A stretch of DNA of 53,313 nucleotides, from the NCBI GenBank assembly GCA_028819575.1, contig JAPPLB010000101.1, positions 1 to 53,313 on the forward strand. The letters run 5' to 3'. Made by a program: the position numbers and the translations under genes. Each line of letters opens with the position of its first letter. The stretch's first letter is position 1. The stretch is from Bryobacterales bacterium. Lineage in GTDB: Bacteria; Acidobacteriota; Terriglobia; Bryobacterales; UBA6623. Under the pieces are notes generated by a model. It was not told the origin of the DNA. It saw only the letters and a list, made by a program, of their open reading frames with translations, and searched no databases. Of the stretch, positions 1 to 53,313 are shown piece after piece.

Positions 1-92
1 CAAGTACGCCTGCGCGCGCCAAGCGGCTCGCGCCTCGTCCTGACGGCCCTCTCATGCACTTCGCCTCGCCACGTGTTGAGAAATGCAGGTCA
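1..92 (+). repeat. R1 repeat, right part only (cut by window start)
   Basis: This is the right-hand 92 bases of the dispersed R1 element, ending in GAGAAATGCAGGTCA. It matches the right half of the full copy at 22245-22427 base for base apart from a few changes (for example CATGCAC for CACGCAC and GTGTTGAG for GTGGTGAG). The left half is missing because the window begins here. The matching left half lies at the very end of the window (53213-53313). The neighbouring CocE hydrolase gene ends 32 bases further in. Confidence 0.85.
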
Positions 93-124
93 GGCGACAA
101 ACGGTCAAGCGACACGGAGGCAAA

Positions 125-1831
125 TCATTCGGGAATCACGGGTAACAGGATGTGCGACGGACGAGTTATGTCGTGATAGATGGTTTGTTGGGCGATCTCG
201 AGTTCCGCGTCCATTCCCTGTTCGTTGCCGGTGTTCGGGTTGCGGTCCCACATGGGGAAGTTGCTGCTCGTGATATGCACTCGGATGCGATGACCCTTCC
301 GAAAGACATTGGCCGTCGGAAGCAGATCGATCGTGTACTCGTAGGGTCTGTCCGGCTCGAGCAGGAGTGGCGGTTCCCAGATGGACTCTCGGAACCGGGC
401 GCGGAGGATGCCTTCAGTGAGGTTTAAGGCGCGGCCGTCCGGGTAGACGTCGATGAGACGTGCAATGAAGTCAGTGTCGTGCGCCGAAGATGCGGCGTGG
501 AGCTTCACGACGACCGGGCCAGTGACTTCGAGGTCCCGGTCCAGCGGCTCACTCGTGAAGACCAGGACATCCTGACGGTTCTCGTTGGGGCGCTGATCGA
601 CGGGGCCGGCCCGGATGATACCCGGTATCTCCGGCGCGGAATGGTTGCCGCCGAGCGTAGGGACCGGGTCGTCAGGATCGTAGGTGTAGCGCGTAGGCGA
701 ATCGTCTCGCGGCGGAGCGGTGCTGAGAGTGCCATCCTTTTCGCCGTTGGCATGGAAGTAGTATTTCGTGAACCGGGTGCGAGCGAGAGGCCATTCGTTT
801 TCGAGTCGCCACTCGTTGATTCCCATGACGAAGAGGCGGACCTTGGGTTCGTCCCGGATGCCGTTGTCGGTTCCCTTTACAACATGATCAAGCCAGCGAA
901 TCGCCAGTCCGATCTCGTCTTTTTCTGGATTTTCCCCGAAGTCTCGGTCGCCCACGACACGGTTTCGCGAGTGCGTCGTCGGACTGATGGCGACCCGGAT
1001 CTCGTCTGACGCGCCGAGTTTGGTCAGCTTCCCGAAATACTCGAGCGTCGCGCCGGGATAGTTGTCGTACCAGCCGCTCATCAGGTACACGGGGATGCGG
1101 ATCTTGTCGAGCTTGTGACGGGTGCCGATGGCCTTCCAGAAGTCGTCATACGTCGAGTGGGAGACATAGTCGGAGTAGAGCTTGTTCGGGCGCGTACCCG
1201 CAACGGTGTCGAGCGTGATGAGTGGCAAGTGACGATACCAATTCCACCATCCGAACTCCTCAACCCGTTGCTTGGCTTGCGCGGAATAGTCATAAATACG
1301 GCGGGCGGTGTGGGCGAGCTGGATGGCGCCGTGGTCGCGATACATGCGTTGCCAGGGATCGGGATTGATGTTCTGAGGAACAATTGCCTTCAGATTCGGA
1401 TGCGCCTCGGGTGCGGTGAGCCACTGGGTCGCACCATAGTAGGAACTGCCGTACATGGCGACCTTGCCGTCGCACCAAGGTTGCCGGCTGATCCAGTTGA
1501 TGCAGTCGTAGCCGTCCCGCGCGTCGTCGAAGAAACGGTTGTCCATGCCCTGGGAACCTTCCGAGCCGAGGTGTCCACGGGTCGCTTGACCGACGAAGAC
1601 GTAACCGGCATCGAGGAAGCGGCCTGAGATGCCGCCCCAGTAGTCGGTGTCGTAGCCGCGGATGAGCACTACAGGGTATCGGCCGAACCCCGGCCGGCGG
1701 ATGCTCGTGCGCAGCTTAACCCCGTCCCGCATGGGCACCATAAGTTCTTCGGGCGCGGGCCGGTCGACGGGAGCGCAATGGATGGTGAGAGAGAGCGTGG
1801 TCGCGGCTGCCGCGGTTTGAAGAGAGTTCAC
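125..1831 (-). CDS. CocE/NonD family hydrolase (X-Pro dipeptidyl-peptidase-like), copy 1
   Basis: Serine alpha/beta hydrolase of the CocE/NonD (Xaa-Pro dipeptidyl-peptidase S15-like) family, which cleaves esters or N-terminal dipeptides. Seen: the family opening 'MVPMRDGVKLRTSI', nucleophile motif GSSYYG, an SGWYDNYPG segment that carries the usual acid region, a likely catalytic His in 'PTTHSRN', and the C-terminal jelly-roll 'PSHILLPVIP' close to the stop. The frame is open upstream to an ATG at 1969. I prefer the GTG at 1831 because AGGA lies 7 bases before it and translation then starts just before a hydrophobic, export-signal-like stretch; the signal is weak and the start uncertain. A second family member at 19151-20995 shares the C-terminal domain layout ('DTDFIARLIDVYPDGRA' versus 'DTDWVAKLVDVYPDGKA'). 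The true substrate cannot be told. It is a single gene, divergent from purA. Confidence 0.85.
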   Translation of the reverse strand: MNSLQTAAAATTLSLTIHCAPVDRPAPEELMVPMRDGVKLRTSIRRPGFGRYPVVLIRGYDTDYWGGISGRFLDAGYVFVGQATRGHLGSEGSQGMDNRFFDDARDGYDCINWISRQPWCDGKVAMYGSSYYGATQWLTAPEAHPNLKAIVPQNINPDPWQRMYRDHGAIQLAHTARRIYDYSAQAKQRVEEFGWWNWYRHLPLITLDTVAGTRPNKLYSDYVSHSTYDDFWKAIGTRHKLDKIRIPVYLMSGWYDNYPGATLEYFGKLTKLGASDEIRVAISPTTHSRNRVVGDRDFGENPEKDEIGLAIRWLDHVVKGTDNGIRDEPKVRLFVMGINEWRLENEWPLARTRFTKYYFHANGEKDGTLSTAPPRDDSPTRYTYDPDDPVPTLGGNHSAPEIPGIIRAGPVDQRPNENRQDVLVFTSEPLDRDLEVTGPVVVKLHAASSAHDTDFIARLIDVYPDGRALNLTEGILRARFRESIWEPPLLLEPDRPYEYTIDLLPTANVFRKGHRIRVHITSSNFPMWDRNPNTGNEQGMDAELEIAQQTIYHDITRPSHILLPVIPE

Positions 1832-2186
1832 CCAGTGATCCTGTTGGACACTACCGGAGACATGGTTATCTCGTCCGGCCGGGGTTATTGTACCGACGGC
1901 CGTGTCCGGAAGCAGACCAAGAGAGATCACTCTTGGCAGTTTCACATCCGGTGGAGATTCTTGCACCATGTAGCCTCGAACTCTGATCGGTATCGAATTC
2001 CGACCGATCTACTCGTGCGCGGCGCATTCCGGGGCGTCGCGAGACAGTGGATTTTACACCTTGCGGGATGAACGGCTAGAATTGGATTTGCATCGCTTCT
2101 TCTCCCCCGGCAGATTCTTCTCGCTATTCCGCTGAGCGGGATCGCTAATCTTTCCTCGGCGCCTTCGGGGACTTCACAATACAACC

Positions 2187-3509
<1,323 letters not shown>

Positions 3510-3717
3510 AGCACTGCCCAGCGGCGGTCAACGCTGTCAAGTCTGATCCCGAATACGCTTTGGATCGAGTCGGGAGGGCCGCCGGACCAGCGAAGCCGGC
3601 GCATCTTCGTCACCAATTTTCCCACCCTTCTACGGTTGTACCGCCTGGCATCGTTTCCATGAACTTCCGGCAGGCCCTTCAACACAGTAATGACGCATTG
3701 TCACGATAATAAAGGGC

Positions 3718-4926
3718 ATGCCTCTCCTTCCTTTCAACGAAGCCCGAACTCTGATCACAGCACATATGGAGGAAGGGCCGGCTCTCCCGCCGCCCGAAAC
3801 GACAACGCTTGATCAGGCGCTGGGACGCGTACTCGCCAAGAATACCGTTGCGGATCGGGACTATCCGCCGTTCAATCGCTCGACCCGAGACGGATACGCG
3901 GTCATCGCCTCCGATGTCGTCGATGCGCCGGTGGTGTTGGAAGTTATCGGAGAGACCCGAGCGGGCGAGGCATCACAATTCCGCATCGAGCGCGGCCAGA
4001 CGGTGCAGATCATGACTGGCGCCCCGGGGCCGGAAGGCGCAGATGCCGTGGTCATGCAGGAGTATTCGCAGCGCGACGGCCGGCAAGTCAGGTTGGACCG
4101 CGGGGTGCCCAGCGGAAAAAATCTTATCTTTCAGGGCAGCGAAAGCCGTGAAGGCGCTGTCGTGCTCGAGGCGGGTACGCTCTTGGGGTATCCGGAGATT
4201 GCGTTACTAGGTTCGGTCGGCTGTGATCGAGTGACAGTCCATCGCCGTCCCGAAGTCGCCATTCTTTCCACCGGCGATGAAGTTCTCCCCATCGAGGCGA
4301 TGCCGGAACCCTATCAGATTCGCAACTCGAACGCCTATTCGCTTGCGGCGCAGGTGCTGCGGGCGGGGGGCGAGCCCCGAATCCTACCCATTGCGCCTGA
4401 CGTTCATGCCCGCACACGGGACTTGATCGAGGATGGCCTGCGATCCGACATCCTGCTTCTCTCCGGCGGGGTTTCGGTCGGCAAGTATGACTTCGTCGAG
4501 AGTGCGCTGCGTGATCTGGGAGCGGAGTTCTTCATCACCAGCGTTGCCATTCAACCCGGCAAGCCGCTTGTCTTTGCGAAAGTCGGCGACAAGCCCGTTT
4601 TTGGTCTGCCGGGGAATCCGATTTCGACGATGGTAACCTTCGAGCTGTTTGCGCGCTTGGCGATCGACTGGCTCGCGGGCCGCAAGGATTCCCGGCTGAA
4701 GTTCTCGAGTGCCCGGTTGTTCAACGATTTCAAGCACAAACCCGTCTTGACTCGCTTCCTGCCGGCTGTTCTGAGCGGAGATTACGGTGATGTAAGGGTC
4801 GATCCGGTACAATGGCAGGGGTCGGGCGATTTGGTCGCCCTGGCCCGTGCGGACTGCTTCCTGGTGGCCACGCCGGACCGTGATTTCTGGAAAGCCGGGG
4901 AGTGGATCTCGATCCTGCCCAGGTGA
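3718..4926 (+). CDS. moeA: Molybdopterin molybdenumtransferase
   Basis: MoeA inserts molybdate into adenylylated molybdopterin to make active molybdenum cofactor. Seen: the family's N-terminal 'NEARTLI...TTLDQALGRVLA', the 'PPFNRSTRDGYAV' segment, the MoCF-binding core with 'ILSTGDEV', 'NSNAYSLAAQV', 'LLSGGVSVGKYDFV' and 'VFGLPGNPIS', and a C-terminal beta domain. The length of 402 residues is typical. Its stop TGA overlaps the GTG start of moaC (GTGA), so the two genes are almost certainly co-transcribed and translationally coupled. No other Mo-cofactor genes (moaA, mogA) are in the window. Confidence 0.97.
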   Translation: MPLLPFNEARTLITAHMEEGPALPPPETTTLDQALGRVLAKNTVADRDYPPFNRSTRDGYAVIASDVVDAPVVLEVIGETRAGEASQFRIERGQTVQIMTGAPGPEGADAVVMQEYSQRDGRQVRLDRGVPSGKNLIFQGSESREGAVVLEAGTLLGYPEIALLGSVGCDRVTVHRRPEVAILSTGDEVLPIEAMPEPYQIRNSNAYSLAAQVLRAGGEPRILPIAPDVHARTRDLIEDGLRSDILLLSGGVSVGKYDFVESALRDLGAEFFITSVAIQPGKPLVFAKVGDKPVFGLPGNPISTMVTFELFARLAIDWLAGRKDSRLKFSSARLFNDFKHKPVLTRFLPAVLSGDYGDVRVDPVQWQGSGDLVALARADCFLVATPDRDFWKAGEWISILPR

Positions 4927-5426
4927 GCAAACTCTCTCACTACGACGAGCGCGGCGCGGCGCGCATGGTGGATGTCAGCGACAAGACGCCCACTCGCCGG
5001 ACCGCTCGCGCCCACGCCTTCGTGAAAATGCCTGCCGCCGTGACTCGGCAACTCCCGGACAATCCCAAGGGCGACCCGCTGGAAGTCGCGCGCATCGCCG
5101 GGATCAACGCAGCGAAGCGCACCAGCGATTTGATTCCCCTCTGTCATCCTCTGCCGATCACTCACGCCGACATTGAGATCCGACTCGTTCCCGGTGGCGC
5201 CGAGATCGAATCCAGCGTGACGACAACGGCGCCGACCGGAGTTGAAATGGAAGCTCTCACTGCTGTCTCGATCGCCGCGCTCACCGTCTATGACATGACG
5301 AAAGCTCTCGACAAATCGATCGAAATCGGCGAAATCCATCTCCTTGAGAAAGAAGGGGGCAAGAGCGGCTTCTATCAGCGAGAGGAAGGCTTGCGCCGAA
5401 ACCGGCTTGTCGAGCGAAACGTATAG
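4923..5426 (+). CDS. moaC: Cyclic pyranopterin monophosphate synthase
   Basis: MoaC converts the 3',8-cyclo-GTP product of MoaA to cyclic pyranopterin monophosphate in molybdenum cofactor synthesis. Seen: 'LSHYDERGAARMVDVSDK', 'GNINAAKRTSDLIPLCHPLPITH'-type core (here 'AGINAAKRTSDLIPLCHPL') with the conserved Cys-His, and 'TGVEMEALTAVSIAALTVYDM'. The C-terminal 'KSIEIGEIHLLEKEGGKSG' closes the domain. I place the start at GTG 4923, overlapping the moeA stop by four bases, because 'VSKLSHYDERG' matches the usual MoaC beginning; an in-frame ATG at 4902 would add seven residues. 167 residues is the normal size. Confidence 0.96.
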   Translation: MSKLSHYDERGAARMVDVSDKTPTRRTARAHAFVKMPAAVTRQLPDNPKGDPLEVARIAGINAAKRTSDLIPLCHPLPITHADIEIRLVPGGAEIESSVTTTAPTGVEMEALTAVSIAALTVYDMTKALDKSIEIGEIHLLEKEGGKSGFYQREEGLRRNRLVERNV

Positions 5427-5456
5427 CGAACAAGGGATGCCGACAAGACGATTGTC

Positions 5457-6629
5457 ATGAAACCCCACGCTCGTTCCCGCCGCCCCACCAATGTGACGGT
5501 GCGTGCAGCCCTCATGGTGACGCTCATCGTCACTTTCGGCACGTTGCCCCTCGATGCTCAGCAGGACGAAAACGAGGCGGTACTTTCTCTAGGAGACGAC
5601 CTGGTTTTTGGTTCAGAAGTCAATGTCGTCACGGTGCCGGTCACGGTCACCGATCGCAAGGGCATCTATGTCAACGGTTTGGAGGCGTTCGATTTCCGGA
5701 TCTACGACAACCGAAAACCCCAAGTGATCGACAGCTTCGAGGTTGCGTTCCTGCCGATCTCAATGGTGATCTGTGTCCAATCGAGCGATCGGGTCGAAGG
5801 TATCCTGCCCGAGGTCACCAAGACAGCCATCCTCTTCACCGACATGGTATTGGGCGAGTTCGGCCAAGCAGCCTTGATCGCTTTCGATCAGCGAGTCCGC
5901 CTGATGCAGGACTTCACCAACGACGAGAAGAAGATTGAAAAAGCCCTCAAAGACATCACGTTGGGCAGCGACGCCGTTCGGCTGAGCGATGCCGTATATG
6001 AAGGCATCCGAATGCTCGTGAAACGGCCGAATACGCATCGCAAGGTGATTGTGGTCATCTCGGAGTCCCAGGAAACTGCCAGCGAAGTGGGCTTAGGTGA
6101 GACCATGCGCACGGCGCAGATCCAAGACATCATGATCTACCCGGTGAGGCTCTCGACGATCAAGGGATGGTTCAAGCGCGACGACAAGCCGATTCCTCCC
6201 TCCATCCCGCCGGGTGTGCAGGCCAGGGCATCCATTCCCGGAGCAGCCGAAACGCCAACGACGCAGATGCAGCATCGGGTTCGAGCAACGCCTAACGTGA
6301 TTCCCATCGTGATTGATCTCGTTCGCGGCGTGAAGAACCTGCTCTTCAACAATCCCCTCGAGCTTCTCGCTGTGGGAACAGGTGGCAGAGTCTATTCCCC
6401 GATGACAGAGGACGGCATTCAAAAAGCGATCATGGGCATCGGCGAAGATTTGCGCAGCCAGTATCTTCTGAGCTACCGGCCGAACAATCTCAACGAGAGC
6501 GGCATCTTCCACCGTATCGAAGTGGAAGTATTCTACGACAGGGCCAAGGTGCGTGCCCGCCCAGGGTACTGGCAAGGCCCCGCGCCGGTTCCAAGCGGCG
6601 AGCCGGCCGATCCGATCGCGGAGCGATAA
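5457..6629 (+). CDS. Secreted VWFA-related domain protein (acidobacterial type)
   Basis: A VWFA-related protein of the kind expanded in Acidobacteriota. Seen: an N-terminal Sec-type signal (basic start, then 'ALMVTLIVTFGTLPLDAQQ'), a beta-rich 'VTVPVTVTDRKGIYVNGLEAFDFRIYDN' segment, a von Willebrand A fold from about residue 100 ('PISMVICVQSSD', 'ALIAFDQRVRLMQDF', 'KVIVVISESQETAS'), then 'RSQYLLSYRPNN' and 'HRIEVEVFYDRAKVRARPGYW'. The metal-site motif normally DxSxS reads CVQSSD, so the first Asp is missing and metal binding is probably lost. Its role is unknown; export and protein binding in the envelope are likely. It lies downstream of moaC by 30 bases but is functionally unrelated. Confidence 0.85.
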   Translation: MKPHARSRRPTNVTVRAALMVTLIVTFGTLPLDAQQDENEAVLSLGDDLVFGSEVNVVTVPVTVTDRKGIYVNGLEAFDFRIYDNRKPQVIDSFEVAFLPISMVICVQSSDRVEGILPEVTKTAILFTDMVLGEFGQAALIAFDQRVRLMQDFTNDEKKIEKALKDITLGSDAVRLSDAVYEGIRMLVKRPNTHRKVIVVISESQETASEVGLGETMRTAQIQDIMIYPVRLSTIKGWFKRDDKPIPPSIPPGVQARASIPGAAETPTTQMQHRVRATPNVIPIVIDLVRGVKNLLFNNPLELLAVGTGGRVYSPMTEDGIQKAIMGIGEDLRSQYLLSYRPNNLNESGIFHRIEVEVFYDRAKVRARPGYWQGPAPVPSGEPADPIAER

Positions 6630-6705
6630 GGTCGGGCTCCCTGAAGCGGCTCACGCAATGCTCTGCCGCTCTTTTCTCCATCGGCCCATTTTTTAGGACA
6701 TCCGC

Positions 6706-8949
6706 TTGAATCGACAAGAAGTATTGGATCAGGCCCGCGACGGCTTTGCCTCACTCAACGTTAGCGAGGAAACCCGGGCAACCGCTTTAGCGAACTTGGC
6801 GGATTGGCTGGGGCGCGACAAGTTCGAGGGCCTGGTTCCGGCCGGGCGCGCCGATTACAAACCGCTGCTTGCATGGATCGTCAAAGCCGGCAAGTTCGAC
6901 CTTCTGCTCGACAGTTTCTATCGCGTCATGCCGTTCGGCACGGGCGGCCGCCGCGGTCCGGTCGGAATCGGACCCAACCGTATCAACCCCTTCACGATTG
7001 CTACTTCGGTTCAGGGTCATGGAGTGTATCTCCGCAAGCGATTTGGGGAAGGCGCTGCTCTCAAGGTCGTCGTCGCCTATGACGTTCGTCGATATGCCGA
7101 TCTCCGGCAACTGTATTCCTCCGGCGAGACCAATCCGATGAAAGGATTTTCCTCAAAAGATTTCGCTCACATTTCGACGGCAGTCTACTGCGCCGGCGGA
7201 GTCGAGGTTTACCTTCTGCCGGACGAACGGAACGACTACATCTCTACGCCGGAGCTGTCATTCCTGATTCGCCGCTTCAACGCCCATGGCGGTTTGAATG
7301 TTAGTGCGTCCCACAATCATCCCGACGACAACGGCGGTAAGTTTTACAACAATCGTGGCGGACAGGAGATACCACCCTACGACGAGCAAATGGTCAGGAT
7401 CGTAGAGGGCATCAAAGCCGTGGATATCATGCCCTACAACGACGCCCTGCAGTCCGGACTCGTACGATCGATCACACCCGAGGATCGCAAGGCCTATGTC
7501 GACCTCAATCTGGGACTCCGCCTCGGCGGGGGAACCGGCGGCGCAACGATCGTGTACACGCCGCTGCACGGCACGGGACGAAACACCGTCGGCGCCTGCC
7601 TGAAAGCCATGGGTTTCGCGGAAGGGAAACAGTTTTTTACGGTTGAATCGCAGAAGGAGTATCGAGGAGACTTCGCTAACGTCAAGTTCCGCACACCCAA
7701 TCCGGAAGTGCCTGAGTCGCTGGAATCGGCGATTGAAGTCGCGGAGAACGTTGGCGCTGACCTGATCTTGGCCACTGACCCCGACGCCGACCGTATTGGA
7801 GGCGCAGTTCCCTGGCTGGGAGACTACGTTATTGTCAACGGCAACGAAATCGCCGCGATTCTCACTCGCTATCGATTGGAATCCCTCCAGCGGGTCGACA
7901 AACTGCCTCCCCGTCCTCTCGTCTTGAAGACGCAAGTCACGACCGAGTTGATGGCCCGCATCGCCAAAACGTTTGGCGCATCGGTGATCGGTGATCTGCT
8001 TGTTGGCTTCAAATATGTGGGTGATGTCATTGATCACCTTGAAAGAGAAGGGTGCTTCGGCAACATAAAGGCAAAGCCTTCGGACTTCATCGTCGCAGCC
8101 GAAGAAAGCCACGGCCTGCTGGTCACGCCCGAGATTCGCGATAAGGATGCCGCCGGCGCCGCGGTCGTCCTCTCTGAGTTGGCGGCTGAACTGAAGGAAT
8201 CCGGGAGAACGATCTACGAGTACCTGATCGACACGTACAAGCGCTACGGATACTTTCGTAGCATGCTCCGCTCCACGGTCATGCAAGGTGCCGCCGGCAC
8301 AGCAGCCATGAAGGAGATCCAGCAACGCCTGCGAACAGATCCGCCGAAACAGGTGGCCGGGCTCAAGGTCGAGTCCGTGAACGATTATTGGGATACGGCG
8401 AAGTGGGGCGACTTCAAGTCCGAAACGGATCGAGGCGCGCGCAACTTTATCACCTTCCAATTCGAGGGCAGCCTCAAGGTAAGCATCCGTCCCTCCGGCA
8501 CGGAGCCGAAGAACAAGGTCTACATCGAAATGGGGACGGAGCCCCTCGGCGCAGACGTTTCCGACGAACAGTTCATGGGCAAGAAGCGCCAGGTGGACGA
8601 GGAGGTGCAGCAGTTTTCCGACGCCTTTATGAAGGTAATGCTGGACATCATCAACATCGAAATGCCTGACTACAGCTACCGCATTTCAGATCTGGTGCCG
8701 CTCGACAGTAAGCAACACTTCGGAGCGACATTCATTCCCCAACTGGAATTCCGCGCGCGGAAACTGTCTAAAGGGGAATGTGACAGGGAAGAACTGAATC
8801 GCTGGATTGATTCGGAGCTTCGCGGTTACGGACCGGACGCCCGGCTGCTCGTCGCCAGCGCCTTCCGCGCCTATCTTGACTCCGTTCGCAACCGTGATCC
8901 ATCAGACGCAGCGGTATTGGATCTGGCTTCGTCCGTGTTTTTTTCGTAA
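6706..8949 (+). CDS. Phospho-sugar mutase (phosphoglucomutase/phosphomannomutase family)
   Basis: Alpha-D-phosphohexomutase superfamily enzyme that interconverts 1- and 6-phosphosugars. Seen: phosphoserine loop 'SASHNHPDDNGG' with Ser202, metal loop 'DPDADR' (Asp358, Asp360, Asp362), sugar-binding loop 'AAEESHG', and phosphate-binding loop 'RPSGTEPK' near residue 595. At 747 residues it is longer than the usual 450-580; about 100 extra residues follow the last domain ('DYSYRISDLVPLDSKQHF...') and there is an N-terminal helical extension. The start is TTG at 6706, preceded by AGGA eight bases upstream. The exact sugar (glucose or mannose) cannot be assigned. Confidence 0.93.
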   Translation: MNRQEVLDQARDGFASLNVSEETRATALANLADWLGRDKFEGLVPAGRADYKPLLAWIVKAGKFDLLLDSFYRVMPFGTGGRRGPVGIGPNRINPFTIATSVQGHGVYLRKRFGEGAALKVVVAYDVRRYADLRQLYSSGETNPMKGFSSKDFAHISTAVYCAGGVEVYLLPDERNDYISTPELSFLIRRFNAHGGLNVSASHNHPDDNGGKFYNNRGGQEIPPYDEQMVRIVEGIKAVDIMPYNDALQSGLVRSITPEDRKAYVDLNLGLRLGGGTGGATIVYTPLHGTGRNTVGACLKAMGFAEGKQFFTVESQKEYRGDFANVKFRTPNPEVPESLESAIEVAENVGADLILATDPDADRIGGAVPWLGDYVIVNGNEIAAILTRYRLESLQRVDKLPPRPLVLKTQVTTELMARIAKTFGASVIGDLLVGFKYVGDVIDHLEREGCFGNIKAKPSDFIVAAEESHGLLVTPEIRDKDAAGAAVVLSELAAELKESGRTIYEYLIDTYKRYGYFRSMLRSTVMQGAAGTAAMKEIQQRLRTDPPKQVAGLKVESVNDYWDTAKWGDFKSETDRGARNFITFQFEGSLKVSIRPSGTEPKNKVYIEMGTEPLGADVSDEQFMGKKRQVDEEVQQFSDAFMKVMLDIINIEMPDYSYRISDLVPLDSKQHFGATFIPQLEFRARKLSKGECDREELNRWIDSELRGYGPDARLLVASAFRAYLDSVRNRDPSDAAVLDLASSVFFS

Positions 8950-8962
8950 GATTGCCGGCTCT

Positions 8963-9448
8963 TCAGTTCCGCTCGACGAGAGCTACGGCATGGGCTTCGG
9001 CCGACAAACCTTCACCTACCGGACCCATACCTTCGGCCGTCTTCCCCTTAAGGCCCACTCGTCCCATCTCGATTCCCAACACGTCGGCGATTCTTTTTCG
9101 AATGGCGTTGTAATAGGGTCCGATTTTGGGTCGCTCCAAGACGATCACGGCGTCCACATTGACGATGCGGTAACCGTTGTCTTCAAGCAATCGCCGTGTG
9201 TGCGCAAGGAATACTGCGCTATCGGCGTCCTTCCATTGCTGGTCAGAGGGTGGAAAATACTGACCGATGTCACCAAGCCCCATTGCGCCCAGCAAGGCGT
9301 CGGTCAACGCGTGAAAGAGAATATCCCCGTCGGAGTGTCCGGAAAGCCCTTTCTCGAACGGAATCTCTACTCCACCCAGAATCAACCTGCGACCTTCGAC
9401 GAGCCGGTGGGAGTCGTATCCGATGCCGACCCGCAAGTCCAAGCTCAT
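8963..9448 (-). CDS. ispF: 2-C-methyl-D-erythritol 2,4-cyclodiphosphate synthase
   Basis: IspF forms the cyclic diphosphate of methylerythritol in the non-mevalonate isoprenoid pathway, losing CMP. Seen: zinc ligands Asp12 and His14 in 'GYDSHRL' and His46 in 'DILFHAL', the 'GHSDGD' loop, 'VDAVIVLERPK' and the C-terminal 'LKGKTAEGMGPVGEGLSAEAHAVALV'. The 161-residue length is normal. The ATG overlaps the TGA of the upstream ispD by four bases (ATGA), so ispD and ispF are coupled. Products feed undecaprenyl and menaquinone side chains. Confidence 0.98.
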   Translation of the reverse strand: MSLDLRVGIGYDSHRLVEGRRLILGGVEIPFEKGLSGHSDGDILFHALTDALLGAMGLGDIGQYFPPSDQQWKDADSAVFLAHTRRLLEDNGYRIVNVDAVIVLERPKIGPYYNAIRKRIADVLGIEMGRVGLKGKTAEGMGPVGEGLSAEAHAVALVERN

Positions 9449-10185
9449 CCAGATGCTGTTCTGGCTTCGGAGAGATGTCCGACTTCTTCCTGATAGAACA
9501 GCCTTGCCAGCGCCATGTCGCCAGGCCGCGTGATCTTGATGTTTCGATCACTGCCGAGAACGACGTGCACCGATTCGCCCAGATACTCCACGAGACTGGC
9601 CTCATCAGTGCCAATAAAGCTGTCCCGCGCAGCGCAAGCAAAGGCATCCCGTAACAATGCCGCCCGAAACACTTGCGGAGTCTGCGCAAGCACGGTTCGT
9701 TCCCGCGGTAGAGTTGACTGGATCACAGCCTTGTCGGCCAGCTTGATCGTGTCCACCGGAGGAATTCCCAGGATGGCGGCCCCGACCTCGGAGGCCTTTC
9801 GGATCGTTTCCTCGATCTGAGCCACGGTCACAAACGGTCTCACCGCGTCGTGCACGGCGAAGAGCTCTGTCTGCGCCGAAGCCTGAGTCAGCGCGTTGCC
9901 AACTGACTCCTGGCGGTTGCGGCCTCCTTCCACGAGCCGAACGGGCTTCGAATAACGCTCTTCTGCAATTTGCCTCTCCAGAGGAACAATATCTTCCCGG
10001 CGCACCGCGACGATAATCTCCGAGACACTCTTTGCCGCAACGAACTTGCGAGTCGTGTGAATCAGAATCGGTGCGCCCTCCAACAGCATGAACTGCTTTC
10101 GGCTCGTCCCTGCCGATTCCGCTCCCGAATACTTTCCCATCCGGGTTCCCAGCCCCGCGGCCGGGAGAATCGCGGCTACCTTCAT
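9445..10185 (-). CDS. ispD: 2-C-methyl-D-erythritol 4-phosphate cytidylyltransferase
   Basis: IspD transfers CMP to methylerythritol 4-phosphate. Seen: N-terminal nucleotide loop 'AAILPAAGLGTRMG', 'GRNRQESVGNAL', 'FAVHDAVRPFV', 'IPPVDTIKLAD', 'QTPQVFRAALL', 'TDEASLVEYLGESVHVVLGSDRNIKIT'. The length of 246 residues is normal; the family usually has 225-240. It lies three bases after the stop of the yacL-like gene and overlaps ispF, which makes a three-gene operon in the order also known from Firmicutes (yacL-ispD-ispF). Confidence 0.98.
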   Translation of the reverse strand: MKVAAILPAAGLGTRMGKYSGAESAGTSRKQFMLLEGAPILIHTTRKFVAAKSVSEIIVAVRREDIVPLERQIAEERYSKPVRLVEGGRNRQESVGNALTQASAQTELFAVHDAVRPFVTVAQIEETIRKASEVGAAILGIPPVDTIKLADKAVIQSTLPRERTVLAQTPQVFRAALLRDAFACAARDSFIGTDEASLVEYLGESVHVVLGSDRNIKITRPGDMALARLFYQEEVGHLSEARTASG

Positions 10186-10188
10186 GGA

Positions 10189-11295
10189 TCAGCGTCCCAC
10201 GGTTTGCTCGAACTTGTGAGGGGAAGAACTCCCCTTGCCGATCGGGAGAGGACGCTCGTTCTCGGCGCTGGCGTAATGTGACGGAGATTTCTCGTCGTAG
10301 CGCCCGAAAATCATCTTGCCGGCCGTCGTCTGCAGAACGCTTGTCACCGTAATCTCGACCGTCTTTGAGATTTGACGGCGAGCGTTGTCAACGACGACCA
10401 TCGTGCCGTCATCCAGATAAGCGACACCCTGACTATGTTCCTTGCCCTCTTTGAGGATGAACACGCGCATCGTTTCGCCTGGCAATACGACAGGTTTGAG
10501 CGAGTTCGCAAGCTCGTTGAGGTTGAGGACTTCCACACCCTGCAATTGCGCCAGCTTGTTGAGGTTGAAATCGTTGGTCACGATCTTCCCGCCGAGATCT
10601 TTGGCGAGTTCGATGAGCTTGAGATCCACCTCATTGATTTTGGGGTAGTCGGCTTCGACAATCTTGACCTCCAGATTTGACATCTTCTGGATGCGCTGAA
10701 GAATCTCCAAGCCCCGCCGCCCACGGTTCCTCTTGAGCGGGTCCGACGAGTCCGCCACAAGCTGCAGTTCCCAAAGCACGAATTGCGGTACGACGATTAC
10801 CCCTTCTGCGAATCCCGTTTCGGCCACATCGGCGATGCGACCATCGATAATCACGCTTGTGTCGAGAATCTTGTAAGGCTTCTTGCTGCTCTGGTCTCCA
10901 CCGAACAGCCCTCCCAGTGCGCTAAGGTTCAGCGTGTCTCCCTTGGCGGCGCCGACGACCCATCCCAGGAACCACATCACCAGAAGTACACTGATCTGCA
11001 GGAAAGCCAGACTATCGGTAGCCAGTCCTGCTTTCATGACCTGGCTTATTAAAAACGCGCCGATGACGCCAATAACCGAACCGATCGCGGCGCCGATTAG
11101 CCGCTTCAAGCTGATGCGGCGAAGACGAATCTCGCCAAGAAAGATCAAGGCGCCGATCAGCAACCCGAATACGATGGCTGGAATCGGATCGAGCTCGAAG
11201 GGCCGAAAGTGATAAGAGAGAAAGCAGAATACGATGAGGAATACACCTCGACAAATCCAAAGGTCTACCACGCCGTCCCCCCGGAATGAGACCAT
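10189..11295 (-). CDS. PIN/TRAM domain membrane protein (YacL-like)
   Basis: An integral membrane protein with a cytoplasmic PIN-type nuclease fold and a C-terminal TRAM RNA-binding domain, like B. subtilis YacL. Seen: four hydrophobic segments in the first 130 residues ('[15 protein letters not shown]', '[16 protein letters not shown]', '[16 protein letters not shown]', '[15 protein letters not shown]'), the PIN opening '[19 protein letters not shown]', acidic '[12 protein letters not shown]', and a TRAM stretch '[25 protein letters not shown]'. The frame is open back to 11358; I use the internal ATG at 11295, where the first membrane segment follows closely. It heads the ispD-ispF operon. 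Its RNA substrate is unknown. Confidence 0.88.
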
Positions 11296-11734
11296 GCTCC
11301 TGCGCCATCGCTGACGATCGCGACAGGACCCCAGCCCAATCCATCCCGAGTATATCATCGGCCCGTGACGGGCACAAACAAGCGTGTGTGGTCAAATACG
11401 AATGTCAGAAAGTCATGGTCCAACAATACCGATCCCCGTACCGCTCGGTTCGATTGGGAAGATGTAACTGAGCCGGTAGTGTGACCGCGACCGCAAACAG
11501 GGGCCGGTGATGGAAGCCCTGCCCTGCTGTGCCGGGTATCAAGACCCTTATGCTCTATCCTTTGGAACGAGCGAGTACAGCCGGACTCACCCTCTTCACT
11601 GTCGTCAATCGGGTAACGACCTGCGGCCCGAACCGAGTTTTGTAGAACCTGTCGGCGCCTTTCCGTCACTGCGATGCTCGAAGCGGGCATCCCTCTACCT
11701 AAGCATCCCGATCCGTCCTTCAATCCTTGCTACG
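11296..11734. other. Divergent intergenic region upstream of yacL operon and bicupin gene
   Basis: About 440 bases between two divergent genes. It must contain the promoters of both. I see no convincing coding frame and no repeat copy. A short hairpin-like run ATCGGCCCGTGACGGGC lies at about 11358. I could not pick a firm -35/-10 pair by eye. Confidence 0.4.
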
Positions 11735-12643
11735 ATGACCGTCCGGGGGGACAGGAACTTGAGGGGAAAACGGGATTTCGCAAAATGTGCACTTGTGGCA
11801 GCGTTCCTCGCAGGCAGCACAGCCGCCGCGGCGGATCGCCCCGTAGATCCGACTTTCCTCTATCGCCGCGTCCCGGACGTTGCGCCCGGGGCGTCGGACC
11901 TCACCACTGCAACGTGCCGATATCGCCCGCTCTTCGGGGCCGGAGACGATCAAACGTCGGTGGTGAAGGGAGTTGCGCGCTATGGCGTGATCGAGGTTGA
12001 TGCGAACGGAAGCTGCGTCCCGGTGCGGTACACGAAGGAAGAGCAGATCTACTTCATCCTCGAAGGTAAGGGAGTTCTGCAATACGGTGATGAGGCCGTT
12101 CCCGTCAAGCCGGATGATTTCATGTACCTGGCTCCCGGTTCCAGACATGCCCTCAAGAACGACTCCGCTGATCCGCTGCGTGTCGTGCTGATGGGATACC
12201 ACGTTTCGGAAGGATCCGGGGAGGAGCTATCCGGCAAGCTGCAAATCTCCAACGCGTCGCAAGCCAGGAAACAAGTCTTGCCGGGGCACCCCGCTTCGAC
12301 GAAGTACCTTCTGCTGATGGGAGGCAAAGACAGCAAGCGGGACCTGATTGCGGCCGGCCAGGTCCTGACAAGCCTTTTCCTGATGGAGTTCGATGCGGGC
12401 GGCACGAACCACCCGCATCACCACATCAAGGAAGAGGAGATCTACCTGCTTCTCGACGGCTATGGTGACATGGTCGCCGGCGGGGGCCAAAGCGGGGTCG
12501 AAGGCCGGCGCCCTGCTACGCCGGGAGATGCCTACTTCTTCCGCCTGAACTGTACTGTCGGCTTCTACGCCGATCCCCGACTCGGCGACAAAAAGGCTCG
12601 TGTTTTGGCGGTACGATCGCTCTATCCGGGAATGAAGAAGTAA
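11735..12643 (+). CDS. Exported bicupin protein
   Basis: A two-cupin protein of 302 residues of unknown reaction. Seen: a signal peptide right after the chosen ATG ('FAKCALVAAFLAGSTAAAADRP'), a first cupin with 'EEQIYFILEGKGVLQYG...VKPDDFMYLAPGSRHALKN', and a second with a histidine-rich metal site 'NHPHHHIKEEEIYLLLDGYG' and 'ATPGDAYFF'. The frame is open further upstream, but the ATG at 11735 is the one that places a proper signal sequence at the N-terminus. Cupins of this shape bind sugars or small acids or act as dioxygenases or isomerases; the first cupin has fewer candidate metal ligands than the second. Confidence 0.8.
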   Translation: MTVRGDRNLRGKRDFAKCALVAAFLAGSTAAAADRPVDPTFLYRRVPDVAPGASDLTTATCRYRPLFGAGDDQTSVVKGVARYGVIEVDANGSCVPVRYTKEEQIYFILEGKGVLQYGDEAVPVKPDDFMYLAPGSRHALKNDSADPLRVVLMGYHVSEGSGEELSGKLQISNASQARKQVLPGHPASTKYLLLMGGKDSKRDLIAAGQVLTSLFLMEFDAGGTNHPHHHIKEEEIYLLLDGYGDMVAGGGQSGVEGRRPATPGDAYFFRLNCTVGFYADPRLGDKKARVLAVRSLYPGMKK

Positions 12644-12770
12644 CTTCTGAGCCCTTGCGGTCGCAACCGCGGCGCTGGCTGTTCGAGGTTGGCCGCATCT
12701 TGTCCCTTCACGAACATCCAGCGAGTGGGATCATGGAGGAAGGGACGGCCAATCGGCCTCCCGGTCGGCA

Positions 12771-13511
12771 ATGTCGTCCTCGAACGACCAGGTCAAGCAG
12801 CCTCCGCGAGACATCGTTTTCAAAGCGCGTGATCTCGCCAAGGTGTACGACATGGGCGAGGTCAAGGTCCAGGCCTTGCGCGCAGTGGACCTCGAGCTGT
12901 ACTCCGGTGAGCTGGTGGTCTTGCTGGGGCCATCCGGCAGCGGCAAATCCACGCTGCTGAACATTCTGGGCGGTCTCGATACCGCCACGAGCGGGCGAGT
13001 CAGCTATCACGACAAGGACCTGACGCGCGCTTCCGACCGCGAGCTGACGGAGTATCGGCGTTATTACGTCGGTTTCGTCTTTCAGTTCTACAACTTGATT
13101 CCGAGTCTCACGGCGTTTGAGAACGTCGCTGCCGTCACCGAAATCTCACGCGATCCGATGAAACCGGAAGACGCACTGGCAGTGGTAGGCTTGACGGACC
13201 GCATGAATCATTTCCCTGCACAGCTTTCGGGCGGGGAACAGCAACGCGTCGCGATCGCCCGGGCGGTCGCCAAGAACCCGGCCGTACTGCTGTGCGACGA
13301 ACCCACCGGAGCGCTCGATTCCAAAACCGGCATCGTGGTGCTGGAAGCGTTGGAACGCGCCAATCGTGAGCTGGGAACGACGACCGCCGTCATCACGCAC
13401 AACGCCGACATCGCGGACATGGCCGACCGTGTGATCCACCTCAGCAACGGCTTCATCACTCGAGTCGATACGAACGAACGGAAGAAACCCGCGCGCGAAC
13501 TGCATTGGTGA
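12771..13511 (+). CDS. ABC transporter ATP-binding protein (MacB/LolD type)
   Basis: ATPase of a MacB/LolD-type ABC system. Seen: Walker A 'GPSGSGKST' (residues 53-61), Q-loop 'FVFQFYNL' (Gln105), signature 'LSGGEQQ' (152-158), Walker B 'VLLCDEPTG' (172-180) and switch 'VITHN'. The length of 246 residues is normal. It lies 4 bases before the permease gene, and the adaptor follows 6 bases after that, so the three form one operon. ATPases of this group drive mechanotransmission rather than classical substrate translocation; export of a lipid, lipoprotein or toxic compound is the likely job. Confidence 0.95.
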
Positions 13512-13515
13512 CTCG

Positions 13516-15879
13516 ATGAGAATGCTCAATCGCAAGCTGCGCCGCGACTTGTGGGCGATGAAAGGTCAGGCTCTGGCGATTGCGCTCGTCATTACGAGTG
13601 GTATCGCGGTGTTTGTCATGTCGCTGAGCACGCTCGATTCACTCCGCGGCACGCGGGCTTCCTACTACGGCGATTACCATTTCGCGGAAGCTTTCGCCTC
13701 ATTGAAGCGGGCGCCTGAAAGCATAAGGGGGAGATTCGAAGAGATCCCGGGGGTCGATCACGCGCAGACCCGTGTCCTGGCGCCCGCCAACCTGGAAGTG
13801 GAAGGGTTCGACGACCCCATCACCGGACGGCTCGTCTCGATCCCCGACCACGGCCAGCCGGTCCTCAATCAGCTCTATCTGCGGAGAGGACGGCTCATCG
13901 AAGCCGGCCGGGACGATGAGGTCGTCGTCCACGAGTCGTTCGCCAATGCGCACGGACTCGAACCGGGACACCAGGTCACGGCTATCGTCAACGGCCGGCG
14001 CAAGGAACTGAAGATCGTCGGGATTGCGTTGTCGCCGGAATATGTTTTTCCTATCGCGCCGGGCTCCATCATTCCCGATTTTCAGACTTTCGGCATTCTC
14101 TGGATGGCTCGCACTCCATTGGAGGCTGCCTTTGACATGGAAGAGGCCTTCAACGACATCGCTTTCGCTCTCAGGCCGGACGCCCAGTTGGAAGAAGTGC
14201 TGGACCGCGTTGACGGCATCATCGAGCGCTACGGAGGTCTGGGCGCCTACGGCCGCAAAGATCAAGTCTCTCACCGCTATTTGTCGGAAGAGTTCCGTCA
14301 ACTCGAACAGATGGCCACCATCTACCCGGTCATCTTTCTTGGCGTGGCTGCCTTTTTGTTGAACGTCGTCGTCACGCGTCTCGTCCGCACCGAGCGAGAA
14401 CAGGTCGCGACCCTCAAGGCGTTCGGCTACGGCAATGCTTCGATCGGTTTGCACTACGTGAAGTTCGTGCTTGCGATTGTTGGTTTCGGCGTACTGGGCG
14501 GCGTCTTCTCTGGCACACGCTTCGGGCAGGGCATGAGCGCCATGTACATGGATTTCTACCGCTTTCCATATCTCGACTACATCCTTCAGCCGTACGTCGT
14601 GGTTACGGCGGCGCTCGCCAGCGCCGCGGCGGCGCTCGCAGGGACGATTTATGCGGTTCGCCAAGCCGCTTTGCAGCCTCCGGCGGAGGCAATGCGTCCC
14701 GAGCCGCCGGCCAAGTACAGTGTGAGCATCGTGGAACGGTTCGGGCTGCGAAGATGGCTTGCCCAGCCGACTCGCATGATCATTCGCAACATCGAGCGGC
14801 AACCTGTCAAGTCGCTGCTTGCCTCTCTGGGAATCGCCATGGCGTGTGCGATTCTGATGTTAGGTTTCTTCTTCAGCGACATGGTGATGCTGATGATGCG
14901 CATCCAGTTCGGGCTCGTGCAACGAGACGATATGACCGTCACGTTCGTCGAACCGACCTCGTACCGCGTTCTTCACGAGCTGGAGAGCCTGCCCGGGGTT
15001 GTGCACGGTGAGGCCTTTCGCTCAGTGCCGGTCCGTTTGCGGTCAGAGCACCACGACTACCGCACGGTCATTCAGGGGGTTCAACAGGGAGGTGATCTCA
15101 ATCGCGTGCTCGATGTCGATCTCCAGCCGATCGAGATGCCGCCCGCAGGCATTCTGCTCACTGATTTCCTGGGCGGCCTTTTGAAAGTGAAGCCCGGTGA
15201 CACGATCACGGTCGAAGTCCTCGAAGGCCGGCGGCCTATTCGCGAAGTTGCCGTCGCCGGGCTCGTTCAGCAGTTCATCGGCCTGTCGGCGTACATGGAT
15301 ATCGATGTCCTCAATCGATTGATGCGCGAGGGGCGGGCTGTCTCGGGAGCGTATCTCGCTGCCGACTCGCTGTTTGAACCAGCAATCTATTCGGCCCTCA
15401 AAGAAGCGCCCCGCGTCGCTGCGGTCAGCGTCCGTGAAAAGGTGCTGCGGAACTTCCACGAAACGATGGCCGAGCAGTTGTTGACGTTTGCTTTCTTCAT
15501 CACGCTCTTCGCGGGGACGATTGCTTTCGGCGTGGTGTACAACAGCGCTCGGATCACGCTCTCGGAACGCAGCCGCGAGCTGGCCAGCCTGCGTGTTTTG
15601 GGTTTCACGCGGGGTGAGATCTCGTTCATCCTTCTGGGAGAGCTTGCTGTTCTCACTTTCGCGGCGATTCCGATGGGCTACTTGATCGGTGAGGTATTCT
15701 GCAGATACATCGCGACAGCGCTCCAGACGGACCTGTTCCGCTTCCCCTTTGTCATTCAGCCGAGTACCTACGCCTTCGCTGCGACGATCGTGCTGGCCTC
15801 GTCTCTGATTTCTTCCTTGTCAGTACGGCGCAAGCTGGATGCCCTCGATCTCGTGGCCGTCTTGAAGACGAATGAATAG
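13516..15879 (+). CDS. ABC transporter permease with two FtsX domains
   Basis: Large permease (787 residues) of a MacB-like exporter. Seen: N-terminal membrane anchor ('[21 protein letters not shown]') followed by a periplasmic MacB_PCD-like domain. The first FtsX domain ('[37 protein letters not shown]') precedes a second anchor ('[21 protein letters not shown]') and second periplasmic domain. The last FtsX domain ('[40 protein letters not shown]') ends at '[14 protein letters not shown]'. This fused arrangement supplies both halves of the channel in one chain. It is flanked tightly by its ATPase and adaptor genes. Confidence 0.93.
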
Positions 15880-15885
15880 AAACCG

Positions 15886-17079
15886 ATGAGACTCCGGCGC
15901 ATTCTGTTCTGGCTGCTGTTTACCGGCGGAGTAGTGGCCGCGATTGTTTGGGGCTTCATGCCCCGGCCGGTCTCCGTTGAAACAGCGGTCGTCAAGCGCG
16001 GTCCGCTGCAGGTATCCGTGGAAGAGGAAGGGAAGACCCGTGTGATCGATCGCTTTGTGGTTTCAGCGCCTGTGGACGGTTTCGCGCGGCGGCTCAACGC
16101 CGATGTGGGAGACATCGTCCGGCGAGGCGAAACATTGCTTCTTCTCGACCCGTTGCGATCCACGGTGCTCGACCCCCGCAGCCGCGCTGAGGCGCAAGCT
16201 CGGGTCGCGGCGGTGGAGGCCGCCCTCAAGCGCGCGCAGAAAGAAGTGGAAGCCGCCGGCGCCGAGGCCCGCCGCTGGGAGACGCAACTCAAACGAACGC
16301 GGGAACTGCATGCCGCGGGCACGATCGCCGACGATGTCCTCGACGAAATTTCGGCATCGGCCGAACGCAGCCAGGCGCAAGAGCGATCCGCCGAATACGC
16401 CGTCGATGTGGCTCGCCATGAGCTCGAGGCGGCAAAAACCGCTCTGCGTCATTCCGCCGCGCAGCAGTCTCAGAAGCCTGCCGAGACCGTAGCGGTTCGC
16501 GCCCCTGTCGGCGGCCGGATCTTGAAGATCGTGCACGAGAGCGAGGGCGTCGTCGACGCCGGCGAGCCGCTCCTTGAAATCGCGAATCCGCGTGGACTCG
16601 AGGTCGAGGTTGAACTTCTGTCGGCTGATGCCGTGAAGGTCGGCCCCGGAACCCGCGTCCTCTTCGAGCGCTGGGGCGGTGAGCATCCTTTGCAAGGTCT
16701 CGTCCGCATCGTCGAACCGGTCGGCTTCACGAAGATCTCGGCGCTGGGTGTAGAGGAGCAGAGAGTGCTGGTCATCGTCGATATCACATCGCCGCCTGAG
16801 CAATGGGCGCGTCTGGGTGACGGCTATCGAGTCGAGGCTCGATTCATCCTGTGGGAGGGAGAAAACGTCCTCCAGATTCCAAGCAGCACGCTTTTTCGCC
16901 ATGGTGAGGGCTGGGCGGTATTCGCTGTTGAAGAAGGTATGGCGGAGCGGCAGCCCGTCGAGATGGGACATCGTAATGGTTTGATCACTGAAGTCTTGTC
17001 CGGCCTGGAAGAAGGCGACACGCTGATCACCCATCCCGATGACGCCATCGACGACGGCGTAGAGGTCCAACCCCGATAG
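15886..17079 (+). CDS. HlyD/MacA-type periplasmic adaptor
   Basis: Membrane fusion protein expected to link the adjacent ABC permease to an outer-membrane channel. Seen: an N-terminal membrane anchor ('RILFWLLFTGGVVAAIVWGF'), a lipoyl half 'VSAPVDGFARRLNADVGDIVRRGETLLLLD', a long alpha-helical hairpin with coiled coil (residues 105-190, 'AEAQARVAAVEAALKRAQKEVE'), the second lipoyl half 'VRAPVGGRILKI', and beta-barrel and membrane-proximal domains ('QIPSSTLFRHGEGWAVF'). The TAG stop at 17077-17079 is the first three bases of an inverted R1 repeat copy. No TolC-like gene is nearby. Confidence 0.93.
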   Translation: MRLRRILFWLLFTGGVVAAIVWGFMPRPVSVETAVVKRGPLQVSVEEEGKTRVIDRFVVSAPVDGFARRLNADVGDIVRRGETLLLLDPLRSTVLDPRSRAEAQARVAAVEAALKRAQKEVEAAGAEARRWETQLKRTRELHAAGTIADDVLDEISASAERSQAQERSAEYAVDVARHELEAAKTALRHSAAQQSQKPAETVAVRAPVGGRILKIVHESEGVVDAGEPLLEIANPRGLEVEVELLSADAVKVGPGTRVLFERWGGEHPLQGLVRIVEPVGFTKISALGVEEQRVLVIVDITSPPEQWARLGDGYRVEARFILWEGENVLQIPSSTLFRHGEGWAVFAVEEGMAERQPVEMGHRNGLITEVLSGLEEGDTLITHPDDAIDDGVEVQPR

Positions 17080-17270
17080 CCTGTATGTCTCACCACGTGG
17101 CGAGGCGAAGTGCGTGAGAGGGCCGTCAGGACGAGGCGCAAGCCGGGCGGAGGAAAAAGGCGCAAGCAACATGGCCTTTAAGGTTTTTTCACGAATCACG
17201 AGACACGAATCACGAATCACGGCCTTTTAATCGTGTGCTTCGACCGTCGGGTGGTGAGAAAGGCAGGCTG
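17077..17270 (-). repeat. R1 repeat, long variant, inverted orientation
   Basis: An R1 copy in reverse orientation relative to the full copies at 22245 and 37080. Outer ends are TAGCCTGTATGTCTCACCAC at left and GTGGTGAGAAAGGCAGGCTG at right, still recognisably inverted but with several mismatches. The interior carries several TTCGTG units on the minus strand in place of the middle found in the 183-bp form, plus a 'CCTTTTTCCTCCGCCCGGCTTG' block (split: CCTTTTTCCTCC, GCCCGGCTTG). Its first three bases form the stop codon of the HlyD adaptor gene. Confidence 0.85.
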
Positions 17271-17316
17271 GGAGACCAGGTTCAAGCCGCTGCTTGATGC
17301 GACAATCCTTTCACCC

Positions 17317-17793
17317 TCAGGCCTCCACCCAAAACGGGCTTGACCAAGCCTGGTGGCCATTAGCCTGCGTGGCGCGTACGTAGTAGTAGTCAGCTCTCCC
17401 CGCGCGGCCGTAGTCGGTGTGGCGGAAGCGGGCGTTGTAGAGTTCAGGCGTGACAAGCCGGTGCATCAGCACGGACTCGGCCGTGAACGGACCCGTGAAC
17501 TCGACTTCGCTGTTCTCGGCAAGTTCGCCGAGGGTGCGCTGGAACTGAAGTGGCGCAGGCTTGGTGACAGCAAGGCGGATCACGGCGTCACGGCCACCGA
17601 TGATCTCAAGCAGCACGGATTTGGTGGGCTTCTCCTCGTAAGCCTGCTTGCGTGACGTAAAGAGCCGCACGCGGCAGGATGACTCCTTGCGTTCCACGAT
17701 GCGGTCCCGGCGGTCTTCATCGAAGGGTCCGGACTGAAAACACGGCGTCAAGGATGCGATCTTTCCGTTGGTGACCGTGATCGTCGCGTCTCA
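17317..17793 (-). pseudogene. 3' remainder of PHP/DUF3604-like gene after in-frame TGA
   Basis: This stretch continues the frame of the gene at 17791-18807 with no other stop for about 158 codons after the TGA. The translation across the junction is 'NMTRIAD-stop-DATITVTNGKIASLTPCFQ', then 'SGPFDEDRRDRIVERKESSCRVRLF', 'TKSVLLEIIGG' and 'DYGRAGRADYYYVRATQANG', which reads as the normal C-terminal beta domain of this family. A TGG (Trp) at the stop position would restore one protein of about 496 residues. Possible causes are a nonsense mutation, a sequencing error or recoding. A TTG at 17751 could restart translation, but no ribosome site supports it. Confidence 0.8.
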
Positions 17794-18807
17794 ATCGGCA
17801 ATGCGCGTCATGTTGAGGTCGCCCCAGGGTCCCCAGCCGAATTCGATCCTCGAGAGAACCCGGCCGGGCCAAGGTCCATCGTCGCGAACGTAGTCTTCAG
17901 GGAAGTAGCGGTAGACGACGCGATTGTGCTTGAGAATCTCGATTTTCTCGATTTCGTCCTTTCCTTGGACAGAGATTTCGAACTCGCGCTCCCGCGTGAA
18001 AGGGATCTCCGACCCCATCTGTTGATCGTTGAGCGTGGCGAACAGGCGGATGCGGTCGCCGCTGACGGCGATGGTGCGGCGGTTCCAGAGCGCGTCCAGG
18101 ATCGCTGCTCGCGAAAGCTCCTTGGCCCAGATGCCCGCCAGTCCTTCTCCGTAAGCTCCGGGGTAACCGAGGTGGTCGTCCGAACTGGCGATGACGCCGG
18201 GACGGAATCCTCGCTGCAAAGCAGCCTGCAACGTGTTGCGGGTCCAGCGTCCGCCCATGCTGTGGCGGATGTATCGAAACCCTGCGCGGTCGTGCTCCGA
18301 CAGCCCGTGTTCGGACATGATCTCCATCACCGGACTCACCGAGGGTTCCAGATAGTCCCAATTCGCGCCGCGCCAACCCTGCTTGTACGCCAAGTGATGG
18401 GGGACGATCATCGCCTCAGTGCCCTTGACATAGTTCTGCAAGTCACGGACATGGTTGTGATACTTCAACGGAGAGTGATCTCCCGGGTAGTAGAGGCAAT
18501 AGTCACCGAAAAAGCTCGAATGCCATTCATACGCGAGGATCGAGACAAACTTGCCCTTGCGATTCGATTCTGCGGCGAGCCGCTGTACTTTCGGCCAGTT
18601 GTCCTGGAGAACCTTGAAGCCGTTGACCCATTTCATGTGCGCGTCATTCGGCATCTCAGGCATGTCATGCCATTGGGAGTGCGGCGTGAAAGCCAGTACG
18701 TCCAGATGCTCTTGCGCGATGTCGTACGTCCGCTCAATCGACCCGCGCGCATATCCGACCGCGTTGTGATTATGAAGATCGCCCCAGAAGAGTTGGTAGT
18801 CGTTCAT
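17791..18807 (-). CDS. PHP/DUF3604-like metal-dependent phosphoesterase family, N-terminal part
   Basis: Amidohydrolase/PHP-like protein of the DUF3604 type. Seen: metal-binding opening 'FWGDLHNHNAVGYARGS', 'VLAFTPHSQWHD', 'VSILAYEWHSSFFGDYCLYYPGD', 'MIVPHHLAYKQGWRGANWD', 'VMEIMSEHG', 'GVIASSDDHLGYPGAYGEGLAGIWA' and 'TIAVSGDRIRL'. These His/Asp clusters are the expected metal ligands. The reading frame ends at a TGA after 338 residues, but the same frame continues with clearly homologous protein (17317-17790), so this is an N-terminal fragment of a roughly 496-residue gene. The catalytic domain is complete; the C-terminal beta domain is cut off. Substrate unknown. Confidence 0.8.
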   Translation of the reverse strand: MNDYQLFWGDLHNHNAVGYARGSIERTYDIAQEHLDVLAFTPHSQWHDMPEMPNDAHMKWVNGFKVLQDNWPKVQRLAAESNRKGKFVSILAYEWHSSFFGDYCLYYPGDHSPLKYHNHVRDLQNYVKGTEAMIVPHHLAYKQGWRGANWDYLEPSVSPVMEIMSEHGLSEHDRAGFRYIRHSMGGRWTRNTLQAALQRGFRPGVIASSDDHLGYPGAYGEGLAGIWAKELSRAAILDALWNRRTIAVSGDRIRLFATLNDQQMGSEIPFTREREFEISVQGKDEIEKIEILKHNRVVYRYFPEDYVRDDGPWPGRVLSRIEFGWGPWGDLNMTRIAD

Positions 18808-19150
18808 CGCTCCTAGAGTAATGCAACCTTGAGTTGCAGGCCAAGGGTTCTCGATGGCTTGCCGGGCTGGGTTTATTGTCTCGCGGAGAAGCTGGTTTTT
18901 GGTTCTCGATACCGCTGCCGGGCAGCCGTCCGCGAGACGAGGCGTCTCAGCTCTCGTGGGGCATGGACAACACCGTGAACACGTCCATACGTCGTTCCAC
19001 TCCTTCCCGTGGCGAGGACCTTGCCTTTTAGGATCACGGGTTGTTATTGAAACAGTGGGAGTCGAAGGTGAGCTTCGGCTCGTCGGGGAGTGCGGACACG
19101 CCGAGGCCGATCGTGAGGCTTTGCGTTATTCACATCTTTGCGCGAAACTG
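18808..19150. other. Divergent intergenic region
   Basis: 343 bases between the start of the DUF3604-like gene (minus strand) and the second CocE hydrolase (plus strand). The plus-strand frame is open through most of it, but the translation (rich in Arg, His and Gly, no domain) does not look like protein. It should hold both promoters; I see no repeat copy and no firm promoter pair. Confidence 0.4.
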
Positions 19151-20995
19151 ATGGTGCGCCCGAAACGGCTTTTCTTCTTCACAATGCCCATGAGTTCGAC
19201 GATTCGGTTTACCCTCTTTCTGCTCACCTTTACGGCAGCGGTGCTTTTTCCCGCTGCGATTGCTGCCGACCGCACGCCTGTCTTCCCGCTGCGGCCGCCG
19301 CCCCGCAACGACATCATTGTCGAAAACAGGGTCCCGATCCCGATGCGCGACGGCGTCATTCTGTACGCCGATATCTATCGACCGGTCGGTGACGGCAAGC
19401 ACCCGGTGCTCGTCTCACGAACTCCCTACAGCACCGAGCGTTTCGCGACGGCCTATGCCGCGGCCGTGTTTTTCGCCCGGCGCGGCTACGTCTATGTCTT
19501 CCAGGATGTCCGCGGCCGTCACGAATCCGAAGGCGTATGGGACCCCGCTCGCTACGAGTTCGAAGACGGCTACGACACCGTCGAATGGGCCGCAATCCAG
19601 CCCTGGTCGAACGGCAAAGTGGGCATGCAAGGCGGGTCCTACCTCGGATCCGACCAATGGCAGGCCGCCAAACTCCAGCCGCCGCACCTCACATCGCTGT
19701 TCCCGGATGTCGCCGCCACGAGCTGGTATCACCATGCTTTCACGCTCAATGGCGGCTTCCGGCTCTCACTCGCCTTTGGCTGGGGACCGGTCCGCCAGGA
19801 ATCGCACGTCATGCAGAACACCGGGCCGCACACGTTGGAAGGCGGACCTGAAAACATCAGCTACGACAAGGTCATCTGGCATCTGCCGCTCATGGAAATG
19901 CCTCGACTCGTCGGACGCGACGCCAAATTCTACGAAGACTGGATCGAGCACCCCGACTACGACGACTATTGGAAGGCCGTCAGCGTCGAGGAGCACTTCG
20001 ACAAGATGCAAGTGCCCGCCTACAACTTCGGCGGCTGGTTCGACATACTGCTCCAGGGGACGCTCAACGGCTACACCGGCCTTCGCAACCACGGCGAAAC
20101 CGAGGCCGCACGCCGAGGTGCGCGTCTGCAGGTCGGCGCCTGGGGTCATGGCCCATCCCGCAAGCACGGCGACCTCGACTTCGGCCCGACCAACTTCGTG
20201 GATGAACTCGCCGTCCAGCTTCGCTGGTACGACTATACGCTGAAGGGCATCGACAATGGCATGGAGTCCGAGCCGCCGGTAGCCCTGTTTCAAATGGGAC
20301 GTAACCGCTGGCGTTTTCATGATGACTATCCGCTTCCCGAAACCCGATACCGGGAACTCTATTTCCATAGCGGCGGGCAAGCCAACAGCTACCGCGGAGA
20401 CGGCTCGCTTTCGTGGGACCGACCTGACCAGGAGCCCAGCGATCACTACCGCTACGACCCGAACCACCCCGTCCCGAGTCACGGCGGCGCGAATTGCTGC
20501 GGGACCCCCACGCCGATCGGGCCGGTGGACCAGCGCCGCGTCGAGCGGCGCAACGATGTTCTCGTTTACACCAGCGATTTCCTGAAAGAGGAAGTGGATG
20601 TCACCGGCCCCGTCAAGGTCGTGCTGTATGCGTCCTCGGATGCCGTCGACACGGACTGGGTGGCGAAACTCGTTGACGTCTATCCCGACGGAAAAGCGTA
20701 CAACATCGCGGAAGGAATCCTACGAGCGCGCCACCGCGAAGGACAGGACAAGCCGAAGCTGATGGAGCCGGGCACCGTCTATCGTTTCGAAATCGACCTG
20801 CTTGGCACCAGCAATGCCTTCCTTCCCGGACATCGCATCCGAGTCGACATTACGAGCAGTCACTTCCCGCAGTTCGACCGTCATCCCAACACCGGAGAGC
20901 CGTTTGGGAAGAGCAACAAGGTGAAGGTGGCGCGCCAGACCGTTTATCACAACAGCGCCCAGCCGTCGCACGTCTTGCTGCCGGTCATCCCGTAG
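19151..20995 (+). CDS. CocE/NonD family hydrolase, copy 2
   Basis: Serine hydrolase of the CocE/NonD (S15) family, about 614 residues. Seen: an N-terminal signal peptide ('TIRFTLFLLTFTAAVLFPAAIAADR'), 'VPIPMRDGVILYADIYRPVGDGKHPVLVSRTPY' (written in parts: 'VPIPMRDGVILYADIYRP'), 'VFQDVRGRHESEGVW', nucleophile motif 'GMQGGSYLGSDQW', 'NFGGWFDILLQGTLNGY', a catalytic-His region 'GAWGHGPS', and the C-terminal jelly-roll ending 'QPSHVLLPVIP'. Three in-frame ATGs (19151, 19184, 19190) could start it; the frame is open back to 18854 but that part is non-protein-like. Export to the periplasm is likely. Related to the gene at 125-1831 but not a recent duplicate. Confidence 0.88.
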   Translation: MVRPKRLFFFTMPMSSTIRFTLFLLTFTAAVLFPAAIAADRTPVFPLRPPPRNDIIVENRVPIPMRDGVILYADIYRPVGDGKHPVLVSRTPYSTERFATAYAAAVFFARRGYVYVFQDVRGRHESEGVWDPARYEFEDGYDTVEWAAIQPWSNGKVGMQGGSYLGSDQWQAAKLQPPHLTSLFPDVAATSWYHHAFTLNGGFRLSLAFGWGPVRQESHVMQNTGPHTLEGGPENISYDKVIWHLPLMEMPRLVGRDAKFYEDWIEHPDYDDYWKAVSVEEHFDKMQVPAYNFGGWFDILLQGTLNGYTGLRNHGETEAARRGARLQVGAWGHGPSRKHGDLDFGPTNFVDELAVQLRWYDYTLKGIDNGMESEPPVALFQMGRNRWRFHDDYPLPETRYRELYFHSGGQANSYRGDGSLSWDRPDQEPSDHYRYDPNHPVPSHGGANCCGTPTPIGPVDQRRVERRNDVLVYTSDFLKEEVDVTGPVKVVLYASSDAVDTDWVAKLVDVYPDGKAYNIAEGILRARHREGQDKPKLMEPGTVYRFEIDLLGTSNAFLPGHRIRVDITSSHFPQFDRHPNTGEPFGKSNKVKVARQTVYHNSAQPSHVLLPVIP

Positions 20996-21125
20996 CAGCC
21001 CGTCGTGAAAGCCATGCGGGCGGCGCTACGAGACCCGGGGCATCCGCGCATTCGAGGAACGCGGCGCCGCTGTGATGCGCGCAGGCGCCCAGAGGGTACC
21101 CGTACGCTCCCAGGATGCCGGGCTC

Positions 21126-22139
21126 TTACAGCGCCCAATAATCGTCCGGTTTGTCGAGCTCGACGTATTGGTCGACGTTTTGCGGCGTGATGAAGTCGAG
21201 CTTCATCGGTTGCTCCTTGGGAACCGGTTCTCCCCGGAAGATCCTCACCAACGATTCAACGCAGAGCCTGCCGTGCAGCCGGGGCGGATGTTGGACCGAA
21301 AACTTGCCGATGCCCGCCCTGATGAGCTTCAAGCCGCCGTTGTAACCGTCGTTCCAGGTCAAGAAGGGCTTGCCGGCCCTGATGTCGTCGTCCTCGATGC
21401 CGGCGGCGCGCAGGGCCTGCACCCCACCGACGGCCATCTCGCCGCCGTCGAAGTGGATCCCGTCCAGGTCCGGATTGGCGGTCACGATGTTCTCCATGAC
21501 TCGTTGGCCGCTTGCGCGGGACCAGTCGCCGGCTTGGCGGATCGCCTCGACTTCCGGGTGCCGCGCAAGGACCTGGTCATAGCCGGCGTTTCGTTCCACC
21601 GCCGGTCCGGCTCCCGGCAGGCCTTCGATGATGGCGATCTTACCGCGTCCGCCGATGAACTCAATCAGCTTTTCGAGGGCGGTGGCGGCCATCCAGGTGT
21701 GATCGGTCGAGACGAAGGTCGTGTATTTGTCCGTCGAAACCTTGCGGTCGACAATCACCGTCGGGATGCCGTATCGGGAGCATTCCTCGATGGCCGGATT
21801 GCTCACATGGGTGTTCGCCGCCCCGATGATCAGGCCATCGACTCCCTTTGCGAGCAGGTCTTCCAGGTCGGCGACCTGTTTGGCGGGAGAGTCATTCGCG
21901 TCGGTGACGAGCAGGTCGATGTTGTCGTAAGCGGCGACGGTCTCTTCGATGGACTCGCGGAGCGCCGTGCGCCAGGTATTGGTTTCCGACGCGTTGCTGA
22001 AGCCGATGGTCCAACGCCGGGCGGCGAAGCCTTCCGGGCTGCCCGTCTGGCGGCTGCGGCCGGAAGGAGAACAACCGCCGGCAAGGAACGCGGATGCCAT
22101 GGATGCAAGAAACGCCCTACGTCCGGAGAGTCGATCCAT
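21126..22139 (-). CDS. Sugar ABC transporter substrate-binding lipoprotein (RbsB-like)
   Basis: Periplasmic binding protein of the ribose/galactose type (peripla_BP_4). Seen: a lipoprotein signal 'RRAFLASMASAFLAGGCSPSG' whose lipobox Cys is residue 23 (written as parts: 'FLASMASAFLAGGC'), 'WTIGFSNASETNTWR', 'KQVADLEDLLAKGVDGLIIG', 'GIPTVIVDRKVS', 'GRGKIAIIEGLPGAG', 'DGIHFDGGEMAVGGVQAL' and a C-terminal 'ITPQNVDQY'. The permease gene lies upstream on the same strand, with an R1 repeat between them. No ATPase gene is adjacent. The ligand is probably a sugar or polyol. Confidence 0.92.
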   Translation of the reverse strand: MDRLSGRRAFLASMASAFLAGGCSPSGRSRQTGSPEGFAARRWTIGFSNASETNTWRTALRESIEETVAAYDNIDLLVTDANDSPAKQVADLEDLLAKGVDGLIIGAANTHVSNPAIEECSRYGIPTVIVDRKVSTDKYTTFVSTDHTWMAATALEKLIEFIGGRGKIAIIEGLPGAGPAVERNAGYDQVLARHPEVEAIRQAGDWSRASGQRVMENIVTANPDLDGIHFDGGEMAVGGVQALRAAGIEDDDIRAGKPFLTWNDGYNGGLKLIRAGIGKFSVQHPPRLHGRLCVESLVRIFRGEPVPKEQPMKLDFITPQNVDQYVELDKPDDYWAL

Positions 22140-22244
22140 TTTTTCTGATCCGCCTTGCTCCTATTGTCGCCATTCATTCGGACGGGTGTTTTCCCTATCC
22201 CATAACCCGGGTCCATTTGTTCTGCTTTGCATGCATCCGGGTTT

Positions 22245-22427
22245 TAGCCTGCATTTCTCACCACCCGACGGTCGAAGCACGCGATACGACCGCCAGGACT
22301 TCGTTGCGCTTGCTTGCCGTGCTCGACGTACTGTTCAAGTACGCCTGCGCGCGCCAAGCGGCTCGCGCCTCGTCCTGACGGCCCTCTCACGCACTTCGCC
22401 TCGCCACGTGGTGAGAAATGCAGGCTA
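22245..22427 (+). repeat. R1 repeat, full 183-bp copy with perfect terminal inverted repeats
   Basis: The best copy of R1. It begins TAGCCTGCATTTCTCACCAC and ends with the exact reverse complement, so the terminal inverted repeats are 20 of 20 including the outer TA. The interior contains CCGACGGTCGAAGCACGCGA, GACCGCCAGGACTTCG, GTACTGTTCAAGTACGCC and CGCCTCGTCCTGACGG. The last three bases (CTA) are the stop codon TAG of the permease gene on the minus strand. There is no coding capacity; it resembles a MITE or a REPIN-type palindromic element. Confidence 0.92.
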
Positions 22428-23405
22428 CGCCTCCTTGTTTTTGTAGAGAGTGATGGCGGCGAGGATGATGATGCCTTTGGCGAGACCTTGCATGTACGGG
22501 GATACATTGAGCAGGTTGAGAACGTTGTTGATCATCGTGATGATCAATGCCCCGAGCAGGCTGCCCCACATCGTCCCCACGCCGCCGAACAGGCTGGTCC
22601 CGCCGATAACCACGGCGGCGATCGCATCGAGCTCCAGACCGCGGCCGGCCCAGGGATCGCCGACCGTCACGCGGGCGCTGAAGATGATGCCTCCGAGCGC
22701 GGACAGCAGCCCGCTGATCGTGTAGGTAATTACCTTGACGCGATCGACCGCGATACCGGAAAGGCGCGAGGCTTCTTCGTTACCGCCAATGGCGTAGACC
22801 TGCCGTCCGTAGGGTGTGTATCGCAGGACGAATGCTCCCAACAGAAACACGAAGAGCATCAGCAAGACCAGCACGGGGATCGGACCGACAGAACCGGACC
22901 CCAGCCAGGCATAGACCCCTTGGATGCCGCCAATGGGTTTGCCGCCGGATACGGTGAGTGCTGCGCCGCCGGCGATGGCCATCATCGCCAGGGTGACCAC
23001 GAAGGGCGCCGCGCCGCGCCAGATGATCATGAAGCCGTTGAACGCGCCGATCGCCGAGCCGAGAGCGAGCGTCGCCAGGAAGACGACGGGCAGGGGCAAC
23101 CCCTGTCCGTTGTCGAACAACATGGCGGCGGCCACGCTTGTGAAGCTCAGCACCATGCCCACGGAAAGGTCGATGCCGGCGGTCAGAATGACGAAGGTCA
23201 TGCCCACCGTGACCACGCCGAGCATCGCGGTTTGCCGCATCACGTTGGTGACGTTGCGCTGCGTCAGGAAGGTGGGCGAGAGCAGGCTCCCAACGAGTGC
23301 AATCGCCAGGAAGGCGATGATGGCTCCCGCGCCGGGGCCGAGACGTTGGAGCGCTTCTTTACTGCGCAGTCGCCAGTTGTTTTTCCTTCGCGAGGTGCGG
23401 GGCAT
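22425..23405 (-). CDS. Sugar ABC transporter permease (RbsC-like)
   Basis: Inner-membrane permease of a ribose-type ABC importer (BPD_transp_2), 326 residues. Seen: many hydrophobic segments, beginning 'GPGAGAIIAFLAIALVGSLL', then the family signatures 'TAMLGVVTVGMTFVILTAGIDLSVG' (in parts: 'GMTFVILTAGIDLSVG'), 'GFMIIWRGAAPFVVTLAMM', 'YAIGGNEEASRLSGIAVDRVK', 'LDAIAAVVIGGTSLFGGVGT' and 'PYMQGLAKGIIILAAI'. The frame is open upstream to 24062, but that part is not protein-like; ATG 23405 is chosen. The TAG stop is the tip of an R1 repeat. The ATPase partner (RbsA) usually encoded beside it is absent. Confidence 0.93.
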   Translation of the reverse strand: MPRTSRRKNNWRLRSKEALQRLGPGAGAIIAFLAIALVGSLLSPTFLTQRNVTNVMRQTAMLGVVTVGMTFVILTAGIDLSVGMVLSFTSVAAAMLFDNGQGLPLPVVFLATLALGSAIGAFNGFMIIWRGAAPFVVTLAMMAIAGGAALTVSGGKPIGGIQGVYAWLGSGSVGPIPVLVLLMLFVFLLGAFVLRYTPYGRQVYAIGGNEEASRLSGIAVDRVKVITYTISGLLSALGGIIFSARVTVGDPWAGRGLELDAIAAVVIGGTSLFGGVGTMWGSLLGALIITMINNVLNLLNVSPYMQGLAKGIIILAAITLYKNKEA

Positions 23406-23678
23406 GCCGGATAAGAACCCGATTATAGAAGGGCGTACGGGATTTTTTCTCCGCCCCGGCCGACTGGGGAGCCCGTGATCAACACGCTGGTTCATTTCGG
23501 CTACTCTTTTTCGAAGAAGTTGCCTTGTTGTGGCCGGTCTGTTCTCTCTTGGGCGTAGGAGAAAGGGCGGAACTGATTGGGAGGGAAGAAGGCCAAAAGG
23601 AGGATCCGGCTGGAAAGTGGAGCGCCGGTGGTCATTTGGGGACTTGACCAGTCTGAAGCCAAAGACCATATTGGTTTT

Positions 23679-23960
23679 ATGACTACGGTGTCGATTTCCG
23701 AGTTGAAGGCGAATCTCTCGCGCTACGTCCGGGAGGTCCGCCGGGGAGGCGAGGTTCAGGTGCTCGATCGCGGCGCGCCGGTCGCAAGGCTTGTTCCACC
23801 AGCCGCCGAGGACAACCGGGGAGTCCGGGACCGGCTGATCAGACAAGGCCTGCTGAGGCCGGGCAAGGGCGCCGCCGGCGCTATTCTGAACGAGCCTCTG
23901 CTGGAGCTCCCGGTGAGCCTTTCCGATGCGTTGGCCGAGGATCGGGACGACCGGCTGTGA
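23679..23960 (+). CDS. Phd/YefM-type antitoxin
   Basis: Antitoxin of 93 residues that should bind DNA through its N-terminal domain and neutralise a VapC-type toxin through its C-terminal tail. Seen: 'VSISELKANLSRYVREVRRGGEVQVLDRGAPVARLVP', the classical Phd fold (quoted in parts: 'SELKANLSRYVREVRRGG', 'VLDRGAPVARLVP'), and a C-terminal tail 'LPVSLSDALAEDRDDRL'. The ATG at 23679 follows ACCATATTGGT, an imperfect palindrome that may be the autoregulatory operator. It overlaps the start of the toxin remnant (GTGA). The toxin is destroyed, so this is an orphan antitoxin. Confidence 0.85.
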   Translation: MTTVSISELKANLSRYVREVRRGGEVQVLDRGAPVARLVPPAAEDNRGVRDRLIRQGLLRPGKGAAGAILNEPLLELPVSLSDALAEDRDDRL

Positions 23961-24129
23961 GGTATTGGGACTCTTCTGCGCTGGTTCCTCTGGTCGTTGT
24001 CGAACCGGCAAGCAGCTTGGCGCGGCGTTGTTGGTGCAGGAGCAATTGGCAGGGCCGCTCACGTTTGTCTGCCTGGACCAGCGGGTATCAGCAGCGGCCG
24101 AGCTTGAGGGTCTTCACGTACTCCCATAA
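23957..24129 (+). pseudogene. VapC (PIN domain) toxin remnant with internal deletion
   Basis: The frame starts at a GTG overlapping the antitoxin stop and reads 'RYWDSSALVPLVVVEP', the N-terminal PIN motif with the first catalytic Asp. About 15 codons later the recognisable protein moves to another frame: 'GPLTFVCLDQRVSAAAELEGLHVLP', the normal C-terminus of a VapC, ending at TAA 24127-24129. Compare 'GLLTFVCADTRLCEAAVLEGLPVLN' in the intact VapC at 49456-49905. Roughly 80 middle residues, including the remaining catalytic acids, are missing. It cannot be an active RNase. Confidence 0.82.
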
Positions 24130-24285
24130 GGCCGTTTCCCCTACTCTGATGCTGGCGACCACCTGCCGATCGGCGAATCGCAAGATCTGCTCTTTTTCCT
24201 CGTAATCGCCATCAAGGAGGGGGCCGAGTTCGACAACGTGGCTCCAGGCCCGAACGAGCGGTGAAGGGAACCGTGCTGCATGAAG

Positions 24286-24316
24286 AAAGGGCCGACCCGT
24301 TGAGGGCCGGCCCTTT
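24286..24316 (-). terminator. Rho-independent terminator of the first TonB receptor gene
   Basis: On the minus strand the hairpin AAAGGGCCGGCCC - loop - GGGTCGGCCCTTT (one mismatch) lies about 40 bases after the receptor stop and is followed by a T-rich CTTTCTTC. The stem resembles the terminator of the second receptor (28429-28454). Confidence 0.8.
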
Positions 24317-24356
24317 GCGGAGCCATTAAGGCTCCGGTTGGATGTTGTGAAACGGG

Positions 24357-27300
24357 CTAGAAGTGGAGCTTCAGCCCGAACTGGATAATCCGCATATTCG
24401 AACGCGTGCTGCGAATCTCGCCGTTGCGAGCCCCGTCAGGAACGAGACTCTGGCCCGAGAACGAAATATTGCCCGGGGCGCCGAACCACGGCGAATTGGT
24501 CGCGTTGAAGAACTCCGAGCGGAACTGGATGCGGAAGCGCTCGCCGATCGGGATGTTCTTGAAGAACCCGAAATCGAGTTGCCCCTGCGCCGGCGTCGTG
24601 AGCACAGCGTAACCCAAGTCGCCATAGTGACAGTGGGTCGACACGATCTCCGGAATGTTGCACGTCACCCGTTGGAAAGCCTGCGTGTTGTACCACAGTT
24701 TCCTGGTGGGGTTCGAAATCTTCCAGTCCCCAGTCAGGTCCGGCCGGATCGAAGTGCTGTCCGCAAGGTTCAGATCCCTGAAGTTGTTCGTGATGTTCAT
24801 CGGGAATCCCGAACGGAACGACAGGATACCGTTGTTCTGCCAACCGCCCAGGATGTACTTCAACGGTCCGTTGAGGTTCCGTCCCGGCATATCCCAGACC
24901 CAGTGCGAGACCAACATGTGCTGCTGGTCGAAACGCAGGCGACCCCTCGTCGAAGAGCGGTCGAGGCGGGAGTTCTGATGGTAGGCGTGCTGGTTGCCTC
25001 CGGCTTCGCCGTTACCCAGCGTCTTGCTCCAGGTGTAGGACATGCCGAAGGTCACACCCGACGAATACCGCTTTTCGAGTTTGGCCTGGAAGCCGTGGTG
25101 ATTGGTGTCGCCGTAGCTGTCGAGATAGCGGATATTGGCGACTCCCTGCACCCCCAGCGACGGGGTCGACTCGTCGAAGAACCGCGGGAACGGCCGGTTC
25201 GCCTGGACATTGGTATCCGGGGAGGGAAGCGGGTTGTTCCAGTTCCAGAAACTGTTCGCGACGTGGGTGCTCTTGCTGCCCACATAGCCAACCGTCAGGG
25301 CTGTGTTCCAACCCAGGTCCCGTTGTACGTCCATGCTCCACCGCCAGGTGTCGCCGTCCTTGTAATCGGGTTTGACATGATAGGTGCGGACCGGCTTCAC
25401 TGTTGCCGTACCGCCGCCCTGCTCAGCGAAGGGATCGTTGAGCGAGATGAGGGGCGCTCCCGGCCGGAGCATCCTCGTATCGGATCGATACGATTCACCG
25501 TCAAGCCCCGTGACCATCAGGGACCGGTTGAAGTCGGTCACCTGCTGGAACTCGAGGGAGCCCGACTTGGGCGGCATCAGGTTGAGGATCGTGAAGTTGT
25601 TCTGGTGCATCAGGTTGGCATACCAACCGGCGCCGGCGCGAAGCACCCAGCCGTTCGCCGGCCGGAAGGCGACGCCAAACCGCGGCATGAAGAACTTGAT
25701 GTCCTGCTTCCAGAGCTTCACTCCACCGCGCTCATCGACGTAGGTGGGGCCAGCCGTCACGACCCTTTCCCCCGTTGCCGGATCGGTGTAGCCCTGGCCG
25801 TTGAATCCATCCCTGCCTGCGGGGTGGTCTTCGCCCGGGAAGTTGATGGTTCGCCACAGACCCGCGATATCGCGCGGATTGCCGAGATACTCGAAGCGCA
25901 GGCCCATGTTCAAGGTGAGCCTGGAATTCACTTTCCAGTCGTCGTGGACATAGTAACCCTGGCGAATCGCCCGCACGAACGTGAACGGCACGCCCTCCGC
26001 GGAAAGCGTTGAGGTCGGCAGTCCCAGCAGGAACGAAGAGAAGCCGTGTCCGCTCTCGCGGGCGCCCATCGTAATCCGGCCGGTCGCGAAGTTGGCCGCG
26101 GCGCGCTCGATCGAAACGCGGTACATCTCGCCGCCGAACTTGAGGTTATGGCTGCCCTTGATGATCGAGACATGGTCACCGGCCTGCAGACTGTCCATCT
26201 TGTTCGTGATGCTGTTGTCACGCATACCGGGAATCCCGGCGCCATACGTCTGAACGACGCCCTGCTCGAAGGGCGTCAGCGTGCGGTTGCCGTCGCCGAA
26301 GACGCGGTACCTGCCGATGCCGAAATCATCCATGTTGAAGCCTTCATCGTTGGTACGCGGGTTCACCAGGTCGTTGTTCGAGAAGCTGAAGCCGAAGCGC
26401 AGCTCGTTGATCATGTTCTGGTTGAAGGTGTGGATCCACTGCGTCGCCAGGTTCTGGGCATCGATGACCCAGTCGTTGGAGAAGTTGGGATTGATGGTCG
26501 GGCCCGGACGGAAGGAGTCGTCCCACGCCAGCCGCCCAAAAACACGATCGGCGTCGCTGAAGTGGTGATCGATCCGGCCGTAGTACTGCGTCGAGTCCAC
26601 CAGGTTCACGATCGCCTTGCGCACGGTCGGCGCCAGCGGATCGCCCAGCGCATCACGGAAGTCCGCTGTCGGAACGAGCTGCGGCAGGAAGTTGTTGACC
26701 ACGCCCGGGTGCAGCCGGTCCTGCGGGATGACGTTGTTCGGGAAGGGATCGCCCGTAAAGGCATCGTAGATGACGAGGGGACGACGGAAGAGCCTGCCCG
26801 TTTCCGGGTTCATCGTTCCGGTCAGCAGCTCGCTGAAGTCTCCGCCGCGCATCTCATCCAGCGGGAACCAGGCCTCCGAGACACCCGTTCTGCGGTCCTG
26901 ACGGCTTTCGATGTCGGCCATGAAGAACGTCTTGTTCTTCTTGATCGGGCCGCTGACAACGAAGCCGAACTGGTTGCGGATGTTCTTGTTCTTCTCGCGC
27001 TGCTGGTCGGCCGGCCGCTCGAAGTTCAAGAAGTACGGGTCGGCGTCGAGCGCTTCGTTGCGCAGGAACTCGAACAGCGTGCCGTGCAGCTCGTTCGTCC
27101 CGCTCTTCATCGTGATGTTCGTCACGGCGCCGCCCCCGAAGCCCACTTCGGCGTTGTAGGCGCTGGTCGTGATCTTGAACTCCTCGATGGCCTCGATCGA
27201 CGGAACGAAGGGCGTGATGTGAATGCGCGGGTCCTTGGCGTCCACGCCGTCGAGACTGACGACCTGGTGGATCTCGCGGACGCCGTTGGCGCTCACCGAG

Positions 27301-27866
27301 TAGCTCGCGCCGGGGACCGGGAAGCCGCCTTCACCGGTGGCCATACCCGAGCGTTGTCCATACTGCACGCCCGGCACCAACACCGCCAATTGCACGATGT
27401 TGCGGCCGTTCAGCGGCAGCTCGACGATGCGCCGGTTCTCGACCACAGCGCCGACGGTCGCATTCTCCGTCTGCAGCGTGACGGCGGCGGCCGACACTTC
27501 GACGGTCTCGGTAACGTCACCGATCTCGAGCGTAAAGTCGACGCGCACCTGGTCGCCGGTCCCTACGCGCTGGTTGGACGTGGTGTTGGTCTTGAAGCCT
27601 TCCAACTGACACGTGACGTCATAGTTGCCGACGGGAACCAACGCAAACGTGTAGTTCCCGGTCTCGTTGGATTGCACCGACTGCGACACACCGGTATCGA
27701 GGTTCATGTAGCTTACCGTCGCACCAGGGATCACGGCGCCGGTCGCATCGCTTACCAGACCCTGAATGGTCTGGGTAATCGACTGCGCCTTGAGCGCAGG
27801 AGTGTGGATAAACAGGGAGACTGCCAGAACAACGAGCAGCCACCCCCATCGTCTGTTTCTTGTCAT
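24357..27866 (-). CDS. TonB-dependent receptor, Oar-like, copy 1
   Basis: Outer-membrane receptor of 1169 residues. Seen: signal peptide ('WGWLLVVLAVSLFIHTPALKAQS'; in parts 'LLVVLAVSLFIHTPALKA'), a carboxypeptidase-regulatory-like beta domain ('TIQGLVSDATGAVIPGATVS', 'GNYTFALVPVGNYDV'), a plug domain with 'VELPLNGRNIVQLAVLVPG' and 'SLDGVDAKDPRIHI', then a long beta-barrel with many aromatic-rich strands and a terminal Phe ('MRIIQFGLKLHF'), the usual outer-membrane assembly signal. Start ATG 27866 is chosen for the signal peptide. The family is multiplied in Acidobacteriota and is thought to bind large ligands such as oligosaccharides; the ligand here is unknown. A homologous gene follows upstream at 28475-31954. 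Confidence 0.93.
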   Translation of the reverse strand: MTRNRRWGWLLVVLAVSLFIHTPALKAQSITQTIQGLVSDATGAVIPGATVSYMNLDTGVSQSVQSNETGNYTFALVPVGNYDVTCQLEGFKTNTTSNQRVGTGDQVRVDFTLEIGDVTETVEVSAAAVTLQTENATVGAVVENRRIVELPLNGRNIVQLAVLVPGVQYGQRSGMATGEGGFPVPGASYSVSANGVREIHQVVSLDGVDAKDPRIHITPFVPSIEAIEEFKITTSAYNAEVGFGGGAVTNITMKSGTNELHGTLFEFLRNEALDADPYFLNFERPADQQREKNKNIRNQFGFVVSGPIKKNKTFFMADIESRQDRRTGVSEAWFPLDEMRGGDFSELLTGTMNPETGRLFRRPLVIYDAFTGDPFPNNVIPQDRLHPGVVNNFLPQLVPTADFRDALGDPLAPTVRKAIVNLVDSTQYYGRIDHHFSDADRVFGRLAWDDSFRPGPTINPNFSNDWVIDAQNLATQWIHTFNQNMINELRFGFSFSNNDLVNPRTNDEGFNMDDFGIGRYRVFGDGNRTLTPFEQGVVQTYGAGIPGMRDNSITNKMDSLQAGDHVSIIKGSHNLKFGGEMYRVSIERAAANFATGRITMGARESGHGFSSFLLGLPTSTLSAEGVPFTFVRAIRQGYYVHDDWKVNSRLTLNMGLRFEYLGNPRDIAGLWRTINFPGEDHPAGRDGFNGQGYTDPATGERVVTAGPTYVDERGGVKLWKQDIKFFMPRFGVAFRPANGWVLRAGAGWYANLMHQNNFTILNLMPPKSGSLEFQQVTDFNRSLMVTGLDGESYRSDTRMLRPGAPLISLNDPFAEQGGGTATVKPVRTYHVKPDYKDGDTWRWSMDVQRDLGWNTALTVGYVGSKSTHVANSFWNWNNPLPSPDTNVQANRPFPRFFDESTPSLGVQGVANIRYLDSYGDTNHHGFQAKLEKRYSSGVTFGMSYTWSKTLGNGEAGGNQHAYHQNSRLDRSSTRGRLRFDQQHMLVSHWVWDMPGRNLNGPLKYILGGWQNNGILSFRSGFPMNITNNFRDLNLADSTSIRPDLTGDWKISNPTRKLWYNTQAFQRVTCNIPEIVSTHCHYGDLGYAVLTTPAQGQLDFGFFKNIPIGERFRIQFRSEFFNATNSPWFGAPGNISFSGQSLVPDGARNGEIRSTRSNMRIIQFGLKLHF

Positions 27867-28135
27867 AGAAACTTCGTTTCTCCGTTTTTTGGGTAAAAGC
27901 TTTGTGCTGTTTCGATCGAACAAGAAGGGCAATACCCACTCCACACGCGGTCAACAAAGCAACCGCGAGCCGAGCGTGAACGGTAGGACGCCTGCGCGAC
28001 ACCGCATTGCCGGCCTCAACTTCGAGTTCCGAACTGTGGCCCCGCTCAAACCTCAAACCACCCCGCCCAGACCCTATCACGACCCATCAAACGATGTCAA
28101 GCGGTTATGCGGGGTTGTCATCGCGATTCAGAACC

Positions 28136-28414
28136 TAGCCTGTATTTCTCACCACCCGACGGTCGAAGCACGCGATAAAAGGCCGTGATTCGTGAAAACC
28201 ATGGGAGGGGGCCTGGTTCGCTCCAGAAGAAATGTCTGACGGCCAGTGAACCGGAAAAGCCGTGTTTCGTAATCCGAAGGGTGAAGGAGGCGATTGGGCA
28301 AGTACGCCTGCGCGCGCCAAGCGGCTCGCGCCTTTTTCCTCCGCCCGGCTTGCGCCTCGTCCTGACGGCCCTCTCACGCACTTCGCCTCGCCGCGTGATG
28401 AGAAATGCAGGCCA
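28136..28414 (+). repeat. R1 repeat, long 279-bp variant
   Basis: Begins TAGCCTGTATTTCTCACCAC and ends GTGATGAGAAATGCAGGCCA. The outer arms still pair except for a few positions, one being a G-T wobble. The middle is expanded by a segment beginning GGCCGTGATTCGTGAAAACC and a second GCCGTGTTTCG, and by a CCTTTTTCCTCCGCCCGGC insert also seen in the copy at 17077. The last 70 bases match the 183-bp form. Confidence 0.85.
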
Positions 28415-28416
28415 GC

Positions 28417-28456
28417 CTCAAAAACAGAACGGGCCGGCCCGAGGGCCGGCCCGTTG
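28417..28456 (-). terminator. Rho-independent terminator of the second TonB receptor gene
   Basis: Perfect 12-bp stem ACGGGCCGGCCC with a 2-base loop at 28429-28454. On the minus strand it follows the receptor stop (28475) after about 20 bases and is itself followed by TCTGTTTTTG, a U-rich tail in RNA. It is among the clearest terminators in the window. Confidence 0.88.
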
Positions 28457-28474
28457 GTTAAGGTTTGGAAACGT

Positions 28475-31400
28475 CTAGAAGAAGAGCTTCAGCGCGAATT
28501 GCTGAATCCTCATGGGCGTCCGGATGCCCCGGATCTCACCGTTGCGCGTACCGTCCGGCACGAGCACGTCCGCGCTGGAGAACCCGATACCTCCGGGCGC
28601 GCCGAAGTACGGCGTGTTCGCGGCGTTGAACAGCTCCCAGCGGAACTGGAGCCTCACGTTCTCGGTGATCGGGAAGTTCTTGAAGAGCCCGAAGTCCAGG
28701 TTCACCTGCCCCGGCGAATCGAGAATGTTGTAACCGGCGTCTCCGAAGTGGCAGCGGTCGGCCACCAGCTCCGGGACATCGCAGGTCACCCGCAGGAACG
28801 CCTTGGGGTCATACCACAGCTTCCGCGTGGCATTGCTGAGCGCTCCGTCGGCAACCCGGTCAGGACGGATATTCGAGTCGGAAACGTTCAGGTCTCCCCT
28901 GGGGTTCACGATGGTGAACGGGAAGCCAGAACGCATCGAGAGGATGCCGTTCGACTGCCAGCCGCCGATGATGTGCTTCAACGGCCCGGAGAGGTTCTGC
29001 CCCGGCATTTCCCAGACGAAGTGGCTGACGAGGTTGTGCCGCTGGTCGAACCGGAAGCGGCCGCGGTCGCAGCTCAGGCAGTTGCGCGGGTTCTGGAACT
29101 GGGCGCCCTGCTGGCCGCCGTTCTCCCCGTCGCCGTGCGACTTGCTGAAGGTGTACGCCACGCCGAACGCCAACCCATTGGAATAGCGCTTGTCCAGCTT
29201 CATCTGCAGACCGTGATGGAACGTGTTCGCGAAGCTGTCCAGATAGCGGATCACCGCCAGGCTCTGCACGCCCAGCTCCGGCGTCGCCGGATCGTACACG
29301 CGTTGCCAGGGCCGGTTTCTCTGAATGTTGTTATCCGGAGAGGGCAAGGGACTGTTCCAGTTCCGAACGCTGTTCCCCGCGTGGGACCCCTTGCTGCCGA
29401 CATAGCCGACCGTCAAGGACGTCTCGAAGGGAAGTTCCCTCTGGATGTCGAAGCTCCACTTCACCACGTTGCCCGTCTTCTGATCGGAGGGCACCGTCAA
29501 GGTGTTGATGTTGCGCGGCGAGGCGGCGGCTCCCACGTCCTGAAGGAAGGGGTCGTTCAAGGTGATGATCGGATTACCGGGACGGAACATGCGCAAGGTG
29601 CGGTTGACCGGCCCACTTACGCCGGGAACCGTGATGGAGCCGGCAGCGTCGGTGACGGCCTCGAAGTTGTTCGAGCCCGACAGCGGCGGGTTGAGGTTCA
29701 GGATCGTCCAGGTGTTCATATGGTCGATGTTGCTGAAGTAGCCTCCACCGATGCGAACCACCCAACCTTCAGACGGACGGTAGGCGATCCCCAACCGGGG
29801 CTGGTAGAAGATTCCCTGCTGCTTCCACAGGTTGACCTTGCCTTCCGGCACGTTGACCGGCTCCGGGAAGAAGGTCGGAATCTGCTGTCCGGTTTCGGGA
29901 TCCGTGAAGTACGGTCCGCGGTTATACGTCTCACCCGGGAAGGCGACGACCCGCTGCAGGCCGAGGGCATCCTGGGAGTTGCCGACATACTCGAGCCGCA
30001 ACCCCAGGTTCAACGTCAACTTCGACGTGGCTTTCCAGTCGTCGTTGAAGTAGTAGGCCTGGCGTCCGGCCCGCGGCACCGTGCGCGGCCAGCCTTCGGC
30101 CGTTTCCGTCCGGTGAGGCAGGCCCAGCAGGAACGAGGCAAACCCGTCGCCGCTCTGAGCCGCGTTGAAGGTGTAACGGCCCGTCGGCAGGTTGGCCGCG
30201 GCGCGATCCATAGTCACGTAGTAGTACTCACCACCGATCTTCAGGTTGTGACTGCCTCGAATGAGAGACAGGTGGTCGGCGAACTGGTAGGTATCCAACT
30301 GGTTGAGGTTGCCGTTGACCGACCACGGGAAGCGCGCGCCGCTGATATGCGGCGGCCCCGTCTCGAGGGGAGTCAGCTTGCGGTTGTTGTCGCCCGCCAC
30401 CCGGATCAGGCCGATGCCGAGGCTGTCGGGGTCGAAATCCGTATTCGTGAAGTAGTGGAAGGGATTGGTTCCGGCGAGGTTGAACCCGAAACGGAACTCG
30501 TTGATCGCATTCTGGTTGAAGGTGTGGATCCACTGCGTCGCCAGGTTATAGACGTCGTTCGAGTCGATCCGCGACCTCTTGGGGTTGATGTTGTTCAACG
30601 CACGCTCACCCGAAGCAAGCTGGTAACGGCCAAAGATGCGGTCCGAATCGCTGAAATGGTGGTCGACCCGGCCGTAGTACTGGTCGAGGTTGATCGGCCG
30701 AACGACGTTCTCGCGGCAGGTGAAATCGAGCGGGTCCTCCTGCTGGAAGCAGGGCGCCGGAAGAAGCTCGCTCATGGTGGTTTGCGAGCCCGGATGGAGC
30801 CTGGAAGCAGGAATCATGTTGTTCATGAACGGCTCGCCGGTGAAGGCGTCGTAGAGGATGATGGGGTCCCGCATGCGTCCTCCCGCACGGGGCGTCGGCA
30901 TGGCGAAACGCGAGTAGTCGCCGCTCTTGAAGGTGGAGTCCGGGAACCAGGCGGTCTGGATGGAGGAAGTCCGCTCGCGGCGGCCCTCCCAGTTGAACGC
31001 CCAGAACGTCTTGTTCTTGACGATCGGGCCGCTCAAGACCGCTCCGTACTGGTTGCGCCGGAGCTGCTGCTTGGGACGGCGCGCTTCGCCCGCCGCCAAC
31101 TCGAAGTTCAAGAAGTAATGCTCGGCATCGAGCGCTTCGTTGCGGAGAAACTCGAACAGCGTGCCGTGAAGCTCGTTGGTGCCGCTCTTCATCGTGATCG
31201 AAGTCACGGCTCCGCCGCCGAACCCGACTTCGGCCGAATAGGCGTTGGTCTGGATCTTGAACTCCTCGATCGCCTCGATCGAAGGCACGAAGTTGGTGAT
31301 ATGGATGCGGGGATCCTTGGCGTCCACGCCGTCGAGCGAGACCACCTGGTGAATCTCGCGCTGACCGTTGGCGCTGACGGAGTAGCCGGCGCCCGGAATC

Positions 31401-31954
31401 GGGAACCCGCCCTGGCCGTCGTTCATGCCGGTGCGCTGGCCGTACTGTACGCCCGGGACCATCACGGCGAGCTGCACGATGTTGCGGCCGTTGAGCGGCA
31501 GCTCGGTCACGCGCTTGTTCTCGACCACGCCGCCAACCACGGCATTCTCGGTGTTCAGCGTGATGGCGGCGGCGGAAACTTCCACCGTCTCCGTCACGTC
31601 ACCGATTTCGAGTGAAAAGTCGATACGAACCTGGGCGCCCGTTTCCACGCGCTGGTTCGTGACGTTGTCCGTCTTGAATCCTTCCAACTGACAGGAAAGG
31701 TCGTAGTTGCCGACCGGGACTTGCGGGTACGAATAGTTCCCCGTTTCGTTCGTCTGGATGGTGCTGGTTACGCCCGTATCGCGGTTCGTGAGAGTAACCG
31801 CCGCGCCCGGAATCACGGCGCCGGTGGCGTCCGTCACCAGACCCTGAATGGTCTGCGTGATCGCCTGGCCGCTGAGATTCGGGGCAAGCAATCCCGCTAC
31901 GAGAAGAACCGCCGCCAACAACAGCGGCAGTCTCCTTAGTGTTTTTCCTTCCAT
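28475..31954 (-). CDS. TonB-dependent receptor, Oar-like, copy 2
   Basis: Outer-membrane receptor of 1159 residues, homologous along its whole length to the gene at 24357-27866. Seen: signal peptide ('LPLLLAAVLLVAGLLAPNLSG'; in part 'LLLAAVLLVAGLLAP'), the regulatory-like domain 'TIQGLVTDATGAVIPGAAVT', 'LEGFKTDNVTNQRVETGAQV', plug 'TELPLNGRNIVQLAVMVPG' and 'SLDGVDAKDPRIHI', and a barrel ending 'MRIQQFALKLFF' with the terminal Phe. The frame is open back to 32077, but ATG 31954 gives the signal peptide. Plug domains are nearly identical between the copies while barrels differ more, pointing to tandem duplication with ligand divergence. Confidence 0.93.
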   Translation of the reverse strand: MEGKTLRRLPLLLAAVLLVAGLLAPNLSGQAITQTIQGLVTDATGAVIPGAAVTLTNRDTGVTSTIQTNETGNYSYPQVPVGNYDLSCQLEGFKTDNVTNQRVETGAQVRIDFSLEIGDVTETVEVSAAAITLNTENAVVGGVVENKRVTELPLNGRNIVQLAVMVPGVQYGQRTGMNDGQGGFPIPGAGYSVSANGQREIHQVVSLDGVDAKDPRIHITNFVPSIEAIEEFKIQTNAYSAEVGFGGGAVTSITMKSGTNELHGTLFEFLRNEALDAEHYFLNFELAAGEARRPKQQLRRNQYGAVLSGPIVKNKTFWAFNWEGRRERTSSIQTAWFPDSTFKSGDYSRFAMPTPRAGGRMRDPIILYDAFTGEPFMNNMIPASRLHPGSQTTMSELLPAPCFQQEDPLDFTCRENVVRPINLDQYYGRVDHHFSDSDRIFGRYQLASGERALNNINPKRSRIDSNDVYNLATQWIHTFNQNAINEFRFGFNLAGTNPFHYFTNTDFDPDSLGIGLIRVAGDNNRKLTPLETGPPHISGARFPWSVNGNLNQLDTYQFADHLSLIRGSHNLKIGGEYYYVTMDRAAANLPTGRYTFNAAQSGDGFASFLLGLPHRTETAEGWPRTVPRAGRQAYYFNDDWKATSKLTLNLGLRLEYVGNSQDALGLQRVVAFPGETYNRGPYFTDPETGQQIPTFFPEPVNVPEGKVNLWKQQGIFYQPRLGIAYRPSEGWVVRIGGGYFSNIDHMNTWTILNLNPPLSGSNNFEAVTDAAGSITVPGVSGPVNRTLRMFRPGNPIITLNDPFLQDVGAAASPRNINTLTVPSDQKTGNVVKWSFDIQRELPFETSLTVGYVGSKGSHAGNSVRNWNSPLPSPDNNIQRNRPWQRVYDPATPELGVQSLAVIRYLDSFANTFHHGLQMKLDKRYSNGLAFGVAYTFSKSHGDGENGGQQGAQFQNPRNCLSCDRGRFRFDQRHNLVSHFVWEMPGQNLSGPLKHIIGGWQSNGILSMRSGFPFTIVNPRGDLNVSDSNIRPDRVADGALSNATRKLWYDPKAFLRVTCDVPELVADRCHFGDAGYNILDSPGQVNLDFGLFKNFPITENVRLQFRWELFNAANTPYFGAPGGIGFSSADVLVPDGTRNGEIRGIRTPMRIQQFALKLFF

Positions 31955-32549
31955 AAGGCTTTCTTGTTCCTTCACTGTGACGAAGGGAATGCCAACCACG
32001 ATCATGACCACACGCTCGCGGCGCCCCTTCAAAAAGTCTTCGGTTTGAATGGTTTGAACAGAAAGGAGATCACCCACAGACTGCTATGTGCAGATGGCTC
32101 CGGTAATTGGCGTATCACTCTCCGCTGCCCCCCCAAGGAGCAACGGCAGAACTGGATAAACCCCCACGGCGGAACACTTTCTCCACCGATATATTCACTG
32201 TAGCCCTACGGTTCCCTGGCTGTCAACTCTTCGCAGAGGAGTACATGTTCGTCGGATCACATTTGCACGGTTGCGGATTCGGAGGTCTGCACGGCCTTGC
32301 GATCATGTAATTCGATTCAGTGCTCGCAGGTGCAGGTCGTGGCCGTCTTCTCCTGCTCTCTGCGGCTTCGCAGACCGGGTGAAGAACTGCATGCGGGTCC
32401 GTCGCCGGAGCTGTCAGGACAACCGTTCGAGGCATGATTCGCATACCGGCAGTTTTTGGTTTTTGTTTTCCTCCGTCCACGCACGGATCATTCCAGCAAG
32501 AAACATGTGGACCGGCGTCAATGCCACTTGATCAGGAGGATGTTTCACA
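31955..32549. other. Intergenic region upstream of TonB receptor 2
   Basis: 595 bases. The right part (about 32445-32555) is repeat R2. The rest should hold the receptor promoter on the minus strand; AAGGAA about 15 bases before the ATG at 31954 is a weak ribosome site. No gene is supported, although short frames exist on both strands. Confidence 0.5.
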
Positions 32550-32555
32550 TCAGAA
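32445..32555 (-). repeat. R2 repeat copy at end of yqgE fragment
   Basis: About 110 bases: GGCAGTTTTTGG, TTTTCCTCCGTCC, CGGATCATTCCAGCAAGAAA, CATGTGGACCGGCGTCAA, CTTGATCAGGAGGATGTTTC and ACATCAGAA in order. GAAACAT and ATGTTTC form inverted arms. Related copies are at 35830-35900, 38975-39066 and 45309-45415. Its right tip TCA (32550-32552) is the TGA stop of the yqgE fragment. Confidence 0.75.
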
Positions 32556-32921
32556 TCCGGAGTGATTCCGCTCCCCGGCAGCGCCATGCGGCTTGAAACG
32601 CGGTCCGGCCCCTGCGGCGAAGAGCACATCCGTCTGCTTGATCAGCTTGTCCCAGACGGAGGCGGGCGACGGGGAGAAGACCAGATCGGCGTCCCCCGCC
32701 GTCACGTGCCAGTCCTGGCGCTCCAACTCGTGGTCGAGCTGCCCCGGCGCCCAGCCCGAGTAGCCGACGTAACTGCGGAAGTTGCCGGAGTCCTTCGCGA
32801 CCAGGCGATCCAGAACGTCGCGGTCCGGACTGACGTATATATCCGCGAAGATGTGCTCGGCCCCTTCCGGCCCGGTCTCCGCCCGGAGCAGCAGCATGAT
32901 TCCGTCTTGAGCCACGGGACC
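32550..32921 (-). pseudogene. yqgE/algH 3' fragment (duplicate of 34326-35072)
   Basis: A 5'-truncated copy of the YqgE/AlgH family gene. The protein 'GPVAQDGIMLLLRAETGPEG...HELERQDWHVTAGDADLVFSPSPASVWDKLIKQTDVLFAAGAGPRF' (shortened) matches the intact gene, then diverges to the tail 'KPHGAAGERNHSGF'. At the DNA level 32594-32921 and 34436-34763 are both 328 bases, with four differences that I count, all in the last 40 bases. The N-terminal half of the domain and any start are absent, so I treat it as a fragment even though an internal ATG could open a 121-codon frame. Its stop lies in repeat R2. Confidence 0.85.
32594..32921. repeat. 328-bp direct repeat, left copy (yqgE segment)
   Basis: Left member of a long direct repeat whose right member is 34436-34763. 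The two copies are the same length with no indel; four substitutions are visible near the right end. They bracket a 1.5-kb stretch holding the NYN-domain gene. Confidence 0.93.
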
Positions 32922-33345
32922 AGCGCAGAAGCGGCCGCGAACGACCCATCACATCTTTTTACCGCGGCTCTCGATCTGAGCTGCACGATCTTTGCGGGAA
33001 AGAGGCTGACTGAGAGGGTGTCGAGTTGCACAGCTTGGCCTGAGGCGTTGGCCGGGAGTGCGCTGTGGCCGACCACCCTTGGCGCCGCTGCCCGGAGGTG
33101 GAAAAAACGGCGCGACGACGACGATTCTCTCTCAACCAACAAGGGGACATTTCTATTGCCTCTTGACATGCCACCTCTACATGCCGGCGCAGGCGTTTTT
33201 TTGACATCCGCGCAATGGCGAGTTTATAGTGAATTTATTCGCCCCCTGGCAGTACGCCTTGCTTCCGTCCCGAACTCAGGGGCGGTGATCGTGAGCGAGG
33301 CCGATCCCTGGGGGCTTTTCGTTTGCGCACCGGGAGTGACTCGCT
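32922..33345. other. Leader region of the NYN-domain gene
   Basis: About 420 bases between the yqgE fragment and the NYN gene. No protein is supported. It contains two TTGACA boxes (33163 region and 33201), a full promoter at 33201-33230, and a roughly 115-base leader with short inverted pairs such as CCCCTG...CAGGGG between 33240 and 33320. Confidence 0.55.
33201..33230 (+). promoter_or_regulatory. Sigma70-type promoter of the NYN-domain gene
   Basis: TTGACA at 33201-33206 and TATAGT at 33225-33230, with an 18-base spacer. Both boxes are at or one base from consensus. The local sequence is AT-richer than its surroundings. The start codon is about 115 bases downstream, so a sizeable untranslated leader is expected. 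Confidence 0.7.
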
Positions 33346-34059
33346 GTGACCACGGCTGCAATCCTCATTGACGGCGGCTACTTCCTGAAACGCTTGCCGG
33401 TTGTGCGGTCGGATGTCGATGTTACCGATGCCGACGCGGTCGCCCGATCAGTGAACCAACTGGTTCGAGGCCACTTGAACCAGTTGAACGAGGTGCACCA
33501 AGTTCCGAATGCTCTTCAACTCCTGTACCGCACCTTCTACTACGACGCTCGACCTTACGACAGGAAGGCGCACACGCCCGTTGGCAACCGCGCAATCGAC
33601 TATGCCAAAACACCCCAGGCGCTCTTTCGAAAGAAATTCTTCGATGTCCTGCGCGGCTATCCCAATCTTGCCTTGCGTCTGGGCGAGGTTCGCAAGGACG
33701 GCGACCGATCCTGGATTCTGAAAGCGCAGACGCAGAAGAAGCTTCTGACCGGCCGTCTTGCGGTCAAAGACCTTACCGATGACGACTTCGCGCCTGCCTT
33801 GCGACAGAAAGGGGTCGATATGCGAATCGGGCTCGATATCGCATCGATCACGCTGAGACGTCAGGCAGAAATCATCGTTCTCGTTTCCGGCGATGCGGAT
33901 TTCGTTCCGGCGGCAAAACTCGCACGACGGGAAGGCGTGCAGTTCGTGCTTGATCCACTCTGGCAGGCCATCCCTCCTGATCTTTATGAGCATATTGACG
34001 GTTTGAGGAGCGGTTTCTACAGGCCGCGGCGCGATATCGCACAGCCAGCGCAGCCCTGA
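33346..34059 (+). CDS. NYN domain protein (LabA/DUF88 type, PIN-like RNase fold)
   Basis: NYN domain protein of 237 residues, a PIN-related fold that usually cleaves RNA. Seen: 'AAILIDGGYFLKRLP' with the first acidic residue, 'LLYRTFYYDARPYDR', 'QKGVDMRIGLDIASITLRRQ' and 'IIVLVSGDADFVPAAKLARREGVQFV' (in part 'LVSGDADFVPAAKLARREG'), carrying the other conserved acids. The start is GTG 33346. The gene has its own promoter and lies alone between two direct copies of the yqgE 3' segment. Such genes occur both as housekeeping RNA-decay factors and in defence or mobile contexts; its position suggests it arrived by integration. Confidence 0.88.
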   Translation: MTTAAILIDGGYFLKRLPVVRSDVDVTDADAVARSVNQLVRGHLNQLNEVHQVPNALQLLYRTFYYDARPYDRKAHTPVGNRAIDYAKTPQALFRKKFFDVLRGYPNLALRLGEVRKDGDRSWILKAQTQKKLLTGRLAVKDLTDDDFAPALRQKGVDMRIGLDIASITLRRQAEIIVLVSGDADFVPAAKLARREGVQFVLDPLWQAIPPDLYEHIDGLRSGFYRPRRDIAQPAQP

Positions 34060-34325
34060 ATCCCGAGTTGGCCGCGACGGACCTGTCGTCTGGCTTTGTT
34101 CGTTCGACAAGGTTCACCTTCGAGTCAAGTTCACGCGGTGATCCGTGGTCCTGCTTGTCGGTCTGAACATAAGAGGCGGAGCCTCGCCAGGAAGTGACGA
34201 CGGACGATGACCTGTTCCGGGGTGCGAGTCACAGCTTGAAGCGCCCGTTCTGAACCTGCGGCGGTGGGCAACAATCGGCCATCAGCGATCCGTCCCTGTC
34301 CGAAGCGCGACCCGTAAAACCATCT

Positions 34326-35072
34326 CTAACGAGACGGTCGTTGTTCACGGTTGCAGCGAGTGCTGTCCGAAATGCTTGGGCGGGCAAATCCGTGCAACCC
34401 GTCATGTTCCCGCTTGCTGGCCTCGCGGCACGGCGTGAAACGCGGTCCGGCCCCTGCGGCGAAGAGCACATCCGTCTGCTTGATCAGCTTGTCCCAGACG
34501 GAGGCGGGCGACGGGGAGAAGACCAGATCGGCGTCCCCCGCCGTCACGTGCCAGTCCTGGCGCTCCAACTCGTGGTCGAGCTGCCCCGGCGCCCAGCCCG
34601 AGTAGCCGACGTAACTGCGGAAGTTGCCGGAGTCCTTCGCGACCAGGCGATCCAGAACGTCGCGGTCCGGACTGACGTATATATCCGCGAAGATGTGCTC
34701 GGCCCCTTCCGGCTCGTTCTCCGCGCGGAGCAGCAGCATGATCCCGTCTTGAGCCACGGGACCGCCGATGTATACGATATCGCCGCGGTGCTCGAGTTGA
34801 TCGGCTTCGGGAAGCAGCTCCGCCAGCTTGACGCCGGAAGGCTGGTTGACGATCAAACCCATAGCGCCCTTGGCACCATAGCTAACGAGAAGGATGACCG
34901 ACTTGACGAAGCGGGGGTCCCGCATCCCCCGCTTCGCCACCAGAAAACGTCCGGCGGCGGGCTTCATTCGAGGGACGTTCTGCGCGGCGATGGGACGGAA
35001 GGCGAACATGGAAACCGCCAGCCAAGAGAGCAAAACAAGGGCTGTCAGAGATGCGGGCTTGTGTCGAACCAC
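34326..35072 (-). CDS. YqgE/AlgH family protein with N-terminal signal and altered tail
   Basis: Full-length YqgE/AlgH (DUF179) protein of 248 residues, function poorly known. Seen: family core 'GRFLVAKRGMRDPRFVKSVI', 'GAMGLIVNQPSGV', 'IYIGGPV'-type 'IVYIGGPVAQDG', 'YVGYSGWAPGQLDHEL' and 'WDKLIKQTDVLF'. Unusual points: a hydrophobic N-terminus ('LTALVLLSWLAVSMFAFRPIAA') that looks like a signal peptide in a family normally cytoplasmic, and a 40-residue tail after 'AGPRF' that lacks family character. The tail differs from that of the fragment at 32550. DNA from 34436 to 34763 is duplicated there. Confidence 0.85.
   Translation of the reverse strand: MVRHKPASLTALVLLSWLAVSMFAFRPIAAQNVPRMKPAAGRFLVAKRGMRDPRFVKSVILLVSYGAKGAMGLIVNQPSGVKLAELLPEADQLEHRGDIVYIGGPVAQDGIMLLLRAENEPEGAEHIFADIYVSPDRDVLDRLVAKDSGNFRSYVGYSGWAPGQLDHELERQDWHVTAGDADLVFSPSPASVWDKLIKQTDVLFAAGAGPRFTPCREASKREHDGLHGFARPSISDSTRCNREQRPSR
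34436..34763. repeat. 328-bp direct repeat, right copy (inside yqgE)
   Basis: Right member of the direct repeat pair with 32594-32921, lying within the intact yqgE gene. Distance between equivalent bases is 1842. Confidence 0.93.
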
Positions 35073-35152
35073 CGACGACTCCCATGCGGGCAGGCCGGGG
35101 ATGACCGCCCCGCTGCCCGCCAGTGATTATAGGGAAACTCCCTGGCGTGGAG

Positions 35153-35260
35153 AAAGGCCGTGTTTCGTGATTCGTGAAAAGCTGAAAAGCAGTGGCTAGT
35201 GGTTAGTGGCTAGTGAAAGCATGGAAAGCGCTGATTCGTGACCCGCACGGACTTTGCCTC
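35153..35260 (+). repeat. R3 direct repeat, left copy
   Basis: About 108 bases: GGCCGTGTTTCGTGATTCGTG, AAAAGCAGTGGCTAGTGG, TTAGTGGCTAGTGAAAGC, ATGGAAAGCGCTGATTCGTG, CCCGCACGGACTTTGCCTC. The right copy (35617-35723) has the same order with one TTAGTGGC unit fewer and a TCTCGTGAAAACC insertion. The TTCGTGATTCGTG part is shared with the interior of long R1 copies. The relE frame runs into this copy and stops there. Confidence 0.82.
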
Positions 35261-35318
35261 GCTTCGCAGCTCTTCTTACGTCACGTTTGAACTGCGTGGA
35301 TCGAACCGGAGTCAGCAT
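35196..35318 (-). pseudogene. RelE/YafQ-type toxin, truncated after about 22 codons
   Basis: The frame starts at ATG 35318, one base after the TGA of the antitoxin, and reads 'MLTPVRSTQFKRDVRRAAKRGK', the typical beginning of a RelE/YafQ-family mRNA interferase. It then passes into the R3 repeat ('VRAGHESALSMLSLATNH', stop at 35196). The catalytic C-terminal half of a normal 90-residue toxin is missing. The junction lies at the end of R3 (about 35260). Confidence 0.82.
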
Positions 35319-35319
35319 G

Positions 35320-35577
35320 TCAGACGCCGAGATCCTGGAACAGTTCCTCGGCGTTGCTGAAGCGTTTCCCCTTGCCCTCGTCCAGTTCCTGCATTGCCTT
35401 GACCGTGGTGGCATTCGGCACCTGGACGGTAAATGGCAGTCGTTTCTCCTCCGCCACTCGCAGCAACAGCAGACGAATGGCATCGGATACCGACAAGCCC
35501 ATGGCTTGGAGCGCTTCAGTAGCTTGTGCTTTAGTGTCGCTATCGATCCGAGCGCGAACGACAGTATCAGCAGCCAT
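35320..35577 (-). CDS. RelB/DinJ family antitoxin
   Basis: Antitoxin of 85 residues. Seen: 'VVRARIDSDTKAQATEALQAMGLSVSDAIRLLLLRVA' (in part 'RIDSDTKAQATEAL' and 'MGLSVSDAIRLLLLRV'), the ribbon-helix-helix DNA-binding domain of RelB/DinJ, then a C-terminal toxin-binding stretch 'ELDEGKGKRFSNAEELFQDLG'. AGGGAGG lies seven bases before the ATG. Upstream is a perfect 10-bp palindrome TGTAGCTACA, a probable autoregulatory operator. The toxin downstream is truncated, so it is now an orphan antitoxin inside a pair of R3 repeats. Confidence 0.9.
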   Translation of the reverse strand: MAADTVVRARIDSDTKAQATEALQAMGLSVSDAIRLLLLRVAEEKRLPFTVQVPNATTVKAMQELDEGKGKRFSNAEELFQDLGV

Positions 35578-35605
35578 CTGGGGACCTCCCTATATGTGGC
35601 TCTAT

Positions 35606-35615
35606 TGTAGCTACA
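35606..35615. promoter_or_regulatory. Palindromic operator candidate of relB
   Basis: TGTAGCTACA, a perfect 10-bp palindrome 29 bases upstream of the relB start. TATGT and ACATA around it extend a looser symmetry toward the start codon. RelB-type antitoxins repress their own promoters through such sites; no footprint is known here. Confidence 0.5.
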
Positions 35616-35616
35616 T

Positions 35617-35723
35617 AAAGGCGTGTTTCGTGATTCGTGTCTCGTGAAAACCTTAAAAGCAGTGGCTAGTGGCTAGTGAAAGCATGGAAAGCCCTGATTC
35701 GTGGCCCGCACGGACTGTGCCTC
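35617..35723 (+). repeat. R3 direct repeat, right copy
   Basis: Direct repeat partner of 35153-35260: GGCGTGTTTCGTGATTCGTG, AAAAGCAGTGGCTAGTGG, CTAGTGAAAGCATGGAAAGC, CCTGATTCGTGGCCCGCACG, GACTGTGCCTC. Together the two copies bracket the antitoxin and toxin remnant. Confidence 0.82.
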
Positions 35724-35829
35724 ACCGCGTCGCTGTCCTCAGGTTGCGCCGGCCGAGGCGAAAAATACTGAAAGATTTCAGTACCAAAAACCCCGTGATT
35801 CGCGAAAAGCATGGGCGGGAGCCTGGTTC

Positions 35830-35900
35830 GCGCCCGAAGAGCGGATCATACAAGAGGGACACATCCGGGCCGGTGTCAACGCCTTTTGGTCAGCGGGGCG
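35830..35900 (-). repeat. R2 repeat, degenerate copy
   Basis: Shares CGGATCAT, ACATCCGGGCCGGTGTCAAC and a CTTTTGGTCAGCGGGG block with R2 copies elsewhere (compare ACATCCGGACCGGCGTCAAC at about 39018). The oxidoreductase stop TGA (35890-35892) lies in its right part. Confidence 0.55.
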
Positions 35901-36966
35901 GATGGACCGGGACGGGCACCCATCGCGACCGCAGCGCGGCGTCGATGACTTCCATCGTTCTCAAGCCGTCGTTGTGATTGACCGAGAAGGGCTCTCCCTT
36001 CCGGCACTGCTCGATGAAGTGAGCGAGCTCGGCGCGGTAGGCCGGGCCGAAGCGGTCGACGAACTCGGGGACCGGGCGCCCGTAGTCACGCATGGTGAAC
36101 GTCCTGCGGTCGATCGGCTGGGCGCGCCCGTAGGTCTCGACGACGACTTCCAGCGGTTTTTGCTCGAAGCGGCCGACGTGGATGTGGCCCTTCTCGCCGA
36201 AGATCCAGGTCTCGACGCGGTAGCCGGAGACGTGATTCCGGCTGACCTCGATCTGCGCGATCATGCGGTCGTCGAACCAGAGGCGAATATAGCCGTCGTC
36301 GAAGTCCTCCCTGACCGGAGAGAACGCTTGGCTGTAGATCAGCGATCCCATGCTGCCCGCCGCAATGGGGCGCTTGCCGGTCATCCACAGGATTTCGTCC
36401 ACGTTGTGTACGGACATGTCGACGAGCAGGCCGCCGCTGCGATACTCCGCGTGCGGAGGGCCGGAGTCCTCCAGGGCGGAGACGATCTTGAAGGCGCGGC
36501 CGATCGTTCCGGCTTCGAGAAGCTGCTTGGCGTACTGAAGCGGGGCGTCGAAGCGCCGCTGAAACGCCAGCATGATCGACTGGGGGTGGTTCGCGTTCAG
36601 CCAGGCGACGAACTCGCGGTCCTGCTGCAGCGAGTCGGTCAAGGGTTTTTCCAGCAGCACACGCTGTCCGGCTCCGGCAAGCGCTCCGGCGGTGTCGCGG
36701 TGCGTTTCCGTGGGCGTACAGACGAAGCTGACGTCGCTGCAATCGGCGGCGATCAGATCCTCTACGGTCCCGAAGATCCGGATATCGGCGCCGCCGTCCG
36801 CGCTGAACTCCGCGGCGAGAGCCTCGGCCCGCTCGCGGTCGTTGTCGACCAGCGCTGTCAGTTCGCACAGGCCCGGCTTGGCGGAAGCGAATTCATGGAC
36901 ATGCTGCGCGTGAATACGGCCGATGCGGCCCAGCCCAATGGCGGCCATGCGAAGAGCGTCTGCCAT
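35890..36966 (-). CDS. Gfo/Idh/MocA family oxidoreductase
   Basis: NAD(P)-dependent dehydrogenase of 358 residues. Seen: Rossmann nucleotide fold at the N-terminus ('MAAIGLGRIGRIHAQHV'), 'ELTALVDNDRERAEALAAEF', 'VSFVCTPTETH', the family's 'VLLEKPLT' with catalytic Lys, and a C-terminal substrate domain with 'GGLLVDMSVHNVDEILWM' (His and Asp conserved). It is close to inositol 2-dehydrogenase-like enzymes; sugar or inositol is the likely substrate class but not certain. It stands alone; the stop falls in an R2-like repeat. Confidence 0.92.
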   Translation of the reverse strand: MADALRMAAIGLGRIGRIHAQHVHEFASAKPGLCELTALVDNDRERAEALAAEFSADGGADIRIFGTVEDLIAADCSDVSFVCTPTETHRDTAGALAGAGQRVLLEKPLTDSLQQDREFVAWLNANHPQSIMLAFQRRFDAPLQYAKQLLEAGTIGRAFKIVSALEDSGPPHAEYRSGGLLVDMSVHNVDEILWMTGKRPIAAGSMGSLIYSQAFSPVREDFDDGYIRLWFDDRMIAQIEVSRNHVSGYRVETWIFGEKGHIHVGRFEQKPLEVVVETYGRAQPIDRRTFTMRDYGRPVPEFVDRFGPAYRAELAHFIEQCRKGEPFSVNHNDGLRTMEVIDAALRSRWVPVPVHPPR

Positions 36967-37277
36967 AGCTCTTTCACTCTCCTTGAGTAGCCGGAAATCC
37001 AGCCTCGGGACGTAACGGCCGGCTGCAGAGAGGCCGTGACCGCGAAAGACGATAGTACCCTAACGGGGACACGGCCTGTTAGCCTGCATGTCTCACCACC
37101 CGACGGTCGAAGCACGCGGTATGACCGCCAGGACTTCGTTGCGCTTGCTTGCCGTGCTCAACGTACTGTTCAAGTACGCCTGCGCGCGCCAAGCGGCTCG
37201 CGCCTCGTCCTGACGGCCCTCTCACGCACTTCGCCTCGCCGCGTGGTGAGACATGCAGGCTAGCCGGCCGCTACACC
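36967..37277. other. Intergenic region between oxidoreductase and apaH
   Basis: 311 bases. 36967-37079 is the upstream region of the oxidoreductase gene; 37080-37262 is a full R1 repeat; 15 bases remain before the apaH start. An in-frame extension of apaH into R1 exists but is repeat sequence and should not be taken as coding. Confidence 0.7.
37080..37262 (+). repeat. R1 repeat, second full 183-bp copy with compensatory change
   Basis: Same length and order as the copy at 22245-22427. Its ends are TAGCCTGCATGTCTCACCAC and the exact reverse complement. Relative to the first copy, T at position 10 of the left arm is G and the facing A of the right arm is C, so the 20-bp pairing is kept. It lies immediately upstream of apaH. 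Confidence 0.93.
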
Positions 37278-38075
37278 ATGGCGACCTACGCAATCGGTGA
37301 CATACAAGGCTGCTATCTCACGTTCCGCAAGCTCCTCGAAAAAATCGAGTTCGACCCGGTCGAAGACCGCCTTTGGCTTGCGGGCGACCTTGTCAACCGC
37401 GGGCCTCGGTCGCTCGAAACACTGCGCTGGGCCTACCGGAATCGCGATTCGATCCAGGTCGTGCTCGGCAACCACGATTTGAAGCTGCTCGCCGTTGCCG
37501 CCGGAGCATCATCGCCGAGTCCGCAGGACACGCTGGACGAACTGCTCGCGGCGCCGGACCGGACCGAGCTGTTGGATTGGCTGCGCCGCCGGCCGTTGTT
37601 GGTCGAGGAGGGTCCGCTCGTCCTGGTGCATGCCGGCCTGCTTCCCTCCTGGCCGCTTGCCGAGGCTCGGGGCTACGCCCGCGAGGCCGAGGCGGCTTTG
37701 CAGGATCCCGGCTACGCGCGGCTGCTGCAGGAGGCTATTGCCCGCAGGGTCGATTGGCGGAACGATCTCACGGGGGCGGTACGCTGGCGCGGCTTGACGG
37801 ACATCTTCACCCGCATGCGGATGTGCACCCGGGACGGCCGGCCGTCTTACCGCCACAACGGTCCGCCGGAAGAGGCTCCTGGGGAAGTGCCCTGGTTCGC
37901 CTTGCCGGCTGCGGACCGGGGTTCGTACACCATTGTCTTCGGTCACTGGGCGGCTTTGGGCCTCTACATTCGACCCGGCATCATCGGGATCGACACCGGA
38001 TGCGTCTGGGGCGGAACGTTGACGGCGGTGCGCCTGCCCGACCTCACGGTGTTTCAGGAGCCTTATGTCGACTAG
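37278..38075 (+). CDS. apaH: Bis(5'-nucleosyl)-tetraphosphatase, symmetrical (ApaH)
   Basis: Hydrolyses Ap4A to two ADP and can remove Np4-type caps from RNA. Seen: metallophosphatase motifs in order 'YAIGDIQGCY' (Asp8), 'WLAGDLVNRGPRS', 'VVLGNHDLKLL', 'PLVLVHAGLLPSW', 'DIFTRMRMC', 'IVFGHWAALG' and 'GIDTGCVWGGTLTAVRL'. The length of 265 residues is normal (about 270-280). The ATG 37278 gives the canonical N-terminus. The following metallopeptidase gene starts within its last 11 bases, after AGGAG, which suggests coupling. Confidence 0.97.
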   Translation: MATYAIGDIQGCYLTFRKLLEKIEFDPVEDRLWLAGDLVNRGPRSLETLRWAYRNRDSIQVVLGNHDLKLLAVAAGASSPSPQDTLDELLAAPDRTELLDWLRRRPLLVEEGPLVLVHAGLLPSWPLAEARGYAREAEAALQDPGYARLLQEAIARRVDWRNDLTGAVRWRGLTDIFTRMRMCTRDGRPSYRHNGPPEEAPGEVPWFALPAADRGSYTIVFGHWAALGLYIRPGIIGIDTGCVWGGTLTAVRLPDLTVFQEPYVD

Positions 38076-39894
38076 TCAACCGGCCCCGAAAGGAGCGGTG
38101 TTATGGTGCGGGGTAGCAGGTTGCGCCATGTTGCGCCTTTGCGCATTGCTGCTGCTGCCGCCGCTAGCGGTCTTGGCCGACACGGCCGTGGAAGTGTTGA
38201 CACCGCGCTTCCGGGTCGTTACGCGGATGTCCGCCGAAACGGCGCTTCAGGCGGCTGACCATCTCGAGAGGGCGTACGCATCTCTGCAAGCCCTGGGCGT
38301 GCGCCCACCGGTGTTCGGCTACGAACCCATCCCGGTCCTGCTGGTTCCCGATCAAGAGCGCCTGGAAACGCTGTTTCCCTCCGCCATTGCCATTCACGGT
38401 TCCGCTCGCGGGTTCTTTCTGACGGGAGGCGACCGCGACTACATCATCCTTGCCTGGGACCCGCCCGAAACGGCTCGCGCGGCTTTGGCGCACGAGTACG
38501 TGCATTGGCTCTTCCGCGATCAGAGCAGGCCGCTTTGGCACCGCGAAGGCCTGGCCGAGTACCTCTCCCGCTCGATCCCGCTGAATGACGGCGCGTCCTT
38601 CGGCGCACCCGTACCCGTCTTCCTGCAAGAGCTGCAGAACGAAGACTGGATTCCGCTTCCCAGGCTCCTTGCTGCGAACCATCAGGCCGAGATGGTTTCG
38701 CGTCCGACGTTCTATGCGCAGTGCTGGTTGATCGTGCACCGTCACGCGGCGATCGTCGGCGCCGGCGAGGCGTGGCGCTACGAGAACCTCGAGCGGCGGC
38801 TTTCGAGCGAAGACCTTGCGGACTGGGAGGCGCGGCTGAGGGCGCACTTCGAAGACTTGCTCTCGCAACCGCCGCCGCCGACCACGGCAGGCTTCGAGAC
38901 GTTGGATCGCGCTTCTTTCGCAATGCGTCCGCTCGCCGAGTGGGAATGGCCTGTGCATGTAGCCGATGTTCGGCGAGTTTTTTCTCCGCCCCCGAGCGGA
39001 GCAACCAAGCGGGAAACATCCGGACCGGCGTCAACAGCGCTTGACCGGGAGGATTTCACATCAGAACCGCGGGCCTGGGAAATGGCGGAAGCCGAACTGC
39101 GGCGTCTTGAAGATGCCTACCCGGAGCGTCCCGAGCCCAGTGAGATTCTCGGGGCGCTCCAAATGGACCGCTACGACTACGCCGACGCGGAGCGGACACT
39201 CGCCCGGGCCGTCGCCAATGGGTCGAGCAACCCGCGCACCCATCACCGCTACGCCCTGCTGTTGTTGAGGCCGGTCGAAGGAAAACAGGACGCTCAGCGG
39301 CGCAGAGCGGCGCTCGCGCTTCAGCATGCGGACCAAGCTCTCACCCGGCAACCGGGAGAGCCTTCCTATCTGTTGACGCGCGCGCAGGCTTTGGGCCTGC
39401 TCGGTGAATGGGCTGCGGCGGCGGACGGGTTGGCGGGCCTTGCCTTGCATCCCGAGTGGCGAGAACGCGCCGACAAGGAATTCGAAGTGCTGGCGCTTCG
39501 GCGACGACAGCACGCGATGAGTGTCCCGCAACCCCGCATCGACCCTGCTGAACCGGGCCTGGAGCCGGGGTTTCTGAAAACGGAGCCGCCCCTCCTTGCA
39601 CGACCGCTTCCGGTCGTCAGGAAAGAGACGTGGCCGCCGCCGGGCACCGTTCTGCTGTACGGCCACATCGTCAAAGTCGAGTGCGGCGCCGGCGAGAAAC
39701 TGGTGACGGTGAAAACTCCTCGCTGGAATATGCGGCTCCGGGAACGGGCGGACGCGCCGGCTGCTTTGCATGACGCTCCGAAGGGTTGGCGATCGCTGCC
39801 CTGCGATGCCCGAGGATGGGAAGTGAACGTCGTCTACAGGCCGATCCGCGATGACCGCAGCGTGCGTGGCGAGTTGGTGGCGGTCGTTTTCTGA
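38065..39894 (+). CDS. Secreted gluzincin metallopeptidase (DUF1570-like) with C-terminal TPR-like region
   Basis: A 609-residue exported protein. Seen: hydrophobic N-terminus ('MLRLCALLLLPPLAVLADT' after 21 residues), a zinc-peptidase domain with HEYVH (His143, Glu144, His147) and a third ligand in 'REGLAEYLS' (Glu165), then 'WLIVHRHAAIVG'. A TPR-like helical part begins near residue 335 ('PSEILGALQMDRYDYADAERTLARAV'; in part 'DYADAERTLARAV'). Between the two, 'RRVFSPPPSGATKRETSG' and 'PASTALDREDFTSEPRAWE' are encoded by repeat R2, so the linker is repeat-derived. Start ATG 38065 is preceded by AGGAG and overlaps apaH by 11 bases; ATG 38128 would start nearer the signal peptide. Confidence 0.85.
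   Translation: MSTSQPAPKGAVLWCGVAGCAMLRLCALLLLPPLAVLADTAVEVLTPRFRVVTRMSAETALQAADHLERAYASLQALGVRPPVFGYEPIPVLLVPDQERLETLFPSAIAIHGSARGFFLTGGDRDYIILAWDPPETARAALAHEYVHWLFRDQSRPLWHREGLAEYLSRSIPLNDGASFGAPVPVFLQELQNEDWIPLPRLLAANHQAEMVSRPTFYAQCWLIVHRHAAIVGAGEAWRYENLERRLSSEDLADWEARLRAHFEDLLSQPPPPTTAGFETLDRASFAMRPLAEWEWPVHVADVRRVFSPPPSGATKRETSGPASTALDREDFTSEPRAWEMAEAELRRLEDAYPERPEPSEILGALQMDRYDYADAERTLARAVANGSSNPRTHHRYALLLLRPVEGKQDAQRRRAALALQHADQALTRQPGEPSYLLTRAQALGLLGEWAAAADGLAGLALHPEWRERADKEFEVLALRRRQHAMSVPQPRIDPAEPGLEPGFLKTEPPLLARPLPVVRKETWPPPGTVLLYGHIVKVECGAGEKLVTVKTPRWNMRLRERADAPAALHDAPKGWRSLPCDARGWEVNVVYRPIRDDRSVRGELVAVVF
38975..39066 (+). repeat. R2 repeat inside the metallopeptidase gene
   Basis: TTTTTTCTCCGCCCCCGAGC, GGAGCAACCAAGCGGGAAAC, ATCCGGACCGGCGTCAACAG, CGCTTGACCGGGAGGATTTC, ACATCAGAACC, in order. 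It matches R2 copies at 32445 and 45309. The length keeps the frame open, so it is translated as part of a linker. Confidence 0.75.
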
Positions 39895-39933
39895 AACGGC
39901 GCTCGGAAGGAAAATCAACGCCGGTGACAGCAG

Positions 39934-40118
39934 TCGGCCTGTATTTGTCGCAACACGACGGTCGAAGCACACGATGGAAAAGCCGTGATTCGTGTTTCGT
40001 GACTCGTGATTCGTGAAAAAACCTTAAAAGCCATTTTGTTTGCGCCAAGCGGCTCACGCCTCGTCCTGACGGCCCTCTCACGCACTTCGTCTCGCCGCGT
40101 GGTGAGAAATGCAGGCTA
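39934..40118 (+). repeat. R1 repeat, degenerate copy
   Basis: Left end TCGGCCTGTATTTGTCGCAA (decayed) and right end GTGGTGAGAAATGCAGGCTA (intact). The interior has CGACGGTCGAAGCACACGAT, a run of TTCGTG-type units (GTGATTCGTG, TTTCGTGACTCGTGATTCGTG) and the common CGCCTCGTCCTGACGGCCCT right part. It lies just upstream of the methyltransferase gene. Confidence 0.85.
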
Positions 40119-40131
40119 GACTGATCGGACG

Positions 40132-40683
40132 ATGGCGTTTCCCAAAAGCTACGCGGAGTGGGCGGCGCGTTGGCGCGTCGCGGCCGGTTTCGCGGTGGCC
40201 GCCGCGTTCCTGCTGCTGGCTCGCCCGACGGAGATGTCCCTCGGCGTGGGTTTCACCGTGGGCGCCGCCGGCGTATGGCTCCGGGCCTGGGCCGCCGGAC
40301 ATTTGGCAAAATACGAAAGCCTGGCGGTATCGGGGCCCTACGCGCACACTCGAAACCCGCTCTTTCTGGGAACGCTGCTGGCCGGGATCGGATTTTCCGT
40401 GGCTGGAGCCCACGCCGGCATCGGAATCCTGCTCGTCGCGTTCTTCGTGTTCTTCTATCTACCGGCGATCGAGGAAGAAGAGGGCTACCTGCTGGGGAAG
40501 TTTCCCGGCTACAGCGAGTATCGGGAGCGGGTCCCTCGCTTATGGCCGAAATGGCGTCCACAGTACCCCGCAAAAGAGGCTTTTCAATTCCGGCTCTACA
40601 CCCGGAATCGCGAATACCAGGCGCTAGCCGGGTACCTGCTGGGAATGGCGATCCTGGCCGCCAAGAGCTGCTGTTTCCCCTGA
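40132..40683 (+). CDS. Isoprenylcysteine carboxyl methyltransferase family membrane protein
   Basis: A small membrane methyltransferase-like protein (183 residues) of the ICMT/PEMT type. Seen: hydrophobic segments near residues 17-50 and 80-110, and the conserved cofactor-binding block 'GHLAKYESLAVSGPYAHTRNPLFLGTLLAG' (in part 'SGPYAHTRNPLFLGTLLAG'), then 'IEEEEGYLLGKFPGYSEYRERVPRLWP'-type ending (in part 'EEEGYLLGKFPGYSEYRERV'). Bacterial members methylate lipids or unknown small molecules. It starts 14 bases after an R1 repeat, so its promoter may lie in or before the repeat. Confidence 0.85.
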   Translation: MAFPKSYAEWAARWRVAAGFAVAAAFLLLARPTEMSLGVGFTVGAAGVWLRAWAAGHLAKYESLAVSGPYAHTRNPLFLGTLLAGIGFSVAGAHAGIGILLVAFFVFFYLPAIEEEEGYLLGKFPGYSEYRERVPRLWPKWRPQYPAKEAFQFRLYTRNREYQALAGYLLGMAILAAKSCCFP

Positions 40684-40729
40684 CAGGCTGTGATACAGTC
40701 ATCGTTCGAAGCGGCTTGAAGGAGGTCTT

Positions 40730-41488
40730 GTGAAGGCAGCGTCTCTTGAAGGGCATGTCGCCGTGGTCACCGGCGCCAGCAAGGGCCTGGGACGACAGAT
40801 CGCGGAGTCGCTGGCGTCCGCCGGGGCGTCGGTCGCCCTCGTCGCCCGCAGCAAGGTTCTTCTGGATGAAGTCGCAGCGGGCATCAGCGCCGGCGGCGGC
40901 AAGGCCGAAGCGGTCGTGGCGGATGTCAGCGACGTTACCGCTGTCGCCGATGCCGCGGAGCGCGTCTCGCAACGGCTGGGGACCTGCGACATCCTGATCA
41001 ACAACGCCGGCATCAACAACCGCAAGGCCGTGGATGAGTTCACGACGGAGGAGTGGAACGAGATTGTCGGCATCAATCTGACCGCGCCGTTCCTGATGTG
41101 CCGCGAGTTCGTACCCGGGATGAAGGAGAAGCGCTGGGGCCGCATCATCAACCTGACGTCGATCATGTCGCACGTGTCGATACCGTTGCGCACCGGCTAC
41201 AGCGCGACGAAGGCCGGCCTGCTCGGCATGACGAAGGCGCTTGCCCTGGAACTGGCGCCCTACAACATCACCGCCAACGGCATCAGTCCCGGGCCGTTCG
41301 CCACCGAGATGAACAAGCCCATCCTCGACGACCCCGAGCGCAATGCGCAGTTCCTTTCGCGGATTCCGGCGGGGCGTTGGGGCAAGGTCGAGGAGGTCGG
41401 TTCGCTGGCCGTGTACCTGTGCTCCGAGGAAGCCGGGTTCATCACCGGGACCGACATCGTCATCGACGGCGGCTGGATCGCGCAGTAA
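40730..41488 (+). CDS. Short-chain dehydrogenase/reductase (gluconate 5-dehydrogenase-like)
   Basis: NAD(P)-dependent oxidoreductase of 252 residues. Seen: cofactor motif '[15 protein letters not shown]', '[18 protein letters not shown]', catalytic Ser in '[13 protein letters not shown]', '[20 protein letters not shown]' with Tyr-x3-Lys, and '[13 protein letters not shown]'. The C-terminus '[15 protein letters not shown]' is standard. The sequence style is close to gluconate 5-dehydrogenases, consistent with nearby sugar genes, but 3-oxoacyl-ACP reductase is possible. GTG start with AAGGAGG five bases before it. Confidence 0.9.
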
Positions 41489-41537
41489 GCGCGCCGGACT
41501 TGTCCGGCGCCTGTTTCCGTCCGGGCCAACATCAGTC

Positions 41538-42506
41538 ATGCGAGCCTTCCTCAACGATCTGGCCGCTCGAGCACGGCTGGCCGACAAGAGCATTGTCTTC
41601 CCGGAAGGGGACGACGAGCGCGTGATCCGCGCCGCCGAACGGCTGGCGCGAGACGGCGTGGTCAAGCCCGTGGTCGTGGGCCGCTCTGAGGACCGGCCGC
41701 ATGGCGTCGAATGGGTGGATCCGGAGCGCAGCCCCAAACGCGAGGCCTACGCCGGGCTTTACCACGATCTCAGGAAGGCGAGGGGGGTCAGGCGCGCCGA
41801 GGCGCACGAGGCGGCGGGAAGGCCGCTCTATTTCGCATCGCTGATGCTGGCCAACGGCGACGTGGACGGCATGGTCGGTGGTGCGAACAACACCACCGCC
41901 GAGACCCTGCGGGCCGCGATCCGGTGCCTGGGGCTGAAGCCGGGCATCCGCCTCGTGTCGAGTTTCATGCTTCTGGTCCACCCCGAGCAGCATCACGGCA
42001 GCCGCGGCGTGCTGGTCTTCGCCGATGCCGCCGTAGTGCCCGAGCCCAATGCCGTCCAACTGGCGGACATTGCCATGGCCACCGCCGAGAACAGCCGCCG
42101 GTTCCTCGTCGACGAGCCCCGCCTGGCGTTGCTTTCGTTCTCGACCAGGGGCAGCGCGCGGCATCCGCTGGCCGAGAAGGTTGCGGAGGCTTGCCGCATC
42201 ATCCGCGAGCGGGCCCCTGATCTCACCATCGACGGCGAGCTGCAGGCCGACGCCGCCCTGGTCGAAAGCGTCGCCGCGCGCAAAGCGCCCGGCTCGCCCG
42301 TCGCCGGACGGGCCAACGTGCTGATCTTTCCCGATCTCAATTCCGCCAATATCGGCTACAAGCTCGCCGAGCGGCTCGGTCAGGCCAAATCACTGGGGCC
42401 GTTTCTCCAGGGGCTGACCAAGCCCGCCAACGACCTCTCTCGCGGCTGCACCGCCGACGACATCTACTACATCGCCGCGGTCACGGCCCTTCAGGGCCAC
42501 GAATAG
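41538..42506 (+). CDS. pta: Phosphate acetyltransferase
   Basis: Interconverts acetyl-CoA and acetyl phosphate. Seen: '[20 protein letters not shown]', 'ADGMVGG'-type '[20 protein letters not shown]', '[20 protein letters not shown]', '[17 protein letters not shown]', '[13 protein letters not shown]', '[11 protein letters not shown]', '[20 protein letters not shown]' and '[12 protein letters not shown]'. The length of 322 residues is that of the short Pta type. ATG 41538 gives the canonical start; the frame is open upstream inside the SDR gene but is not used. No acetate kinase gene is in the window. A phosphate butyryltransferase is less likely. Confidence 0.93.
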
Positions 42507-42531
42507 CCGCCGTCCGGCCGGCGCCGTCCGT

Positions 42532-43398
42532 TCAACGGACGAATCTGAACCGGACTTCCCGGCGGGGGAGCGCGTGCCACCATGCCTGGAAGTTGTCCGG
42601 GGCGCGAATCTCCGGGTTGAGGATACGGGCTCGAAGGGTGACCGTGAGCGGATCCTGGTCGAAGGGATACGGGTCGATGGCTACTTTGCATTCACCCGCA
42701 GGGCGGACGCGGAGCGAGACTCGATCGTTCCAACTCGCGCGGGGAATGCCGCGCATGATTCGCTCCTTGTCTCCGCCGAAGCAGAGGTGGAGCGAGAGGG
42801 CGTCACAGACTTGCAGGAGGCGGGTGTGGGGGCGCAGGCTCCACGGCTCGACGGCGGCGGCCCATTCAGGATCGCTGCCGATGCGATCGACGAGCAGCTC
42901 CTGAAGGGCGTGTTGTTCGGCAACAAACTGCCTGGCTTCTTCGAGTTCCCGGCCTTGCGGCGAGGGCCAATCAGCGGGGTTGCCGAAGAGCGGGTGGAGG
43001 AACTCGGGCGTATCCTCGGCCTGGACGCGGGGCGCGTGCAGCCAGTAGGCATGCAGGCTGATGAGCAGCGCAACGTAAGGGTGGTTCTCCCGGAAGCGGG
43101 GCACGCCCAGGCGCCAGCGTTGGAAGCCGTCGGACTGCTCCAGGCTCGTCAGGTCCAAAGGGAGGCCGTCGACGGGGTCGATCTGGGGGTCGGCCTCCCA
43201 TTCCCACCAACCGTTGTCGTGCTCGGCGACGGCGAAGACGGTTTCGGCTCGCAGCCGTTCGGGGTCGGGACAGGGTGTGTAGCGGCCGGGGCGCGCAAAT
43301 TCGCCGTTGCCCCAGTGAGCGGCCAGGTAGCCGGCGGCGGCGGCGTGATCGGGCTGCGAGATGCACCAGAGTTCTCCGCCGACCTTGCGCTTCAGCAT
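42532..43398 (-). CDS. DUF3891 family protein
   Basis: A 288-residue protein of unknown function. Seen: 'CISQPDHAAAAGYLAAHWGNGEF', 'VFAVAEHDNGWWEWEADPQID' with a His-Asp pair, 'ISLHAYWLHA', and 'QVCDALSLHLCFGG'. The spaced His/Asp clusters would fit an HD-like metal site, but that is inference. It lies 11 bases after the xylose isomerase-like gene on the same strand and is probably co-transcribed with it. Confidence 0.75.
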   Translation of the reverse strand: MLKRKVGGELWCISQPDHAAAAGYLAAHWGNGEFARPGRYTPCPDPERLRAETVFAVAEHDNGWWEWEADPQIDPVDGLPLDLTSLEQSDGFQRWRLGVPRFRENHPYVALLISLHAYWLHAPRVQAEDTPEFLHPLFGNPADWPSPQGRELEEARQFVAEQHALQELLVDRIGSDPEWAAAVEPWSLRPHTRLLQVCDALSLHLCFGGDKERIMRGIPRASWNDRVSLRVRPAGECKVAIDPYPFDQDPLTVTLRARILNPEIRAPDNFQAWWHALPRREVRFRFVR

Positions 43399-43409
43399 TT
43401 TTTCTCAGA

Positions 43410-44642
43410 CTATCCGAAGACGCGGCCGCGGTGTTGCCCGATGAGGATTTGAAACAGCCGGTGGGCAATCAGCTCGTGGAGGCTCAGCAGCTCGCGATTC
43501 GCCGTCACAATCTCGTCGGCGCCGGCTACGGCGGGGGCCCCGCCGCCGGCTTTCAAGGCCGCTCCGGCTTCCTGGATGACCGGGTCCTCGACGGCTTCGC
43601 CCGCAATCTCCCACAGCGTGATGAAGCGGTCGACGGCGGTGGGGAAGCTGATCTTGAAGACACCATGGTTGCTCGTCGTGCGTGGCGGCTTGAAGTCGAG
43701 ATTGAAGGGGCCTTCGTAGCCGTGCGACCGCAGCAGAATCAACACGTTGAGCCAGTCGAGCGGATTCACCAGCCCGACTCCCAGGTCGACATCGTGTTTC
43801 AACGGATAGCCGTCGTTGATGTCGAAGTGCCAGAGCTTTCCGCATACCAGGGCGCGGGCCAGCGCGGCGCGGCAGGCGGCGCCCCACATCAGCTCGTGCA
43901 GATATTCGGGGTTGAGGCCGACCATCTCGGGGTGGGTGAGCAGGCCGCTGCCGATGAAGGCCAGCATGGCGTCGGATGAGGGCAGGATGATCTGACTGAC
44001 CGGTTCGAAGGGTTTCGCTTCGAGGCAGTGCTTCAGCGTGCCGCGTCCGCGCTCCTCGGCCACCGCGATGTCACGCGCGCAGGCGGCGTTGATGCCGTCG
44101 GCGAACCAACGAAGCGTTTGTGTCTCGTCGATGGCTCCCTGGATCATGTAGCCTAGGGTTCCGGGCCAGTAGACGGCGAAGCCCGCGCCAAGATCGTGGC
44201 CGATCTCGACGACGTTCGACAGGCGCCGCGCGGCGTAGGCGCGGACTTCCGGCGCCTCGGCGGCGGCGCTCGCCGCGAAAACAGGGTGATGGAAGGTCTC
44301 GCAGGTGACCATCGAACAGCGCACGCCGTGCTGCTGGAGAGCGGACCGGATACGGTCGACGGTTTCCGCCTGTCGGTCGGTCATCAGATGGTCCGTCGGG
44401 ATGACGTCGGTGTCGTGGGTCGTCCACCAGGGTACGCCAATCTCGCCGAGGGCGCGGATCACTTCCTCGAAGGGGACGGCGTTTCGGGTAGGGGCGTGGA
44501 AGAGCGCTTGGCCCTCGTAGGCATAGGCCCATTGCGGCCCGCTGATGAAGTACTTGCGGCGGGTTTCCGGTGGGTAGCTGCCGCCGGAGAGTTCCGTCAA
44601 GCGGTCGACAAGAGGAATCTGCTGGTCCTGTGGGATGGGCAT
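43410..44642 (-). CDS. Xylose isomerase-like TIM-barrel protein
   Basis: A 410-residue TIM-barrel resembling xylose isomerase of the actinobacterial type. Seen: catalytic 'THDTDVIP' (His76, Asp79), 'CLEAKPFEPV' (metal Glu and Lys), 'VGLNPEYLHELM' (Glu and His ligands), 'LWHFDINDGYPLKHDVDLG' (two Asp ligands) and 'NLDFKPPRT'. All expected active-site residues are present. N-terminal and C-terminal parts differ from typical XylA and it is about 20 residues longer, so another aldose or ketose is possible. It probably forms an operon with the DUF3891 gene. Confidence 0.85.
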   Translation of the reverse strand: MPIPQDQQIPLVDRLTELSGGSYPPETRRKYFISGPQWAYAYEGQALFHAPTRNAVPFEEVIRALGEIGVPWWTTHDTDVIPTDHLMTDRQAETVDRIRSALQQHGVRCSMVTCETFHHPVFAASAAAEAPEVRAYAARRLSNVVEIGHDLGAGFAVYWPGTLGYMIQGAIDETQTLRWFADGINAACARDIAVAEERGRGTLKHCLEAKPFEPVSQIILPSSDAMLAFIGSGLLTHPEMVGLNPEYLHELMWGAACRAALARALVCGKLWHFDINDGYPLKHDVDLGVGLVNPLDWLNVLILLRSHGYEGPFNLDFKPPRTTSNHGVFKISFPTAVDRFITLWEIAGEAVEDPVIQEAGAALKAGGGAPAVAGADEIVTANRELLSLHELIAHRLFQILIGQHRGRVFG

Positions 44643-44810
44643 GTCATCAAGTAGACCCCTCCGGGGAGACGAGCGTCAAGGCGGCGCGCAATGGCGCGAA
44701 GCTTGCCGAGAAGACTACGAGCGGAGGCATCTACGGAGCTCCGTCAGGGGTTTGGCGCACGGGGGCGGGCAGGATGTTCTCGGCCCGCCTGTAAGTTTCG
44801 AGGACTTCCG

Positions 44811-45233
44811 CTAACGGTCGAGTTCGAGGCGGCTGAAGAAGAAGGCCAGTTCGACTGCGGCGGTTTCCGGGGCGTCGGAGCCATGGATGGCGTTGCGTTC
44901 GATGCTGGTTCCGAACTTGCCGCGGATGGTGCCCGCCGGGGCTTCGGAAGCGTTCGTGGGACCCATCAGCTCGCGCAGGGCGCTGATGGCATTCTCACGC
45001 TCCAGCGCCATGGGTACGATCTCGCCTTCGGTCATGAACGTCACCAGCGACTCGAAGAACGGCCTGTCGCGGTGGACGGCGTAGAAACCTTCCGCCTGAG
45101 CACGGCTCAGATGCATCTTGCGCATCGCCAGGATGTGGAAGCCGGCGCGTTCCAACTCGGTGATGATTTCTCCGATGTGAGAAGCGCCGGCGGCATCGGG
45201 TTTGATGATGGTGAGAGTGCGTTCGATGGCCAT
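44811..45233 (-). CDS. ndk: Nucleoside diphosphate kinase
   Basis: Transfers phosphate between nucleoside di- and triphosphates through a phosphohistidine. Seen: 'ERTLTIIKPDAAG', 'FHILAMRKMHLSRAQAEGFY', 'PMALERENAISALRELMGPTN' (in part 'LRELMGPTN') and the active site 'RNAIHGSDAPETA' with His117. 140 residues is the normal length. It lies downstream of sucCD on the same strand, with an R2 repeat between, so co-transcription is uncertain. Confidence 0.98.
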   Translation of the reverse strand: MAIERTLTIIKPDAAGASHIGEIITELERAGFHILAMRKMHLSRAQAEGFYAVHRDRPFFESLVTFMTEGEIVPMALERENAISALRELMGPTNASEAPAGTIRGKFGTSIERNAIHGSDAPETAAVELAFFFSRLELDR

Positions 45234-45308
45234 GATTGGATTCTATTCGTGGGGCGTGCTTGCTTTGCTTAGGGCAGACAATTTTTCATCCCCCGCTTGC
45301 GGATCATA

Positions 45309-45415
45309 ACGGCAGTTTCTAGTTTTCCGCCACCCGTGCTCGGATCGTTCAAATGGGAAACATGCGGTCCTGTATCAACGGAGCTTGATCAAGAGGATGT
45401 TTCAGATCAGATGAG
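45309..45415 (-). repeat. R2 repeat at end of sucD
   Basis: GGCAGTTTCTAGTTTTCCGC, CGTGCTCGGATCGTTCAAAT, GGGAAACATGCGGTCCTG, TATCAACGGAGCTTGATCAA, GAGGATGTTTCAGATCAG, in order. GAAACAT and ATGTTTC form inverted arms. The sucD stop (TCA on the plus strand, 45407-45409) is in its right tip, at the position equivalent to the stop of the yqgE fragment. Confidence 0.78.
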
Positions 45416-46270
45416 GCCGGCCAGGGTCGCGCCCATGTCAGCGGGCGTCGGAGCGACGGCGATGCCGGCGTCCTCGAGGGCGGCGACTTTCTCGCTCGCG
45501 GTTCCCTTGCCGCCGGAGATGATGGCGCCCGCGTGGCCCATGCGGCGTCCCGGAGGCGCCGTACGGCCGGCGATGAAAGCGGCGACGGGCTTGGTGAAAT
45601 GCTCCTTGATGAAGGCGGCGGCTTCCTCTTCCGCGGTTCCGCCGATTTCGCCGATCATGATGACGGCGTGCGTGTCGGGGTCTTCGTTGAAAAGGTCGAG
45701 TACGTCGATGAAATTGGTTCCGATGATCGGGTCGCCGCCGATGCCCACGCAGGTGGACTGGCCGATCCCGAGCACCGATAGCTGTCCGACGGCCTCATAG
45801 GTCAATGTCCCGGAGCGCGAAACCACACCGACATTCCCTTGTTTGTGGATGTAGCCCGGCATGATGCCCAGCTTCGACTTGCCGGGGGAAATGAGTCCGG
45901 GGCAGTTGGGTCCGATCAGGCGGGTCTCGCTTCCCCGCAGAGCGAAACTGACCTTGACGAGGTCTTGCGCGGGGATGCCCTCGGTGATGCAGACAACGAG
46001 TTCCAGACCTCCGTCCGCCGCCTCGATGATGGCGTCCGCGGCGCCGGCGGCCGGGACGAAGACGATCGAGGCCGCCGGGCGAACCGCGTCCACGGCCTCG
46101 CGCATGGTGTTGAAGATCGGTGTGCCGTCCTTCTCACCGCCGCCCTTGCCGGGGTGCACCGCGCCGACGATCTTCGCGCCGTAGTCCTTGCACTGTTGCG
46201 CGTGGAAAGCGCCCGCACGACCGAAGCCCTGCACGACGATCCGGGTGTCTTCGTCCAGAAGGATGCTCAT
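45407..46270 (-). CDS. sucD: Succinate-CoA ligase, alpha subunit
   Basis: With SucC, converts succinyl-CoA to succinate with ATP or GTP formation in the TCA cycle. Seen: CoA-binding '[15 protein letters not shown]', '[20 protein letters not shown]', '[21 protein letters not shown]', '[15 protein letters not shown]' and the phosphohistidine in '[11 protein letters not shown]' (His246). 287 residues is normal. It follows sucC by seven bases. One deviation: the usual 'GFTGxxGxFH' loop reads 'GFGRAGAFH'. Confidence 0.97.
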
Positions 46271-46277
46271 ACCTGGT

Positions 46278-47435
46278 TCAACTCGCGAGGGCGACGACCT
46301 TCTCGGCGGCTTCTTTCATGTTCGCGGCGACGGTGAAGTTCATGCCGGATTCCTGGAGGATCCTCTTGCCCTCGTCGACTTTCGTTCCTTCGAGGCGCAG
46401 GACGATGGGGACCTGAATGTCAAGTTCCCTGGCCGCCGCGACCACGCCCGCGGCGAGGACGTCAACCCGCAGGATGCCGCCGAAGATGTTGATCAGGATC
46501 GCCTTGACGTTCGCGTCCGACAGGATGATGCGGAAGCCGTTCTTGATCTGCTCGGCGTTGGCTCCGCCGCCGACGTCGAGGAAATTGGCGGGACGGCCGC
46601 CAGCGTGCTGGATGATGTCCATCGTGGCCATCGCCAGGCCCGCACCGTTGACCATGCAGCCGACATTGCCATCGAGCTTGATGTAGTTGAGGTTGAAGTT
46701 CGAGGCATCGGTCTCGAGAGGATCTTCTTCATCAAGGTCACGCAATTCGATCAAGTCGGGGTGGCGAAACAGGCCGTTGTCGTCGAAATCCATCTTGGCG
46801 TCGAGCGCTACGGCCCGCTCGTCCGTGGTGATGACGAAGGGGTTGATCTCCAGAAGATTGGCGTCGGTGGCTTCGTATGCTTTGGCAAGCGCAAGCATGG
46901 CGTTGACAATGCCTTTTACGGCTTCGCCTTCCAGACCCATGCCGAACGCCAAGCGCCGCGCCTGGTGGGGCATCAGGCCGATACCGGGCTCGATAGTTTC
47001 TTTGAGGATGAGCTCGGGTGTCTTGGCGGCGACTTCCTCGATATCCATGCCGCCCTCCGACGAAGCCATGAGCACAGGCCGCTCGAGCTTGCGGTCGAGA
47101 ACGATGCCGAGGTAGAGCTCGCGGTCGATCGGGAGTGTTTCTTCGACAAGCACGCGCTTGACGAGGCGTCCTTCCGGGCCGGTCTGGTGGGTGACGAGGG
47201 TCATCCCGATGATCTGTTCGGCAAGCCGGGCGGCCTGTTCGGGGTTGTCAGCCAACTTGACGCCGCCGCCCTTGCCGCGGCCGCCGGCGTGGATCTGCGC
47301 CTTGACGACGACACGGCCGCCGAGTGTCCCGGCAACCCGCCGGGCCTCGTCGGGAGAGAAGGCAACTTCGCCCCGCGGTACGGGGACGTTGTAGCGGCGC
47401 AGGACGCCCTTTGCCTGATACTCGTGGATTTTCAT
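46278..47435 (-). CDS. sucC: Succinate-CoA ligase, beta subunit
   Basis: Nucleotide-binding subunit of succinyl-CoA synthetase. Seen: '[22 protein letters not shown]', the ATP-grasp stretch '[21 protein letters not shown]', '[23 protein letters not shown]', '[20 protein letters not shown]', '[23 protein letters not shown]' (in part '[13 protein letters not shown]') and '[15 protein letters not shown]'. 385 residues is typical. ATG 47435 gives the classical start, although the frame stays open upstream. It is transcribed divergently from trpD, 89 bases apart. Confidence 0.97.
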
Positions 47436-47524
47436 GCAGCGGATCGACGCGTGATAGGATCTGGGAAACGACAGGAAGGCCGAAGGTTTCCCATCATAAA
47501 AGATCGATTCGAAGGAGCGCAAAC

Positions 47525-48550
47525 GTGAGTGTCGGCGTGCGTGAAGCGCTGCACAAAATAGTGCGGCGAGAGGACCTGACGGAGACCGAGGCGGCCGCGG
47601 TGATGGGCGAGATCCTGGCCGGGGAGTCTTCGCCGGCATTGATCGGATCACTGCTGACGGCGTTGGTGATCAAGGGCGAAACGACGGACGAGATCGTCGG
47701 GTTCGCACGGGCCATGCGTTCGGCCGCCCTGGCGATCCCGTGCAAGACGCAGAGGTCGTCGCTCGTGGACACTTGCGGAACGGGCGGCGACGGGGCGCAG
47801 ACGTTCAACATCTCGACGGTGGGCGCCTTCGTCGTGGCAGGTGCCGGTGTATCCGTCGCGAAGCACGGCAATCGCTCCATCTCGAGCCGCTGCGGCAGCG
47901 CGGATGTGCTCGAGGCGGTTGGCGTCAACGTCGCTCTGAGGCCGGAGAGGATGGCGCGCTCGATCGACGAGACGGGCATCGGATTCCTGTTCGCCCCGAC
48001 GATCCACACGGCGATGAAGCATGCGGGGCCGGTCCGCGCGGAGCTCAAGATGCGGACGGTGTTCAATCTGCTCGGGCCTTTGACGAATCCTGCCGGCGCA
48101 GCGTCGCAGGTTGTGGGGGTGTTCGCTGGCTCGCGCGTGTCGCAGATCGCCGAAGCGCTCGCCCGGCTGGGGGTTTCCCGAGCGTTCGTCGTTCACGGCA
48201 GCGACGGGCTGGACGAGATTACGACCACCGGCAGCACGCGGCTGGCCGAGGTGCGAGATGGAGAGGTCAGCGAGCGTGAAGTCGGCCCCGAGGAGTTCTC
48301 TCTGCCACGGGCGTCGAGTGAAGATCTGACCGGCGGAGACCGGGAGGAGAACGCCGCGATCCTCAAGGCGATTCTTTCCGGCGACAGCGGGCCAAAGCGG
48401 GACATCGTCGTGGCGAACGCCGCGGCTGCTCTGGTAGCCGCCGGGAGGGCCGCCGGTTTCGTCGAGGGCGCCCAACTGGCGTCCGAGTCGATCGACAGCG
48501 GCAAGGCTCAGGAGAAGCTGGAGGATCTGGTCCGCTTCACGAATCAGTAG
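47525..48550 (+). CDS. trpD: Anthranilate phosphoribosyltransferase
   Basis: Transfers the phosphoribosyl group from PRPP to anthranilate in tryptophan synthesis. Seen: 'LTETEAAAVMGEILAGESSP', PRPP motif 'VDTCGTGGDGAQTFNIST', 'VAKHGNRSISSRCGSADVLE', 'APTIHTAMKHAGPVRAEL', 'RTVFNLLGPLTNPA' and 'VVHGSDGLDEITTTG'. 341 residues is normal. GTG 47525 is preceded by AAGGAG at a good distance. Other trp genes are not in this window. Confidence 0.97.
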   Translation: MSVGVREALHKIVRREDLTETEAAAVMGEILAGESSPALIGSLLTALVIKGETTDEIVGFARAMRSAALAIPCKTQRSSLVDTCGTGGDGAQTFNISTVGAFVVAGAGVSVAKHGNRSISSRCGSADVLEAVGVNVALRPERMARSIDETGIGFLFAPTIHTAMKHAGPVRAELKMRTVFNLLGPLTNPAGAASQVVGVFAGSRVSQIAEALARLGVSRAFVVHGSDGLDEITTTGSTRLAEVRDGEVSEREVGPEEFSLPRASSEDLTGGDREENAAILKAILSGDSGPKRDIVVANAAAALVAAGRAAGFVEGAQLASESIDSGKAQEKLEDLVRFTNQ

Positions 48551-48719
48551 CCGCTTCGAAGCGGGCGGCCGCCGATATGGGAAGAGTGCGTCGGGAGGCG
48601 CCTGCCTGGCACCCGTTCCGGCAACCGGCTCCAGCACGAGAACGCCGCCGCCACTCCTTCGATCCTGTGATCGACTTTTTCCCGGGCGTCTCGATTGCGA
48701 TGCAGGCATCGCAGAGGGC

Positions 48720-48791
48720 TTGACAAACCTCGGGAGCGGTGGCTAGCTTATTTTATTAGAAGTATTTAAAAAATATCTATATAAATTGGAG
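48720..48791 (+). promoter_or_regulatory. AT-rich promoter region upstream of the chimeric antitoxin gene
   Basis: TTGACA at 48720-48725 is followed, after a GC-rich spacer, by a strongly AT-rich run (48744-48786, for example TTATTTTATTAGAAG and TTTAAAAAATATC). A suitable -10 is uncertain (TAGCTT at 18 bases). GGAG at 48788 lies six bases before the ATG. The base composition stands out sharply from the surrounding GC-rich DNA. Confidence 0.5.
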
Positions 48792-48797
48792 ATTGAT

Positions 48798-49448
48798 ATG
48801 AAGATATTGGACATTCAGCGTGACCTCGAAGAGAGCCTCACGGGCCTGTCGACTTCGACCTTGCCGCCCACTTTGGAGGGATTGAGGCATCTGCCGGTGA
48901 ACGACCGCAATCCCCAAGTCAGCATTCGCAACCTGGATAAGGGCAGGAAGGTCCGGGAGGATGCAGACGCCAGCTACTTCGATCCGGATCGTTGCGAAGT
49001 AGTGATCCGATTCGTTGCGGTCGAGGATGCTCACGAGGAGCAGGACTGGCGCGAATCGAGCACTCTTGGTCCTGACGGAAAAGCCGACGTATTCGATTTC
49101 GAGACGGCGACAGGCCAACTCCTCGATACGCTCAAGGAAGTGGAAAGCACGCGTCCGTTCGTTGGGCTGAAATGGTTCCGCGACCAGTTTCTTCCCGCGT
49201 GCGGCCATGCTTGGGCCGGCGACCCGAGAACGAGCGGCGCTCTGCTGCGCCATGCGACTGAGCAGCGACTCATCCTGACCAGCCGAGCCCCCAACCCCTA
49301 TCAGCCACACCATCCGGTTACCGCCATACGGATCAATCGAAGGCATCCTCGATTCCAGTCGGCAGCTTCGGAGGACCGCGCCGGGTTCACGCCGGTCCGC
49401 ATACGAGGCGGAGCCATTTCCGATACCGTTCTCGGCGACAGACGCTGA
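48798..49448 (+). CDS. Hypothetical protein ending in a Phd-type antitoxin tail
   Basis: A 216-residue protein. The first 190 residues are not recognised: acidic and basic patches, 'ASYFDPDRCEVVIRFVAVED', 'FVGLKWFRDQFLPACGHAWA' and 'LILTSRAPNPYQPHHPVTAI', with a winged-helix-like feel to the last part. The last 23 residues, 'RAGFTPVRIRGGAISDTVLG' and 'DRR', match the usual C-terminal toxin-binding tail of Phd/YefM-type antitoxins ('PVRIRG.xLSDTVxEDRR' pattern), and a VapC gene follows after seven bases. I infer that the 5' part of an antitoxin gene was lost and its 3' part fused in frame to another gene. ATG 48798 with GGAG is chosen over the TTG at 48786. Confidence 0.7.
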   Translation: MKILDIQRDLEESLTGLSTSTLPPTLEGLRHLPVNDRNPQVSIRNLDKGRKVREDADASYFDPDRCEVVIRFVAVEDAHEEQDWRESSTLGPDGKADVFDFETATGQLLDTLKEVESTRPFVGLKWFRDQFLPACGHAWAGDPRTSGALLRHATEQRLILTSRAPNPYQPHHPVTAIRINRRHPRFQSAASEDRAGFTPVRIRGGAISDTVLGDRR

Positions 49449-49455
49449 TCTGCTT

Positions 49456-49905
49456 ATGGCGAACGTCTATTTGGATACGAGCGCGCTTGTCAAACTCTAT
49501 GTCGAGGAAGAGGGGACGGAGCGGGTTGTCGGTGTGACGAAAGAGCTGGATGGCGTGCGGGCCGTCATTTTGGATGTCACCCTGCTCGAGTCCCGGTCGG
49601 CCGTCCGCCGGCGGGAGCGAGAGGGGGACATTGCGACAGCGGACGCTGAGCGGATTCTCAAGAAGATCGAAGAAGACGCGTCGTTGTCCTTCCTGGTGCA
49701 GCCTTCGACCTCCGCCGTGATCGAAGAGGCCGCCCGTTTGATCGACGAATACCTGCTCAGGACCTATGACGCGCTTCAACTCGCCGGCTGTTTGGTGGTC
49801 CGCCAGGGCCTGCCGGGACTCTTGACCTTCGTCTGCGCGGACACACGATTGTGCGAAGCGGCGGTCCTCGAAGGGCTGCCGGTGCTCAATCCGATTTCAC
49901 CGTGA
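49456..49905 (+). CDS. VapC-type PIN domain toxin
   Basis: A 149-residue PIN RNase of the VapC kind, which would cleave tRNA or rRNA and stop growth unless neutralised. Seen: 'VYLDTSALVKLYVEEEG' with the first catalytic Asp, 'LLESRSAVRRRERE' with the Glu, 'LRTYDALQLAGCLVV' with the third acid, and 'LLTFVCADTRLCEAAVLEGL' with the last. It looks intact. The gene immediately upstream encodes the apparent antitoxin tail. A damaged relative is at 23957-24129. Confidence 0.9.
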   Translation: MANVYLDTSALVKLYVEEEGTERVVGVTKELDGVRAVILDVTLLESRSAVRRREREGDIATADAERILKKIEEDASLSFLVQPSTSAVIEEAARLIDEYLLRTYDALQLAGCLVVRQGLPGLLTFVCADTRLCEAAVLEGLPVLNPISP

Positions 49906-49939
49906 GGGCCGGTCCGACTTCAGCACCGGAGGGTGCAGG

Positions 49940-50314
49940 CTAGCCGGCAACGCCGCCGAGAATTTTCGGCAGGCCGCTCGAGAAGGCGCCGCGGGTGAGG
50001 ACCTCGTCGCAGCCGGCTTGCCGGGCTGCTTCGATCAGGTCGGCGCATTCGTGGTTCACGAAGGCGGTGATCGGGACCTCCGCCAGGTCAGGGTTCCCCT
50101 TCAGATCGCGGATGAGCGCCACCGGGTCGAGGGGCTTGAGATTCAAGTCCAGAATGATCAGCCGGGGCGCCTGTGAAGCTTTTCGAAAAAGCGCTTCCCG
50201 CGAGCCGGCGAAGCCGATCGAAATACGGAGGAGACGTGCTGTTTCTGAAATCTTTGAGGTGAATAGAAGGTCGGATACGCCTGCGATCACCTGGGGGGCC
50301 GTGTTTTCGGGCAT
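49940..50314 (-). CDS. Degenerate receiver (CheY-like) domain protein
   Basis: A stand-alone receiver-like domain of 124 residues. Seen: 'PRLIILDLNLKPLDPVALI' with the possible phospho-Asp, 'VPITAFVNHECADLIEAARQ' and 'GCDEVLTRGAF'. The acidic pair near the N-terminus is reduced to one Asp ('VIAGVSDLLF') and the conserved Lys is replaced by Arg, so phosphorylation is doubtful. No kinase gene is adjacent. The TAG stop shows the sequence GCAGGCTA on the plus strand, like the tip of an R1 element, but no full R1 copy is present. Confidence 0.7.
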   Translation of the reverse strand: MPENTAPQVIAGVSDLLFTSKISETARLLRISIGFAGSREALFRKASQAPRLIILDLNLKPLDPVALIRDLKGNPDLAEVPITAFVNHECADLIEAARQAGCDEVLTRGAFSSGLPKILGGVAG

Positions 50315-50495
50315 GAATCAAGGGTTTCTGAAGAATCCGCGAGCTGGCTTCGGGATGTTCGTGATGGGTCTGCTACAGTAGCAGAAGCTCTCGATTTCCG
50401 CGGGCCGCCGCGTCCGCAAGCGCAGACCTCTCCTCTTCATTGATTCTAGCGACGGTGGAAGCCGCCTTGGCAGTCTCGGCTTTCCGGACAACGAC

Positions 50496-51338
50496 ATGCA
50501 CTCCCCCCTGACGACAGTTACGGTGGCGCACAGTCCCGATGCGGATGACGCCTTCATGTTCTACGCCCTGGTAACCGGAAAAGTCCGGTCCACGTCGGTT
50601 CGATTCGAACATCAACTCAGTGACATTCAGACGTTGAACGAGGCTGCGAAGCAAGGCCGCTACGAAATGACAGCCATCTCCTATCACGCCTATCCGTACG
50701 TCGCGGACAAGTACGTCCTGACGTCCCCCGGATCGAGCGTGGGGGACGGCTACGGACCACTGGTCGTCGCCAAGCGAGCGTTCTCCATCTCGGACATCAA
50801 GGGTAAGACCATTGCTGTTCCCGGCCTTCAGACTACCGCCTATCTGGCCCTGCAACTCTTGCAGCCGCAATTCGAGCCTGTCGTCGTCCCCTTCGATCAA
50901 ATACTCGACCGTGTTCATGAGGGAGAGGTAGACGCAGGGCTCATCATCCACGAGGGGCAGTTGATGTACGTCCGGAGCGGGCTCCAACGGGTTGTGGATT
51001 TGGGCGCGTGGTGGAAGGAACAACACGGTCTGCCGTTGCCGCTTGGCGCCAACGCCATCCTCCGCAGTCTGTCTCCGGAAGTCCAGAAGGAATGCGTCAC
51101 CTGTCTGCGCGCGAGTATTCATTACGCCTTGGAGCACCGCGAAGAGGCCTTGAACTACGCCATGGGCTTCTCCCGGGGGCTCGACGGAGCCACCGCGGAC
51201 TCTTTCGTGGGCATGTACGTAAACCACCACACGACCGATATGGCGCCCGAAGTCATGGAAGCGGCGCGGAAACTGCTTGCGATGGGTTACGAAGCCGGCC
51301 TGGTGTCGAAGAAGGTGGAACTCGAGTACGTACAATAA
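50496..51338 (+). CDS. mqnD: 1,4-dihydroxy-6-naphthoate synthase (futalosine pathway)
   Basis: MqnD converts cyclic dehypoxanthinyl futalosine to 1,4-dihydroxy-6-naphthoate in menaquinone synthesis. Seen: the characteristic start 'VAHSPDADDAFMFYALVTGK', 'TLNEAAKQGRYEMTAISYHA', 'GYGPLVVAKR', 'KTIAVPGLQTTAYLAL', 'VDAGLIIHEGQLMY' and 'HGLPLPLGANAILRSL'. The length of 280 residues is normal. MqnA has a similar fold and is an alternative, but the SPDADDAFMFY opening fits MqnD better. No other mqn gene is present. Confidence 0.88.
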   Translation: MHSPLTTVTVAHSPDADDAFMFYALVTGKVRSTSVRFEHQLSDIQTLNEAAKQGRYEMTAISYHAYPYVADKYVLTSPGSSVGDGYGPLVVAKRAFSISDIKGKTIAVPGLQTTAYLALQLLQPQFEPVVVPFDQILDRVHEGEVDAGLIIHEGQLMYVRSGLQRVVDLGAWWKEQHGLPLPLGANAILRSLSPEVQKECVTCLRASIHYALEHREEALNYAMGFSRGLDGATADSFVGMYVNHHTTDMAPEVMEAARKLLAMGYEAGLVSKKVELEYVQ

Positions 51339-51405
51339 AGAAACGAGTGATTTCGACAGCGGGGTCTGATTCACCAGATCCCGCGAAGCAGGAGGATTCC
51401 GGCTC

Positions 51406-52713
51406 ATGATGCGACCCGGGTTGTTCCACCGTCGCGCTCCCCTCGTCCTGATCCCATTCGTTACGCTCGCCCTTTCAGCACAGGTTGCGTTGCTGAATGA
51501 CTCCGATCCGAAACGACGCGCAGAGGCTGCGAGAAAGACAGGCAAGGAAGGGACGCCGCAGGACATCCCCGCCCTTGCCGAGTTGCTCGACGACCCGGTC
51601 ACGGAAGTGCGGGCCGAGGCGGTCGGGGCGATCTTGCGTCTCGACACCCAAGAAAGTCTCGAACCCCTGATGCGGGCGACCCGAGACGCCACGCCCGCGA
51701 TCCAGGCGATGGCGGTAGACGGGCTGGTCAACTTCTACTATCCGGGCTACGTGAAGAGCGGCTGGAGCGCCTCTCTGAAGGCGTTCGGGTCGGATATCAA
51801 GGGGCGCTTCACGGAGCCGGAGCCAAAGGTCGTCGAAGCCTATATTCAGAGCCAGGTGTCGGCGGACGTCGTTCGAGCCATCAGCCGGCTGATTGCCGGC
51901 GGCACAAGCATCGAGTCGCGAGCGAATGCGGCGAGGGCCCTTGGCGTGCTGCTAGGCAAGCAGGGCATGTCTCAACTCGTCGAAGGCTTGCGGGCCAAGG
52001 ACCAGGTCATCATTGTCGAGTGCATTCGTTCGATCCGCAAGATCGGCGATACCCAGGTGGGTCCCGAACTGGTCTTTCTGGTCCGCGACCCCGACGAGGA
52101 CGTGCAGTACGAAACGGCGCGCACGATGGGTCAACTGAAGGTGCAGGAAGCGACGCCGGAGCTGGTCACCCTGCTCAACAGAAGTCCCAGGAAGAGAATC
52201 CGCAGAGAGGCCCTGATCGCCATTGCGAAGATCAGCGACCCGCAACAACGCATGCTGTTTCACACCTACCTGCGGGACAAGGATCGGCAGCTTCGCGCGG
52301 CCGCCGCCGAAGGTCTCGGAAGGCTGGGCAATCGCGAGGACCTGCCGATGATTCTCGATGCCTTCGCCAGGGAAAAGAGCGAGTCGGCGCGTTTGTCGAT
52401 GGCCTTCGCCGCGGTAGACCTGGGCGATATGAGTTTCCTGACGTATCTCTTCGACGGGCTGAACTCGAGTTTTCACCGGCTCGAAGCGAGGCCCTTCCTG
52501 ATCGAGTTGTCACGCGACGCGGAGATCCTGCAGCAGCTCTACAAACCTCTCACCATGGGCTCCAACGATCAGAAGAAACACATCGCCTACATTGTCGCCA
52601 TCAACGGAAACAAGGAGAGCATGCCGTACCTCGAGAAGCTTATCCATGATCCGGATGACAGCGTGGCGCAACAAGCCATGCTCGCGCTCAAGAACCTGCA
52701 GGCGCGGTTCTGA
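51406..52713 (+). CDS. Exported HEAT-repeat protein
   Basis: A 435-residue protein with a short hydrophobic N-terminus ('PLVLIPFVTLALSAQVALL') and at least six HEAT/PBS-lyase-like helical repeats from about residue 45, for example 'DIPALAELLDDPVTEVRAEA', 'QVGPELVFLVRDPDEDVQYE', 'RQLRAAAAEGLGRLGNRE' and 'PYLEKLIHDPDDSVAQQAML'. Such repeats make protein-binding scaffolds; no catalytic motif is seen. It lies 67 bases after mqnD and may be in the same transcription unit. Confidence 0.85.
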   Translation: MMRPGLFHRRAPLVLIPFVTLALSAQVALLNDSDPKRRAEAARKTGKEGTPQDIPALAELLDDPVTEVRAEAVGAILRLDTQESLEPLMRATRDATPAIQAMAVDGLVNFYYPGYVKSGWSASLKAFGSDIKGRFTEPEPKVVEAYIQSQVSADVVRAISRLIAGGTSIESRANAARALGVLLGKQGMSQLVEGLRAKDQVIIVECIRSIRKIGDTQVGPELVFLVRDPDEDVQYETARTMGQLKVQEATPELVTLLNRSPRKRIRREALIAIAKISDPQQRMLFHTYLRDKDRQLRAAAAEGLGRLGNREDLPMILDAFAREKSESARLSMAFAAVDLGDMSFLTYLFDGLNSSFHRLEARPFLIELSRDAEILQQLYKPLTMGSNDQKKHIAYIVAINGNKESMPYLEKLIHDPDDSVAQQAMLALKNLQARF

Positions 52714-52738
52714 AGCCGCTGCTCGGGGATCGAGCGGC

Positions 52739-52902
52739 CAGCCTGCATTTCACGCAACCTTACGGCCGAAGCGCAAGAGAACAAAGGCCGTGATTCGTGT
52801 GGAAAACCGGAAAGGCCGTGTTGCCGGGGCCAAGCGGTCGCGGCTCGTCCTGACAGCCTTCTCACACGCTTCGCGTGGCAACGCGGTGAGAAATGCAGGT
52901 CA
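52739..52902 (+). repeat. R1 repeat, degenerate copy
   Basis: Left end CAGCCTGCATTTCACGCAAC, then GGCCGAAGCGCAAGAG, GGCCGTGATTCGTGTGG, CGGCTCGTCCTGACAGCC, and the right end GCGGTGAGAAATGCAGGTCA. The last three bases (TCA) are the stop of the small minus-strand gene. It is more diverged than the 183-bp copies. Confidence 0.8.
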
Positions 52903-53106
52903 GCGCCGCCGCTGCTTTTGCTGACCGACGCGAATCTTGCTCTGTGCGGCTCTCGTCTCTTGCAACGCCTTCCAATCGAAGCGGTTGGCGGCGTCTTTCA
53001 GATAGGCCTTGACATCGGCGTTCTTGGGGAGCACGGCGACGAGGGTGGCGTAGTCGGTCCCGTTCGGGTTCTTGATCCGGTATCGTTTTGCGTTCGGGAT
53101 CGCCAT
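52900..53106 (-). CDS. Small hypothetical basic protein
   Basis: A 68-residue protein with no recognised family: 'MAIPNAKRYRIKNPNGTDYA', 'TLVAVLPKNADVKAYLKDA', and a very basic C-terminus 'IRVGQQKQRRR'. The TGA stop coincides with the last three bases of an R1 repeat. ATG 53106 is chosen; an in-frame GTG at 53124 would add six residues. Coding status is plausible but not proven. Confidence 0.5.
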   Translation of the reverse strand: MAIPNAKRYRIKNPNGTDYATLVAVLPKNADVKAYLKDAANRFDWKALQETRAAQSKIRVGQQKQRRR

Positions 53107-53212
53107 GAGTTCCCACTGTAACACAGAGGTTTTCGCAGGGACTTCACCGCAGAAACCGAGCCTTGCTGTTGGCCTGCATGGCTCACCATCTTGTACGTGG
53201 CAAGGCAGGGGT

Positions 53213-53313
53213 TAACCTGCATTTCTCACCACCCGACGGTCGAAGCACACGATATGACCGCCAGGACTTCGTTGCGCTTGCTTGCCGTGCTCAACGTACT
53301 GTTCAAGTACGCC
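53213..53313 (+). repeat. R1 repeat, left part only (cut by window end)
   Basis: The left 101 bases of R1, starting TAACCTGCATTTCTCACCAC and ending GTTCAAGTACGCC. It breaks at the same internal point where the copy at the window start begins, and the last ten bases equal the first ten of the window. Just before it (53172-53212) GGCCTGCATGGCTCACCAT looks like another decayed R1 end. Confidence 0.88.

Follow-up and report, generated by a model that had tools for sequence, protein, structure and literature searches.

A metallohydrolase gene carrying one in-frame TGA

We analysed a 53,313-nucleotide stretch of DNA (the window), which is contig C30 of a Bryobacterales genome (G000), a draft of 5.37 Mb in 200 contigs that is 98.7% complete. 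Between positions 17317 and 18807, on the minus strand, lies a frame of 496 codons plus a stop, which homology identifies as that of a PHP/DUF3604-related metallohydrolase with a single interruption. The gene starts with an ATG at 18807 and runs for 338 codons to a TGA at 17793–17791 (codon 339), beyond which 157 open codons lead to a terminal TGA at 17319–17317. The initial annotation had described the locus in the same terms, and its coordinates were correct; the roughly 158 codons that it gave after the TGA are 157 plus the stop.

When the bases of the downstream 157 codons were shuffled, the frame stayed open in 32 of 2000 trials, so its openness is weak evidence alone. The homology of the downstream protein, which the initial annotation had called family-like, extends throughout, with 97% and 90% identity over residues 1–496 and 1–495 to the proteins of two congeners (the sister genome G002 and G001, respectively). 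This homology is strong evidence that the frame is one continuous gene. A separate downstream gene was rejected: the mechanical open reading frame (ORF) after the stop (17317–17751, minus strand, 144 amino acids) starts with TTG, and the gene is unsplit at this point in all 25 codon-aligned relatives. Genes for an FtsX-type permease, an ABC ATPase and an HlyD-type protein lie on one side of the interrupted gene, and genes for an S15-type peptidase, a periplasmic binding protein and a transport permease on the other. These neighbours offer no explanation for the lesion, and an Rfam search over the window found nothing at the gathering score.

The stop falls inside a modelled strand of the C-terminal beta domain

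An AlphaFold2 model built from 26 sequences (pLDDT 87.5, pTM 0.90) has a complete PHP metallohydrolase domain up to about residue 251, followed by a large C-terminal beta domain. On this model, the upstream part of the gene (residues 1–338; 17794–18807, minus strand) would encode the complete PHP domain (about residues 5–251) and the first strands of the beta domain. The downstream part (residues 340–496; 17320–17790, minus strand) would encode the remainder of the beta domain and shows purifying selection relative to G002. The N-terminal domain had as its best structural neighbours TM0559 (PDB 2anu; Z 19.9, 211 residues, rmsd 3.4) and BVU_3505 (PDB 3e38; Z 20.0, 224 residues, rmsd 3.1), with EndoQ, histidinol phosphatases and the PHP domains of DNA polymerase III ranking below TM0559. 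Both proteins are PHP-type predicted phosphoesterases, BVU_3505 being a two-domain, PHP-like, metal-dependent one. However, sequence identity to them is only 15–19%, and BVU_3505 has 342 residues against the 496 of the interrupted protein with its large beta domain. A PDB sequence search with the protein gave no match up to an E value of 1. H12, H14, E94, H137, D210 and H212 are invariant in the 26 sequences and are the putative metal ligands.

The label PHP/DUF3604-like in the initial annotation holds for the PHP fold and is slightly loose for DUF3604. The DUF3604 profile (PF12228) scored 38.9 bits against a cut-off of 20.4, with its best stretch at residues 222–259, but this match covers profile positions 379–418 only, about 40 of 591, rather than most of the profile. 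The CehA/McbA metallohydrolase model NF038032 scored 48.7 bits, below its cut-off of 80. Among the best 5 of 39 plasmid records, two full-length haloarchaeal homologues with 31–32% identity are annotated as DUF3604.

Ig-like domains of many proteins aligned over 77–100 residues within model residues 251–496, with Z scores of about 7.4–9 that are middling for so common a fold. As the alignments span both sides of residue 339, the Ig-like core would use strands from both sides of it, and codon 339 itself lies within model strand 337–356. A chain ending at the TGA would keep the PHP domain and the invariant residues and lose the rest of the beta domain. Since the stop cuts this domain inside a strand, the truncated chain probably misfolds, or is unstable or inactive.

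Codon 339 encodes tryptophan in all codon-aligned relatives

We searched the read-through protein against its own genome and 99 relatives (E up to 0.001) and obtained matches in 32 of the 100 genomes, many of them weak and partial. Uninterrupted homologues were present in G002 (97% identity, residues 1–496), G001 (90%, residues 1–495), and G055 and G005 (both full-length, 66–67%). A record of a Bryobacterales (Acidobacteriota) metagenome bin also carries the gene, 97% identical over residues 1–496. The window's own genome has an intact paralogue with 49% identity on another contig (G000:C168:14031–15494).

In the codon alignment, all 25 relatives (43–97% identity) have TGG at codon 339 followed by a continuing frame. 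The TGA was found in none of them and is thus seen in one genome only, and the interrupted gene has no further stops. This comparison agrees with the earlier proposal that a TGG would restore the gene, and contradicts the idea that orthologues normally end here. Omitted from the count were L039, L040 and L041, which are the same genes as L010, L011 and L013 (L039 and L041 compared in full, L040 over its first 1400 bases), the partial L028 and the weak matches L029–L038. L029, when added to the 26-row protein alignment, likewise has tryptophan at the site. The W339 column of that alignment is invariant, the window's TGA having been entered as Trp by construction, and invariant residues reach the region of the C-terminal WSSP motif. 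The gene therefore has the hallmark of a pseudogene in one respect, a stop inside a frame that is kept open by 25 of 25 relatives.

The sole other stop in the codon alignment is a TGA at codon 491 of L014, a relative with 47% identity from another family. It replaces the Trp of the C-terminal WSSPIWVE-type motif, and only the last residues are lost.

Selection on both sides of the TGA points to a young lesion or an error

Relative to G002, dN/dS was 0.17 for residues 1–338 and 0.11 for residues 340–496, the latter giving no sign of relaxed selection after the lesion; these two values indicate that the lesion is either young or an error. We also assigned changes to branches by parsimony, with G001 as the outgroup. 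Upstream of the TGA, 7 synonymous and 2 non-synonymous changes fall on the branch leading to the window's genome, with 7 further synonymous changes unplaced. Downstream, this branch has 5 synonymous and 0 non-synonymous changes, with one of each unplaced, where neutrality would predict about 15.5 non-synonymous ones. A rough Poisson bound places the neutral share of this branch below about a fifth. The branch count is itself rough because synonymous sites are saturated in the comparison with G001 (dS about 1.3), yet even if all 5 downstream non-synonymous differences are assigned to the window's genome, constraint remains clear. Taken as a nonsense mutation, the apparent lack of downstream relaxation is compatible only with a very young lesion, which upholds the earlier view that the lesion is very young if real. 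The locus offers a clean example in which a close sister genome allows a lesion to be dated and set apart from recoding.

Recent nonsense mutation or consensus error

We asked how many such stops the assembly contains by comparing about 232 kb of the window's genome (the window, C108 and C168) with G002. The window and G002:C3 are colinear, in blocks with DNA identities of about 89–95%. The survey took ORFs of at least 150 amino acids of which at least 70% fell in one aligned piece with 85% identity or more, with dN/dS below 0.3, dS above 0.05 and little overlap, filters by which badly decayed genes are missed. At codons of 121 G002 genes (52,880 amino acids), the window's genome has 8 stops. 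Seven fall within the first 72 or last 10 codons, as would result from wrongly extended starts or ragged ends; the eighth is the TGA at codon 339, which is therefore an isolated event, being the sole stop outside the gene ends among the 121 filtered genes. A looser first pass over the window only (36 G002 ORFs of at least 100 amino acids) added a TAG at codon 5 of a 150-residue ORF. In the reverse control, 120 ORFs of the window's genome were checked against G002, where 13 stops were found, each within the first 87 or last 7 codons. Because dN/dS is also low upstream of two of them (codon 70 of 220 and codon 61 of 428), these two may be real early lesions in G002 instead of wrongly placed starts.

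Other comparisons gave a similar picture. Frame differences to G002 consist of 1-base and other gaps, mostly near gene starts; one lies late in a gene of the C108 pair (alignment column 1351), and the C168 pair has a gap of 49 bases at column 249. The sulfatase rows of three genomes contained one TAG, in G001, and the rows listed for the PSD1 domain in 18 genomes of the family contained no stop. A lesion-rich assembly does not fit one interior stop among 121 filtered genes. When a 46.5 kb contig of G001 was compared with the window's DNA, only the interrupted gene and its edges matched (one block, 82%); the gene therefore sits elsewhere in G001, which gives no guide to gene order.

We consider that the TGA is probably the result of one recent nonsense substitution, which hit an invariant Trp codon in a single lineage or strain of the bacterium. 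The gene would be otherwise intact, and purifying selection would have acted on it up to the very recent past. Translation would end after residue 338, so that the PHP catalytic domain is retained and the beta domain is cut within a strand; the product is probably unstable or inactive. The intact paralogue on the other contig may make this loss tolerable, and ordinary misreading of UGA by tRNA-Trp could supply traces of the full-length protein.

The main competitor, to which we assign a smaller though appreciable likelihood, is an error in the consensus or base call, or the choice of a minority variant by the assembler, with the gene intact in the population. A single base separates the gene from an open frame, and one wrong consensus base, in a draft of this kind, would look identical to a nonsense mutation. 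The lack of relaxed selection downstream fits an error equally well, and one such lesion in 121 genes is as good a fit to a rare error as to a rare mutation. Part of PMC7918605 adds that a substantial fraction of the in-frame stops in public genomes are expected to be artefacts. However, the assembly does not look error-rich: across the whole genome, all 42 sulfatase-domain matches and all 18 MacB-domain matches are free of stops, and the frame differences to G002 are mostly found close to gene starts. The same part of PMC7918605 reports that in-frame stops are widespread inside bacterial genes and short-lived, lasting only briefly by the measure of population polymorphism, and that dN/dS is below 1. 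Those stops resemble ours in being single in-frame stops in otherwise constrained genes; they differ in that, as a guard against artefacts, only stops shared by at least two species were kept there, whereas ours is seen in one genome.

The weights that we place on competing readings are matters of judgement, with a nonsense mutation the most likely and a sequencing error less so. Under either, the finding holds at the level of sequence and is of an ordinary kind. Alone it means little, as a further example of a recent nonsense lesion, or of a single wrong base, in a draft genome.

UGA decoding in the window's genome

A UGA codon need not end translation, and we examined three ways in which codon 339 might be read through. 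Reassignment of TGA to Trp throughout the genome would agree with the position of the TGA, at which relatives have a Trp codon; we regard such reassignment as practically refuted by terminal stop usage and the tRNAs seen. Terminal codons were counted for 34 of the window's 39 ORFs (all but the interrupted gene's first half and four ORFs that are short or overlapping) and comprise 15 TGA, 12 TAG and 7 TAA, so TGA works as a stop. No other TGA lies outside the gene ends in the 121 surveyed genes, and no UCA anticodon occurs among the RF00005 matches called by ARAGORN (41 of 44, the other 3 being cut at contig ends and uncalled). Selenocysteine insertion is just as hard to credit: the genome does have a separate tRNA-Sec gene (anticodon TCA), but Trp, rather than Cys, occupies the site in 25 of 25 relatives, and the 60 nucleotides from the TGA fold like shuffled sequence (z −0.23), with no strong hairpin in the fold comparison.

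Tolerated or functional readthrough, in which tRNA-Trp would place Trp at the UGA and yield the usual protein at a reduced level, has more in its favour and is still improbable in our estimation. The residue so inserted would be the native one. Read-through is most frequent at UGA according to part of PMC5289835, which also states that tRNA-Trp can misread this codon in E. coli and B. subtilis. The tRNA-Trp of the window's genome has C9, and A9C, with G24A, is cited as facilitating UGA readthrough in part of PMC13092985, where a 4-bp anticodon stem of tRNA-Trp is shown to give UGA readthrough in E. coli. This tRNA-Trp, however, has a 5-bp anticodon stem, so it is an ordinary tRNA-Trp without the 4-bp readthrough stem, and it has C24 opposite G11 rather than A24. 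The base after the TGA is G, not the C or A that part of PMC5289835 names at position +4 for bacteria. TGA also serves as a regular terminator in the window and is otherwise confined to gene ends in the survey. Programmed readthrough, an option raised by the initial annotation, is disfavoured because the stop is conserved in none of the 25 relatives; it was on shared stops that PMC7918605, in the part cited above, relied.

We traced C9 across relatives, using tRNA position numbers of our own and correcting by eye the rows that start one base later. The 74-nucleotide tRNA-Trp is identical in 16 genomes of the Acidobacteriota family f1, to which the window's genome belongs (including loci L141, L142 and L144). 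That of G004 is 99% identical and has C9, and that of G003 has A9, so C9 occurs in 17 of the 18 genomes of the family. In the neighbouring family f3, all 10 tRNA-Trp genes among the matches listed have A9 (a further match is in G021). By analogy with the cited substitution, C9 makes a little natural UGA readthrough plausible across family f1, and raised natural readthrough in this family is a testable prediction. C9 is no evidence for use of the TGA at codon 339, and no excess of interior TGA codons was seen. Were UGA leaky in these C9 genomes, the change from Trp to TGA would be a mild down-tuning that leaves some full-length enzyme, not a knock-out; we think this improbable too, slightly more so than tolerated readthrough. 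The nonsense substitution remains the reading that we favour.

A second tRNA with a CCA anticodon

Two distinct tRNA genes with a CCA anticodon are among the 41 ARAGORN calls in the window's genome. The extra one (G000:C13:3102–3188; L093:98–186, minus strand) has a long variable arm and a tRNA-Leu-like body with A73, and the core of its anticodon arm is identical to that of the genome's own tRNA-Trp. A phage-type integrase is found about 1.7 kb away, and a cut tRNA at the contig end is close by. Among the 41 genomes searched, only the window's own gave a full-length match. The next matches reach at most 73 of 87 bases, at up to 77% over their longer stretches, and ARAGORN called all five that we checked as ordinary tRNA-Leu.

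LeuRS is not known to read the anticodon. The extra tRNA, if charged with Leu, would put Leu at UGG and, were UGA leaky as considered above, could add Leu at UGG or UGA. A viral contig from IMG/VR, one of nine contigs that matched the search pattern, carries an 88-nucleotide tRNA with a Leu-like body and a CCA anticodon (L172:1719–1806, minus strand), and Leu-bodied CCA tRNAs may therefore travel on phages. A literature search for an allo-tRNA with a CCA anticodon found no paper.

Repeats and a duplication in the window

The window contains five copies of a dispersed, MITE-like intergenic element of about 165–192 bp, all of which align (17078–17269, 22245–22427, 37075–37262, 39937–40119 and 52741–52905). 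One lies directly downstream of the interrupted gene. The terminal inverted repeats of the first two copies are 19–20 bp long and 84% and 100% complementary. G002 also has similar copies, some of them at other sites.

Two adjacent ORFs of about 1,200 amino acids lie on the minus strand at 24357–27944 and 28475–32077. The DNA of each cross-matches the G002 counterpart of the other at 66–77%, a pattern that probably reflects a tandem duplication.
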